Shown here in pieces: positions 1 through 64,000 of a stretch of DNA of 64,000 nt. A program made the translations under genes and the position numbers. Source of the stretch: Bacteroidota bacterium. Lineage in GTDB: Bacteria; Bacteroidota; Ignavibacteria; Kryptoniales; JAKASW01. Within the stretch, counting starts at the first letter, position 1; each line of letters opens with the position of its first letter. The stretch spans positions 1-64,000 of the forward strand of contig JAJZVO010000016.1 in NCBI GenBank assembly GCA_021845665.1. The letters run 5' to 3'. Under the pieces are notes generated by a model. It was not told the DNA's origin, searched no databases, and saw nothing but the letters and a program-made list of their open reading frames with translations.

Positions 1-1
1 G

Positions 2-295
2 GGCACATGGTACAAGATGGCGGTTTTGCAGAACGGGATGTACAAGGTGACGTACTCAGAGCTAAAGGGAGCGGGAGTGCCGATAGATAATGTGGATATG
101 AGCACGATAAAAGTATACAACAACGGAGGTCGCCAGCTGGAAGAGGACCAGAGGAGACCGGCTGGCGAATGGAGTATGTCTGTACAATGTGGCTGCCATG
201 AAGATAGAAGGCAAGTACACCAGCAAGGCACTCGGAAAAATGGCGGTCGCACGATGATATATGTAGATATTTTTGGTGGAAAAATTTATAATTAG
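2..295 (+). pseudogene. Possible remnant of a PorU-like (T9SS sortase) N-terminal region, cut off at the window start
   Basis: Frame 2 reads GTWYKMAVLQNGMYKVTYSELKGAGVPIDNVDMSTIKVYNNGGRQLEED, like the PorU N-terminal pattern (WYKi.V...GiYkitY.dLk.aG.....d..tikvf.NGG..L). After about residue 45 it becomes non-homologous low-complexity sequence and stops at 295. Confidence 0.35.
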
Positions 296-318
296 ACCTA
301 AATGAGGAGTAACAACAA

Positions 319-1470
319 ATGAAAATAGTATTGTGCACGCTTCTCGCGACGGTAACTGTGCTTTCGCTGAGTTCCCGTGTTTTTGCTCAAGGTGAGACAG
401 CCGTGCCTTTTCTACTCATCTCTCCGGACGCAGGAGCGGGTGGAATGGGGGAGGCCGCGACCGGTCTCGCGGACAACGCAAACGCGATTTTTTGGAATCC
501 AGGCGGTCTTGCCTTCCTGAGAGGAAGCCAGATCAGCCTTACCCATGCTCCGTGGCTGCCGGAATTCGGCTCGGATCTCAGCTATGACTTCCTGAGCTTC
601 ACCCATTATCTTAACAGCTGGGACGGCAACGTCGGTGCCAGTATCACATATTTCAACCTCGGATCTTTCAACAGAACCACATCGGCGAGCCCGACGATCA
701 TCGGTACGTGGCACGCCTACGAATTCGCCATCACCGTCGGCTACGGCACGCAGATTTCCAAAGGCCTCGGAATAGGTGCCAATTTCCGATACATTAGAAG
801 CGAGCTCGCTCCGTTCGGTGCAGAGCAGGAGGTAGGTAACGGAATCGCCTCAGACGTCAGCTTCGATCTCGGATTGCTGTACCGTCCGCAGCACTTCGCC
901 CTTCCGCTTGTCGGAGATCTCGGCAATAGGCTCGGCTTGGGCCTCGATCTGAGCAACCTCGGACCGAATCTGTACTACATCGACCAGGCTCAGGCGGACC
1001 CTCTTCCCACAAACTTGAGGGTGGGAGTCGCACTCCACCTGCTGAAGAGCCAGTTCAATAATCTGTACGTGACTCTTGATCTGAGCCGTATCATGGTGCA
1101 CGTCCAGACCGATTCGACCATCGGAGCGATTAACGGCGTCGATACCACTTGGAACTACACGAACAACGTCGATCCCCTGCCCAAATCGCTCATCACCGCC
1201 TGGAGCGCCGGCGGCCTAAAACCCGTCATCGTGTCGTTCGGCGCCGAATACTGGTACGGAAGTCCGAGACTCATCGCCCTTCGATGGGGTTACTACAAGG
1301 AAAATCCGAACTTCGGAGGTCGTAACTTCATGACTTTCGGCGCCGGTATTCGTTACGGCATCTACGGGTTCGACTTCAGCTATATTTCGACTTTCGATCA
1401 GAATAATCCTCTTTCGAATCAGCTGCGATTCTCTCTCTCTCTAAATCTAGGTGGCACAAACGAATTCTAA
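319..1470 (+). CDS. porV: PorV-like T9SS outer membrane protein
   Basis: Signal peptide, then FLLISPDAGAGGMGEAATGLADNANAIFWNPGGLAFL, typical of the PorV family; beta-barrel-like remainder. Confidence 0.7.
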   Translation: MKIVLCTLLATVTVLSLSSRVFAQGETAVPFLLISPDAGAGGMGEAATGLADNANAIFWNPGGLAFLRGSQISLTHAPWLPEFGSDLSYDFLSFTHYLNSWDGNVGASITYFNLGSFNRTTSASPTIIGTWHAYEFAITVGYGTQISKGLGIGANFRYIRSELAPFGAEQEVGNGIASDVSFDLGLLYRPQHFALPLVGDLGNRLGLGLDLSNLGPNLYYIDQAQADPLPTNLRVGVALHLLKSQFNNLYVTLDLSRIMVHVQTDSTIGAINGVDTTWNYTNNVDPLPKSLITAWSAGGLKPVIVSFGAEYWYGSPRLIALRWGYYKENPNFGGRNFMTFGAGIRYGIYGFDFSYISTFDQNNPLSNQLRFSLSLNLGGTNEF

Positions 1471-4400
1471 CCCCTTGATCCGCAGGATCCTCCGGACGAT
1501 CGCTCTTGGCGCGGTACTGTCCGCCGGATCCTTCGGATGGGCGGTCCCGGCCTCGGCGGCCGGCATCTCCGGTCCATGGCGGCTCAGCCATCCTCTCGCG
1601 GCGTTCCAGAGTACGCGTCCGAACCGTGTACTGGCGAACGGGACTGTCAACGTCCTTGCTATCATGGTGCAATTCCAGAAAGACGAAGACAGTCTCACCA
1701 GCGGGAACGGCCAGTTCGATATGTCGAACGGTTCCGGACTGGACGCACCGCCGCATAACAAGCCTTATTTCGAGGACCACCTTCTCTTCCTTAAGAACTA
1801 TTTCTATAAGGTCTCCGGCGGGAAGATGAATATCAATTATACGGTCCTCGACTCCGTCATTACTCTGCCTCACACAATGCGTTACTACTCCCCTCCGAGC
1901 AGCGGGTCGAACAGCGCGTTGGGACTGCTTTACGAGCAATCGTGGCAGGAGGCTGACTCCATCTACCGTAATTTCGATTTTGCAAGCTACCAGTGTTTCG
2001 TGATCTTCCACGCAGGTTCCGGCCGCGATATCAACTTTACTCAGACCGTCGGGTACGATCCCTTTCCTTATAATATCCCCTCGATCTACCTGAACATAAA
2101 AAGCCTGAAGGCCATGTTCGGCTCCGGCTACGAAGGCCAGTCTGTCGACAACGGCAGCTTCCGCATTCCGAACTCGATAATCATGCCGGAGAGTGAACAC
2201 TACTTTCTCCTGCAATCTCCCGATACGCTGGACTTCACACTCGGCACCAACGGCCTTCTCGCAAATAGCTTCGGAAGCTTCCTCGGATTACCGGACTTGT
2301 TCGATACGAAGACCGGCGTGACCGGAATCGGAACATTCGGCCTCATGGATGGACAGTCGGCATTTGCTTTCGGCGGCATTTTCCCTCCCGAGCCTTGCGC
2401 ATGGGAGAAAGCTTTCCTCGGATGGGTCAAACCCATGATCGTCTCTCCAGCCACGGCCACCCGGTATACGCTCTATGCTAATGAAACCGGGAAGTATTCC
2501 GCGCTCGAAGTGCCCATCAGCGGAAGCGAATATTTCCTCCTGGAAAACAGGGAACGGGATGCCCTCCACAACGGGGAACACATCACCACTGTCTATGGCG
2601 GTGCAACCCAATCGATTGTCATCCCCGACGGCGGAGACTCCGCATATTTCGACGGTCAGCAGATTCATAACATAAATGGAGTCGTTACCGACGCCGACGA
2701 GTATGATTGGGCGCTCCCTGGATATATCGATCCCAATTCGGGCGTTCACTACTACGGCGGCGTCCTTATCTGGCACATCGACGAGAACGTGATTAACGCA
2801 AACCTCGCAACGAATACCGTGAATGCAGATCCTTCACACAGAGGCGTCTGCTTGATGGAGGCGCACGGCGCAAACGAAATCGGACGCCTTATCCAGGACA
2901 TAACTGGACAGATGTATTATTACGAAGGCTCTCCCTTTGATTTCTGGTTTAAGGGTAACACGACCGTCAGCTACAAGAATGCATTTACCCCGACATCGCT
3001 TCCCAATTCCGACAGCTACAGCGGCGCCGATTCGCACTTATATATCACTAACTTCAGCAATGCAGACAGCTCCATGACTTTCGATGTCATGGTCGGCGAT
3101 TCGACGGTTCATCCTACAGCCGGCTTCCCGAAGAATATTTACGATGCCACGGCAAACTCCTCACCAGCCTTCGGGCGGATCAGCTCCAACGGGCAGCTTC
3201 AAGTAATTGCGAATAACGGCGACTCCCTTTACGCTTTCAACATGAACGGGACATCTGCAACGCCTGATTCGACCGGCCTCCTCTCCACAAATGCCGGAGA
3301 GTTTCAGCCTATCGTTTCTTCAGGTCAGACCGGAGCGAATCCCCTCTACGCGATGAGCGACTCGACGCTTTACAGCTTCGAGCTTAGCAGCGGAAACGTC
3401 GATACGCTCTTTTCGACTTCGGCCACCGCTGGCGGTACTGCTGCCGGATTGCCGCTTCTTCAGCTTGGTTCGAAGTTGGTTGCTTTCGGAAGAATTCCGG
3501 GGGAATTCTCTGTGTTCAGAACCTCCGGCACATACGTTAACTCCTACAAGATTCCGATTGCGATTCAAGTGAGCGGCGCAGAAGCTACGGGAGGCTCTTC
3601 GGCCTTTGGGCAGTTCGCTGCACTTGACACCAGCGGATTTCTCTTGAATCTTGGCTTCGCCAACGGCGTCTCTAAAGTCAACCTTGACAGCCTGCTTCTG
3701 TTGGGAAGTTCTCTTACCTTTCCGGCGCCCGGAGCACTGGGACCCGCCGGGATTAGTCTCGCAGTACTGGCCCCGGATTCCCCTCCGCAAATCGTCGGCG
3801 TCGGACCATTACAGGTCGCGTTGAACTATCGATCATCCCCTCTACAAGTCCCAACAAAGGTGTTCAATCCTTTTCCCGGCGATACTATAATCTCCGGCCC
3901 CGTTATCTCGGACCTCGACGGTGACGGCAGCCGTGATATAATATTCGCAACGCAGACAAAGGTCTATGCTATACAGTACGACGGCGCTGTCCTCGATGGC
4001 TTTCCTATATCTACAATCGGAAGCGAAGTGTTGCCTTCGGATGCCAACCGTATAGTCGGCTCGATAGCGGTCGCCGACCTCGACGGCAGTGGGAAGCCGG
4101 ATATAATCTTCGGGACCGAAGGCGGCGAGATTTATGCTTTCTCGGGCGCGACGGCGAAGATAGTCCCTGGATTCCCGCTGAGTGTCGGAAGCGGCCTCGC
4201 CGGAAGCCCGGCGGTCGCATACGATTCTGTCTCCGGCAATCTCTATCTTGCAGCGATCAGCAAGAACGGCCATCTCTATAGCTGGACGTTCAAGGGAACT
4301 TCGTCGAGCCAGATCGTGTGGGGGAACCTCCTTGGAGACAACTACCATACAAACGCGATCACCACGGAGCTCGCATCGCAGATACTTCCGCCGTCGTCCA

Positions 4401-4684
4401 CGCTTATGCCAGCCGACCAGGTGTATAACTGGCCTAACCCCGTCACCGGCGGCCTGACGAAAATCCATTTCTATCTCAGTACCAACGCAAAAGTATCTGT
4501 AGGCATATACAGCTTTGCCGGCTCAAAGGTCGCCGACTTCGAAGTGAACGGCGTGGGCGGCATGGCCAATGAAATAGACTGGAACACCGGCGGCGTCCAG
4601 AGCGGTGTGTATTTCGCAAGAGTGGAGGCGGTTTCGTCAAACGAGCGGGATCTCAAGATAATCAAGATAGCAGTCGTTAAGTGA
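1451..4684 (+). CDS. M6-metalloprotease-like secreted protein with FG-GAP-like repeats and a T9SS type A sorting domain; zinc motif degenerate
   Basis: M6-like LGLPDLFDT..GIGTFGLMDG...P.AWEKAFLGWV; repeats DLDGDGSRDIIFAT and DLDGSGKPDIIFGT; C-terminus YNWPNPVTGG...GVYFARVEA...KIIKIAVVK. GTG start overlaps porV. Confidence 0.75.
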   Translation: MAQTNSNPLIRRILRTIALGAVLSAGSFGWAVPASAAGISGPWRLSHPLAAFQSTRPNRVLANGTVNVLAIMVQFQKDEDSLTSGNGQFDMSNGSGLDAPPHNKPYFEDHLLFLKNYFYKVSGGKMNINYTVLDSVITLPHTMRYYSPPSSGSNSALGLLYEQSWQEADSIYRNFDFASYQCFVIFHAGSGRDINFTQTVGYDPFPYNIPSIYLNIKSLKAMFGSGYEGQSVDNGSFRIPNSIIMPESEHYFLLQSPDTLDFTLGTNGLLANSFGSFLGLPDLFDTKTGVTGIGTFGLMDGQSAFAFGGIFPPEPCAWEKAFLGWVKPMIVSPATATRYTLYANETGKYSALEVPISGSEYFLLENRERDALHNGEHITTVYGGATQSIVIPDGGDSAYFDGQQIHNINGVVTDADEYDWALPGYIDPNSGVHYYGGVLIWHIDENVINANLATNTVNADPSHRGVCLMEAHGANEIGRLIQDITGQMYYYEGSPFDFWFKGNTTVSYKNAFTPTSLPNSDSYSGADSHLYITNFSNADSSMTFDVMVGDSTVHPTAGFPKNIYDATANSSPAFGRISSNGQLQVIANNGDSLYAFNMNGTSATPDSTGLLSTNAGEFQPIVSSGQTGANPLYAMSDSTLYSFELSSGNVDTLFSTSATAGGTAAGLPLLQLGSKLVAFGRIPGEFSVFRTSGTYVNSYKIPIAIQVSGAEATGGSSAFGQFAALDTSGFLLNLGFANGVSKVNLDSLLLLGSSLTFPAPGALGPAGISLAVLAPDSPPQIVGVGPLQVALNYRSSPLQVPTKVFNPFPGDTIISGPVISDLDGDGSRDIIFATQTKVYAIQYDGAVLDGFPISTIGSEVLPSDANRIVGSIAVADLDGSGKPDIIFGTEGGEIYAFSGATAKIVPGFPLSVGSGLAGSPAVAYDSVSGNLYLAAISKNGHLYSWTFKGTSSSQIVWGNLLGDNYHTNAITTELASQILPPSSTLMPADQVYNWPNPVTGGLTKIHFYLSTNAKVSVGIYSFAGSKVADFEVNGVGGMANEIDWNTGGVQSGVYFARVEAVSSNERDLKIIKIAVVK

Positions 4685-7600
4685 GGTTAACCTTGTCCCG
4701 CAAAATGATCCTCCTTCTGCTGCTGGCCGTAGTGTCGGGTCCACTTTCCGCCTATGCCCAGGACGAATACATACAGCCCGAGCTCAACTGGCGGACTATC
4801 GAGACGAAGCACTTCCTTGTCGACTACTACCCGGGGGAAGAGCGCACCGCCCTGACCGTTGCGAAGATCGCCGAGGAGGTGTACGGCCCTTTGACGAAGC
4901 TGTACCACCATAAGCCCGATCAGAAGGTCACTTTTGTCATCTGGGACAATGATGACTACGCGAACGGTGAGACGTATTTTTACGATAACAAGATAAATAT
5001 CTGGGCTACGTCACTCGACTTCGACCTTCGTGGTACACACAATTGGCTGCGTAACGTGGTGACCCACGAGTTCACTCACGAGATCGAGATGAACACGGCA
5101 ACGAAGTTCGGAAGGAACATTCCTGCGATTTACCTGCAATGGCTGGGATACGAAGCCGCCCAGCGGCCCGATGTCCTTTACGGTTATCCGAACGTGGTAG
5201 TGAGTTACCCGATCAGCGGCATCGTCATACCGGCTTGGTTCGCAGAAGGCGTAGCTCAGTACAACGTCCCGCGGCTTCACTACGATTACTGGGATACTCA
5301 CCGGGACATGATCCTCCGCGAGTATGTCTTGAACCATAAGATGTTCTCACTCCAGGAAATGGGAGGTTTCGGAAAGACGAGCCTCGGGAACGAATCGACT
5401 TACAACGCCGGCTTCGCGTTCGTACATTATCTCGCCACCACATACGGACCCGATATTCTCAGGAGACTCTCCATAGCGATGCGCGACGTTGATGCGCTCA
5501 CCATAAACCATGCCTTCCAACAGGTGCTCCATAAACCGGCACAGCAGGTATACGATGAGTGGAAGGCCTTCCTCGAGAGAATGTACACCGCCAGAATCGC
5601 TGCCGTAGAGGCGAATCGCCATACCGGCAAGATCATAAGCGACGTCGGCTTCGCCAACCTTTTCCCGGTATTATCGCCTGACGGCAAGTATATCGCGTAC
5701 TGCTCTAACAAGACGAACGACTATTTCGGCCTGTCATCCATTTACATCATGAATCTTTCTACCCGTAAGGAAAAGGATATAACCGACGGCGTGAGCAGCG
5801 AGTTGTCGTGGTCAAGGGACGGTCGCTTTCTTCTCTATTCCAAGCAGACAAGATATAACGCCTTCTGGAACAGTCTCGACGACATTTATATCTACGATTT
5901 GAAAGAGAAGAAGGAAATCCGGCTGACCCACAGCTTGAGGGCGCGATATCCGTCGCTTTCTCACGACGACAAAAAGGTCTGTTTCGTTGCGAACGATGAC
6001 AAATCGCTCGGACTGCTCTGCAGGCTCGCAAGGTGGACGACAGGCATGGAGATAGGCGGTACTGATGGTACGGCCAACCTCTACGTTGCCGACGTTGACC
6101 TTGCGTCGCATAAGCTTTCCAATATCAGAAGATTGACGAATTTTGTGAACGGCCAGCAGATTTACGACCCGAGGTGGTCCGATGACGGATCCATGATATC
6201 TTTCAGTTATTCTATCGCCGCCTCACGCCGCGTGGCCATTTACAACCTTGCCGACAACTCCTACAGATTTCTGACGCCTGACGGTCAGGATTCCCGGAAT
6301 GCGGTCTTTGCCCAACATGACAGCTCACTCGTGTTCTCTTCCGACAGAAGCGGGATCTTCAATATCTACAGGATCAGCCTTTATTCGGATTCGACCGTCG
6401 CCTTGACAAACGTCGTCGGCGGCGCGTTCCAGCCCACAGTCTCACAAGACGGCGACCTCGTTTATTCCTCCTTCCATTGGAACGGATATAAGATAGCGGA
6501 GCTCAAAGACGCTCAACCGGTGCCGAATCCACCGCACTACAAAGTGAACATCAATCCTTCGACCGGACTTTTCACGGGTAGCTATGACGTCCCGAGAGAC
6601 CTCACTCATTACGACGATATGACCCTCCCGAACCTAAAATCGGTCCCGTATACCAGTCGTACCACCACGTTGTCTTTCTATCCGGTGCTCCTTTACGACA
6701 ACTACAACCCCCATTCGAGTTTCTTCGATGAATTGAAGGCGGGATTTTATTTCAGCTCTATGGACGAAGTCGGTAAGTACGACATATTCGGAGGCGCGAC
6801 TATCAACAGGCTTCTGGAGCGGGACATATTCGGGCAGTTCGATTATGACGACAAGATCCCCGGCCTGTCCTCGCTCGGAATATATCCTCAATTTACACTC
6901 GCGGTGTACAACATTACCCGCCAGACGAACGCGAATATCGGGCTCGGCCTCGACACCGTCGGCGTGGGGGTCAATTACGATTTGCTGGAAGTCGATGCGT
7001 CTTTTTCAGGTTATGTCTTCACACCGGCGCTCAACATGTCGCTCGGGTTTACGTTCGACCGTTACACATCGACCGTCGGTGGATTTATACTTCCTGCCCT
7101 CGGTGCGTACGTCGGTTCTTCGGGCGATGTATACTTCCTCGGACGATCTGCTTATGCGGAATTTGACTTTGATGGCATCTTCCCGAGCCGTAACTCCTGG
7201 GTCAATCCTCTCGGGATTATGTCACGGTTGAGAATCACGGGCTCGCTGGATAAACTTAACGCAGGCGGCAATTATCAGTACGAGAACGGCGTGCTCGTTC
7301 CGATATACCAACCGTTCAACTTTGTACAGGCGGAATTGGTAAACTACCTCGCCGTTCCGCTCTTCAGGAACGACGACGCGCTCTCGACGAAGCTTCATAT
7401 CGGGTACACGTTCGGTCCCACCATCGACAACTTCTTCGACTTCTACGCCGGCGGACTTATCGGCATGAAAGGGTATCCCTTCTACGGGATCGGCGGTAAC
7501 AGGATGTTATCCTTGAATTTGACCTACCGATACCCGCTTTTCAGAGATGTGAACAGACAGTTCCTGCAGTTCTATTTGAGCGATGTTTATCTGTCGGCTT

Positions 7601-7875
7601 ACGGCGATGTCGGAAATGCATGGGACGGCTCGCCGGTAGGAACCCACTTCAAGACCGACGCGGGAACCGAACTCAGATTCAGCGGATTCTCCTTCTACAG
7701 CTTTCCAACCGCTATCTTCTTCGATGCTGCTTACGGTTTCAACAGATTCAACGTAGAAATACCTGTGTTCAACACGTTTGCGACGTACGGCAAAGAATGG
7801 AAGTTCTATTTCGGGCTGACGTTTTCATTTGACATGGTAGATTTCGGGAGGCAAGGATGCGCGCAATTATTTTAG
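4681..7875 (+). CDS. Peptidase-MA-like (HEFTH) plus TolB-type beta-propeller plus C-terminal outer-membrane barrel protein
   Basis: VVTHEFTHEIEMN and PAWFAEGVAQY gluzincin motifs; repeated WS.DG..ll.S propeller blades; aromatic/glycine-rich barrel-like C-terminal third. GTGA overlap with upstream gene. Confidence 0.65.
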   Translation: MRLTLSRKMILLLLLAVVSGPLSAYAQDEYIQPELNWRTIETKHFLVDYYPGEERTALTVAKIAEEVYGPLTKLYHHKPDQKVTFVIWDNDDYANGETYFYDNKINIWATSLDFDLRGTHNWLRNVVTHEFTHEIEMNTATKFGRNIPAIYLQWLGYEAAQRPDVLYGYPNVVVSYPISGIVIPAWFAEGVAQYNVPRLHYDYWDTHRDMILREYVLNHKMFSLQEMGGFGKTSLGNESTYNAGFAFVHYLATTYGPDILRRLSIAMRDVDALTINHAFQQVLHKPAQQVYDEWKAFLERMYTARIAAVEANRHTGKIISDVGFANLFPVLSPDGKYIAYCSNKTNDYFGLSSIYIMNLSTRKEKDITDGVSSELSWSRDGRFLLYSKQTRYNAFWNSLDDIYIYDLKEKKEIRLTHSLRARYPSLSHDDKKVCFVANDDKSLGLLCRLARWTTGMEIGGTDGTANLYVADVDLASHKLSNIRRLTNFVNGQQIYDPRWSDDGSMISFSYSIAASRRVAIYNLADNSYRFLTPDGQDSRNAVFAQHDSSLVFSSDRSGIFNIYRISLYSDSTVALTNVVGGAFQPTVSQDGDLVYSSFHWNGYKIAELKDAQPVPNPPHYKVNINPSTGLFTGSYDVPRDLTHYDDMTLPNLKSVPYTSRTTTLSFYPVLLYDNYNPHSSFFDELKAGFYFSSMDEVGKYDIFGGATINRLLERDIFGQFDYDDKIPGLSSLGIYPQFTLAVYNITRQTNANIGLGLDTVGVGVNYDLLEVDASFSGYVFTPALNMSLGFTFDRYTSTVGGFILPALGAYVGSSGDVYFLGRSAYAEFDFDGIFPSRNSWVNPLGIMSRLRITGSLDKLNAGGNYQYENGVLVPIYQPFNFVQAELVNYLAVPLFRNDDALSTKLHIGYTFGPTIDNFFDFYAGGLIGMKGYPFYGIGGNRMLSLNLTYRYPLFRDVNRQFLQFYLSDVYLSAYGDVGNAWDGSPVGTHFKTDAGTELRFSGFSFYSFPTAIFFDAAYGFNRFNVEIPVFNTFATYGKEWKFYFGLTFSFDMVDFGRQGCAQLF

Positions 7876-8858
7876 CAATACTTTTGCTTCCGCTCAGCGC
7901 GGAAGCACAATCACGATTCAACGACGGCTTGTTTCTGAAGACCGCCGATTTTGGCTCGCAGGTACGGGAACCCATGCTGACCGGTGTCCTGTCTGAAGAC
8001 CTTTTCGCCGCCCAGCCGACTCCGGCGGTGAAAGAATCGCTGGATGTCGTCGAAACGAAATCTGCTCTGACCGCGGGAGGACTGTCGCTCCTCGTTCCCG
8101 GTGCGGGGCAAATCTACAGCAAAGATTACTGGGTAGGCGCAGGCTTCCTCGCCCTCGAAGCCGCAGCCTGGGCCGTCGACTTCATCTGGACTACCAAGGG
8201 GAACAACCAGGAGAGTTTTTACATGAGATATGCGGACGGCACAGCGGCCGATAATTACCAGAACGCTCACTACAGCGTCGTCAGGTACGCTCAGTGGATC
8301 AAGAACAACTACGTGGCATTGGAACAATATAACGGTACAACCACGCAGGGACAGCAGGTCATATCCAACTGGGTCAGCCAGCTATTGCCAAATACTGTAA
8401 ACGCCACCGCAGCACCATGGACCCAGGTAAACTGGTACGCTCTGAACCAGATCGAAGGTGCAATGGGTGGATACTTCACTCATCAGCTTTTCCCTCACGG
8501 GAATTTCGAATATTATGAATTGATCGGGAAGTACCCGCAGTTCAGACAGGGATGGGGCGATTCACCGTATGCCCTCTGGCTGAAGAATGGCGAACAGGGA
8601 GCCCCTCCCATCGCCTACAACGAAGCCGATACTCCGAACAGCAGTTATTACATGGACGCCCGCGGCAAGGCTAACAGCTTGTTCAGAGTCGCGACCGACG
8701 CAATAGAGTTCGTTATTCTCAACCATTTTGCGTCTGCACTGGAAGCTGCCATCGCGGCACATGTCCATAACAAGGCTGTACAGGCCCATGTCGCCCTGAC
8801 ACCTCTGCCTATGGGAATGGGATATCAAACTCAGGTGCAGCTTGCAGTGAACTTCTGA
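7857..8858 (+). CDS. Conserved hypothetical exported protein (DUF5683-like)
   Basis: Signal peptide; LLVPGAGQIYSKDYWVGAGFLALEAAAW; overlaps the end of the upstream gene. Confidence 0.5.
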   Translation: MRAIILAILLLPLSAEAQSRFNDGLFLKTADFGSQVREPMLTGVLSEDLFAAQPTPAVKESLDVVETKSALTAGGLSLLVPGAGQIYSKDYWVGAGFLALEAAAWAVDFIWTTKGNNQESFYMRYADGTAADNYQNAHYSVVRYAQWIKNNYVALEQYNGTTTQGQQVISNWVSQLLPNTVNATAAPWTQVNWYALNQIEGAMGGYFTHQLFPHGNFEYYELIGKYPQFRQGWGDSPYALWLKNGEQGAPPIAYNEADTPNSSYYMDARGKANSLFRVATDAIEFVILNHFASALEAAIAAHVHNKAVQAHVALTPLPMGMGYQTQVQLAVNF

Positions 8859-8969
8859 GGCAGAACGCGAGAACACGTCTTTCTCAGATTTTTGCTCGAC
8901 CTCTTTTTGTTGTCTGATGTGCGGAGATTGGGCTGGCAGCCCGGAGCGGTAAGTCTTCCCCGGGTGCTG

Positions 8970-9956
8970 CTAAATTCGATGCTTCCAGTCGAGCGCGCGC
9001 GAGGATGTGCCTTTTGGTAGAACGGCAGCGCGGCGCTTGCTGACGACTATCAGCCCTTCATCTGAAACAGAGACTTCATTGAAGCTTAGCTGCGAGTCCG
9101 TCAAAGGTTCCTCGACCTCGGCTCCGTCTCTCACCGGATTCATTGCTGCGCTTGAAAACATCATCCCGGACCTCGAGTAAATCCCTTCGATGTGCGTGTG
9201 TCCGTGCAGGACTGCATCGACACCGCTCCTGCTGAACAGTTCTTCGATTCGATCCTTCCCGTAAAGTTTCAGCGTCTGAGCTTCAAATTTGTGATAAAGG
9301 GTAGTCCCGAATGAGTCGGAGTGCGGCTGGTATTTGTTAAAGTGATGGTGAATCAAGACGATCTTTTTCAGTGCGGATATCGAAGGGTGGAGAAGTATTC
9401 GCTCGACCTCTTCAAGCTGGTCGTCCTCTATCCGCCCGTTCGAGCCGACCGGGTTCCAGATGGCGTGGAACCTGGAGATTGAATTTAACCCGATGAGGGC
9501 CACGGGACCTACTATCTTCACGAAAGGGAACGGGCTCTCACCTTTGTAAGCTTTATTCGGGAAAGTCTCCTTGAAAGATCTCTCGAACATCTTGACCTGT
9601 GCCCCATAATCTCTCAACCGGCAGCGACTTCCGAAAGTAAAAAGATCCTCCGCTCTGTGTACGCCGCCGAAGATATCGTGATTCCCGATGGTCACGCTGA
9701 GCTTGTCGTAGTTAAGAAGATCGAAATATTTTAAAACTCGTCTTACTGATCTGTAACCGCCGTACTCTCCATTTCCCGTGATGTCGCCTGTGATGGCAAT
9801 ATGGTCGAACTTATTATCCACGACATACGCGAGAATGTTCTTCAGCTTACCTACGTTGTGACGGTTGTATTCCGGGCTGACATGAGTGTCCGAAATGTGG
9901 GCTATTCTGAAAGATGATGTCATTGTGCTTAGCGTGTCCGTTTCAACTTTGTTCAC
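8970..9956 (-). CDS. Metallophosphoesterase
   Basis: HISDTHVS, GDITGNGEYGG, GNHD, HHH and HGHTH motifs. Confidence 0.85.
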   Translation of the reverse strand: MNKVETDTLSTMTSSFRIAHISDTHVSPEYNRHNVGKLKNILAYVVDNKFDHIAITGDITGNGEYGGYRSVRRVLKYFDLLNYDKLSVTIGNHDIFGGVHRAEDLFTFGSRCRLRDYGAQVKMFERSFKETFPNKAYKGESPFPFVKIVGPVALIGLNSISRFHAIWNPVGSNGRIEDDQLEEVERILLHPSISALKKIVLIHHHFNKYQPHSDSFGTTLYHKFEAQTLKLYGKDRIEELFSRSGVDAVLHGHTHIEGIYSRSGMMFSSAAMNPVRDGAEVEEPLTDSQLSFNEVSVSDEGLIVVSKRRAAVLPKGTSSRALDWKHRI

Positions 9957-10423
9957 GCAATAATTTATGAGTGGAATGTTAACCTCCCGTATTCATAATG
10001 TTGCAGTTGTGTTAACTAAATCTCCATTCAGGCTGCCCATGACGGTTCTGGAACGCCTCGGAAGGAATCAAGGATTCGAAAGAATGAAGAGTTGATGAAG
10101 TTGGAGGCGCCGGTTAACCGGTGGCGATATCGCCGTGTTAACTCGGCCTGGATTCACTCCAGCTGATGTCTCTGTCGTTTCTAATTTTACCAACGTGAGA
10201 GGGCGCTTGTTGGTTCGCAATACCGGGTAGATTAAAGAGAATTAATACGATTTTAATGTTGGGGAAAAGTGCTTGACCGCAGGAATCGGAGAAGTCTCTT
10301 GTGAGTAGCCGTGGTAAACAGGTTTGATAGTGGATCGTGGAACAGCAGGCCCTCTTCGCCGCGGCCTCAACAGGCATTTGCTGAAATAAGGTGGTACAGG
10401 AAAAAGTGTTTCGGATGGGAAAT

Positions 10424-11338
10424 CTAAGGAGCAGTGATATCGCCCGCGCGCAGAACGAACTTGCCGCGCAATGCCGCGAGAGCTTTCTCGGCCTCCGGCC
10501 GCGTCCGGAAGAATCCGTAAACACTGCTGCCGCTTCCGGACATCAGTGCGAAGTCGGCTCCTGTCGCATACATATCCGACTTGATCTGACCGATCACGGG
10601 GAACTTCTCGAACACCGGTTGCTCGAAGTCGTTCACCACAGAATCCCTGTATCCGGGAATGTCGTCTCCAAGGTCCAGCAGCACTTCACGGAGCGACTGT
10701 CCCTTCTCGGCGGATGGAGTGACCAGTGAGTAGGCGAGCGGCGTCGATACTCCTGCTTCGGGAGTGACGGTCAGGATATATGCGTTGAGACGGTATCCCA
10801 GTGGCTCGATCATCTCTCCTTTCCCGGTTGCGTAGGCGGGAACCTTCTTCAGGAAGAATGGAACGTCGGAGCCGAGCTGCTCTGCAATGTTCAAAAGTTC
10901 GATTTCGCAGAGAGGCTGGCCGTAAATTTCCTGAAGCGCGAGAAGCACCGCGGCCGCGTCGGAACTACCTCCGCCGAGACCCGCACCGATCGGGATGTTT
11001 TTCTTGAGCACCATCTTTACTTCGGCATTGATGCCTGTCCGTTCACAGAAGAAATCCAGGGCGCGGAGACAGAGATTCGCGTCGTCTACGAGCTTGATGT
11101 TGGAGTAGAACTCGTGCCGATCTGCCCTGACGATCTCAAGTTCGTCTGAGAGATGTATAGGATAAAAGACAGTCTGGATGTCGTGATAGTTGTCCGATCG
11201 TTTTCGGATAATGCGAAGCCCGACATTAATCTTCGCCGGTGCCAGTATCTTCACCGCCTTCTCCTGATTTTTGTTTGCCCGTCCACTTGCCCAATAAGTT
11301 AAAAAACCGGATCTGCTTAAGAAAGTGTCCGACGGCAC
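10424..11338 (-). CDS. ispE: 4-diphosphocytidyl-2-C-methyl-D-erythritol kinase (true start probably GTG/ATG further in)
   Basis: ILAPAKINVGLRI...R.DNYHDIQTVFYPI; GHMP motif PIGAGLGGGSSDAAAVL; C-terminal MSGSGSSVYGFF. Confidence 0.9.
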   Translation of the reverse strand: MPSDTFLSRSGFLTYWASGRANKNQEKAVKILAPAKINVGLRIIRKRSDNYHDIQTVFYPIHLSDELEIVRADRHEFYSNIKLVDDANLCLRALDFFCERTGINAEVKMVLKKNIPIGAGLGGGSSDAAAVLLALQEIYGQPLCEIELLNIAEQLGSDVPFFLKKVPAYATGKGEMIEPLGYRLNAYILTVTPEAGVSTPLAYSLVTPSAEKGQSLREVLLDLGDDIPGYRDSVVNDFEQPVFEKFPVIGQIKSDMYATGADFALMSGSGSSVYGFFRTRPEAEKALAALRGKFVLRAGDITAP

Positions 11339-11420
11339 GTAATTGATTCCTAAATTAAAAACCGCGAAATTTAACGGTCGCCATGGCTTGCATTAGGCAG
11401 TCCCTCCGACTCTTCGTCTC

Positions 11421-14400
11421 ATGCGGATGAAGATATTTCGTGCATTAAAGTGTTTCGGGTTCCGTAGCTCAAATACAATAATGGGTCTGTTAATGCGAAT
11501 ATTTTATCGCGTTTCGTCTTTGCTCGCTCTCCTTTTTCTCATCTCAAGAGCGTTCGGTCAAACAGGAGTGCCTACGAATGTCGACAAGCTGGTATCCTCG
11601 CTGGATTCTGCAGCATCAGACGCCTATATCGAGGGTTGGAAGGTCAGCCCGGATCTCAGCACCGCCGTGTTCGGCGGGAATCCGGCAGGCACGGATTTCG
11701 ATGACTCGGGCTGGAAAGCTGTCACGCTTGGACGCGAGATTGACGCGGACTCATGCTGGATACGGACGACTTTCGTCCTTCCGAAAACCGTGTTGGGCAA
11801 ACCCGTCCGGGGGAAACTCGGCCTGTTCATACGCCTCGACAATTTCGGGTATATGTGGATCAACGGAAAGAGCCGCGGTTACTTCCCTTTCGACAGGGAA
11901 TTTTTGCTGACCGGTAACGCAAAACCCGGGATGAAGTTCGTAATAGCATTGAAGGCCGTCAACGGCGGAGCCAACCTGCACCTCCTCGCGGCAGAATTGC
12001 GGATTGAATCGATAGGGGCATTGACCGATACGCTTCGCGACCTTGCCCTGAGTTTCCGGGTCGGGCAGAAACTCCTGAGTTTCGATACTTACCAGACTAA
12101 TTCGCACGTCAAGGTCGATCCGCATATCGACAAATCCCGCATGAACAGGGGAGAGAAGGCGGACCTCAATAACCTTCTGCAGAGTCTCGCGTCGAGAATT
12201 GATGTCGATGCGCTCCGCCGGGGAGGCGTCACTGGCTTCATGAAATCGGTGAGTGTCGTAAGGCCGCTTCTACGGCCGATCTCGGATTTTGCGAAGCAAT
12301 ACACGTTATACTTCGTATCTAGTGCTCACATAGACGCCGCCTGGCTTTGGAGATATATCGAGACGATCGATATATGTGAAAGGACGTTCGGCTCTGTGCT
12401 CAACATGATGAATGTCCGCCCCGACATGACTTACGCCCAGAGCGCCGCCGCATATTACGATTGGATGCAAAGGTACGACCCGGCCGTCTTCGATGGGATA
12501 AAGGAGCGGGTGAAAGAAGGAAGATGGGAAGTGGTCGGCGGGATGTGGATAGAACCGGACTGCAATATCCCGAGCGGGGAATCGTGGATGCACCAGCTGT
12601 TGTACTCACAAAGGTATTTCAAGAACAACCTTGGCGTCAAAGCTAAGATAGGATGGAACCCCGACTCCTTCGGCTATACGTGGAATATGCCCGAGTTTTA
12701 CCTGAATGCAGGTATCGACGCATTCATCACTCAGAAGATAGGATGGAATGACACAAACGTTTTTCCATATCGCGTGTTCTGGTGGGAGGCGCCGGACGGT
12801 TCCAGGATATTGAGCTATTTTCCGTTCGATTATGTCAACCAGATCACCGATCCTTACAGGCTCACTGACTGGATGAGGCAGTTCGAGGCAAACTCGGGTT
12901 TCACAAAGATGATGGTCCTGTTTGGAGTCGGCGATCACGGCGGCGGACCGTCTTTGGAGATGATGAAACGTATCGATCATCTCAAGACCCTCGATATATA
13001 TCCGAAGGTCGAGTTCGGCACCGCCGGGAATTACATAACCTGGCTGAAGAGCCGAGATCTCTCAAAACTCCCGGTATGGAACAGTGAGCTCTATCTCGAA
13101 TATCACCGCGGGACATTTACCACGCAGTCCAAGACGAAGAAGGCAAACCGCGAGTCGGAAGAGATCCTTACCAATGCCGAGAAATTCTCGACCGTCGCTA
13201 CAATGTTTGGAAGAAATTACGACAACGCTTTGCTGGAAAATGCGTGGCGGGAGGTCATGTTTAACCAGTTCCACGACATACTCCCCGGATCCGGCATCCG
13301 TGAGAATTATATAGACGCGGCCAAAAGATACAAAATCGCCGAAGCGATCGGCACCCACGAACTTGAAGGAGCACTGTCAAGCATCGCGAAGCGGATCAAT
13401 ACTGTCAACGCCAAAGGACGCCCGGTCGTGGTTTACAATCCCCTGTCCTGGGAAAGAACCGATGTCGTTCGAGTTCCAATACCCGTCAATGTCGCCGGAG
13501 GCTGTTCAATCTACGACTCGAACGGCAAACAGGTCCCCTCTCAGATTGTGGAGAAGGGGCTCTATGAAAGAGAAATAATTTTCATAGCCTCCGATGTCCC
13601 GTCGCTGGGATATAGATTATATGATCTTAGAAACACGAAGCCGCATATTTATTCGACTGAGCTGAAAATCGATACCACTACTCTCGAAAACCAGTTTTAC
13701 AGAGTTTCGATCGACCGCGACTCCGGATGGGTCAGGAGCATCTTCGACAAGAAGAACGGGAAGGAAGTGCTGGCGGGATTCGGCAACCGTTTGCAGGTTC
13801 TCGAAGATACACCGAAACAATGGGACGCCTGGAACATCGGGCTCACCGGCGTGGAGTACCCGACAAAGTTCAGGAAGATAAAAGTTGTCGAGAACGGCCC
13901 GGTTCGGGTTGTGCTTCGAGTGTACCGCGATCTTAGAAAGCCCGGCGAGATCGGCGTCTACCCGACGGATAATTTTCCGACCTCGTTCTTCAAGCAAGAC
14001 GTTATCCTTTACGATGGAATTGACAGGGTCGATTTCAGAACGAAGGTCGATTGGTGGGAGACCCACTCTATGCTGAAAGTTGCCTTCCCGTTGAACTTGC
14101 GCGATTCTTCGGCAACCTGCGAGATCCCTTACGGGACGATTGTTCGTGCGACGATTCCGAAGGATAGCTGGGATGAGGCAAAGTGGGAAGTACCCGCGGA
14201 AAGGTGGGCGGATATGTCGGACCCGATTCGCGCTTCGGCATCCTCCGGTAACGGATTCGGCGTGAGCCTTCTCAATAATTCGAAGTACGGTTACGATATA
14301 AAGGGGAGCGTGATGCGTCTCTCGCTTCTCCGGTCACCCGTCTGGCCTGATCCCTCAGCGGACCGTGGGATGCACAGCATCGATTATGCGATCTACTCGC

Positions 14401-14768
14401 ATTCAGGGACCTGGAAGTCCGGCGGAACGCAAAGGGAAGGATATGATTTCAATTACCCTTTGATAGCATCGCTTGGAACAAGGCATGCCGGCAATCTTCC
14501 GCCCAGCTATTCCTTTTTCAGTCTCTCCCCGGCCAATCTCGTTCTGACGATAGCAAAAAAGGCGGAGGATTCGAGCGCCTGGGTTATAGAGTGGTACGAT
14601 GCATCGGGACAGGACTCCAAGGCCGATCTGGTCCTGCCCACGAAACCGAAGATTGTTGTGGAATCGAACTTCCTTGAGGAAGACGGCAAGCCTCTCCCGT
14701 TTAAAGGTAAACACGTCTTCGTCGAGACGAAGAAGAACTCTATTCAGACCATCAAGGTCTACTTCTAG
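11421..14768 (+). CDS. Alpha-mannosidase, GH38 family, exported
   Basis: SSAHIDAAWLWRYIETID, GGMWIEPDCNIPSGESWMHQLLYSQRYF, KIGWNPDSFGYTWNMP; internal signal peptide near aa 21-46. Confidence 0.88.
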   Translation: MRMKIFRALKCFGFRSSNTIMGLLMRIFYRVSSLLALLFLISRAFGQTGVPTNVDKLVSSLDSAASDAYIEGWKVSPDLSTAVFGGNPAGTDFDDSGWKAVTLGREIDADSCWIRTTFVLPKTVLGKPVRGKLGLFIRLDNFGYMWINGKSRGYFPFDREFLLTGNAKPGMKFVIALKAVNGGANLHLLAAELRIESIGALTDTLRDLALSFRVGQKLLSFDTYQTNSHVKVDPHIDKSRMNRGEKADLNNLLQSLASRIDVDALRRGGVTGFMKSVSVVRPLLRPISDFAKQYTLYFVSSAHIDAAWLWRYIETIDICERTFGSVLNMMNVRPDMTYAQSAAAYYDWMQRYDPAVFDGIKERVKEGRWEVVGGMWIEPDCNIPSGESWMHQLLYSQRYFKNNLGVKAKIGWNPDSFGYTWNMPEFYLNAGIDAFITQKIGWNDTNVFPYRVFWWEAPDGSRILSYFPFDYVNQITDPYRLTDWMRQFEANSGFTKMMVLFGVGDHGGGPSLEMMKRIDHLKTLDIYPKVEFGTAGNYITWLKSRDLSKLPVWNSELYLEYHRGTFTTQSKTKKANRESEEILTNAEKFSTVATMFGRNYDNALLENAWREVMFNQFHDILPGSGIRENYIDAAKRYKIAEAIGTHELEGALSSIAKRINTVNAKGRPVVVYNPLSWERTDVVRVPIPVNVAGGCSIYDSNGKQVPSQIVEKGLYEREIIFIASDVPSLGYRLYDLRNTKPHIYSTELKIDTTTLENQFYRVSIDRDSGWVRSIFDKKNGKEVLAGFGNRLQVLEDTPKQWDAWNIGLTGVEYPTKFRKIKVVENGPVRVVLRVYRDLRKPGEIGVYPTDNFPTSFFKQDVILYDGIDRVDFRTKVDWWETHSMLKVAFPLNLRDSSATCEIPYGTIVRATIPKDSWDEAKWEVPAERWADMSDPIRASASSGNGFGVSLLNNSKYGYDIKGSVMRLSLLRSPVWPDPSADRGMHSIDYAIYSHSGTWKSGGTQREGYDFNYPLIASLGTRHAGNLPPSYSFFSLSPANLVLTIAKKAEDSSAWVIEWYDASGQDSKADLVLPTKPKIVVESNFLEEDGKPLPFKGKHVFVETKKNSIQTIKVYF

Positions 14769-14819
14769 TTTGCACAAAAGAAGCCTCTCAGAAAAATCAG
14801 ACATGGAGGAATCTCTCAC

Positions 14820-16535
14820 ATGAGAACAGACATCCCGTTGTTTGATGTACCTCACATCGATTCGATCCAGGACATGATCATTCAATCTGCACGAAGATTT
14901 AAAACCAAACCTGCTCTTCAGGACCTCAGTGAGACTCCTATTAGAGAAGTTACTTACGAGTCCCTGCTGGAGAATGTTCTGCGCTTTGGCACCTCTCTGA
15001 GGAATCTCGGGCTCAAAGAGCGCGATCATATTGCAGTCATCGGCGAAAATCGTGTGCAGTGGGCGATAAGTTACCTTACGGCGATGGCGTTCAACATGGT
15101 AGTTGTCCCCGTCGACAAGAATCTCGGGGTCAACGAGATTTTGAATATAATGCATGAATCGGACGCAACATCTGTAATCTTCTCTGAAGCTTATGAATCG
15201 GTATTTCGCGAGAAGATGGGCGCGCTCAGACACGTCAGGCACTATATCGGAATGGACTTGGGAAAAGAGGAAACGGGATTCCTTTCGATGGTCGAGCTTA
15301 TCAACAAGACCCCCGCGATGGCGGTCGATAAACTCCCGCCGGTAAACCCGGAGGAGATGGCCGTAATCATCTTTACCTCAGGCACGCTCGGGAGAGCGAA
15401 AGGAGTCATGCTGAGTCAAAAAAATCTCGTCTCGAACCTGATGGATATGGTCAGCTTCTTCGGCATATATCCGGAGGACAGGTTTCTCTCCGTTCTTCCG
15501 ATCCATCACACTTACGAATGCACCTGCGGCATGCTGTGCCCGCTGTATGGCGGCTCATTCGTCGCGTATGCGAGGTCGTTAAAAACCGTGGTCGAGGATA
15601 TGCAGAAAGCCCGCCCAACGATCTTCCTCGCGGTGCCGCTTCTTTATGACAAGATGTTCAAGGCTATCTACCGGGGGATAAAGGAAAAGAAAATGGTGGC
15701 CCGTGTGATAAGACCGATGATCAAGGCAACTGACATTCTGGCGAAGATCGGCTGGAAAAGCTCGAAGAAAGCGGTTTTCAAGGAGATCCATCACAAGTTC
15801 GGCGGGGCGATTCGGTGCTTCATTGCCGGCGGAGCTGCCCCCGACCCAGTTGTTGCAAAGGGACTCAGAGAATTCGGATTCGGATTCGTCCAGGGGTACG
15901 GCCTGACGGAAACTTCGCCGATACTCACATTGAACAGGCTTAAGGACTTCAAAGATGACGCCGCTGGAACCCCGCTCCCGCATGTCCAGATCAAAATAGG
16001 AGATCCTGACTCGAATGGGGTGGGCGAGGTACTTGCTAAAGCCCCGAGCGTGATGCTCGGATACTACAAAAACGCAAAGGCGACTGCCGAAACGTTTGCA
16101 GGCGACTGGTTCAGGACCGGAGACGTCGGGTATATGGATGAGGACGGCTTCCTCCACATCAGCGGCCGCAAGAAGAACGTCATCATTTCGAAAGGCGGAG
16201 AGAACGTGTTCCCCGAAGAAATCGAGGATGCACTGAACAGAAGTCCCTATATCATGGAAAGCATGGTATACGGCGAGAAGCACGAGAAGGAAGGGGAGAT
16301 CATCGCGGCACAGATCGTCGTCGATGCCGAATCGTTCATCGAATTGTCGGAAACGAAACATGTCACGATTACTCCCGAAATGATCAACGAGATAATCGAC
16401 GGCGAGGTCAGGAAAGTGAACCGGGAACTGCAGACCAACAAGCAAATCAAGAAGTTCATAGTTCGCGACGAGGAATTTCAGAAGACAACCACACAAAAAA
16501 TCAAGAGATTCACCGTATCGACAGAAGGTAAGTGA
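14820..16535 (+). CDS. AMP-dependent long-chain fatty-acid-CoA ligase
   Basis: IIFTSGTLGRAKGVMLSQKNL, QGYGLTETSPI, WFRTGDVGYMDEDGFLHISGRKKNVIISKGGENVFPEEIE. Confidence 0.9.
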   Translation: MRTDIPLFDVPHIDSIQDMIIQSARRFKTKPALQDLSETPIREVTYESLLENVLRFGTSLRNLGLKERDHIAVIGENRVQWAISYLTAMAFNMVVVPVDKNLGVNEILNIMHESDATSVIFSEAYESVFREKMGALRHVRHYIGMDLGKEETGFLSMVELINKTPAMAVDKLPPVNPEEMAVIIFTSGTLGRAKGVMLSQKNLVSNLMDMVSFFGIYPEDRFLSVLPIHHTYECTCGMLCPLYGGSFVAYARSLKTVVEDMQKARPTIFLAVPLLYDKMFKAIYRGIKEKKMVARVIRPMIKATDILAKIGWKSSKKAVFKEIHHKFGGAIRCFIAGGAAPDPVVAKGLREFGFGFVQGYGLTETSPILTLNRLKDFKDDAAGTPLPHVQIKIGDPDSNGVGEVLAKAPSVMLGYYKNAKATAETFAGDWFRTGDVGYMDEDGFLHISGRKKNVIISKGGENVFPEEIEDALNRSPYIMESMVYGEKHEKEGEIIAAQIVVDAESFIELSETKHVTITPEMINEIIDGEVRKVNRELQTNKQIKKFIVRDEEFQKTTTQKIKRFTVSTEGK

Positions 16536-19210
16536 TAGGCTGTTTTTGTCGCCGCGGGTGCATCTCATCCGCATCTTCTCACGTGTGGAAGGGGTACACG
16601 CGCATCAGGAAAAGTATATCGGAAATTCCTAAATTCATGTTCAGAAACAGGAGATGCAAAATGAACGAACCCGATTACTCACTTGTGTCGAAAACGATAC
16701 GTTGGGGAACCGCCTTACTATTTGCGGTCGGCTCGACTCTGTTCTTAGGCTCGAGCACGCCGCGACCGGTATCGGCGACCGGCCATATCTTACGGAATTC
16801 ATCAAGAAGCTGGCCGTATTCTTTCCCGTGCAGAATTCATGAGGGCTCAAATAAAGACTTGTTTGTAATGACGCTAGGGGATGTTAAGACGCCGCTTGCT
16901 GACGGCGTATTCAACCCAGTGAAAGATGAAGTCGTTCTCAACGACGGCAGAGTAATCAGGAACTATTATCGCGACTCCCTCGGCATAAAATTCTACAGAC
17001 CGATCGACAAGAAGGATTTCCCGCTTCCTCCCTCGGGATGGTGCTCGTGGTACTATTATTATCAAAGTGTCGATGCCAGCCAGATAAGGCAGAATGCCCG
17101 CTGGATCGCGAAGAACCTGAAGGCATACGGCGCGAAGTTCGTCCAGATCGATGACGGCTGGCAGGGAAAAGGGCACGGCGCGGGGGACAACAGGAACTGG
17201 TTCAAAGTCAACGACAGGTTCAAGCCGGGCATGAACAAAGTCGCGGCATTTATCAAGAGCCTCGGGCTCACACCCGGCATCTGGCTGGCCCCCCAGGGGC
17301 AGAGCAGCCCCACTGTCGTGAAAGATCATCCGGGCGCGTTCATACTGGATGCGGATACCTCAGTCTCGAAAACATGGGAAGGTATGTATCTTGTAGATCC
17401 TTCCTCAAAAGCCGGCCTCAATTATCTGAAAAGCCTCTTCACGATGCTCAAAGGATGGGGGTACGACTATTTCAAGATCGACGGACAGCCGATAGTCATT
17501 CAGCAATACCGCGGGAAGGAGGCTTTCATGAAGCACCCTTCGGATAATGCGGATTCCCTTTACCGCGCAACCCTGGAGACAATCAGAAAAACCATCGGCA
17601 AAAAAAGGTATCTCCTTGGATGCTGGGGAATACCGAATCCCGGCATCGGCATCATGAACGGGTCGAGGACGGGTGGCGATGTCGTCCTCGGCTGGAGCGG
17701 CTTTATGACTTCGCTCACGGCAACGATGCACTGGTATTTTCTCAATAATGTCGTCTGGTACTGCGATCCGGACGCGATGCTTCTCAGGTATCCCCTGACT
17801 TTGAACCAGGCGCGTGCCTGGGCCACGATGCAGGGACTTACCGGTGAGGCGCTCATGGCGAGCGACCGCCTTCCGGATCTATCCTCCGCCAGGGTGAGGA
17901 TATTGCAAAGTGTGTTTCCCGCTCAGAACATTCGCCCGCTCGATCTCTTCCCATCGAGAAGACTTAAACACATCTGGGATCTCAAGATAAATCACCTCGG
18001 CAGAAACTATGACGTGGTAGGTCTCTTCGATTTCAATCAAAAGAATACAAAAACCATTTTCCTGAATTGGAAAGATCTCGGCTACAGCGATTCGTCAGTG
18101 ATACAGGTGTTCGACTTCTGGAACAAGGAATACCTCGGCGCGTGGAAAAAAGGTATGGCGGTTACTATTTCCCCGACAAGCTGCCGGGTCCTTACACTTC
18201 TGCAAAGCGACGGTCAAATACAGCTGATCTCCACCAACCGGCACATCACCCAGGGATATACCGACCTCGTTTCCCTGGCCTCGAACAAGTCGGGAACAGA
18301 CTTTCACGGCGAGAGCATGGTGATCGGCGGTGAGAAGTATGCACTCTATTTCGCATATCCACGTGGAAGGAACTTCGTTGTAAGAAGTGCGACCGCAGGC
18401 AACCTCAAGGTGCATGTAGTCGGCCATCAGGGCTGGGCTAAAGTTGAGTTTACTTCGCCGAAGTCTGCAAAAATAAAATGGCATGTCGGGTTTGCCCCCG
18501 CTACGTATTACCATTACCCCGTCAGTACCCCGTACGGTTTGAGCATTCGCGCCGAAAGTCTCCACGGCGTCATGCTGAAGTGGGACGATCAGTATAATCT
18601 GAACCTCGGGTGCGAAGTCTATCTCAACGGCCGGCTCGCCGGTTATGCTCCGACGAATGTTTTCCCGCTGAATGGCCTCAATCCGGATGCCACATATCAC
18701 GTCGCAGTCAGATCGGTGTGGGAGGACGGAACCGAAAGTCAGGAGGCGGATACGGCGAGCTTCGAGTTGAGGAGACTTCTTCCGGAGACTGTTTCAATGG
18801 GAAACCTGAAGCCGGCCGGAGATGGAGTTGCCGTGGGAAATAGTTCGTTTGCCGGAAGTGAGATATCGATTGGCGGAGTTTGCTACGAATCCGGGATTGG
18901 CGTGCGCGCGAACTCTGAGACAGCTTTTGATGTTAGTAAATTATATGCAAAGTTCGCTGCTATGGTGGGGGTGGACAACAACGATGGCGGCAGGAGCGGA
19001 AGCATTGAGTTCTTTGTCTACGGCGACGGCCACGAATTGTGGCACAGCGGACCCGTTGCATACGGTTCCGCCGCCGTTCCCGTATCAGTCGACATCAAAG
19101 GAATCACAAGTCTCGTTCTTAAGACTGTCAGTTCCGGAGGCGGGAATGGAGTCAAACTGGCGGACTGGGCCGATGCCAGGCTCGAAAATACGACAAGACA
19201 GGAGAAATGA
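16532..19210 (+). CDS. GH36/GH27-type alpha-galactosidase-like protein with C-terminal NPCBM-like domain (start may be nearer 16661)
   Basis: PPSGWCSWYYYYQSVDASQIRQNARWIAKNLKAYGAKFVQIDDGWQ; DYFKIDGQ; C-terminal ...YESGIGVRANSETAFDVS.LYAKFAAMVGVDN, NPCBM-like. Confidence 0.78.
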   Translation: MIGCFCRRGCISSASSHVWKGYTRIRKSISEIPKFMFRNRRCKMNEPDYSLVSKTIRWGTALLFAVGSTLFLGSSTPRPVSATGHILRNSSRSWPYSFPCRIHEGSNKDLFVMTLGDVKTPLADGVFNPVKDEVVLNDGRVIRNYYRDSLGIKFYRPIDKKDFPLPPSGWCSWYYYYQSVDASQIRQNARWIAKNLKAYGAKFVQIDDGWQGKGHGAGDNRNWFKVNDRFKPGMNKVAAFIKSLGLTPGIWLAPQGQSSPTVVKDHPGAFILDADTSVSKTWEGMYLVDPSSKAGLNYLKSLFTMLKGWGYDYFKIDGQPIVIQQYRGKEAFMKHPSDNADSLYRATLETIRKTIGKKRYLLGCWGIPNPGIGIMNGSRTGGDVVLGWSGFMTSLTATMHWYFLNNVVWYCDPDAMLLRYPLTLNQARAWATMQGLTGEALMASDRLPDLSSARVRILQSVFPAQNIRPLDLFPSRRLKHIWDLKINHLGRNYDVVGLFDFNQKNTKTIFLNWKDLGYSDSSVIQVFDFWNKEYLGAWKKGMAVTISPTSCRVLTLLQSDGQIQLISTNRHITQGYTDLVSLASNKSGTDFHGESMVIGGEKYALYFAYPRGRNFVVRSATAGNLKVHVVGHQGWAKVEFTSPKSAKIKWHVGFAPATYYHYPVSTPYGLSIRAESLHGVMLKWDDQYNLNLGCEVYLNGRLAGYAPTNVFPLNGLNPDATYHVAVRSVWEDGTESQEADTASFELRRLLPETVSMGNLKPAGDGVAVGNSSFAGSEISIGGVCYESGIGVRANSETAFDVSKLYAKFAAMVGVDNNDGGRSGSIEFFVYGDGHELWHSGPVAYGSAAVPVSVDIKGITSLVLKTVSSGGGNGVKLADWADARLENTTRQEK

Positions 19211-20310
19211 TGAAAGCTATTTCAATCAAACCGGGAACAAAAAACATAAATCTTGTTGATCGTCCCGAACCGAATATCAGTGCACCCGACGATGTGAAAG
19301 TGAAAGTGATCAGAGTCGGGATATGCGGAACAGACAGGGAAGAGGCCTCCGGCGGCAGGTCGCTTGCACCCAAAGGGTCCGCCGACCTGGTGCTGGGACA
19401 TGAAATGTTCGGAAGAGTTGTGGAGACAGGCAAGTCTGTCACCAGGGTAAAGAAGGATGACTATATAGTTTTCACGGTCAGGCGGGGTTGCGGGAAATGC
19501 CTCCCGTGTCTCATGAATCGCTCCGACATGTGCCTGACCGGGGAGTATCATGAACGCGGAATCTGGGGACTCGACGGCTACCAGACGGAATATGTTGTAG
19601 ACAAAGAACAATACATTGTCCATGTCCCCTCCGAACTGGAGTCAATCGGCGTATTGACCGAGCCGACCTCGGTTGCCGAGAAGGCGATCGACGAGGCCGT
19701 GAGAATACAGACATCGCGTCTTCCGGACGCAGGCTCCACGCCGGACTGGCTTTATGGAAAGAGATGTCTCGTCGCAGGTCTCGGGCCAATCGGTCTGCTG
19801 GCGGCGATTGCTCTCGTACTTCGCGGTGCAGACGTGTACGGGCTTGACATCGTCGACGAGAAGAGCGTCCGCCCGCAATGGCTCGAGAAGATTGGAGGGA
19901 AATATCTTGACGGCAGGTCGATCCCAGCTCAGAAAGTGGCGGAATCGGTGGTGCCGATGGATCTCGTCTTTGACGCAACTGGAGTGGCCCCCGTCGAGTT
20001 CAATCTTCTGGACGCTCTTGGGATGAATGGCGTCTATGTCTTGACCGGCGTCCCGGGCGGAGATCGTCCGCTGCAGATAGACGGTGCGGATCTCATCAGG
20101 CGCCTCGTACTCAAAAACCAGGTAATGATCGGAAGCGTGAATGCCGCTCGCGATCACTTCCAGTTCGCCGTCGACGATCTCGCGCATGCGAAGCTTCTCT
20201 GGGGAGATCACCTCAACAAGCTGATAACTAACAGGCATAGGTCCGACGAATTCTCATCGGCCTTCTCACATCACGGTGACGACGAGATAAAAGCGGTTGT
20301 AGAATGGTAG
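19207..20310 (+). CDS. Zinc-dependent glucose 1-dehydrogenase-like alcohol dehydrogenase
   Basis: VGICGTDREEASG, GHEMFGRVVETG, CGKCLPCLMNRSDMC, GLGPIGLLAAI. Confidence 0.8.
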   Translation: MMKAISIKPGTKNINLVDRPEPNISAPDDVKVKVIRVGICGTDREEASGGRSLAPKGSADLVLGHEMFGRVVETGKSVTRVKKDDYIVFTVRRGCGKCLPCLMNRSDMCLTGEYHERGIWGLDGYQTEYVVDKEQYIVHVPSELESIGVLTEPTSVAEKAIDEAVRIQTSRLPDAGSTPDWLYGKRCLVAGLGPIGLLAAIALVLRGADVYGLDIVDEKSVRPQWLEKIGGKYLDGRSIPAQKVAESVVPMDLVFDATGVAPVEFNLLDALGMNGVYVLTGVPGGDRPLQIDGADLIRRLVLKNQVMIGSVNAARDHFQFAVDDLAHAKLLWGDHLNKLITNRHRSDEFSSAFSHHGDDEIKAVVEW

Positions 20311-20696
20311 GAGGCAACTAAATCCATCGGAGGTGTGGACGGGCAGAGTGGTCGTAGCCTGTCCAAAGTCCATCCGCGATTTCGTGACCTCCAGAAAATT
20401 CCCCGGTTCAATATCCGTTTTGTGTGAATCCTTATGATGCATCCGACTACTTCTTCCCGGCTGACTGTGTGTGCGGTCTGCACGAAGCGACAAGCGTTCG
20501 CCAGATTCCTTATCCTTAAAGCATTCGTTTTGGCTTTTGACGGACCCGGTGGTTAAGTCTTGATATCCGGACCAACTAAAGCGGAACCTGGGGCATTATG
20601 TTGTACCGGCGTTGTTTGACATATTCCCGACAACTATATTAATCTACGATATCCTCTATCCCCTCTATGAACTAGCTCTGCTATTTTAATGACGGA

Positions 20697-21926
20697 TTGA
20701 AAAGTATATTTATGTCCGAGAAAAATGAAATCAGCCAGTATATCGTCACAACTGCCCTGATGGGATTCGGGCATCTCAGGGCCGCGCACAACATCGCGAG
20801 CTTCGGTCATGCGACCGTTGCCAGGGTTGACCGCGAACCGTATGTCGGCTTAGTCGACAAGATTGTTTGGGACGGTGCTCAAAATACTCACACTCACGCC
20901 TCGAGGGAAGTGGACGGGAAGAACAAGCTGCTGTATAATTGGTTCGAAGGGATGATGAAAATTCCCGAAGGCGACTCTTCTCCGTCGATGGCGGCTTCCA
21001 GGTTTGTACGTGCAATCGGGAAACTCGGAGTGGGGAGAAAGTTCTTTACTTCCCTCGACAGCCGATACCCCACACTTGTCCATACATTTTATCTCCCCGC
21101 GATGCTTTCAGTTTACCGGAAATATCCGGGTAGGGATTTCCTCCTTCTTTGCGACACTGACTTTCACAGGGTATGGGTGCCAGTCGATCCGAAAGCGGGT
21201 AATCTCAAGTACATGGTGCCCATCTCGAAGTCAGCCGACAGGCTGATCTCTTACGGGGTTCGGCCGGATGAGATATACACAACGGGGTTTCCTCTTCCCG
21301 CGGCCTACACCGGTACGAAGGATCTGAGCACTCTTATCACTGCCTTCAACGCAAGAAGAAACCGTCTGCGGCGTGATTCGAACGTCCCGTTTACGCTCAT
21401 GTTCCCATTCAGTGGGGCCGGCGCGTACTTTAACCTGCTTGCCGAGTTGGTTAAGTCGATGACCGGGTCTTTCATAGAGGGGAGCCTGAGGCTGATCGTG
21501 TTTTGCGGCGACAACGAGCGTGCGTTCACCGGCACAAAGAATCTGTTCATCAGCTGCAATCTCGAGGATTCGGAGTACACGGAAATCATTTTCGACAAAG
21601 ACATCTTCAGTTCCTTCGATCGATTCAACGAAGCGCTCAAGTCTACCGATCTTATCATCACGAAGCCGAGCGAGTTGGTCTTCTACGCCGCGCTCGGCAT
21701 ACCTATGGCCTTTCTCCCCCCTATCGGTTCCCATGAGGCAAGAAACCGCGAGTACCTCATCGAGAACGGGTGCGCAGTCGATCTTCCCGATATCTCTGAG
21801 TTCTCTCGGTGGCTCGATGAAAACCGGAAGAATGAAAAACTCCTTTCGCTGGCGGAGGAAGGTTACCGTAGCCTTCCGAGAATGGGAGCGTCCCAAATAC
21901 ATGAACTCGTCACAGGGAGCAAGTAG
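20697..21926 (+). CDS. GT-B type glycosyltransferase-like protein (MurG/MGDG-synthase-like)
   Basis: N-terminal LMGFGHLRAAHNI (GxGHxxAA-like) and C-terminal DLIITKPSELVFYAALGIPMAFLPPIGSHEARNREYL. Confidence 0.5.
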   Translation: MKSIFMSEKNEISQYIVTTALMGFGHLRAAHNIASFGHATVARVDREPYVGLVDKIVWDGAQNTHTHASREVDGKNKLLYNWFEGMMKIPEGDSSPSMAASRFVRAIGKLGVGRKFFTSLDSRYPTLVHTFYLPAMLSVYRKYPGRDFLLLCDTDFHRVWVPVDPKAGNLKYMVPISKSADRLISYGVRPDEIYTTGFPLPAAYTGTKDLSTLITAFNARRNRLRRDSNVPFTLMFPFSGAGAYFNLLAELVKSMTGSFIEGSLRLIVFCGDNERAFTGTKNLFISCNLEDSEYTEIIFDKDIFSSFDRFNEALKSTDLIITKPSELVFYAALGIPMAFLPPIGSHEARNREYLIENGCAVDLPDISEFSRWLDENRKNEKLLSLAEEGYRSLPRMGASQIHELVTGSK

Positions 21927-22018
21927 ACGGGGTTACGAAGGCCGACTTGAAATGCGGAAAGCCCGGAGGAAAGGAAACTTAAATATGCGCCCATCGATTG
22001 ACGGCGCAGATTCCTGGA

Positions 22019-23194
22019 CTAATCGTTTGTTGGAAGGAGAAGTGTCTTGTGGGTTATCCTGACCGGGTTTCCCCGCCACTTCGTTTTCCTGTTTATTAAC
22101 GGTATGGGCCAGGTGAAAGCGATGACAAGGTCCTTTAGCGGAGCGGCGAGACATTGACCGATTCCGAGTCCTGTCGAAAGGGCCGCGTTCATAAGCGCGT
22201 CGCCGGAGATTTTTGCCCCCCAACAAAAAGCCGTCAAGAGAGATGCCTCGTAAGAGAATCCCGAGATCGCAGCGAATACCAGCGACCATAATGGGAAGTT
22301 AACCAGTAGTTCGCCAATGTAGGCTGGCTTGTTTAAGTTCCACCTCAACTGTGCCCACCGCGTGTGCCGGTTGAGAAACCGGTTGAAGTCCCACGAGTGG
22401 TTTGTTGTAATGACAGTCTGAGGCGAGACAACAATCCGGTATCCGCTATTCTTATACATCATTCCCATCAGGTAGTCTTCGGCAAGGTAGTTCCTCAGTT
22501 CCCAAATTCCTCCCAAACTGTCAAACTGCGATTTCCGAAAGAAAATAGATTTGCCCACGACAATTTCTATCTCGGCAATATCGAGAAGACTGACGTTGCC
22601 TATCACGAAAGAATTCAGGTGCAGATTCTCAAAAACAGACCCGAGACTTTGTCCGCCGATCCCTCTTATCAGATTCGTTACAAGCCCGACTCTCCCGTCC
22701 CGGAAATACTTCACATTCTCCTTCAAATAATCCGCGTCGACAAGAACGTTGCTGTCGCTTATAACCATGAAATCGTTCTCGGCCACGGGAAACATACCAT
22801 AGAGGTTGCTTACCTTGGGGTTATATCCAAGTACTCGATCACTTACCACACATTTTATTTTCTTGTCAGGGAAGTCTCGCTGTATTTTCTTTACGAGTTC
22901 TATGGCGGAGTCTGTTCGAGATTGGACGCCGATGATGATCTCATAGTCAGGATAATTCTGATTCACGAACGACAGAAGGTTTTGATAAAGGTTCCCTTCG
23001 ACTCCGTTTACCGGCTTCAAAATAGAAATCGGCGGAAGAAAACTATCATCCTCGACGCTATTGTTCCTCCTGGTAAGAAAAAGCTTAAAGGTCGCCGCCA
23101 CAAGGGTCGCCAAATAATAGGCTAATCCCAATCCCACGACAGCTGCCACTACTTCCCTCATTCTGCTCCTTTCTTCTTCACTCTTAATTAACAA
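22019..23194 (-). CDS. Family 2/21 glycosyltransferase (ceramide-glucosyltransferase-like/HpnI-like)
   Basis: PPISILKPVNGVEGNLYQNLLSFVNQNYPDYEIIIGV; VISDSNVLVDADYL; LAEDYLMG; RHTRWAQLRW. Confidence 0.8.
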   Translation of the reverse strand: MLIKSEEERSRMREVVAAVVGLGLAYYLATLVAATFKLFLTRRNNSVEDDSFLPPISILKPVNGVEGNLYQNLLSFVNQNYPDYEIIIGVQSRTDSAIELVKKIQRDFPDKKIKCVVSDRVLGYNPKVSNLYGMFPVAENDFMVISDSNVLVDADYLKENVKYFRDGRVGLVTNLIRGIGGQSLGSVFENLHLNSFVIGNVSLLDIAEIEIVVGKSIFFRKSQFDSLGGIWELRNYLAEDYLMGMMYKNSGYRIVVSPQTVITTNHSWDFNRFLNRHTRWAQLRWNLNKPAYIGELLVNFPLWSLVFAAISGFSYEASLLTAFCWGAKISGDALMNAALSTGLGIGQCLAAPLKDLVIAFTWPIPLINRKTKWRGNPVRITHKTLLLPTND

Positions 23195-23607
23195 AACTAT
23201 TGTGAAATAGTTGTGAAGTCTGTGTGATTTCTTTCTTCGATTTGATTGACAAAATCATTAGCAGTCGCACAGGAATCTACTTCGTGGGGAAACAGGGCTT
23301 ATTACTGTGAGAACGGACCAAAACGGCAGGTAGAGGTGACGGGGTTCACAACGGAAAATAGCTCGAGTCCCGTCTCGTTGCCGATTAAATGGAGGTAATG
23401 GCCACCTTAAGGCCGTGAGCCAGAACGGCATGGCGTGTTTGACCTTCCGCGCGTGTCGCGCGATATTTGCACATCTCTAAAGTTTTTTTATATTTTTAGA
23501 TCGTGGCAGGAGGGCGCGAGACACCGAATAATGGGGTCGCGGCCCGTTGAAGTTAGAAAACCCTGCATGGCCTGTGTCTGTTCAACCGGCAAGTGGTGTG
23601 ATTCCAT

Positions 23608-26007
23608 TTGACCGTATATCGGAGATGGAAAGCGTACTCTGATGTAATTGCCGGTGAATGGGGCGGCCACGAGGAGGAGAGCATGAGGGAACAAAAAAAT
23701 GCTGCTGCCGGAGCGGGAGCTTTGAATCTCAAAGCGTGGTTCGGCTCAATCGCTCAGGGATTTCCGCCGGATGAGCTCCATCTTTTCACAAAAGAGATGA
23801 AGTACTTGCTCGGCTCTAAACCAAAACGAAGTCGGCCCGAAAAGGATAATCGTTTTCCGACCGGCAAGTCAATCTTTGATGTCGTTGACGAGGAAATCGC
23901 CGGGCTGATTACGAAAAATATTGACAGAGTTTTGAACGGGGATACGGTTTCGTTCGAGGTTGAGTACAAAGGTAAACGATATCTTTCCCACGCCGTGTCG
24001 CTGTACAACCCTAACGATGCTGAGACATATATACTCGTCCATGCGACCGATGTGACTGAGCTCAAGGATCTAGAGTATAGGTCGGCCGGTCGCGGAGATG
24101 CGAACCAACCGAAGTCTGCCGCCGACCTGAAAGATCCGGCGCAGAACTGGCGGGCTCTTTTTGAGGTCATCCCATTTCCTGCTTTCCTGGTTGATGGAAG
24201 TGGTAAGATCATATCCGCCAATAGAAAATTCCGCAGTTTGCTGGGGTATGCTGAAGGGGAAATCCGTTCACTGGGACTTCAGCAAATTGCCGCAGGGTTC
24301 GATCTGGATGACTGGAAAAGGAAACTGGGCTCGAGAGGTACATCTGGCTCTATCGTCATGAAAGTCGATTTGAGACACGTGAGTGGTATACTCGTCAGCG
24401 GGGAAATGGAATTTGCGGCGACTGGGTCAGGGATTCATGACGCGATATGCGCGTCGGTCCGTGCCGTGGAACATGAGTATCGGGCTAACGGCGATTTGGG
24501 CAGCAGCGATGAAATGTTCCGCCTCATTTCGGAAAACGTCCCGGATCTAATAACGGTAATCGATTTTGCGAGAATGCATGTCTATCTCAATCCTTCGTAC
24601 AAGAACATTATCGGCAGTCGGGACATGCTGCTTGGCGGTGAGGCGCTCGGCCTGGTTCACCCCGATGACAGAGAAAAAGTGAAGGTCGTTTTAAGAGAGG
24701 GATTGTCCAGTGGCATGGAGCAGCGAATAGAATTCAGGCTGTTGACCTCTGACGGAGGCATTCGCTTTGTGGAAGCACGTGGAAAGGCATCACGCGATGC
24801 GGCGGGTAATATGTCCAAAGGTATAATCGTCGGCCGGGATGTTACTGAGCGGAGAAAGCTCGAAGACCAGTACTTTCGTAACCAGAGAATTGAAAGCCTC
24901 GGTACCCTGGCAGGCGGAATCTCTCACGATCTCAACAACGTCCTCACTCCCGTCATCCTCGGCGTGGAAGCGCTGAAAAGGGTACAAATGGAAGAACGGG
25001 GACGGGCCATACTTGACAGTATCGGATCGAGTCTCGGGAGGGGCCGCGATATAGTGAAGCAAGTCCTGACATTCGCCCGTGGTGTGGAAGGTGGGATGAT
25101 GCTGATTCAAGCACGGCACATTATTAAAGAAGCAGTGTCGTTAATCAAAGAAACTTTCCCGAAGTCTATCGCGATTGTCGAAAATGTTCCAAAGTCACTG
25201 TGGCTTGTCAACGGCGACGCTACACGGATAGATCAGCTCATGATGAACCTCGTTGTGAATGCAAGGGATGCCATGCCGGAAGGTGGCATACTTTACGTCT
25301 CCGCTGAAGATACTATGATAGACGAACAGTATGCTGCAATGCAGCCTGCCGCGAAACCAGGTCCATATGTTCGGATAACTGTCCAGGATACCGGCGCCGG
25401 CATGTCGAATGAGGTCAGGGAGCATATCTTCGAGCCATTCTTCACGACGAAGGAAAGCGGAAAGGGAACCGGGCTGGGGCTTTCGATAGTACACACCATA
25501 GTGAAAAATCATGGCGGATTTGTGACGGTAGAAAGTGAACCGGGAAAAGGGACGACGTTCAACGTGTTTTTCCCTGCGGTGGAGTCACAGGACCTTGGCA
25601 GGCCCGAGGAGACAGACTCGAAGTCGCTTGCAGGACACGGCGAACTCGTGCTTGTTGTCGATGATGAAGTCTCGGTCTGTCAGATTACAAAACAGACTCT
25701 CGAAGCCTTCGGCTACCGGGCCATTACCGCTTCTGACGGCACCGAAGCAGTCGCGCTCTTCGCTGAAAAGAAGAATCAGATCTCGCTCGTGCTGATGGAT
25801 ATTGCCATGCCAATTATGGACGGACCGCGCACGATGAGGGCGATTCGAAAACTCAATCCTGGCGTCAAAATAATTGCATCCAGCGGAATCGTTCCCGAAG
25901 GCCAGCTAAAAATTGATGATATGGCTGCACCTAACGAGTATCTTTCCAAACCCTACACTTCGGACAGGCTCCTTCGGACAATTCGCTCAGTTCTTGAAGC
26001 AGCTTGA
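23608..26007 (+). CDS. PAS-domain hybrid sensor histidine kinase with C-terminal receiver (ATG at 23683 is an alternative start)
   Basis: H-box AGGISHDLNNVLTPVILGVEAL; N/G boxes NLVVNARDAMP, DTGAGM, GTGLGLSIV; receiver VLVVDDEVSVCQ...LMDIAMPIMDG. Confidence 0.9.
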   Translation: MTVYRRWKAYSDVIAGEWGGHEEESMREQKNAAAGAGALNLKAWFGSIAQGFPPDELHLFTKEMKYLLGSKPKRSRPEKDNRFPTGKSIFDVVDEEIAGLITKNIDRVLNGDTVSFEVEYKGKRYLSHAVSLYNPNDAETYILVHATDVTELKDLEYRSAGRGDANQPKSAADLKDPAQNWRALFEVIPFPAFLVDGSGKIISANRKFRSLLGYAEGEIRSLGLQQIAAGFDLDDWKRKLGSRGTSGSIVMKVDLRHVSGILVSGEMEFAATGSGIHDAICASVRAVEHEYRANGDLGSSDEMFRLISENVPDLITVIDFARMHVYLNPSYKNIIGSRDMLLGGEALGLVHPDDREKVKVVLREGLSSGMEQRIEFRLLTSDGGIRFVEARGKASRDAAGNMSKGIIVGRDVTERRKLEDQYFRNQRIESLGTLAGGISHDLNNVLTPVILGVEALKRVQMEERGRAILDSIGSSLGRGRDIVKQVLTFARGVEGGMMLIQARHIIKEAVSLIKETFPKSIAIVENVPKSLWLVNGDATRIDQLMMNLVVNARDAMPEGGILYVSAEDTMIDEQYAAMQPAAKPGPYVRITVQDTGAGMSNEVREHIFEPFFTTKESGKGTGLGLSIVHTIVKNHGGFVTVESEPGKGTTFNVFFPAVESQDLGRPEETDSKSLAGHGELVLVVDDEVSVCQITKQTLEAFGYRAITASDGTEAVALFAEKKNQISLVLMDIAMPIMDGPRTMRAIRKLNPGVKIIASSGIVPEGQLKIDDMAAPNEYLSKPYTSDRLLRTIRSVLEAA

Positions 26008-26176
26008 GTATTTGCACGTATTCCTGAGTTCTACCGACCTTACACCAATGCCAACTAATGTTCCAGCTGCGGCTAAGCCTGTTAAGCTTTTGTTACTTTA
26101 TGTTACGATTTAGTGACGCTAAAGGTTGGCGGCTATCTGGCAAAGCGATTCGGAGCGCATTTTGATGTTTGCGCTC

Positions 26177-26193
26177 TTGGCATGGCCATTGCA
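26177..26193 (+). promoter_or_regulatory. Sigma-54 (-24/-12) promoter
   Basis: TTGGCATGGCCATTGCA: GG-N10-GC spacing in a full TTGGCAY-N5-TTGCW context, about 98 nt upstream of the ATG at 26291. Confidence 0.65.
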
Positions 26194-26290
26194 CCTTTAA
26201 GCCGTGGCCATGTAGGTATCAGATACGCACACTGATTTTGAAACCCCCTTCAGGCTCCGAATGGTTTTTTAAACACATGAAAGGGTAACA

Positions 26291-26794
26291 ATGAGAAAAA
26301 TAATGCTGGCGGCTTCGATGCTCCTCGGAATTGCGGGTATTGCGTCTGCACAAAGTTTAGCCAACCAGGGCGTTACAATAAACGGTACCGTGATACAGGC
26401 AATCACACTCACGGTCAGTAGTAGTACTTTGAATCTTGGTAACATGGTAGCGGGAACAATCCCGACGCCGATTTCGGCGGCTTCCAGCCCGATAATGTTC
26501 ACTCTGACCGGAAATGGATCTTCTGTCGTCAGTGTCATCTTTTCGTCAGTTACGCTTTCAGGTCCGAGCAGCTCGACGATCACTTTCACCCCGACGGTCG
26601 TTGCAGACTCACTCTCTACGAATCAAGGGAGCGCTCCCAGTATGTCCAGCGGTAGTACTGTCACTCTTTCAGGCAGCAATTACAGCTCTGCCAATTACTA
26701 CTTCTGGCTCGGCGGTAGTGTAGGAACCCTCCCGAACACCCAGACCCCCGGTGCGTATTCAGGTACGTTTACACTTCAAGTGGCTTATAACTAA
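26291..26794 (+). CDS. Small exported DUF4402-like surface protein
   Basis: Signal peptide MRKIMLAASMLLGIAGIASAQ; Ser/Thr-rich beta-type sequence ending PGAYSGTFTLQVAYN. Confidence 0.5.
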   Translation: MRKIMLAASMLLGIAGIASAQSLANQGVTINGTVIQAITLTVSSSTLNLGNMVAGTIPTPISAASSPIMFTLTGNGSSVVSVIFSSVTLSGPSSSTITFTPTVVADSLSTNQGSAPSMSSGSTVTLSGSNYSSANYYFWLGGSVGTLPNTQTPGAYSGTFTLQVAYN

Positions 26795-26836
26795 GAGTTT
26801 CGTTTTCCCTCCTCCTGTACCAGATGGCGAAAGAGA

Positions 26837-26868
26837 CCCGGCACACAATGTGCCGGGCCCTCCTTTCT
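26837..26868 (+). terminator. Rho-independent-type terminator
   Basis: Perfect 9-bp stem CCCGGCACA-CAA-TGTGCCGGG followed by a pyrimidine tract. Confidence 0.7.
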
Positions 26869-27119
26869 ATTACCATCCCCTTCTATCTGCAATCGAATCG
26901 AGCATCTACTCTTCTATCCTGCCGACTTATTAACCCTTACGCAAGAGTCCCTCCTTGACATCACATTGATTAACGTATCCACGTTTCTTAATTTGCAAAC
27001 AGATGGCAGTCCAAAGAATGCATAGCAATTTGTCGTGTGCCAGTTCCGGTAGTGTTCTATTGTCGGCACACTTATTACCCGTGGTACAACGCAAACGGCG
27101 CGGCAGGTGACTAGTCCTC

Positions 27120-27953
27120 ATGGAAACCCAGACTAAAGACCTCAAGATCAACCCCAAATTGGTTAAGGAACTCCTCGTAAGATTCATCCGGGAGGAGACC
27201 CATAAAGTAGGCATGAGTAGGGTGGTAGTGGGATTGTCCGGCGGAGTGGATTCAGCTTTGTCCGCTGCACTTGCCGTTGAAGCGCTCGGAAAAGAAAACG
27301 TCCTTTGTGTTGTGCTTCCGCATAGAACTTCATCGCAGGACAGTCTCGACGACGCGAAACTGTTCGCAGAAAAGTTTGGAGTCAGAACAGAAATCGTGGA
27401 TATCACTCCAGCTGCAGACGCAATTGTAGCCCGTGAACCGAACATGGACAATCTCCGCAAGGGGAATATTTTTTCCAGGACCCGTATGGTCATCCTTTAC
27501 GATACTTCCGCGCGCGAAAGGGCGCTGGTCCTCGGGACGAGCAACAAGACGGAAATGCTTCTTGGTTACGGGACCATCTTCGGCGACATGGCTCATGCTA
27601 TCAACCCGATAGGCGACCTTTACAAGACGCAGGTCTGGCAGCTCGCGGAATTCGTCGGAGTCCCGGAAAGAATAGTGAAAAAGAAACCGAGCGCCGATCT
27701 CTGGGCCGGACAAACCGACGAGCAGGAACTCGGATACACTTACGAAGAAATTGACAAAGTCCTGTATTTGCTGGTAGACCAGAAAATGAAAATCGAAGAG
27801 ATTGTCTCGGGCGGGTTCAGTTCGAACATAGTGAAAGATATGCACGGACGAATCATACGAAGCCAGTTCAAACGAACACCGCCGATTATCGCCAAGGTCG
27901 GACACAGGACGATAAATGTCGATTTCAGATACTTGAGAGACTGGGGGGCATAG
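27120..27953 (+). CDS. nadE: Ammonia-dependent NAD+ synthetase
   Basis: VVVGLSGGVDSALSAALAVEAL; GTSNKTEMLLGYGTIFGDMAHAINPIGDLYKTQVWQLA; KKPSADLWAGQTDEQELG. Confidence 0.92.
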   Translation: METQTKDLKINPKLVKELLVRFIREETHKVGMSRVVVGLSGGVDSALSAALAVEALGKENVLCVVLPHRTSSQDSLDDAKLFAEKFGVRTEIVDITPAADAIVAREPNMDNLRKGNIFSRTRMVILYDTSARERALVLGTSNKTEMLLGYGTIFGDMAHAINPIGDLYKTQVWQLAEFVGVPERIVKKKPSADLWAGQTDEQELGYTYEEIDKVLYLLVDQKMKIEEIVSGGFSSNIVKDMHGRIIRSQFKRTPPIIAKVGHRTINVDFRYLRDWGA

Positions 27954-28660
27954 TGTCCGACGCAGCCCCTCGCGGGGACCGCAAACAGACTGGCCGATTA
28001 TTCGTTGTGGCCACCCCGGTGGGCAATCTTTCTGACATAACTTTCCGTGCGGTCGAAACCCTGAAAACCGTAGATTTTATCGCCGCGGAAGATACAAGGA
28101 CGAGTTCCATCCTTCTCAAACACTACTCGATATCTAAACCGATGGTGAGCTTTCATAGTCACAGTGCGACGACCAGGTCGAGGGAACTCGTCGACCGTTT
28201 GCTGCAGGGCGAGAGTGCCGCATTGATCACGGACGCGGGGACTCCTGGGATCTCTGATCCGGGATATACACTTGTGCGCGACGCGGTCGATGAGGGAGTG
28301 GACGTTATTCCAATCCCTGGTCCGACGGCGCTGGTTGCCGCGCTTTCCGCAAGCGGGTTGAGAATGGATCGATTTGTCTTTGAGGGATTCCTCCCGTTGA
28401 AGAAGGGAAGACAGAAGAAGCTTCAGCAGCTTTCATCGGAGAAGAGAACCGTCATCTTTTATGAGTCGCCCCATCGAATCGAGAAGACTCTTCGCGAATT
28501 GGCCGAGCATTTCGGCGAGCGGAAATGTGTCGTCGGTAGAGAGATTTCAAAAATTCATGAGAGCTTCTACAGAGGAACTTTCTCGGAGATTATTGATATG
28601 ATGGGTGAGGGAGAAAAGCGTGGAGAGTTCGTCGTGATCGTTGAGGGGTCTGAAGAGTGA
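27953..28660 (+). CDS. rsmI: 16S rRNA (cytidine-2'-O)-methyltransferase
   Basis: VVATPVGNLSDITFRAVETLKTVDFIAAEDTRTSSILLKHY; ALITDAGTPGISDPGY; VIFYESPHRIEKTL. Confidence 0.92.
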   Translation: MSDAAPRGDRKQTGRLFVVATPVGNLSDITFRAVETLKTVDFIAAEDTRTSSILLKHYSISKPMVSFHSHSATTRSRELVDRLLQGESAALITDAGTPGISDPGYTLVRDAVDEGVDVIPIPGPTALVAALSASGLRMDRFVFEGFLPLKKGRQKKLQQLSSEKRTVIFYESPHRIEKTLRELAEHFGERKCVVGREISKIHESFYRGTFSEIIDMMGEGEKRGEFVVIVEGSEE

Positions 28661-29299
28661 GAAGTCTCATCCCGCCTTCTGTTGAGAAGTGGTTCAAAGG
28701 ACTGCTTGAGCCTATAGCCCGTTGGCTCGGGAAAAGAAACGCCAACCCAAACTGGTTCACGACACTCGGATTTCTTCTCAGCATTGTCTGTGCTCGCGAA
28801 ATCGCTTTAGGTCACCTCGTTCTTGGCGGTGTGTTTGTCTTTGTGAGCGGACTGTTCGATGTAATCGACGGCGCCGTCGCCCGTAAAACAGGGCGCGTCA
28901 CAAGGTTCGGAGCCGTATACGACTCCACGATGGACAGGTACTCCGAAGTCACTGTTTTTTTCGGACTTGGATTCTATCTAATTGGAAATCATTTCTACTG
29001 GACGTCGGTAGCTGCAGTATTTGCTATTGGCGGCTCAATCATGGTCAGCTACATTCGCGCGCGGGCTGAAACGCTCGGGTTCAAAGCAAACGTCGGTCTT
29101 GCCAGGCGACAGGAACGAGTCATCATCCTCGGACTGGGGCTGGTGCTCAACACGCTGGATCCTTTGCTCGACCGGCTGCTTCAGGGAGTGTTCGGGCAGG
29201 CGATCGGAAGAGGGGCATCCGGTCCGCCTTTGGCACTTGCGGTGTCCATAGTTTTGCTGGCCGTACTCACTAATCTAACGGCAATTCAGAGGTTATATT

Positions 29300-30694
<1,395 letters not shown>

Positions 30695-30700
30695 GAACGG

Positions 30701-31300
30701 ATGAAGGAAGAGGAACGCCGCAGAAGGGCCGAAGAGGACGCGATACTTGTCGGGCGAGCGATTGCGGGCGATGAAAAAGCTTTCAAGGCGCTCGCCAGAA
30801 GGTACAGAAATCCTGTCGCCCAAATCGTTTATAAGCTGATTAGAGATCGAAGCCAGATCGAAGATCTTACACAGGAGGTCTTCATTAAGGCATTTCAGCA
30901 TCTCGGCGATTTCGACTATCAGCACCAGTTCGCTTCGTGGCTATTCAAGATCACAAATAATCATTGCATAGATTATATCCGCAAAAAGCGCCTTCGTGTC
31001 TACTCAATTGATGAGAAAATCCGAACTGAAGAAGGGGAAATGGAGCATGAAATCCCCGATTCCACTTATGAGCCAGACCTCCACCTGCTCAGAGAGCAGA
31101 AATCGCGGCTGATACGCTCTGCGATCGACTCTTTGCCGAAGAAATACCGTGAGGTGATTATCTTAAGGCATCAGGATGAACTCAGTTATGAGGAAATCGC
31201 TGAGGAGACCGGCTTGCCCGTGAACACCATTAAGGTGCAGCTTTTCCGCGCGCGTGAAATGATGTATAAGTACCTCAAGGACAAAATCAGGCATTATTGA
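30701..31300 (+). CDS. ECF-type RNA polymerase sigma factor
   Basis: Region 2 DRSQIEDLTQEVFIKAFQHL..FDYQHQFASWLFKITNNHCIDYIRKKR; region 4 LPKKYREVIILRHQDELSYEEIAEETGLPVNTIKVQLFRARE. Confidence 0.9.
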   Translation: MKEEERRRRAEEDAILVGRAIAGDEKAFKALARRYRNPVAQIVYKLIRDRSQIEDLTQEVFIKAFQHLGDFDYQHQFASWLFKITNNHCIDYIRKKRLRVYSIDEKIRTEEGEMEHEIPDSTYEPDLHLLREQKSRLIRSAIDSLPKKYREVIILRHQDELSYEEIAEETGLPVNTIKVQLFRAREMMYKYLKDKIRHY

Positions 31301-32166
31301 AACCAAAATCCTGTGATGCCGTATTCCAAAGCAGTATGAAAACCATTCTTGCGATTTTGCTTCTCTCCTCATCAGCGTTCGCGCAAAGGCACATTAGGAC
31401 GAGTGAAGACCTTGGAGGCGCGAAAAAGATTAGGGCCGAAATTAATCTGGGAGCGGTCAACCTCCATTTAGTCGCGGTCTCTGATCCTGCGAAGGCTTTT
31501 GAGCTCAACTACGCTTACCAGAACGACCAAAAAGTGCCGAAGCTCTTGTACGAAGTTAATGGTGCTGACGGCGTGTTCAACCTTTCGAACAAAAAAGATC
31601 ATAGTAACTTCCCATTTCTCGAATTTGACAAAGCTAAAGACTCAGTCGATTTAGGGCTGTCGACCGAAGTTCCCATATCGCTCCGCATGGCGTTCGGCGT
31701 CTGCGACGCAATGGTTGATCTCGGCGGGATGGAAATATCCGATGCGAATTTCTCGACCGGGGTCTGCAGTTTCGATCTCAATTTTTCCAAGCCAAACAAG
31801 ATTGAGTGCGATAATATCAGCGTTAAGACGGGGATCTCGAGCGTCACGGTCGAAAACCTTTCCAATGCCCGTGCTAAGTCCATAGAATTCAACGGCGGAC
31901 TGGGCTCCATCAAGATAAACTTCGGAGGAAAACTCGTCACCGATTGCGACGTGAGAGTGAAGACAGGGTTGGGATCTGTGGATATTGCGATTCCTTCAGA
32001 TATCAATACAACAATTACGACTCCCGAGAGCTTCCTGACTTCCGTAAATGTCGCAGGCTTCTACTCGCTGGGCGGTGGAGTGTATCGTTCAACCGAAAAG
32101 AAGGGACCACAGCTCAGGATTCACATCGAATCCGCGATGGGTGGCGTGAATATCAGGAGTTACTGA
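31297..32166 (+). CDS. Exported protein with toast-rack/DUF4097-like repeats (ATG at 31336 is the likelier start)
   Basis: Signal peptide MKTILAILLLSSSAFAQ; repetitive beta segments such as ISVKTGISSVTVENLSNARAKSIEFNGGLGSIKINFGG. Confidence 0.55.
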   Translation: MKPKSCDAVFQSSMKTILAILLLSSSAFAQRHIRTSEDLGGAKKIRAEINLGAVNLHLVAVSDPAKAFELNYAYQNDQKVPKLLYEVNGADGVFNLSNKKDHSNFPFLEFDKAKDSVDLGLSTEVPISLRMAFGVCDAMVDLGGMEISDANFSTGVCSFDLNFSKPNKIECDNISVKTGISSVTVENLSNARAKSIEFNGGLGSIKINFGGKLVTDCDVRVKTGLGSVDIAIPSDINTTITTPESFLTSVNVAGFYSLGGGVYRSTEKKGPQLRIHIESAMGGVNIRSY

Positions 32167-34265
32167 AGGAGCGTAAACTTCGCTACCCCCTGGCGAGGAA
32201 GTGAGTCGACATGACTCTCACTGTCAAACATACTCACGGCAAGAGTCGCTTCAACTGACCTTATCTCACCGATCGAGAGTCGGACTTTCAGCGCTTCCCC
32301 GCGAACGTAGCTCAACGAGAAACTCTCTTCCCCCTTGGCACCCTCCACCTTGATAGCGAGATCACTTCCAACTTCGAGTGTCATTCTTGCAGGAGTAAAG
32401 AAATCGATGATGACTTTCTCTGAAGACAACGGCCTGGTTGTCTGAACCATCAGGTAAATGTAAGACTCGTCGTTGCCGAACCACAGACGCTTGATTTGCA
32501 TGCCCGTTTGCTGCATCGCTCCCGTCTGTTGTTCCTGTTCAACGTATCCTGCGTCCTTCCATTCGCCGGTTCCGGTAGCCTTACCCATTCCTGGAGTTAT
32601 CATGCCGAGCGGCTGCTTGTAGCTGAGTTGCTCCACTCTCCTCTTGATCGGGATTTCGAGGATAGCAGGCGGCTCAATTCCCATAATTTCATAAACCTGT
32701 TTTACATGATCACGGAACAGGTTGTCAAATTCAGATGCCTGCGCCGACTTGTGTTCGTCACCGTACCACCAGCACCAGTCGGAACCTTCGCAAATGGAAA
32801 TTTCTTTGAATGCCAGCGCTCGGGCTTTTGCGGATAGTTTGCCGGAATGCTTGTCGTATGCCTTTCGCGCGCCGCTCAGCAGGTCCCAGGCTTTGTTGTC
32901 CTCTTCTTGCCCGATCCAGATATTGAAATTGCCGTTGATCCATGAACCCGGCTCGACATGACGAATCGAGTTTTCCTTCTTTGTATCGATCTCCGAAGGT
33001 AGAACCGTCTTAAGTCTCCCCTCGTTCTCAAGCACGTAATAGAGAGTCCTAAGAAAGTCCTTCCCATCACTCTGGTAAAACTCCCACGCATTCTCGCCGT
33101 CGAGTATGACCGGGACTACGGCGGAACTCAGTCCGATTTCTCCGTATGAATGGATTATTGCCTCTCTAATCCCGAGCAGGCTGGAGACGAAATCGTGAGC
33201 AGCGTCGTCCGGAGACCAATGCGAATAAACGAATCCGATCTTGTCGGAAAGTGCATGATCCCTGAAGAACATCTTCACCGGTTTTGTGCCGCCGGAGTAG
33301 TTGTACGGGAAATACTTTTCCAGAAAGTCCTTAGACGACGGCTTTCCTGAACTGAGCAGGGACTTTTGTAGAATCGCTTCGTCAGTAGCCACCCATGAGA
33401 TGCCGCTCCGGGCGATAAGTCTTAAGGCTGCATCGCTAACCGACCCTTCGCTCGGCCACATGCCTTCAGGGCGGTGGCCGAAGATCTTCTTGCCGAAGTC
33501 GAGTGCCGACTCGATCTGGCGTTCCGCATCCTCAGGACGCTTGAACCCGGACGACGGCAACACTGCCGCCGGGTTTGCTGCGGTGGCTATTTCGGTGTCG
33601 CACAAAAGCGGAAGTATCGGATGGTAGAACGGTGAGACTGAAACCTCGATTTGCTTCCTCTTGATCGCCTTGACGTGGTGGGGAATAATCCTTGCCATGA
33701 TATCGAGATGCGCGGCGAGCAGCTTTTTCTTCTCTTCTTCCGTGAAACCCCTTTGTTTATCGAGGAAAAATCTGAATGGCTCGTCGTATTTTGAGTACTC
33801 TCCGACCCAAACCAGGTTCCACCACACCTGGAGATCGCGGAAATCTTCAGTCGTGAGGCGCCCCTTTGCGGCGTACAAATCGACATCATTTCTCACGGCG
33901 CCGCGTTTTGAAAAAAGTTCGGCGTAACGCGGGTATCGCCTTATCATCCGTTCGGGATTCGCCATGAAGAATGTCTTGAGAGCCGATATCTTCTCTTCCT
34001 CGGAGAAACTTGCCGGGTCTTTCATGGAGAGAAGGTAAGCCTCATCAGTCGCCTTCCCGCTCAGGTAGTCGCCGATTTGCTCGAGCAGGGATGGAGCGAA
34101 GTTGAATGTCTCTTTTATACCGGGGTAGTCGTCGAGAATCCTGACCATATCCCAGTAGTCCTTGATGCTGTGCATTCTTACCCACGGCATCAAGAAGGTT
34201 CCGTCGGTCTTATAATACGGCTGATGGTGGTGCCAGACGAAGAGAATATTAAGCGGTGTGGTCAA
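32160..34265 (-). CDS. Glycoside hydrolase family 57 protein
   Basis: ILFVWHHHQPYYKTDGTFLMPWVRMHSIKDYWDM; GMWPSEGSVSDAALRLIARSGISWVATDE. Confidence 0.88.
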   Translation of the reverse strand: MTTPLNILFVWHHHQPYYKTDGTFLMPWVRMHSIKDYWDMVRILDDYPGIKETFNFAPSLLEQIGDYLSGKATDEAYLLSMKDPASFSEEEKISALKTFFMANPERMIRRYPRYAELFSKRGAVRNDVDLYAAKGRLTTEDFRDLQVWWNLVWVGEYSKYDEPFRFFLDKQRGFTEEEKKKLLAAHLDIMARIIPHHVKAIKRKQIEVSVSPFYHPILPLLCDTEIATAANPAAVLPSSGFKRPEDAERQIESALDFGKKIFGHRPEGMWPSEGSVSDAALRLIARSGISWVATDEAILQKSLLSSGKPSSKDFLEKYFPYNYSGGTKPVKMFFRDHALSDKIGFVYSHWSPDDAAHDFVSSLLGIREAIIHSYGEIGLSSAVVPVILDGENAWEFYQSDGKDFLRTLYYVLENEGRLKTVLPSEIDTKKENSIRHVEPGSWINGNFNIWIGQEEDNKAWDLLSGARKAYDKHSGKLSAKARALAFKEISICEGSDWCWWYGDEHKSAQASEFDNLFRDHVKQVYEIMGIEPPAILEIPIKRRVEQLSYKQPLGMITPGMGKATGTGEWKDAGYVEQEQQTGAMQQTGMQIKRLWFGNDESYIYLMVQTTRPLSSEKVIIDFFTPARMTLEVGSDLAIKVEGAKGEESFSLSYVRGEALKVRLSIGEIRSVEATLAVSMFDSESHVDSLPRQGVAKFTLLQ

Positions 34266-35575
34266 CTTCTGAAGATTGCGGTTCCGTAGAGATCGTGCTC
34301 AAATGTATCGTCGATCTGGACTTCTGCGAAGCTTCCGATCTCCAGCGGCTTTTCTGACGTTATTATTACTTCCGTGTCGATCTCAGGCGCATCGTGGCTT
34401 GTCCGTCCAACGTAATTGTCGCCATCCTTTGAGTCGACAATGACGATCTGCTTCCTGCCCACCTTTTTCTCGTTCAATTCGGTTATGACCTTCCTCTGCG
34501 CTTCCATTATCGCGGCCTGCCGTCTCTCTTTCTCTTCCTGGGGGACCGGATCGCTGAGTATCGCGGCCGTCGTGCCGTCTTCTACCGAGTAGGTGAATAC
34601 GCCGAGCCTGTCGAACCTGAACTCTTCGACGAACTGCATAAGCTCTTCGAACTCTTTTTCTCCTTCACCTGGATAGCCGACGATGAGGGTCGTGCGGATA
34701 GCTATTCCGGGGACCTTGTCCCTGATGCTTCGAAGGAGTTCTTCCAGCTTGCGCCTGGAAATTCCGCGGCGCATGGATTTCAGAAGCTTGTCCGAGATAT
34801 GTTGGATCGGGATGTCGATGTACTTCACTATCTTTCGGCTCTCGCACATTGCATCGAGCAGCTCTTCGGGGAATTTCGCCGGATAGGCATACATCAGGCG
34901 GACCCATTCTATCCCTGGTACCTCGCCGAGCTTCCGCATCAATGTGTGGATCTCACGGCTGCCGTATATGTCCAGGCCGTAATAGGTCGTGTCCTGACCA
35001 ACGACGATGAGCTCTTTCACCCCCTTGTTGGCAAGAAGTTCGGTTTCCCGGATGATTTCCTCGACAGGCTTCGACACATGCTTTCCTCGCATGAGCGGGA
35101 TGGCGCAGAAGGAGCAGGGGTTGTCGCAGCCTTCTGAGATCTTGAGATAAGCGTAATGCGGGGGAGTTGTGAGAACCCGGTCGCCGATCATGTCGAATTT
35201 GTATTCGGCACCGAAATTCTGCAAAACGTTCTTGAGCTCAGATGTGCCGAAGAACGCGTCGACCTCATTCAGGCCCTCTTTGAGTTCTTTCCTGTACCGC
35301 TCGACAAGGCAGCCGGTGACGACCACTTTTTTTATCGTACCGGATTTCTTCTGTTCAGCGATTTGAAGTATGGTCTCTATTGACTCCTGCTTGGCTGCAT
35401 CGATGAACCCGCAGGTGTTTACGACGGCGACATCCGCTCCTTCGGGCGTGTCTGAAAGCGCGTAGCCGTTAGCCTTAAGTTGAGCGGCCAGCACCTCGCT
35501 GTCCACTTGGTTCTTCGGGCATCCCAGTGTGACTATATGGACTTTTTTCTGACTCATGTTACAATTTACCAGCAC
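34262..35575 (-). CDS. rimO: Ribosomal protein S12 methylthiotransferase
   Basis: VHIVTLGCPKNQVDSEVLAAQL; rSAM motif CDNPCSFCAIPLMRGKHVSKP; C-terminal TRAM-like region. Confidence 0.92.
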   Translation of the reverse strand: MLVNCNMSQKKVHIVTLGCPKNQVDSEVLAAQLKANGYALSDTPEGADVAVVNTCGFIDAAKQESIETILQIAEQKKSGTIKKVVVTGCLVERYRKELKEGLNEVDAFFGTSELKNVLQNFGAEYKFDMIGDRVLTTPPHYAYLKISEGCDNPCSFCAIPLMRGKHVSKPVEEIIRETELLANKGVKELIVVGQDTTYYGLDIYGSREIHTLMRKLGEVPGIEWVRLMYAYPAKFPEELLDAMCESRKIVKYIDIPIQHISDKLLKSMRRGISRRKLEELLRSIRDKVPGIAIRTTLIVGYPGEGEKEFEELMQFVEEFRFDRLGVFTYSVEDGTTAAILSDPVPQEEKERRQAAIMEAQRKVITELNEKKVGRKQIVIVDSKDGDNYVGRTSHDAPEIDTEVIITSEKPLEIGSFAEVQIDDTFEHDLYGTAIFRS

Positions 35576-35689
35576 GTCGCCTGGTATTCAACGTTGGAGA
35601 TTCGTAATGAGGCAGAGAGGAACTCAACACCCGGGAAATTGAATCTTCGACTCCCGACACTTATATTCTATCCACCAATCGTTATTATT

Positions 35690-35764
35690 GCTGAAGTAGC
35701 TCAGCGGTAGAGCAGCGGTTTCGTAAACCGCAGGTCGTGGGTTCAAATCCCACCTTCAGCTCCA
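35690..35764 (+). tRNA. tRNA-Thr (anticodon CGT), CCA encoded
   Basis: Acceptor GCTGAAG/CTTCAGC, anticodon stem GCGGT/ACCGC with loop TTCGTAA, T-arm GTGGGTTCAAATCCCAC, 3' TCCA. Confidence 0.93.
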
Positions 35765-35829
35765 AACCATCTTTGATCCCATGCTTGAAGCTGACACAGT
35801 GAGTGCGGGTAATTCGTAGCCGGAGTCTG

Positions 35830-36234
35830 TCACGAAGGGGGATTTATGGCGGCAGTTTCGTAATCCCGAATGACGAAGGTCAATCGGGACGTGGGTTTAT
35901 ATCCCACGATATGCAGGTGTCCAACTCCTGCACACGCGAGGGTGCAACCCGCTTTAGCCCAACCTATCGCACTACCCGACCCAGGCTTTCCGGACTCCAC
36001 TACGCCATCGGTAACCGTACTCGACCAGTTCAAGATTCCAAGTTCTGTCGGATTCGTTGTCATCGCGCTTTTGGCTGGAACAGACACGCCTGACTGGCCC
36101 ACCGTCGCCATTTCTGTTGGGGCCGTGTGATTCTGGAAAATTCCGATTGTGCCACCATAACCTTGCGCCCATTCTTGATCCATTGACGCGAGCAGCAGCG
36201 CTGACGCTATCCAGAATGTTCTTCTGCCTCTCAT
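35830..36234 (-). pseudogene. Truncated PorV-family-like fragment (N-terminal part only)
   Basis: Signal peptide then ATVGQSGVSVPAKSAMTTNPTELGILNW, matching the N-terminal pattern of the two neighbours (A.G.AGVA......A...NPaqlGl); no barrel follows. Confidence 0.4.
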
Positions 36235-36244
36235 CTCCGCAACC

Positions 36245-37552
36245 TCACCTCACCACCAGACCCAACGTTTCAAACGCCTCATTTTCGAACGGGCCGCCCG
36301 TACCCTTGCTGAAATCGAATTCGAGATTGAAGTGATCAAGCAAAAGTTCTGCGATCTTATCCTTCGCACTAAGCCAATGCATGAACAAGAGTGCCTTTAC
36401 GAGACCGTCAAGTCTCGCTCCCCAGCCGTAAGTCGTGTATGTCGGGAGTCCTGCTTCGGTGACCGAACCCTCTCTAAGGTAAATGAACTGTCCGAGTTCT
36501 ATCTGTGCCCCTTTCAGGACACCGATACCGCCCGCAGGCCTCGTGCTCGCGTAGTCGTCGAACGCTGTCGGCCTACCCGCGATGAGATTCCTGTAGATCT
36601 GAAAACCTCCGAGGCCTTTTCTGCGGGCATAATAGGTGTAGTAACTGGTGTCCGGCGTATTGGTATAAGGGTTAGTGCCAAATATCGAATCCAATGAAGT
36701 GTAAATAAGAGAAGCATCGGCTTCACGGAGGAATGTTAAGGATATCCACTTCCATTCCTGGTGTTGAACGCAAGCTTTCAGCCCCAACTCCACGTTCCAG
36801 CCGAGATCGGCTTGTTCCGGCATGCCCGCTTCGGAATAGTATGAGTGAGTTCCAAGGTTGCGCGCCGAGTATCCCAACGACAAATTAATCTCCGGCATTA
36901 GCTTACCGAATTTATACCTGCGATTGTTTCCGATCCTCGACACGATGCGCAGAATAGGTATGCGCAAAATCGTTCCTATATCATGCGAAGTTGTGTGGGA
37001 GTCAGCACTTGGAAAGGATTGGTAGGCGGAACTCATCGGATCTATGCTATAGCCTATCCCAAATGTCACAAGATACTTCAACCCAAGACCTGTCGTGATG
37101 GCGTTCAGGTAATCGGCACGCGGAGGTGAGCTTTCCCCCACATCGACAAGCGTATACCGCAAATTGGCATATCCTATTCCAAAGGCTGCTTGAAAGGGGA
37201 GGCCTTTCCAAAACCGGTTCAGAGGGAACCCAAAGCTCATCGCAGCGGCCCTCGTCATGCTCGTAACATACCAGAGATCATAGAATCCACTCCCAACGTA
37301 GGGGCGGGGCAGGCTGAAGCCCGGGACAATTCCGATGCTCATGGTTCCCCTCAAGCCGGACAAGCCTACCTGGGCAGGATTCAAAGTTGCCGCGAAGGGG
37401 TTTTCAGAGACAAGGGCTGCTCCCGCTCCTCCCATGGCATTTGCCTCCGCCGAGAGCGGGAAACTAAGCTCAGGATAAAACTGCGCCTCGCTTCGTGCCG
37501 CAATCGCAAATGTTATAATAAGAACTACCTTCCTTTTGTATCCCATCATCAT
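36245..37552 (-). CDS. PorV/UPF0164-like outer membrane protein, paralog 1
   Basis: FPLSAEANAMGGAGAALVSENPFAATLNPAQVGL; barrel-type sequence; C-terminus FENEAFETLGLVVR. Confidence 0.6.
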   Translation of the reverse strand: MMMGYKRKVVLIITFAIAARSEAQFYPELSFPLSAEANAMGGAGAALVSENPFAATLNPAQVGLSGLRGTMSIGIVPGFSLPRPYVGSGFYDLWYVTSMTRAAAMSFGFPLNRFWKGLPFQAAFGIGYANLRYTLVDVGESSPPRADYLNAITTGLGLKYLVTFGIGYSIDPMSSAYQSFPSADSHTTSHDIGTILRIPILRIVSRIGNNRRYKFGKLMPEINLSLGYSARNLGTHSYYSEAGMPEQADLGWNVELGLKACVQHQEWKWISLTFLREADASLIYTSLDSIFGTNPYTNTPDTSYYTYYARRKGLGGFQIYRNLIAGRPTAFDDYASTRPAGGIGVLKGAQIELGQFIYLREGSVTEAGLPTYTTYGWGARLDGLVKALLFMHWLSAKDKIAELLLDHFNLEFDFSKGTGGPFENEAFETLGLVVR

Positions 37553-37630
37553 TTCCTCATTTCACTCAGCTTGGTGAAAGCCCCATCGGGGCGGCCTGTT
37601 GCATCTGCAAACCAGATGTATCACAAAGAA

Positions 37631-38896
37631 TCACCTCACCACCAGACCCATACTTTCGAACGTCTCGCCTCCAAAGTAAGCGGTATCATATACTCGGCTG
37701 AAATCATATTGAAGGTCGACATGATTCAGGAAAAAATCTGTGATGGGCGATCGCCGGCTCAATGTTTTCAGAAACGCGAGACTTTTAATTAATCCATCGA
37801 GTCTCAATCCCTACCCAAATGTCTTGTAGGTCTGAGGCCCAGCATAGTTGAATTCGCCGGTTCGGATGTACAGGAATTCACCGAGACCGATCTCGCCACC
37901 CTTGCTTATTGCCACACTTTGACTAGCGCCGCCTACAGCGAGGTTGCGCCATATCCCGAAATGGCCTAGCCCCTTCTGATACCACTCCAGATAATTCCAC
38001 GTTGTATCCGTGCCGCTTATCGCGGCGACGGTTGAATCGGTGTGGAAGGGAGATGCTCCGGCCTGCATTGACCAGGAAACGGAAAACCATTCCCAGTTAT
38101 GGCCCGCTACTTCAGACCTCAACCCGGCTTCAACGCTCCACCCTAGGCTAGCCTCGGTAAGCAAGGTCTCGTTCGAGTTGTAGCTTCCATAATCTCTCAA
38201 ATCATAACCGATGTTGAAATCCAGTCTAGGTCCCATTCCAGAGGTCTCCCGAAATGTTCTTTTCTTTTCATGGTCGACGATTGACATTATGGGTATCTGA
38301 AGCAATGTTCCGAAATCTTCAGCCGTGCGTTTGAACTGAAAGCCATAGAAAGGCATATAGTCAATCCACTTGAGAGTGTATCCCAGCCCTATTCTTATGA
38401 AGTAGTCGAGTCCTAATGCTGCAGATACACCTTTGAAGGTCCCTGTCTTTTTGGTAACTATGAGGGGGCCCCCAGAATACGGCAAATAGGTGAAGCTTAT
38501 GTTAGAATAGCCGATGCCGACACTTGTCTGGAAAGGTAGTTTGACCCCTATCCGGCTCAGGCTTGTTCCAGCGTTGACTGCGGAGAAGTTCAGGAAGCCG
38601 GTTAGATCCGTCGCTGCGTTTAACCTGCTGCCCAAACTGAACATTCCGAGCTGGGCCGGATTTGCAATCGTTGCGGTCGCGTTGTCGGATATGAAAGCTG
38701 TACCTACTCCACCCATGCCAAGCGATTGCGCGGATACGGTACTGCTCCATGGCGATCCTGCAAAAAAGTATTGTCCGTACGCTCTTGCAGTTAGGAGTAA
38801 GGTCGCGAGCGTGACTATTCGAATCGTGCTTTTCATCTCTCCGTCCCTCAATAGATTCCAATTTGCAGTTGCCGATTTGGATCGCTCGTCCTTCAT
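37631..38896 (-). pseudogene. PorV/UPF0164-like outer membrane protein, paralog 2, interrupted by an in-frame TAG at 37811-37813
   Basis: ORF 37811-38896 ends TYKTFG*; reading on in frame gives GLRLDGLIKSLAFLKTLSRRSPITDFFLNHVDLQYDFSRVYDTAYFGGETFESMGLVVR*, collinear with paralog 1 (YTTYGWGARLDGLVKALLFMHWL...FNLEFDFSKG...FETLGLVVR*). Confidence 0.75.
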
Positions 38897-39086
38897 GAGG
38901 CCGCGTGCTTTTTGTATCAGTGGGACAGAGAATTTCCTTTCATCCGTATTCGAGATATCTTTCTGCGAATATTAGCCTGTTCAAGGAATAAGTCAATGCT
39001 CAAGATTGTCTTAGCGTTGCATCCACCGGCTTTGCGGGATAAATTGTAAGAAAAATTTCCACATAGATTCAAGCAGCAAGGTAAAG

Positions 39087-40070
39087 ATGATATATAATGT
39101 GATTGTAATAGGCGCCGGCCCGGCAGGACTTTCTGCCGCGGTGGAGGCAAAGAAGAAAGGCCTTTCGGTTCTCCTCGTAGATAAAGGTTCAATCGTTAAC
39201 TCGATACAGCATTTCCCGACAAGCATGGTGTTTTTCTCGACGCAGGAAGTCCTTGAAGTCGGAGGCGTCCCATTCATATCGACGGCTCCGCATCCTACTC
39301 GAGTCGAAGCGGTCAGCTACTACTCGCGTGTGGCGAGATCGTATGACATCGAATTCAAGGGCAACTCTCGCGTCATGTCGGTCACGAAAACCTCGAACGG
39401 ATCGGCACATTTCAGGGTCGAAATAAGGAATGAAGCCTCAGCGGAATTGGGCTTCCTTTCTGCCGACAAGGTGGTCATCGCCACTGGTTTCTACGACCAG
39501 CCGAACATGCTCAACGCGCCCGGCGAGAATCTTCCGAACGTCTCCCATTATTTCAGAGAGCCGGGCCTTCACTTCGGACAGAAAGTCGTCATCGTCGGAG
39601 GGAAGAACAGTGCCGTCGAGACTGCACTCGATCTGTACCGTCACGGCGTGGACGTCACGCTTCTCTACAGGAAGGAAGACTTCGGCAAAAGCGTGAAGTA
39701 TTGGATCCTGCCAGACATCGAGAACCGAGTGAAGAACGGTGAGATAAAAGCTCGCTTCAACTGCGTCGTCAAGGAAATCCTTCCCGATCGGGTTATCATA
39801 GATGTGAATGGAAAAAGGGAAGAGATCGATTCCGATTTCGTCTACGCTCTTACCGGATATCATCCGGACGTTTCATTCATAAGAGATCTTGGAGTCGAAG
39901 TGGACGAGAGCACCGGCATCCCTGTTCACCATCCCGATACGTTTGAAACAAACGTCAAAGGAATATACGTGGCAGGTTCGATCGTGGCGGGGTATGATTG
40001 CAACAAAATCTTCATTGAGAACAGCAGGGAACATGGAAAGTCAATAGCGAAGGACCTCGTCGCGGCATGA
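39087..40070 (+). CDS. YpdA-like FAD/NAD(P)-dependent (bacillithiol disulfide) reductase
   Basis: VIVIGAGPAGLSAAVEAKKKGLSVLLVDKG; VIVGGKNSAVETALDLYRHG; YVAGSIVAGYDCNKIFIENSREHG. Confidence 0.8.
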   Translation: MIYNVIVIGAGPAGLSAAVEAKKKGLSVLLVDKGSIVNSIQHFPTSMVFFSTQEVLEVGGVPFISTAPHPTRVEAVSYYSRVARSYDIEFKGNSRVMSVTKTSNGSAHFRVEIRNEASAELGFLSADKVVIATGFYDQPNMLNAPGENLPNVSHYFREPGLHFGQKVVIVGGKNSAVETALDLYRHGVDVTLLYRKEDFGKSVKYWILPDIENRVKNGEIKARFNCVVKEILPDRVIIDVNGKREEIDSDFVYALTGYHPDVSFIRDLGVEVDESTGIPVHHPDTFETNVKGIYVAGSIVAGYDCNKIFIENSREHGKSIAKDLVAA

Positions 40071-41014
40071 TTACGTACATAACTGAAGAAGAAGTCGCCC
40101 GCCTTGTGAATACAAACGACGCGATTGCCGCCGTCGAAGGTGTGGGCAGATCGATGGCCGCTTCTGCCGCGATCTTCGTTCCGAGGACGAGGCTCCGAAT
40201 GGACCATGGCTTCCTGCATCTTATGCCGGCGTCTCTCGAAGATGAGGGAGTCTTCGGCTATAAGTCGTACACGAGTTTTGGCGGCAAGGTGAGATTCCAC
40301 GTCCACCTTTTTGATGGCAAGACGGGAGAGCTCCTCGCGATGATCGAGGCAGATAAGCTGGGCCAGTTGAGAACCGGTGCGGCGAGCGGCGCCGCCACAA
40401 GAATCCTTGCCCGAATGAATGCGTCTTCGTTCGGACTTATCGGGTCGGGGTACCAGGCGGAGTCGCAGCTTACGGCCGTACTCGCGGTTCACGAGTTCAC
40501 TAAGGTGAAGGTGTTCAGCAGGAACCACGACCGCGCGAAGGCCTTCTGCGAGAAGATGCAGAAGGTTTCCAGTACCAGGCTCGAAGCCGTAAAGGATGTT
40601 GCCGAGGCCGCCGCATGCGACGTTGTAACGACAGCCACGAGCGCGATGGTCCCCGTCCTTTTCGGCGAAATGCTTAAGGATGGAAGCCACGTAAACGCCG
40701 TCGGCGGGAATATGCTGGTAAAACGCGAGCTTGACGAAAAGGCGGTAGAGCACGCCGACGTGATTGTAATAGACAGCCGCGAGCAGGGTGAGAAAGAATG
40801 CGGCGACTTCCTCCCGCTAATCGAGAAAGGGAAGCTTCACTGGAGCGACGTCTTCGAGTACCGCGATCTATTTTCCGGTATCGCTGCGAGGAAGAACGAG
40901 AAGGAAATCACTCTCTTCAAGTCGCAGGGGATAGCTCCGTGGGATGTCGCGCTTGCAAAGGTCGTCTATGATAGAGCGCTCGAAGCGAAAGTAGGTAAGC
41001 AGCTTCCTCTATGA
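40067..41014 (+). CDS. Ornithine cyclodeaminase/mu-crystallin family protein
   Basis: DKLGQLRTGAASGAATRILARMNASSFGLIGSGYQAESQL; DGSHVNAVGGN. Confidence 0.8.
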   Translation: MITYITEEEVARLVNTNDAIAAVEGVGRSMAASAAIFVPRTRLRMDHGFLHLMPASLEDEGVFGYKSYTSFGGKVRFHVHLFDGKTGELLAMIEADKLGQLRTGAASGAATRILARMNASSFGLIGSGYQAESQLTAVLAVHEFTKVKVFSRNHDRAKAFCEKMQKVSSTRLEAVKDVAEAAACDVVTTATSAMVPVLFGEMLKDGSHVNAVGGNMLVKRELDEKAVEHADVIVIDSREQGEKECGDFLPLIEKGKLHWSDVFEYRDLFSGIAARKNEKEITLFKSQGIAPWDVALAKVVYDRALEAKVGKQLPL

Positions 41015-42168
41015 GCGCGCAGACAGAAGCTGCTTCGCAGGATCAGGTAAGGGTGAATTTGCTCGGCAAGTCCGAGGCCGAGATCAAGGAGTTCTTCGTC
41101 GGCATCGGCGAAGCTCCCTACCGCGCGAAACAACTCTTCGGCTGGATCTACAAGAGACAGGTTGAAAATTTCGATCCGATAACAGGGTTCACGAAAGACC
41201 TTAGATCCAGGCTGGCTGAAATCGCCGAGATCAAATACCCCGAGGTCGTCGGCGTCGAAGAATCCCCGACCGACGGCACGCTCAAGCTTCTTCTACAACT
41301 GCATGATGGATACAGGATTGAGACTGTTTTAATCCCGCGCGAGAAATCGCCGGAGGATGAGGGCTCGCTCAGAGAGACAGTCTGCGTATCGACGCAGGTA
41401 GGATGTCCGCTCGACTGCAAGTTCTGCGCGACGGGTGCGATGAGGTTCGCGAGGAACCTTACTCCCGGCGAAATCATCTCGCAGGTGTTTGTTGCTCAGC
41501 GCTACGCGAAGAAGCGTGTTACCAATGTGGTGTTCATGGGAATGGGCGAGCCGCTTCTCAACCGGGAGGCGGTGGCCTCCGTCATCGGCATATTGACGGA
41601 CGACAACTCCATCAACATCCGCGCGAAGGCGATAACCGTATCCACAGCAGGCATCGCGGACAAGATTCCTCTGATGGCAAGCGAGCCCGTCAAGTTCCGG
41701 CTTGCCGTCTCTTTGCACAGCCTCGACGACGAGACCCGGTCGATGCTGATGCCGATTAATAAGAAATACGATCTCAGTAAGCTTCTACCGGCCGTCAAAG
41801 AATTCTACAGGTTGAGGCGGGACAGGATTACATTTGAGTACATTCTGTTCGACGGTGTCAACGATACAAAGGAAGATTTAATCAGGTTGACGAAGCTATC
41901 AAATGAAATTCCGTTGAAGATAAATCTCTTGCGCTATCATCCGCTGGGCCACCTCGGAAAACTCGGACTCAGCGTCGATCCGGTGGCGCTGAATTTAAAG
42001 CCGAGCGGCCGGATCGATGAATTCGCGAACTCGCTCCGTGAAAACGGCATCACCGTCTTCGTCCGGTCTAATTCCGGAGAAGACATCGACGGCGCGTGCG
42101 GGCAGCTTGCGGCAAAAAACATACATAGAAGAAAATCCAAATTAGAATTACAGAAGGTAAAATCATGA
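41011..42168 (+). CDS. rlmN: 23S rRNA (adenine2503-C2)-methyltransferase
   Basis: STQVGCPLDCKFCATGAMRFARNLTPGEIISQV; NVVFMGMGEPLLN; LRYHPLG. Confidence 0.94.
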   Translation: MSAQTEAASQDQVRVNLLGKSEAEIKEFFVGIGEAPYRAKQLFGWIYKRQVENFDPITGFTKDLRSRLAEIAEIKYPEVVGVEESPTDGTLKLLLQLHDGYRIETVLIPREKSPEDEGSLRETVCVSTQVGCPLDCKFCATGAMRFARNLTPGEIISQVFVAQRYAKKRVTNVVFMGMGEPLLNREAVASVIGILTDDNSINIRAKAITVSTAGIADKIPLMASEPVKFRLAVSLHSLDDETRSMLMPINKKYDLSKLLPAVKEFYRLRRDRITFEYILFDGVNDTKEDLIRLTKLSNEIPLKINLLRYHPLGHLGKLGLSVDPVALNLKPSGRIDEFANSLRENGITVFVRSNSGEDIDGACGQLAAKNIHRRKSKLELQKVKS

Positions 42169-42803
42169 GAATTATTTTATTCGGCCCTCCTGGAGTGGGC
42201 AAGGGGACACAGGCAAAGATTCTTTCCGACGGCCTCAAGATCGTGCATATCGCTTCAGGCGACATACTGAGGGCTGCCATCGCAAACGGCACCGAGCTCG
42301 GCAAGAAGGCAAAGAGTTTCATGGACCGCGGCGAGCTGGTACCCGACGATGTCGTGATCGGTATTATCCAGGACAGATTGAAAGAAAAAGATGCGGCGTA
42401 CGGATTCATACTCGACGGCTTTCCAAGGACCCTTCCGCAGGCCGAAGCGCTCGACAGGGTGTTCGAAAATGCGGGCATAAAGGTCGATCGTGTCGTGAGC
42501 ATGGAAGTCGACAAGAATGTCCTCCTCAAGAGGCTGACATCCCGGCGGGTCTGCAGGAGCTGCGGGGCGATCTACAATCTCTCCGTAGATAAGGTCGAAA
42601 ATTCTAAATGCCCTAAGTGCGGTGGCGTGCTCTACCAGAGAGACGACGACAAGGAAGAGACCATACTCCGCAGGTTCGAAGTCTACCAGAACCAGACGAA
42701 GCCTGTGAAGGGATATTACGCAGAAAAGAAATTACTTGTTGAAGTGGACGGCATTGGTGAAATTAAGGAGGTAACCGATCGGCTTAATCGTGCTTTAAAA
42801 TAA
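42165..42803 (+). CDS. adk: Adenylate kinase with zinc-binding LID
   Basis: LFGPPGVGKGTQAKIL; FILDGFPRTLPQAEAL; LID CRSCGAIYNLSVDKVENSKCPKCGG. Confidence 0.95.
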   Translation: MRIILFGPPGVGKGTQAKILSDGLKIVHIASGDILRAAIANGTELGKKAKSFMDRGELVPDDVVIGIIQDRLKEKDAAYGFILDGFPRTLPQAEALDRVFENAGIKVDRVVSMEVDKNVLLKRLTSRRVCRSCGAIYNLSVDKVENSKCPKCGGVLYQRDDDKEETILRRFEVYQNQTKPVKGYYAEKKLLVEVDGIGEIKEVTDRLNRALK

Positions 42804-42839
42804 TAGTTTTTCTGTCTTTGGTATCGATTTAAGGCACAC

Positions 42840-43925
42840 TTGCTGGTACAGCTGCGAACTAAATTGTTCCAAAAAAGAGGAGGTAAGATGCGAAAGGGAA
42901 TTCTCGCGTTACTGTTGGTCCTGTCGTTTGTCGGTTTCGCAAGCGCGCAGGGTCTGAGCGGGATTTTGAGCAAGGTTGGATCGCAATATGCACAGGGATA
43001 TCTCACGCCGGCGGCGAACGCTTTCGGAGCCGACCTGAACTCCGGCCTTTTCCACTCGGCGGGCATGAGCGGCATTCTTCCCTTCGGTCTGCACCTCTAT
43101 GTCGGAGTGCAGGTGCCGGCGGCCATAGTGCCGTCATCGGATCAGACCTTCAGCATGTCTTATCTGGATACCGTCACTTTCCAGCGGTCCATAGGCTCGA
43201 ATATCTACAACATACAGGTCCCTGCGACATTCACCGTCAACAACGCCCCGACGGTTTTTGGCGACAAGAACACGACAGGCAAAGCGACCTTCAATGTGCA
43301 GAAGGATACGACGTTCAGCGTTGGAGGCGTTTCTCATACCTTTGCTCTCGACTCATCCGCTTCTGTTCCGACAATACCGGGGTGGACAAAGTTGAGCATA
43401 GTGCCCGTGCCAATACCGCAAGTCGGCGTCGGGAGCCTGTTCGGTACAGATATACTGGTAAGGTATCTGCCGAAGATCAAGTTATCGAGTTATGGCTCCG
43501 TTCAATTGCTTGGATTCGCAGTGCGTCACAGCCTGAGCCAATATATCCCGTTGGTTCCGGTGGATATCGCGGTACAGCTGGGTTGGCAGAATTTTTCAAT
43601 TTACGATTCGACGGGAGCTAACGTGTTGAAGGAATCTGCCTTTGCGGCCAATCTGGAGGTGAGCAAAACTCTCGCCATCGTAACTGTTTATGCCGGACTT
43701 CAGGCCGAGAGCTCCTCGATGAACGTGAATTATAGTTTTACACCTCCATCGACCAGCTTGGACCCGTCTCCGCAGGCCATCCCGATTTCATTCAGCGTTA
43801 AGGGCAAGAACAACTTCCGTGCGCTTGTCGGACTCGATTTCGGCCTCGGTCCGGTCAATATTAATGCCGACTACAACATCGGTTCAATTAACGCCGTCAA
43901 TGTGGGAATAGGAATTTCGATATAA
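42840..43925 (+). CDS. Hypothetical exported outer membrane protein (likely start 42888)
   Basis: RBS AGGAGG before MRKGILALLLVLSFVGFASAQGL; barrel-like C-terminus. Confidence 0.5.
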   Translation: MLVQLRTKLFQKRGGKMRKGILALLLVLSFVGFASAQGLSGILSKVGSQYAQGYLTPAANAFGADLNSGLFHSAGMSGILPFGLHLYVGVQVPAAIVPSSDQTFSMSYLDTVTFQRSIGSNIYNIQVPATFTVNNAPTVFGDKNTTGKATFNVQKDTTFSVGGVSHTFALDSSASVPTIPGWTKLSIVPVPIPQVGVGSLFGTDILVRYLPKIKLSSYGSVQLLGFAVRHSLSQYIPLVPVDIAVQLGWQNFSIYDSTGANVLKESAFAANLEVSKTLAIVTVYAGLQAESSSMNVNYSFTPPSTSLDPSPQAIPISFSVKGKNNFRALVGLDFGLGPVNINADYNIGSINAVNVGIGISI

Positions 43926-43977
43926 GCATCCAACAAATTGAATATGGTGTCGGCATCGACACGCGGCGAACATTATC

Positions 43978-44018
43978 AAGGGCTGTATCGGGCGTACCGG
44001 TACAGCCCTTTTGTTTGT
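43978..44018 (+). terminator. Rho-independent-type terminator
   Basis: Perfect 10-bp stem AAGGGCTGTA/TACAGCCCTT with 13-nt loop, followed by TTGTTTGTTG. Confidence 0.75.
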
Positions 44019-44070
44019 TGAAATGGATGCGGGCTGGTTTTAGATTCTTATCAATACTAGGAGCACACGA

Positions 44071-46974
44071 TTGAGTCTCAATAAAGTCTCGTACAGGCTG
44101 TCTCTGGCAATTGCCGTCCTGGTGGCGGCGGGCAGCGCGAACGCTTTTTCGCTGGCAAAAGGCGTGGCAGGGCAATTGGCTTCCCGGGACCGGGCAATGT
44201 CTGCCATTAATCCGGCCAAGATGTGTCTTCCGGGTGTCGTTATCGTGAAGTTCAAGCCCGGTGTGCAGGCAAGCATGCAGGAGCTTTTCAAGGTCCCTGG
44301 GTTTCAGAGGCGGATTGTGGCGGAGGCGAATCCGGCGTCGATGAAATCGCTCCTTGGCGTCATGGGGATGAGGCTCGACAAAACATCCGAAATCCTGAAC
44401 GATATTTATGTAGTGCATTACACCAGCACCGTTACTCCGGCACTCATGGCAAAGTCGATAATGATGAATCCCGACATCGAGTATGCCGTACCACATTACA
44501 TTTACAAAGTGGACAAACTTGATTTCACGCCGAACGATTCACTCCTTTCCACGCAATACGCTTTGTCCTTGATAAAAGCTTTCAGTGCCTGGAACATTAC
44601 TGAAGGAGACTCGAGCGTAATCGTCGGTATAGTCGATACGGGCGTTAACTGGATGCATCCGGATTTATTCCCGAATATCTGGCAAAATCCGAATTGGAGA
44701 ACCGATACGAAATATCCGGGCGATTCAATCGGCTGGGATTTTGGCGGGACGAACGGAACACCGGACAACAATCCTGAGGAGGATTATCCTCCTCCATACG
44801 AGCACGGTACTCACGTTGCAGGAATAGTCGCGGCGGTAGCGAACAACAAAATCGGCATCGCGGGTGTCGCTCCAAAATGCAAAATTATGGCTGTGAAAGC
44901 ATCTGAAAAAGATTTGGTCGATCAGAATGGCGAACCATATATCGTGTACGGTTTCGAAGGTATCATTTACGCGGCGGACCATGGTGCGCGAGTCATAAAT
45001 TGCAGCTGGGGAGGAGTAGGCTATTCTCCTTACGAGCAGGATGTGATCGACTATGCCACGGCAAAGGGAGCGCTTGTCGTTGCCGCTGCCGGTAACGATC
45101 ACTCGGAGGAGTTTCAAACACCGGCGTATTATCGCAATGTCTTATCGGTGGCGGCCACGGACCAGAACGACAATGCCGCCTACTTCACTAACTATAGCTA
45201 CAACGTCTCGGTATCTGCGCCGGGAGTCAACATAATGTCCACATGGGGCACCGACAGCTATACGGAGCTGAGCGGAACCTCGATGGCATCACCTTGTGCC
45301 GCAGGCGTCGCCGCCCTCGTAGCGAGCGAGCACCCGAACTACGCCCCCCAGCAAATACTGGAACAGGTGCGGGTCAGCTCGGATAACATATATGATAACA
45401 ACCCCACCTACTTCGACATGCTTGGCTTCGGCAGGGTGGATGCTTATAACGCTCTGACTGTGTCATCGCCGGGAGTGATGATAACAGACGTAACGCCGAG
45501 CGACTCCGTCGGCGGTAACAACGACGGAGTATTCACCGATGGTGAGACCGTACAGGTACTCGGCAACGCGACCGATTGGCTCAGCCCGACTACCAACCTC
45601 CAGCTTACTCTGACAACGACGGATCCTTACATTACCATTGTAAATGCCACCGAGAATATCGGCGCGCTCTCAACAGACTCGACATTCAACATGGCGAAGA
45701 ACCCGCTGAGTTTTAAGATCAATTCGAATGCACCGCTCGAGCATGTTGCAACCTTTCTAATCAAGATCACAGACGGTAGTTACAGCGACTACAGGGCATT
45801 TACCGTTCTCATTAACCCGACGTTCCGAAATCTCGACATTAACAACATCCTGACGACCGTGACAAGCAAAGGGAACATCGGCTTTAACGACTACCCCAAC
45901 AACACACAGGGAGCCGGTTTCCAGTTCCTCCCCGACAAAGACAGTCTACTTTTCGAGGGCGCTTTCATGGCGGCTACTTCGCCGACGCATGTCGTAGATG
46001 AGGCCCGCGACTCGACCGCGAACGAGGAAGACAACGATTTCGCGCCGATGGGACTCGTGACTGTCGAGACACCTGGGCCGGTCGCCGACCAGGAATCAAT
46101 TGCCATGTTCAATGACAGCAATTCGGTTAATAACAGAATCGGCATCAGGGTGACGCTTCATACATACGCTTTCAAAGCCGACAGCGCCAGCGGTCTTGTC
46201 CTGCTGCGATATCAGATTCATAATCTGAACAGCGTCAGTATCAGCAACTTTTACGCCGGTCTGTTCCTCGATTGGGATATCGGGGCCAACGGGCAGAACA
46301 ACGATGCCGCATATGACAGCACTTATCAGCTCGGTTATGCGTACAATGTTACTCGGGTGCCGAGGACATATTGCGGTTGCGCTCTTCTCAGCGGTGGGAA
46401 GATCAATTACACGGCCATCGACAATGCGTCCTCCACCAGCGGCATATACAACGGCTTTTCAAAACTCCAGAAATGGCAGGCACTCTCCGGCGGCACGGTG
46501 AATTCCTTCGCAGGTCCAAGCGACATATCGATGGTGGTCTCGGGAGGACCGGTTTCGATCTTGCCGGACACGAGCGTGACGATGACATTTGCCCTCGTGG
46601 CGGGTGACACGCTGCAGGATCTTGAGAGAGCAGTTTCCGCCGCCCAGCAAATCCTATCCGGCATTGAAAGCACCGTCACCGTCCCATCGTTGAAAAACCT
46701 TGCGGAGCTGTACCAGAACTATCCCAACCCCTTTAACCCGAGCACGAACATCACTTTCGCTTTGAAAGCCGACAGCAGGGTGAGCATTACCGTGTATAAT
46801 GTGATCGGACAGAAAATCAGGACTCTGATAGATCGCAGTTATTCGGCAGGCGGACCTTATGATGCGATATTCTCTGCAGAAGGGCTCGCGAGCGGAGTCT
46901 ACTTCGTTAGACTTATTGCAACGTCGAACGGTAAGAGCTATGTGCAGACCCGGAAAATGATGGTTCTCAAATAG
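44071..46974 (+). CDS. Subtilisin-like S8 serine protease with T9SS type A sorting domain
   Basis: GIVDTGVNWMHPDL, HGTHVAGIVAAV, GTSMASPCAAGVAALV; C-terminus LYQNYPNPFNPSTNITFAL...GVYFVRLIATSNGKSYVQTRKMMVLK. Confidence 0.9.
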   Translation: MSLNKVSYRLSLAIAVLVAAGSANAFSLAKGVAGQLASRDRAMSAINPAKMCLPGVVIVKFKPGVQASMQELFKVPGFQRRIVAEANPASMKSLLGVMGMRLDKTSEILNDIYVVHYTSTVTPALMAKSIMMNPDIEYAVPHYIYKVDKLDFTPNDSLLSTQYALSLIKAFSAWNITEGDSSVIVGIVDTGVNWMHPDLFPNIWQNPNWRTDTKYPGDSIGWDFGGTNGTPDNNPEEDYPPPYEHGTHVAGIVAAVANNKIGIAGVAPKCKIMAVKASEKDLVDQNGEPYIVYGFEGIIYAADHGARVINCSWGGVGYSPYEQDVIDYATAKGALVVAAAGNDHSEEFQTPAYYRNVLSVAATDQNDNAAYFTNYSYNVSVSAPGVNIMSTWGTDSYTELSGTSMASPCAAGVAALVASEHPNYAPQQILEQVRVSSDNIYDNNPTYFDMLGFGRVDAYNALTVSSPGVMITDVTPSDSVGGNNDGVFTDGETVQVLGNATDWLSPTTNLQLTLTTTDPYITIVNATENIGALSTDSTFNMAKNPLSFKINSNAPLEHVATFLIKITDGSYSDYRAFTVLINPTFRNLDINNILTTVTSKGNIGFNDYPNNTQGAGFQFLPDKDSLLFEGAFMAATSPTHVVDEARDSTANEEDNDFAPMGLVTVETPGPVADQESIAMFNDSNSVNNRIGIRVTLHTYAFKADSASGLVLLRYQIHNLNSVSISNFYAGLFLDWDIGANGQNNDAAYDSTYQLGYAYNVTRVPRTYCGCALLSGGKINYTAIDNASSTSGIYNGFSKLQKWQALSGGTVNSFAGPSDISMVVSGGPVSILPDTSVTMTFALVAGDTLQDLERAVSAAQQILSGIESTVTVPSLKNLAELYQNYPNPFNPSTNITFALKADSRVSITVYNVIGQKIRTLIDRSYSAGGPYDAIFSAEGLASGVYFVRLIATSNGKSYVQTRKMMVLK

Positions 46975-47005
46975 GAACTGAGATTGCGTCGCGATCCTGC
47001 GGGGA

Positions 47006-47479
47006 TCAATCGGAGAATTTGTTTTGCATAAATCTCTTAAGTGAGTCGAAGTCATTGAACATTTCAGTCATGCATCCGATCACCCAGCTCGGTATGTCGG
47101 CGATCGGCATGCCCTTGACGAGATACACCGGTTTCGCAAAGAGTGCCGCCACGGTGAGTTCGCCTTTGGTCCCTGCCCCGCGCTGGGCACTTTCATCGTA
47201 GTAACAGATGATGTAATCGCTGTGAAGTATGATTTCCTGAGAATCGAGCCGGACGATTTCAGCAGCGATCTTTCTGTGTTGACTCAAGTCGCTCAACTTA
47301 GTGTCTCTGAAATCGATTCCGGGATAATGGGACTTGAGGAACTTTTCGCTGGCATTGACCGGATTGAAAGAGCCATGGCTCAGTTCCTTCTTGAGCCATG
47401 CTTCGATCTCATCCCGCCAGTCCGCGCCGTTATTCTGCGCGTACTCCATCCCTCCTGACAAATATGCGTTGAGTTTCAT
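47006..47479 (-). CDS. Nucleoside 2-deoxyribosyltransferase-like protein
   Basis: NAYLSGGMEYAQNNGADWRDEIEAWLK; DYIICYYDESAQRGAGTKGELTVAALFAKPVYLVKG. Confidence 0.5.
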   Translation of the reverse strand: MKLNAYLSGGMEYAQNNGADWRDEIEAWLKKELSHGSFNPVNASEKFLKSHYPGIDFRDTKLSDLSQHRKIAAEIVRLDSQEIILHSDYIICYYDESAQRGAGTKGELTVAALFAKPVYLVKGMPIADIPSWVIGCMTEMFNDFDSLKRFMQNKFSD

Positions 47480-47708
47480 GGACGAAATTAACCATCAGGA
47501 TCGTGCTAAACCAGCAGATAAGACCGATTGACATTATGGAAAAATATAGGGAGTGTAATACTTGATTTTAGATTCAAGATTAGTAAATTGAATTAGTTCT
47601 TTCAAAAAGTTTTCCATTTCATCAAGAACCGCTCAAATATCACGTGAAGTGATACGCGGTTTCCCGGACGCGATACTCAGGCATTTCAGATCGGAATGCC
47701 GCGACAAA

Positions 47709-47855
47709 CGTTTTCGGGAAAGGGTGGAGGGATCAGGCCCTACGAAACCCTGGCAACCGTCCCGGCGAATCAAGTCGATTAGTCGGGAGGTCGGTGCTAA
47801 TTCCTGCCCGTATCCGTTCTGGGTTCAAGGACGGACTGCACGGGAGAGATGAGCC
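47709..47855 (+). promoter_or_regulatory. SAM-I (S-box) riboswitch aptamer
   Basis: GGGAAAGGGTGGAGGGATCAGGCCCTACGAAACCCTGGCAACC ... GGTCGGTGCTAATTCCTGCCCG ... ACGGGAGAGATGAGC matches the S-box core; sits upstream of metY-metX. Confidence 0.85.
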
Positions 47856-47864
47856 AAGAGTTGA

Positions 47865-47908
47865 AACCTCTTCTTGCCATCGTTCTCGGTGCAGGAGGAG
47901 GTTTTTTT
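47865..47908 (+). terminator. Riboswitch-associated intrinsic terminator
   Basis: 13-bp stem AACCTCTTCTTGC/GCAGGAGGAGGTT (two G-U pairs), 13-nt loop, then a T7 run. Confidence 0.8.
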
Positions 47909-47917
47909 GTTTCATAG

Positions 47918-50406
<2,489 letters not shown>

Positions 50407-50533
50407 GACGAATCTTCCGGGGGCAGCGGGTTTCTATGTCTCGAGGAAGAGGGCAGCTTTAACTGCTTTTCCCTACGATCGTTGCAATTTTTGGCTCATT
50501 TAGTTAAAATATCCCTCGACACTTATTTGCATA

Positions 50534-52078
50534 ATGCACATCCTACTGGTAGATGACAACCCTGAAAATATCGTCGCCCTAGCTGATATACTTAAGGCCG
50601 CGGGGCATTCGATCAGCGTGGCTTCAGACGGATACGAGGCGCTTGATTTACTGCGTGTTAATAGCGTCGATGTGGTGGTCTCCGATGCCCTGATGCCGAG
50701 GATGGATGGCTTTGTGCTCTGCAGAAGAATACGGTCCGATGTATCTCATAAAGACGTGCCGGTCATTATCATGACAGGCGAATATACCGGTGACGCAGAC
50801 GAGCAGTTTGCCATGAGCGTCGGAGCTACAAGGGTGTTGAGAAAGACGGAGGATGTCGATGTGCTTCTCTCCGTTCTCGGTAACATGGACGACGAGCGAT
50901 CCGCGAGGCCTTTGGATTCAGCCCTCCCTCCAGCCCTCGATGAAGGCGAATATCTCAAAGGATACAATTCAGTCCTAGTCAGGAGGCTTGAGGCGAAAAT
51001 GGGCGAACTGGAGGCTGCTAACCATCAACTCTTGGAGAAGAACGCCCAGCTGGAACACGAGCGGAGCAAATACCGACGGCTGTTCACGTCAGCCAACGAC
51101 GGTATTCTAATCATCAGTCAGTTGACTAACCAGGTCGTCGAGGCCAATGTCCACGCCAGGAAGATTCTGAAGACCAACGAAAAGATATTATCTCAGAAAA
51201 AACTTGTAGACCTTAAGCCCTTCGGGGAATTGCTCACCGAGAAAATATCGCAGGGCGAAGCGGTCCAGTTCGAAAGCTCTTATGTCCATGGTGATTCGAA
51301 GGTCATGCTGGATATCAGCGGAGCACCCGTGGGAACTGAAGAGGCCCTGTACCTGGTTATCATCAGAAATGTAACCAGGCGAAAAGAATGGCTCGAGCGG
51401 TTCATTGCCCTTGATAAGCTCCGTGCTCTTGGAAGACTTTCCCATGGCCTGGTCCACGAAATTAGAAACCCATTGAACGTGATTTCGGTAAACGTTCAGT
51501 ACCTCGACCGCACCATACCTGACGACTCGATCGAGAAGAAATTCACCAGACCTGCTCTCGAAGGAGTTAAGGCTATCGAGAAAGTGATCAGGGAGACGAT
51601 GAATTTCGCACAGCCGCAGACTCCTGCCAAGACCGACGTCAGCCTGGGCGGTATATTGACGGAGATAGCCACGTTGGCTCGAACGTCTCTGCAAAAATCC
51701 AATATCAAACTTGTGATCGAAAACGCCGACTCTAACGATGTGATCTTAGCTGACAGGTCTCAGATCCTTCACGCGATTCTCAATATAGTCGAAAATTCTA
51801 TTCAGGCAATGCCAAACGGGGGGATGCTCGCTTTTAGGCTCGGCGGTTCGACCGACGGTCAGGAACTGGTCCTTAGCATTGAGGACACGGGCACGGGGAT
51901 GGATGAGGATGTCGCCAAACTTGCCGCGGAGCCGTTCTATACGACCAAGGAAGACGCGACCGGCATGGGCCTTTCAATTTCAAACCGTCTTTTCGAGCTC
52001 AACGATGCCGGGCTCAATTTCGAAAGCAAACCGGGAGCCGGTACCATCGTTACCATCCGTTTCCAGCGAAGGAGGTAG
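50534..52078 (+). CDS. Response regulator receiver plus PAS plus histidine kinase
   Basis: ILLVDDNPENIVALADIL...DALMPRMDG; H-box LGRLSHGLVHEIRNPLNVISVNV; DTGTGMDEDV; TGMGLSISNRL. Confidence 0.88.
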   Translation: MHILLVDDNPENIVALADILKAAGHSISVASDGYEALDLLRVNSVDVVVSDALMPRMDGFVLCRRIRSDVSHKDVPVIIMTGEYTGDADEQFAMSVGATRVLRKTEDVDVLLSVLGNMDDERSARPLDSALPPALDEGEYLKGYNSVLVRRLEAKMGELEAANHQLLEKNAQLEHERSKYRRLFTSANDGILIISQLTNQVVEANVHARKILKTNEKILSQKKLVDLKPFGELLTEKISQGEAVQFESSYVHGDSKVMLDISGAPVGTEEALYLVIIRNVTRRKEWLERFIALDKLRALGRLSHGLVHEIRNPLNVISVNVQYLDRTIPDDSIEKKFTRPALEGVKAIEKVIRETMNFAQPQTPAKTDVSLGGILTEIATLARTSLQKSNIKLVIENADSNDVILADRSQILHAILNIVENSIQAMPNGGMLAFRLGGSTDGQELVLSIEDTGTGMDEDVAKLAAEPFYTTKEDATGMGLSISNRLFELNDAGLNFESKPGAGTIVTIRFQRRR

Positions 52079-52080
52079 GC

Positions 52081-53496
52081 ATGAGCAGCAAATTACTGAT
52101 TGTCGATGATGATGAGCTGCTGAATAATTCACTTAACGCCGTCCTTACAAGAAGCGGCTACGAAGTCGCCTCCGTTCTCAAAGGAGAAGAAGCGATCCAG
52201 CAGATAATAGAGTTCCAGCCGGATATAGTCCTCCTCGACCTCTATCTCGGTTCGATAACCGGACTCGAAATTTTGCAGAAGCTTCGCGCGGAAAAGAATG
52301 AGACGCCGGTTATCCTGATCACCGCGTTCTCCGACGTGAACAGCGCAGTGCGTGCGATAAAACTCGGCGCCGAAGACTTCGTCCTCAAACCGCTCGACCT
52401 GGAACAGCTGGAAATTCTGATCAATAAGACTCTAAACAGGAAAAATCTCGAACGGCGGTATGAACTTCTGAAGGATGAGATGCAGCAGAAGTTCGGCCCT
52501 TACGCTATTATCGGGAAGAGCGACAAGCTGAAGAAAGTCGTCCATACCGCCGAGAGGCTCGCTCATGCTGATACCACCGTCTTGGTTATCGGTGAAAGCG
52601 GATCCGGAAAGGAACTCATCGCCCGTCTCATCCACGAAAAGAGCGAAAGATTGGACGGCCCATTCATCTCCATAAACTGCGGTGCGATTCCAAAGGAACT
52701 CGCCGAAAGCGAGCTCTTCGGTTACGAGAAGGGCGCGTTCACCGGCGCCATGGACAAGATGAGACAGGGAAAGTTCGAACTCGCAAACCGTGGAACGATT
52801 CTACTCGATGAAGTCGGCGAGCTTACTCAGGAACTCCAGGTGAAACTTCTGAGAGTGCTCGAAACAAAAAGGTTCTACAGGCTTGGCGGTTCGAAGGAAG
52901 TGAGTGTCGACGTCAGGATCGTTGCTGCAACCAACAAGAATCTCAAGGAGGCGGTCGAAAAAGGCGCCTTCAGAGAAGACCTCTATTACCGCCTGAACAT
53001 CGCGCAGCTTCATGTCCCGTCCCTGAGAGAGAGGGTGGAAGATATCGCGCTTCTTGCCAACACATTCCTCGAAGAATTCAACAGAAAATTCGGAAAATCG
53101 ATAAAAGGCTTCACTCCTGAGGCGATAAAAGCTATGGAGACATATTCCTGGCCGGGAAATGTCCGCGAACTCAAGAATGCCATCGAACGCATCGCACTCC
53201 TCGAGACCGACACCGTCGTCAAGCCGGAGCATCTTACTTTCCTGAGTCACCACCCCGGATTCAACACGAAAAAAGCATTGGATGGAATCGGGCTGGTTGC
53301 CGTGCCTGATCACGGAATTAAGATGGACGAGGTAATGCGGGAAGCTATCATTCAGACGCTCGATCTTACGGCTGGAAACCAGATCCAGGCCGCAAAGATG
53401 CTCGGCCTCACAAGGTCGAGGCTGCGCTACAGGATGCAGCAGCTAAAGATAAAATATGAGCCGAAAAAAGAAGCTCCCGAAGGAAACCGTGGATGA
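52081..53496 (+). CDS. NtrC-family sigma-54-dependent response regulator
   Basis: Receiver LLIVDDDELL; Walker A GESGSGKELIARLIH; GAFTGA loop; HTH IQAAKMLGLTRSRLRYRMQQL. Confidence 0.93.
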   Translation: MSSKLLIVDDDELLNNSLNAVLTRSGYEVASVLKGEEAIQQIIEFQPDIVLLDLYLGSITGLEILQKLRAEKNETPVILITAFSDVNSAVRAIKLGAEDFVLKPLDLEQLEILINKTLNRKNLERRYELLKDEMQQKFGPYAIIGKSDKLKKVVHTAERLAHADTTVLVIGESGSGKELIARLIHEKSERLDGPFISINCGAIPKELAESELFGYEKGAFTGAMDKMRQGKFELANRGTILLDEVGELTQELQVKLLRVLETKRFYRLGGSKEVSVDVRIVAATNKNLKEAVEKGAFREDLYYRLNIAQLHVPSLRERVEDIALLANTFLEEFNRKFGKSIKGFTPEAIKAMETYSWPGNVRELKNAIERIALLETDTVVKPEHLTFLSHHPGFNTKKALDGIGLVAVPDHGIKMDEVMREAIIQTLDLTAGNQIQAAKMLGLTRSRLRYRMQQLKIKYEPKKEAPEGNRG

Positions 53497-54947
53497 GTCC
53501 GGACAAAGTGAGGGTGCGCTTCGCCCCTAGCCCCACCGGCTTCCTGCATGTCGGCGGACTCAGAACTGCCCTTTTCAATTATCTCTTCGCCAGGAATTCC
53601 GGCGGTAAGTTCATTCTCCGCATCGAAGATACTGATCGCGCCCGATACGTCGCGGGAGCGGTGGATAACCTCGTCAACACACTCCGCTGGGCCGGCCTCG
53701 ACTACGATGAAGGCCCGGTAGTCGGCGGAGACTTCGGCCCGTATGTGCAGAGCGAACGTCTCGACATCTACAGCAAGCACGTCGGCACGCTGATGGAGAA
53801 AGGGGTTGCCTACAGGTGTTTTTGTACTCCCGAGAGACTCGAGACGATGAGGAAAGAGCAGGAAAAGAAGAAACTTCAGCCGAAATACGACAGGACCTGT
53901 CTCAATCTTTCTGAGAAAGAAAACAGAGACAATCTGGCGGCAGGCAAGCCTTTCGTCATCCGGATGAAAGTGCCGGACAATATCACCATAAAATTCTCGG
54001 ACATTATCCGCGGCGATGTCGAGTTTTCAAGCGAACGTGTCGACGACCAGGTACTTCTCAAGTCGGACGGATACCCGACGTACCACCTCGCCAACGTCGT
54101 CGACGACCATCTGACCGAAATCTCGCACGTGATTCGCGGCGAGGAATGGCTATCGAGCACGCCAAAGCATGTGCTCCTCTATGCGGCTTTCGGATGGGAT
54201 GTGCCTAAGTTCGCGCACCTGCCGCTTCTCCTCAATCCCGATAGGTCGAAGCTAAGTAAAAGACAGGGCGACGTCGCCGTCGAGGATTATCGTGAGAAAG
54301 GCTATCTCAAAGAAGCGCTTGTGAATTTCGTCGCGCTCCTCGGCTGGAATCCCGGCGACGACAGGGAGATTTTTTCTCTCGTAGAACTTGAAAAGGAATT
54401 TTCGCTGGAAAAAGTCAACAAGTCGGGAGCCGTGTTCAACGTGGAAAAGCTTAACTGGCTCAACTTCCAGCATCTTCGAAGCAAACCTGAGGACGAAGTC
54501 CTGGATATGCTCAAGGAGCATTTGACCGGGACGGGCATGGATGTCTCCCGTTACACTGACGATTACTTGAAAGAAGTCATCACCGCCATGCGGGAGAGGG
54601 TAACTTTCATGAAGGATTACACTGAGAAGGGTCCTTACTTTTTCGTGCCTCCGGCGGAGTACGATCCAGAGGTAATCAAGAAGAGATGGAAACCGGAATC
54701 TGCCGGTTACCTCAAGCGGCTGGCAGGACTATTTTTATCTCTCGATAATCCCGGGAAGATAGATTTTGAAAATGCCCTGCACCGTACAGCCGAAGAATTG
54801 AATATCTCGAACGGCGATCTTATACATCCGCTCAGACTGGCAGTCTCGGGAATGGGCGAAGGGCCGGGACTGTTCGATATCATCAACATACTCGGGAAAG
54901 AGGAAACGGTCCGAAGAATCAACGCCGCCATCGAAAGAATAAAGTGA
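53493..54947 (+). CDS. gltX: Glutamyl-tRNA synthetase
   Basis: VRVRFAPSPTGFLHVGGLRTALFNYLFAR; RSKLSKRQGDVAVEDYR (KMSKS-type loop). Confidence 0.94.
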   Translation: MSPDKVRVRFAPSPTGFLHVGGLRTALFNYLFARNSGGKFILRIEDTDRARYVAGAVDNLVNTLRWAGLDYDEGPVVGGDFGPYVQSERLDIYSKHVGTLMEKGVAYRCFCTPERLETMRKEQEKKKLQPKYDRTCLNLSEKENRDNLAAGKPFVIRMKVPDNITIKFSDIIRGDVEFSSERVDDQVLLKSDGYPTYHLANVVDDHLTEISHVIRGEEWLSSTPKHVLLYAAFGWDVPKFAHLPLLLNPDRSKLSKRQGDVAVEDYREKGYLKEALVNFVALLGWNPGDDREIFSLVELEKEFSLEKVNKSGAVFNVEKLNWLNFQHLRSKPEDEVLDMLKEHLTGTGMDVSRYTDDYLKEVITAMRERVTFMKDYTEKGPYFFVPPAEYDPEVIKKRWKPESAGYLKRLAGLFLSLDNPGKIDFENALHRTAEELNISNGDLIHPLRLAVSGMGEGPGLFDIINILGKEETVRRINAAIERIK

Positions 54948-54952
54948 GATGA

Positions 54953-56653
54953 ATGGAAGATAATAAGAGTCAGGGAACAGAACCGGAAACGGGTAAGACA
55001 CCGGAGAAACGCAACTTCATCCGTGAAATTATCGACGAAGATCTTAAGAGCGGAAAATATGAAACCGTTCACACCCGCTTTCCTCCCGAACCCAACGGCT
55101 ATCTTCACATCGGCCACGCGAAATCCATCTGCCTTAACTTCGGTACCGCGAAAGACTACAAGGGAGTGTGCAACCTTCGTTTTGATGATACTAATCCGAC
55201 GAAGGAAGATATCGAATATGTCGAGTCCATACAGGAAAATATCAGGTGGCTCGGTTTCGACTGGGACAATCGCCTTTACTATGCCTCGGATTATTTCGAA
55301 AAACTTTACGAATACGCGATCATCCTCATCAGAAAGGGGAAAGCCTACGTAGACGATCTCAATGCCGAAGAGATAAGGCACCACAGGGGAACGCTTACCG
55401 AACCCGGGAAAGACAGCCCTTACAGGAACAGGACGGTCGAGGAAAACCTCGACCTGTTCGAGCGAATGAGGAAAGGCGAGTTCCCCGACGGATCGAAAAC
55501 CCTTCGCGCGAAGGTAGACATGTCGTCGCCGAACATAAACATGCGCGACCCGGTAATGTACCGCATACTTCACGCGACACACCACCGAACCGCCGATAAG
55601 TGGTGCATCTATCCTATGTACGACTGGGCGCACGGACAGTCCGATTCGATGGAGGGAATTACTCATTCCATCTGCACTCTGGAGTTTGAGGATCACCGAC
55701 CATTGTACAACTGGTTCGTCGAGCAGCTTGGAATTTTTCATCCTCGACAAATAGAGTTTGCCCGCCTGAATCTCACTTACACCGTGATGAGCAAGCGACG
55801 GCTTCTTCAGCTTGTGCAGGAGAATCTCGTCGGCGGCTGGGACGATCCGCGCATGCCGACCATTTCCGGCCTTCGAAGGCGCGGTTATACGCCGGAGTCG
55901 ATCAGACTCTTCGCCGACCGTATCGGAGTCTCCAAGGCCGACAGCGTCATAGATGTTTCGGTGCTGGAAGATTGTCTCCGTTCGGATCTCAATAAGCGTG
56001 CTCAGCGCGTCATGGCCGTCCTTCACCCGCTAAAACTCGTGATAGAAAATTATCCCGATAGACAGGTTGAGGAACTGGAAGCAGTGAATAATCCCGAAGA
56101 CGAGTCGATGGGAACGAGGAAGATTCCTTTTTCGAAAGTCCTTTACATCGAGCGGGAAGATTTCATGGAGAATCCGCCGAAGAAATACTTCCGGCTCTCA
56201 CCCGGCGCCGAGGTCAGGCTGAGGTACGCATATATTATAAAGTGTACCGGCGTCGTGAAGGACCCCAAAATGGGCGAGATAGTAGAGCTTCATTGCACCT
56301 ACGATCCCGAGACCAAGAGTGGCTCGCCCGCGAGCCAGAGGAAGGTCAAGGGAACGATCCACTGGGTCTCCGCACAGCACGCTGTCGACGCCGAGGCGAG
56401 AGTCTACGACAGGCTTTTCAATGTCCCCGACCCGGGCGGCGATAACTGGAAGGAATCGCTCAACCCGAGTTCGCTCGAAGTCGTGAAGGGCTGCAAAGTC
56501 GAGCCTGGGCTGGCTGCCGCGAAGGCGCAGGACAGGTTCCAGTTCGAGCGGCTTGGCTACTACTGTGTCGACAACGATTCGAAACCGGGGAATCTCGTCT
56601 TCAACAGGACTGTCACTCTAAGGGATACGTGGGCGAAGATTAACAAAGGGTGA
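54953..56653 (+). CDS. glnS: Glutaminyl-tRNA synthetase
   Basis: [66 protein letters not shown]. Confidence 0.95.
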
Positions 56654-56676
56654 ACTCTTAGCGATCCAAAAATTAC

Positions 56677-57190
56677 CGTTATTGCGAGCGGCGCGTCCCG
56701 CGCTCCGTGGCAGTCCCGTCCATGAAACCTCACATTCCTTTTCCCCCCGCTGAGAAAGAATTGCACTCCAGGAATGCCGTATCAAAAAAATTACACAGAG
56801 ATCCACAGAGAGAGAATAGAGAGAGACACGGAGAAAAGAAAAAAGGCTCAGTGTCGCTCTGGGTTCCTCCCGCTCATTAATATCCCAGAATGATGATGCG
56901 GTCCTGCGGACAGGTATCCCGACATACAAATAATATTGACGGGAGATGCCGCAGCGCGGTGTCAGTGGAACTCAGTGAAATGTTCGAAGCCAAGCCGCGG
57001 TTGGCCTGCCAGGCAGGTGGAGAAATTGAGCCGGTGGGAGAGGTCTGCGACAAATTTGTGAAACTATCGCCATTCATTAAAATGAACGGCTCAAAAAGTA
57101 TCAAAACCCCAGTCGGGGTTTAGGGCACCTTCACAGGCGTCCATTTTTAATGGATGCCGATGGTGCGTTACATTTTTGTCGCACACCCCG
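56677..57190. repeat. Cluster of REP-like/hairpin repeats in an intergenic region
   Basis: ATTGCGAGCGGCGCG...GCGCTCCGTGGCAGTCCC at 56681; CCTGCCAGGCAGG near 57006; GCCATTCATTAAAATGAACGGC (57068-57089); AAACCCCAGTCGGGGTTT (57103-57120); nested hairpin GCACC..GGCGTCCAT-TTTTA-ATGGATGCC..GGTGC (57125-57166). Confidence 0.5.
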
Positions 57191-57289
57191 GTGGGAGTAT
57201 CCGCTTTCCTTTGTCTAAACGTTTTGTTAAGATAGAGCGCAGACAGGGCGGATAGGGCTTCGCCGGTCTGGCAAATAGTCGGAAACAAA

Positions 57290-58363
57290 ATGTTGGGGGA
57301 CGTTATGCTTTCGCATGTTTTCAGCGCGGCGACATACGGCGTTAACGCGTACACAGTCGAAATCGAAACACATGTCGGTGGCGGCGTGTTTGCATGGTAC
57401 ATGGTCGGGCTGCCCGACAACGCGGTGAAAGAGAGTCGTGAGCGGGTGCTGACAGCAATCAAGAATTCGGGACTCAAGTACCCGGGACATCAGATAGTAA
57501 TCAACCTTGCACCCGCGGATATCCGCAAAGAAGGAAGCGCCTTCGATCTCCCGATAGCGATCGGCATACTTTCGGCGTCAGGTTCTTTTGAAATGGCGGA
57601 CCTGGGGAATTTTATCGTTATGGGAGAGCTCGCTCTCGACGGATCTGTCAGGCCGGTGCACGGAGTGTTGCCCGTAGCAGTCGAAGCGAGAGAGAGGGGA
57701 ATACCGGCGATGATCATACCGAAGGGGAACGCGAGGGAAGCAGCGATGGTAGAAGGGGTGAACGTCTACCCTGTCGAGTCGCTTCTCGAAGCCGTGCAGC
57801 TTCTAGGCGGAGAATACAAACTCCTCGAGCCGTTCAGGGTGAACAAGGAAGAGCTGTTCGGCGAGACACACAGGTACCAGTTCGATTTCGCTGACGTGAA
57901 GGGGCAGGAGAACGTGAAGCGAGCTCTCGAAGTCGCGGCCGCGGGTGGACACAACGTGATAATGATCGGTCCGCCCGGGAGCGGGAAGACGATGCTGGCG
58001 AAAAGGCTGCCGACGATACTGCCTGATATGACATTCGAGGAGGCGCTTGAAACGACGAAGATACATTCCGTCGCGGGGATGCTGCCGACGGATGCGGGAC
58101 TCATCGCGACGAGGCCGTTCCGCTCGCCGCATCACACCATTTCGGACAGCGCTCTGGTCGGAGGAGGGACGATACCTAAGCCGGGAGAGATTTCACTGGC
58201 ACATCACGGGGTACTCTTCCTCGATGAGCTTCCCGAGTTCGAGCGGAGCGTCCTCGAAGTTCTTCGCCAGCCGATGGAAGACGGTCACGTGACTATAAGC
58301 CGTACCAGGATGTCGCTCGACTATCCGTCAAAATTCATGCTGTTGGCGGCGATGAACCCATGA
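57290..58363 (+). pseudogene. comM: ComM/YifB-family Mg-chelatase-like AAA+ ATPase, truncated by insertion (start probably 57305)
   Basis: [26 protein letters not shown]...[44 protein letters not shown]; ends [10 protein letters not shown] where the family continues CPCG. Confidence 0.9.
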
Positions 58364-59853
58364 GGTTGTGTTGCCAAAGTGGAGGAATTGAGGGACTGGG
58401 GGATATAGGACAAATGGATTGAGATGTCCTGGCCCGATATGGATATCTTTTCGGTGATGGTTTCGACGATTCTCCGCTTGTCCTCCGGTTCCAGATTTGG
58501 CCATTGGGCGTAGAGGTTCGTTGCTTCGCTCACGATCGCATCGGAAGAGAGGTATTGTATCTTGAGGAAGTCGATCTCTCCCTGTAATTCCGGTATCTGG
58601 TTCTCAAGCTGTTTGAAACGTTCCTCAAGGGGCTTGTAGTGCCGTCCTACGGCTTCCTGGGGCATCGTTCCGTCGAGGTAAAGCCTCATCACCTTGTCCA
58701 TTTCCTCCCGGATTTGGGTTGATTCCTTTATGAGGGTCGCAAGAAGTTCCTCTTTCGCCTTAATCGTCTGATCCGCCTGGCCGAGGTGCTTCGCGATCTC
58801 CTCCGGAGAGAGGAAGAATGCTCTGAGCTGTTCCTGAAAGATGAACTCAAGGTCGGCCGTCCCGATCTTGTTGTGGCACTTGCGGCAGTAGTAGTTGGAT
58901 GATTTCGAGGGGACCGGCATCTTGGTGCCGCACGTCTCGCAGTACACGAGGCCGGAGAAGAGGTGAACCGTCTTCTTCGCCGGAGGTTTTCTCTGGGCCC
59001 GCTGTTCCTCCAGTATTTGGTTGCACTGGTTCCACAGTTCCTCGGATACGATGGGTTCGATCTCGGATAGCACCCACTCCTTCTCGGGCTTCATGACCCA
59101 TTTCTTTCCTTCGCCGAGGCTCTTCGTGTAGTTGGCACGCCGGAGGCCTTTGGCACTCGGATCACGGATGAGCCGGTCGACCGTCGTATCGCTGAACTTC
59201 GAACCGTTCCGCGTCCGGTACCCCGCTTCGTTCAGGAGCCGCGCCACCGTTTTCTTCCGGTGCTCCTGGGCGAATAGCTCATACATATGCTTCCTTACAG
59301 GAGCCTCTTTCGGGTCGGGGACGAGCTTTCGGTCAACCCATCGGTATCCGAAGGGGGCCGCTCCGCCGAGGGGCTTGCCGAGCTTCGCTCGTATGGGAAC
59401 TGAAGCAGCGACCCGCTCCGCTATTTCCGACCGTTCCCATTCGGCCATGGCGGCGATCATGGTGTAGAAGAGGCGGCCGGCTGCCGTCGAAGTGTCGATG
59501 GATTCCTGAAGGGAGATGAGATCGGCACCGTGCTCCTGAAAGAAGTCCGCGAACTCCAGGAGCTCGCGGGTATTCCGCGCAAGCCGCGCGAGCTTCGAGA
59601 ATATGAGACCTGATATGCGGCGGCTTTTTATATCATCCAGCATCCGTTGGGTTTCGGGGTATCCCATGACGGCTTTCCCGCTCATCGCCTCAAGGTGGTA
59701 TACCTCCTTCACATCCCAGCCCTTCGATTCCGCATAGTAGCGGGCGCGCTTCTCGTGGTGTTCGGGGCTTTCGCCTTTGGCCTGGTCTTCGGTCGATACC
59801 CTTATCCAGATGCCGACAGATTTCGCTTCTCCGTTCGATTTCTCGTGAGTCAT
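58321..59853 (-). CDS. Large serine recombinase/integrase
   Basis: [88 protein letters not shown]; zinc ribbon CETCGTKM...[11 protein letters not shown]; coiled-coil C-terminus. Confidence 0.93.
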
Positions 59854-59950
59854 TTCTAGTCCCTCCTAATAAAGTTACGAAAATAAGAGCAGAGCTTGAA
59901 ATTCATCGGTGTAGTTGAAATCGTCTTCGTCTCCTCTTAAGTTAAACGTA

Positions 59951-61315
59951 ATGAAAGCTTCGCTATTCAATATCTTCACGACAGATTCACGAACCCAAGA
60001 AGTGCTCCTCTTTAACTCTCTATACGGTAGTGTCACAGTGTGGGATAAATCAGAATTTCAACTCGCTGAACGAATTCTGAAAGATCCAGCGGAAAAAGCA
60101 GTTGGTTCATCAGCAAATGTCATTACTGACCAGCTGATAAGAAACAAATACCTTGTGGAAGATGATATAGATGAAATGGAGATCGTCACGAGAAGAAAGC
60201 TCCGTGGAATCGAAGATTCAAACAGACTGGATATCGTTGTAATGCCGAATATGACGTGCAACTTTGCGTGTCCGTATTGCTATGAATCCCATCAACCATC
60301 GGCATTCATGAAAGAAGAGACTGAGCGATCATTGAAGCGATGGCTAACTAAGGAAGTACCAAAATTTAAAGTCCTGTTCGTGAGTTGGTTCGGTGGTGAA
60401 CCGCTCCTTAGTTATGGTCAAATTGTTTCAGTAGGGAGGCACGTCAGGAAGATTTGTGAGCAGCACAATGTTGGACTTCTGATGAATATTACCACCAACG
60501 GTTATCTGTTAAACGAGACGAGGGTAAAAGAACTTACCAAACTTGGATTCTTAAACTATCAGTTCACCGTTGATGGGCCACCGGATGTTCACAACAGGAC
60601 GAGGATCTTGAAGAATGGCAAGGGCACTTTCGCAAGAATTTTCAGGAACATCATGCTTCTTCTTAAAGCCCATGAGGAAGTATTGATATCGCTGAGAGTG
60701 AATTTCAATCACACAAATCTTCATTCAATTCCAGAGCTTCTGCGTCTTTTCCCGGATGGTGTTCGGCCTAGGCTGAAAATCGTTTACGAACCGATTTTCG
60801 GAGAGAAATGCCTGAGTGCCACGGACAATATTCCAAGTGAGGAGATATCGTCCTCGATGATCGAGTATTATCGTCTGGCAAAAGAATTAGGGTATGACGT
60901 CACTATTGGAAACATTGGGACGGGGAAACTGGTCTACTGTTTTGCCGAACGGGAGAATCAATTCGTATTCAACTACAATGGCGATATTTTCAAGTGCACG
61001 GTCAATTCGTTTGGCTCCGAGGCGCGGCTTGGTCATCTGAACGATGATGGGTTGGTTATTCGCGACGAGCAGCAATGGGATAAATGGGTTGGGATGCCGC
61101 TGTTTGAGGAGAAGTGCAAGGGGTGCAAGTTCTTACCGATCTGCATGGGCGGTTGCAGGAAGTCGAGGCTCGAACACGGAACTACTGGCAGCTTCTGTAA
61201 CCTTGTACCTACCAACACCTCATTTGCCTTGAAAGAAATCGCTTTCGGGAAGTTCGATGAGGTGCTCTATAATGTGAACACAACAGATTCAAATCTTCGC
61301 TTTGGCATAGGTTGA
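59951..61315 (+). CDS. Radical SAM/SPASM-domain peptide maturase (RiPP type)
   Basis: MPNMTCNFACPYCYE (CxxxCxxC); SPASM-type cysteines at VYCFAE, DIFKCTVNS and CKGCKFLPICMGGCRKSR...FCN; N-terminal LLFNSLYGSVTVWDK. The track start at 59915 is a TTG; ATG 59951 fits better. Confidence 0.85.
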   Translation: MKASLFNIFTTDSRTQEVLLFNSLYGSVTVWDKSEFQLAERILKDPAEKAVGSSANVITDQLIRNKYLVEDDIDEMEIVTRRKLRGIEDSNRLDIVVMPNMTCNFACPYCYESHQPSAFMKEETERSLKRWLTKEVPKFKVLFVSWFGGEPLLSYGQIVSVGRHVRKICEQHNVGLLMNITTNGYLLNETRVKELTKLGFLNYQFTVDGPPDVHNRTRILKNGKGTFARIFRNIMLLLKAHEEVLISLRVNFNHTNLHSIPELLRLFPDGVRPRLKIVYEPIFGEKCLSATDNIPSEEISSSMIEYYRLAKELGYDVTIGNIGTGKLVYCFAERENQFVFNYNGDIFKCTVNSFGSEARLGHLNDDGLVIRDEQQWDKWVGMPLFEEKCKGCKFLPICMGGCRKSRLEHGTTGSFCNLVPTNTSFALKEIAFGKFDEVLYNVNTTDSNLRFGIG

Positions 61316-61386
61316 CAGCCGATGACTTTGTTTTCAATGAAGCGTTGGTTAAAATATAGGGTGAAATCAAAGAGGAGAATATCGCC

Positions 61387-61527
61387 ATGAAGCTAATTGC
61401 AAAACCGAAGGATGAAAAGAAAATTCTCGCCTCAGTGAGTAAGAAAGCAAGTAAGAAGAAAATCCTCAAAGAGATCGAAGCCAAATCGGAGTGTTGCGTA
61501 AATCACCTCTGTGGCTGTTCCAAATAG
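61387..61527 (+). CDS. 46-aa Cys-rich putative RiPP precursor peptide (not in the ORF track)
   Basis: MKLIAKPKDEKKILASVSKKASKKKILKEIEAKSECCVNHLCGCSK*; RBS AGAGGAG 9 nt upstream; 72 nt after the rSAM stop, same strand. Confidence 0.65.
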   Translation: MKLIAKPKDEKKILASVSKKASKKKILKEIEAKSECCVNHLCGCSK

Positions 61528-61546
61528 GCCGCGTTATCAGGTCTAG

Positions 61547-62242
61547 TCAGTGTTTTCTTCTCCGGGGAGGGTGTGAGTCTGTAAAATCTGAGACCTTTCT
61601 CCAGTATCTGAAAAGAATGCGATTTTCTTTCTGGATCATCTTGCCAATGTTCAGTGGGGTAACTTGTGAGTATTGACAAAAGTAGTAACGCCATATGTTC
61701 TCTTTTGATGGGTTGGTAAGAAGAAACTTCACATGCTTCCAGTGAAAGCTTTGCAAGAAAACCAAGATTCTTGGGTGGTCCGTAAGGTCGTAATTGTTCA
61801 AGACCCAGCGAATGTTCCGAGCCATATACCGCTCCCGCAGATAGATTCTTGCCCACCATAGCCATCCTCTGGGCCCTCGGCGGTACATGTTCCGATGCAG
61901 CGCGTCTGAATAGCGCACAAGTTCGCTTGGAGCATCTACGCTGTAAAGAAAAACTTGGCGGCCATTTTCCCATAGTCTAACGACATTCTCTAAAGTCTTG
62001 ATATCCGATGCAACCCACGGATCAACGCGCGAAATGTCCCTCAGCTTTTTTTGAAGATTTCGGATTGCCTTAAGCGGTTTACTTCCTGGTTTGAACTTAT
62101 TGATTGGCCATGATGGTACATTGGCATCGGACGGATATTCAAAGAGAATGATATCCGGCTTCAATCTCAAAACAGCTCTCGCCTGGCGTAGATCAACTTC
62201 GTTTCCTTCCCGGCAATTGACTTGTGTATATCGTGGGGTCAA
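61547..62242 (-). CDS. Hypothetical protein, possibly TraB/Tiki-superfamily-like
   Basis: VDLRQARAVLRLKPDIILFEYP and LRERYMARNIRWVLNNY...RILVFLQSFHWKHVKFLL resemble TraB/PrgY motifs (PDvvxvEl; ERdxyMAxxi; vvvxGxxH). Confidence 0.4.
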   Translation of the reverse strand: MTPRYTQVNCREGNEVDLRQARAVLRLKPDIILFEYPSDANVPSWPINKFKPGSKPLKAIRNLQKKLRDISRVDPWVASDIKTLENVVRLWENGRQVFLYSVDAPSELVRYSDALHRNMYRRGPRGWLWWARIYLRERYMARNIRWVLNNYDLTDHPRILVFLQSFHWKHVKFLLTNPSKENIWRYYFCQYSQVTPLNIGKMIQKENRILFRYWRKVSDFTDSHPPRRRKH

Positions 62243-62437
62243 CAGTCTTCATGATACTTTCTCATGTGTTTTTTACAAGTGATTATCCCGTTAAACAGCG
62301 CCCATCATAGTCCAATTCATACCGAGATCAGGGGAGGGGCAGAGAAATTGCCCCTTCAGCGAACTTCGCCGCCGTTACGCGCCCGTGGTTCCCCGGATAT
62401 GATGGTCTCCAGTTCATCACAAGAAAGGAGACAAGAA

Positions 62438-63151
62438 ATGGGAATCACGATCCACTATGCAGGGAAGGCGAAAAGCCCTGAGGCAATCGGCGAACTCACG
62501 AAAGTCATATCTGAAAGGGCAGAGGCACTTCATTGGCAATCGAAATCGGTTGACCAGGACCTGAAAGGAAGGTTTTACCCGAGCTGGGGACATGGTTATG
62601 GTTACATCCCTTCGGCTGAGGAATCGAAAAGGAGCAATGTTGAGTTCTTCCCTAAGATGGTCACGCCAGAATGCAACGGCCTCTTCAGGATATTTGACAC
62701 GCAATACGCGGAGGGGATACGGGAAGGCTTCAGTGCCGGACTGTGGCCTAAGTTCAGCATCGACACCCACGTCAGGGGCATCATCCTTTATCCTCACGAG
62801 AAGTGCGAAGAAGTCAGGTTCATCTTCAATATGAAGTCGCTCGACCTCGTACATTATGAATGGTCAGAGAATAACTCAGGCGTCATCCACGGCTATAGCA
62901 CGTGCTGGTCGAAGACCCAGTTCGCCGGATTCAAAATCCATGTCCTTGTTTGTGAGACAATCCGGCTTGCCGAGAAGTACGTCGATTTCTCCATGATCAA
63001 GGACGAAGCGGGATACTACCACACGCGAGACCTCATGGTCGGCATCAAGAACTTCAACGAGATGTTGTCGTCGATAAAGAAGATGGAAAAGTTCCTGAAC
63101 GAGATTGGCAAGAACTTCGGGTTGCGGGCGACGATGGGGGATAGTGAATAG
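62438..63151 (+). CDS. Conserved-looking hypothetical protein (MGITIHYAGK N-terminus)
   Basis: RBS AAAGGAGA 8 nt before ATG 62438, 237 codons, perfect-stem terminator directly downstream. The track start at 62264 lies in non-coding sequence. Confidence 0.65.
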   Translation: MGITIHYAGKAKSPEAIGELTKVISERAEALHWQSKSVDQDLKGRFYPSWGHGYGYIPSAEESKRSNVEFFPKMVTPECNGLFRIFDTQYAEGIREGFSAGLWPKFSIDTHVRGIILYPHEKCEEVRFIFNMKSLDLVHYEWSENNSGVIHGYSTCWSKTQFAGFKIHVLVCETIRLAEKYVDFSMIKDEAGYYHTRDLMVGIKNFNEMLSSIKKMEKFLNEIGKNFGLRATMGDSE

Positions 63152-63156
63152 CAGCA

Positions 63157-63198
63157 AGGAGCCTCACCAAACGATGGTGAGGCTCCTATTTCTTCTTC
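63157..63198 (+). terminator. Rho-independent-type terminator
   Basis: Perfect 13-bp stem AGGAGCCTCACCA/TGGTGAGGCTCCT, 5-nt loop AACGA, then ATTTCTTCTTC. Confidence 0.8.
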
Positions 63199-63405
63199 GC
63201 CTTGGTTTCGAAAGTTCCCTGCATCCATGGCAGTGCGACAGGACATTTGCGGGTGTTTCCCGAACCACACTGGAACACTTGACTCTTTTTCCAAAAGTGC
63301 ACAATTTAAGTGTATTGAAAGTGCCCCTTAGATCGTCTCAGTCAAGAGTTATTCTGCATAGATAAGTGTGGGTCGCGGTTTGAAGTTTCACCAGGTGGCG
63401 AGAGA

Positions 63406-64000
63406 ATGATGCCTGGAGAATCTCAAGAGAGGAAGGGAACGTATGGCAATTACAGTGAGCATCCTGGCACCACCGACCAGCCGGATACCGGACGTACTAA
63501 GGCATGGGAGCCCTCTCCTATGACATCGCTTACGCCATCGTCTTCAAGGGGCGGTAATCGCAGAGCCGCCCTGAATTTCGATAGGATTGTCGCGCTGCTC
63601 CTCGCCGTTGTCTTTGTCATCGTAGGTGGCAGGAGCCTCGTGAAGAGCCTTGCATCGACAGGTGAACAGTCGCATTCGCCGGTGTCAACCCTGAACCCGG
63701 CGAGACAAGCTTTGATAAAGGCGCTTGCTTATTATGGCGCATCCCTTGGTCCAGATAGCCGTCGTATCCTTACCGATTATTTGAAAGCGAATGTTAATGT
63801 CAACGAATTCATCTCTGGTCAATCGCTTCTCGACATAGCGACGGAATGCGGATATTCCGATATCGTGGCCGACCTTTTGAATCGCGGTGCCAATCCGAAT
63901 CTGCGAGATCTCGGATGGACCCCTCTCTACTCCGCCTGCGAGAAGGACAACTACCAGATTGCGGCGATGCTCATCGAGTACGGCGCTGAGGTCAATGAGT
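63406..64000 (+). CDS. Membrane-anchored ankyrin-repeat protein, truncated by the window end
   Basis: Open frame from ATG 63406/63409 (or 63520) to the edge; TM segment IVALLLAVVFVIVGG; ankyrin units SLLDIATECGYSDIVADLLNRGANPNLRDLGWTPLYSACEKDNYQIAAMLIEYGAEVNE. Confidence 0.65.
   Translation, partial: MMPGESQERKGTYGNYSEHPGTTDQPDTGRTKAWEPSPMTSLTPSSSRGGNRRAALNFDRIVALLLAVVFVIVGGRSLVKSLASTGEQSHSPVSTLNPARQALIKALAYYGASLGPDSRRILTDYLKANVNVNEFISGQSLLDIATECGYSDIVADLLNRGANPNLRDLGWTPLYSACEKDNYQIAAMLIEYGAEVNE

Follow-up and report, generated by a model that had tools for sequence, protein, structure and literature searches.

Gene Pair at the Locus

The window, a stretch of 64,000 nucleotides from a Bacteroidota genome, carries two adjacent genes that together form a unit of 1.6 kb on the plus strand. 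The first (59951..61315, plus strand) encodes a radical SAM/SPASM peptide maturase of 454 aa (P0001), recognized by its radical SAM and SPASM motifs, its NCBIfam and Pfam matches and its position in a tree. The second (61387..61527, plus strand) encodes a peptide of 46 aa (P0002), MKLIAKPKDEKKILASVSKKASKKKILKEIEAKSECCVNHLCGCSK, which was assigned as a RiPP precursor from its homologues beside three radical SAM relatives and from its pN/pS contrast. The start of the maturase was set at ATG 59951 and not at the upstream TTG 59915, because an M1-K2-x-S4 beginning is common to its relatives. A first-pass annotation had described a radical SAM ORF with CNFACPYC and SPASM-like cysteines, followed by a 46-codon ORF with a strong ribosome-binding site. 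Both ORFs lie where it had placed them, the set of SPASM cysteines proved complete, and a Shine-Dalgarno-like AGAGGAG precedes the ATG of the peptide. The intergenic gap, given there as 72 nt, is 71 nt when recounted from the stop codon of the radical SAM gene. A scan for promoters and terminators gave counts close to the shuffled expectation. Two further ORFs lie by the peptide (61547-62242, minus strand, 231 aa; 62264-63151, plus strand, 295 aa); neither matched any NCBIfam model, nor any Pfam model above its cut-off.

The radical SAM [4Fe-4S] motif CNFACPYC (60257..60280, plus strand; C103/C107/C110) falls in a PF04055 match (Pfam, 9.4e-17). The SPASM auxiliary-cluster cysteines, C330 to C416 (60938..61198, plus strand), follow the pattern C330-x13-G-x4-C349, C389-x2-C392-x5-C398-x3-C402 and C416, and the region matches TIGR04085 with 53.1 bits for a cut-off of 27. 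The CxxxCxxC motif and all seven SPASM cysteines are invariant across the four enzymes of the family described below.

Residues 1-95 of the maturase (59951..60235, plus strand) are predicted to bind the leader. Modelled alone with AF2, they gave a pLDDT of 88 and the order beta-beta-beta-alpha-alpha-alpha. The top seven PDB folds retrieved by Foldseek, individually weak (E 0.017-0.27), were all RiPP enzymes or RRE proteins and included TigE, TbiB1 with leader, CteB and lasso B1 with leader. Pfam gave no PqqD match in the maturase. The modelled structure thus supports an RRE-like fold for this N-terminal domain. CteB (PDB 5wgg, 5why) is the closest solved enzyme by sequence (2.1e-21). It also ranked first by fold with the full-length AF2 model, but as this model is weak (pLDDT 56), the full-length fold matches only back up the sequence result.

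Homologues and Selection on the Peptide

Relatives were sought at the protein level in a scan with a single genome for each GTDB species, and by a scan of IMG/VR. The first gave two enzymes close to that of the window, one in a Methanoperedens MAG (L006, 58% identity over the aligned protein) and one in a Chitinophagaceae MAG (L007, 45%), and the second gave a third one on a phage contig (L008, 50%). In all three, a homologous peptide, 53-59% identical, lies directly 3′ of the radical SAM gene. Counterparts of the peptide thus occupy the equivalent position in three unrelated genomes, with E-values from 4e-29 to 5e-21. The peptide of the phage contig was recovered at E 5e-21 with a profile built from the other three peptides, its radical SAM gene having been found independently, and the peptide profile gave one match per genome or record, beside the radical SAM gene, in 4/4 cases. 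The first-pass annotation had proposed a leader/core precursor with its cognate maturase, and had suggested a search for peptide homologues next to related radical SAM genes and an analysis of coding conservation; the conserved arrangement at 4/4 loci bears out this proposal, and so does codon divergence. In the peptide, synonymous divergence is near saturation (pS 0.73-0.84) and non-synonymous divergence is low (pN 0.22-0.28), which indicates purifying selection in the peptide frame. The other two forward frames lack such a contrast.

Taken together, homologues and codon divergence indicate that the peptide is a selected gene tied to the radical SAM enzyme. The small ORF could also be read as a chance reading frame by an orphan radical SAM enzyme, for which its small size alone would speak. 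This reading is already refuted by the conservation at equivalent places in three unrelated genomes, to which purifying selection and the Shine-Dalgarno-like sequence are added, and we give it practically no credence. Three traits that mark radical SAM/SPASM RiPP systems in the broad sense were found: an enzyme with CxxxCxxC and SPASM motifs beside a short precursor, an RRE domain (modelled), and a conserved precursor that co-occurs with the enzyme. The pair, the selection on it, its sporadic spread and its radical SAM and SPASM motifs are therefore regarded as established at the level of sequence.

Of the four members of the family, two or more come from MAGs and one from an unplaced viral contig. 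No fifth member was found when the peptide profile was run on 396, 396 and 298 genomes sampled from two phyla (the first two samples belong to the same phylum and overlap), when the radical SAM profile was run on Methanoperedenaceae (35 genomes) and Chitinophagaceae (326 genomes), by tblastn of the peptide against plasmids and phages, or in three further scans of viral contigs. Several candidates were set aside. The weak profile matches L048, L049, L052 and L053 have no small Cys-rich ORF bearing the leader motif; L047 contains CVDHLCGC in a reading frame that has no radical SAM gene beside it and was attributed to chance; L090-L093 have only a common short motif.

In a tree of 20 sequences, the four enzymes form one clade (support 100/100, stem 0.87), within which the window enzyme is nearer to the archaeal and phage copies than to the Chitinophagaceae copy. 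The clade thus joins members from Methanoperedens, Chitinophagaceae, a phage and the window, which argues for horizontal spread. The host phylum, which is probably that of the Chitinophagaceae MAG, since two phylum searches gave the same decoy places, does not explain this enzyme tree.

Leader and Core of the Peptide

The leader part of the peptide (residues 1-33; 61387..61485, plus strand) opens with an MKxIxxPK start, a motif common to related precursors. Among the four peptides this start reads M[K/R][L/V]I.[K/R]PK, and in L006, where the N-terminus is longer, a few residues precede it. A start of the form MKx(I/V)xxP is also common to the Clo7bot precursors annotated by NCBI (MKFIKKP, for MKLIAKPK in the window peptide) and to a second radical SAM peptide family of the host genus, and the CefA record, beginning MQYLVQP, matches it in part. 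A leader start common to precursors of such diverged maturases suggests a common docking mode. There is no GG leader site in the peptide.

The core part (residues 34-46, SECCVNHLCGCSK; 61486..61524, plus strand) is nearly unchanged across the family, with the consensus [E/Q]-[C/Y]-C-V-[N/D]-H-L-C-G-C. Variation in core codons 35-44 is confined to E/Q35, C36/Y and N39/D, and C37, V38, H40, L41, C42, G43 and C44 are invariant in the four peptides. The core had been noted before as C-C-x5-C-x-C, which is a miscount, ECCVNHLCGC being C-C-x4-C-x-C. The earlier description of a four-cysteine end holds insofar as all cysteines lie in the last 11 residues; only C37, C42 and C44 are invariant, however, as the first cysteine is a tyrosine in one relative. 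An N/D-x-x-C spacing is present in 4/4 cores, and the Cys-x3-Asp motif of PapA (PMC9413430) is absent.

Comparison with Known Maturase Families

The best NCBIfam match of the enzyme is the Clo7bot maturase CtpM (TIGR04334; 219.8 bits, E 5e-65), for which the cut-off of 600 was missed. Clo7bot resembles the present pair also in the precursor start quoted above, but its arrays hold many peptides of 41-53 aa with cysteines along the whole chain, together with an ABC transporter, whereas a single peptide with all its cysteines at the C-terminal end, and no recognized transporter, was found here. The second and third matches, TIGR04463 (197 bits, cut-off 525) and CefB (NF038107; 188.9 bits, cut-off 600), also fell short. 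CefA is likened to the window peptide by its start, but its record is nearly 680 aa long with a cysteine at about every fifth residue. The geopeptide maturase model TIGR04280 was missed as well (173.4 bits, cut-off 400).

The SCIFF maturase CteB is the nearest structure and has the same plan of RRE, radical SAM domain and two-cluster SPASM domain. However, the SCIFF model TIGR03974, with a cut-off of 425, was matched at 85 bits, and the peptide here has four cysteines (three of them invariant), for six in about 45 residues in SCIFF. PapB (NF047865), the SPASM maturase of freyrasin, is comparable in that aspartate is a possible acceptor (PMC9413430), but its model was matched at 99.2 bits for a cut-off of 340, and the Cys-x3-Asp/Glu motif is missing from the peptide. 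Lower still were CcpM, a Cys-rich peptide maturase (TIGR04068; 69.9 bits, cut-off 500), and the sactipeptide maturase model StsB (49.8 bits, cut-off 625). The enzymes of L006, L007 and L008 likewise remained under all NCBIfam maturase cut-offs. Membership of the named maturase families is thus ruled out by the curated NCBIfam cut-offs, and the peptide itself has no family match. The named maturases nearest to the enzyme (Clo7bot, TIGR04463, CefB) all make, or pair with, Cys-rich peptides.

A second radical SAM RiPP family was found in the host genus, in the genome of the window and in at least 4 of 12 congeners (L002, L037-L040). It resembles the present family by its MK[IVM][IV]VxPK start, by a short Cys-containing C-terminus and by a peptide placed just 3′ of the radical SAM gene. 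Its enzyme, however, is only 28% identical and falls in a separate 100/100 clade, and its peptides, MK[IVM][IV]V.PKV...NCxxCNxxxC with a short tail, have a different core, NCxxCNxxxC. In the window's genome, a sigma-54 activator-like ORF lies upstream of this second pair (L002:1254-2733, on G000:C17).

Proposed Chemistry

In ranthipeptides, a cysteine forms a thioether to a non-alpha carbon, and in sactipeptides to an alpha carbon; related SPASM enzymes also form C-C or C-O bonds. We interpret the pair, with a probability of roughly 0.8, as a minimal RiPP cassette in which the leader docks on the RRE, the core receives a Cys-thioether and the product has no dedicated export gene. The radical SAM enzyme very probably cross-links the peptide. 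The Lys-rich leader would dock, via its M[K/R]x(I/V)xxPK start, on the N-terminal recognition domain of the maturase. The radical SAM cluster would then cleave SAM, and the resulting 5′-deoxyadenosyl radical would abstract a hydrogen from a residue of the C-terminal core. A core cysteine held at a SPASM auxiliary cluster would close the thioether, of presumed type and position, and the product would finally be released from the leader.

The likeliest acceptor would be the beta carbon of Asn/Asp39 and the likeliest donor Cys42. This N/D-x-x-C arrangement recalls NxxcA of Streptococcus orisratti, a different host, in which a single C-beta thioether links Asn20 and Cys23; both Asn and Asp are known ranthipeptide acceptors, Asp being the acceptor in freyrasin (PMC8326336). 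A thioether between Cys42 and Asn/Asp39 is our best guess for the main bond, held at somewhat less than even odds, the parallel with NxxcA being one of spacing alone. Cys37, Cys44 and His40 may take part in a second bond or in metal binding. With CteB as the nearest solved enzyme and the N/D-x-x-C core, the class leans toward ranthipeptide-like, a bond type being invisible in sequence.

The same pair might carry out another chemistry, such as a C-C or C-O cross-link (for example a cyclophane on His40/Leu41) or another oxidation, with the cysteines serving as metal or redox ligands (C-x2-H-x-C-x-C). His40 and Leu41 are indeed invariant alongside the cysteines, the solved RiPP relatives (CteB, TigE, SkfB, SuiB) are chemically diverse, and models of cyclophane-forming maturases occur among the weaker NCBIfam matches. 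We nevertheless consider this unlikely, as Clo7bot, TIGR04463, CefB, geopeptide and PapB all score above the cyclophane families and the core has no conserved Trp, Tyr or Phe. An unnamed, ranthipeptide-like family carried as a two-gene mobile cassette appears to be the best reading.

Integration Site and Mobile Contexts

The pair adjoins a gene for a large serine recombinase of 510 aa (58321..59853, minus strand), with domain matches to resolvase, recombinase and, weakly, a zinc ribbon, which is likely the integrase of the host element. Among NCBIfam models, the recombinase matches CcrB best (149.8 bits, under cut-off). The junction lies where the 5′ part of comM (Mg-chelatase-like; 57290..58363, plus strand) is broken by the element after ...LLAAMNP. 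The recombinase ORF ends in codons (58321-58363, minus strand) that run through comM sequence in antisense, so that the integration site dictates the C-terminus of the protein. The comM gene is intact across this point in the congeners L067, L068, L071 and L072; in another congener (G007), a nearly identical recombinase end sits at this comM codon, and a further one (G003) has a different insert. A 3′ half of comM was located on another contig of the window's genome (C126:7473-7958), where element sequence lies ahead of it; there are other partial copies as well. The earlier suggestion that the pair is cargo of an integrated element, here a recombinase element in comM, is thus supported by the adjoining recombinase and the split gene.

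Within the host genus, comM behaves as an integration hotspot, the same or different inserts being found after the codon ...AAMNP. Extra 3′ comM fragments (G000:C126:7123-7958, G000:C50:5741-6467, and G007:C21, C34 and C31) look as if elements had piled up, as in SCC cassettes. Past the window, on the same contig, lie genes for a T4SS coupling-protein-like ATPase, a PD-(D/E)XK (Cas4/RecB-like) nuclease, a SymE-like protein and a DUF932 protein (G000:C102:65735-69978), which point to an element of plasmid or ICE type that spans 15 kb or more. Further on, downstream of where the element starts (G000:C102:70319-73064), are a MurG-like glycosyltransferase gene and then a gene for a radical SAM/SPASM protein, whose best NCBIfam match is the geopeptide maturase (81 bits).

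The pair has a G+C content of 0.439, for 0.518 in the window, and in L006 and L008, too, it exceeds its surroundings in A+T. In L006 it adjoins transposase genes of archaeal insertion sequences. In L007 it lies in a defence island, where a CRISPR array of 29 repeats with a 4TM effector gene flanks it on one side and a JetA gene on the other. This array (L007:1-2010) has repeats of about 35 nt at a spacing of 67-73, and cas genes were not seen on the short contig. In L008 the pair is located between two tail-type genes of the phage contig, in opposite orientation. The island of the window also bears the PD-(D/E)XK nuclease and the SymE-like gene.

Possible Function

No exporter, C39 or other leader peptidase, or immunity gene was recognized in the four neighbourhoods, of about 8-14 kb each; we infer that the product acts intracellularly or uses host export. 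The spread of the pair with mobile DNA suggests that it confers a portable benefit, for which phage defence or superinfection exclusion is our leading guess.

An exported bacteriocin or signal leaving through host exporters would agree with the ABC or peptidase-ABC transporters that adjoin Clo7bot and the Bacteroidota relatives of the enzyme, and with the report of SCIFF-derived ranthipeptides in quorum sensing (PMC8326336). We find this doubtful, given that the four loci have no recognizable gene for a transporter, a C39 peptidase or immunity and that the peptide has no GG leader site.

The finished peptide could instead be an intracellular agent against phages or of superinfection exclusion, the cassette then being a two-gene defence module, which is compatible with the minimal RiPP cassette preferred above. 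The defence island of L007, the moron-like placement in L008 and the nuclease and SymE-like gene in the recombinase island of the window are in line with this idea. There is also a precedent, since anti-phage lanthipeptides have been reported, as have radical SAM RiPP clusters close to defence systems (PMC12715929). However, recognized defence genes occur at 1/4 loci only, and islands gather any cargo. PADLOC, moreover, returned weak and partial viperin-like matches that lie in the generic radical SAM core. A defence role is therefore put forward tentatively and at well under even odds. In its broadest form, the idea would be that of a mobile, export-free radical SAM module shared among a phage, bacteria and an archaeon; its cross-linked product, rich in Cys and His, would work inside the cell to counter phages or rival elements. 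We regard this as speculative and rather improbable; if true, such a module would be the radical SAM counterpart of the reported anti-phage lanthipeptides.

Judged from its sequences, this is a genuine radical SAM/SPASM RiPP family with four known members and no name in the curated models used. The pair thus adds an enzyme-peptide family of two genes, of a size that can be tested directly. Its near-invariant C-V-[N/D]-H-L-C-G-C core and its cross-family leader start are targets for studies of bond chemistry and leader recognition. Also, its occurrence in mobile, defence and phage settings, with no recognized export or immunity gene, raises the question of whether some radical SAM RiPPs may act intracellularly, possibly in conflict with phages.
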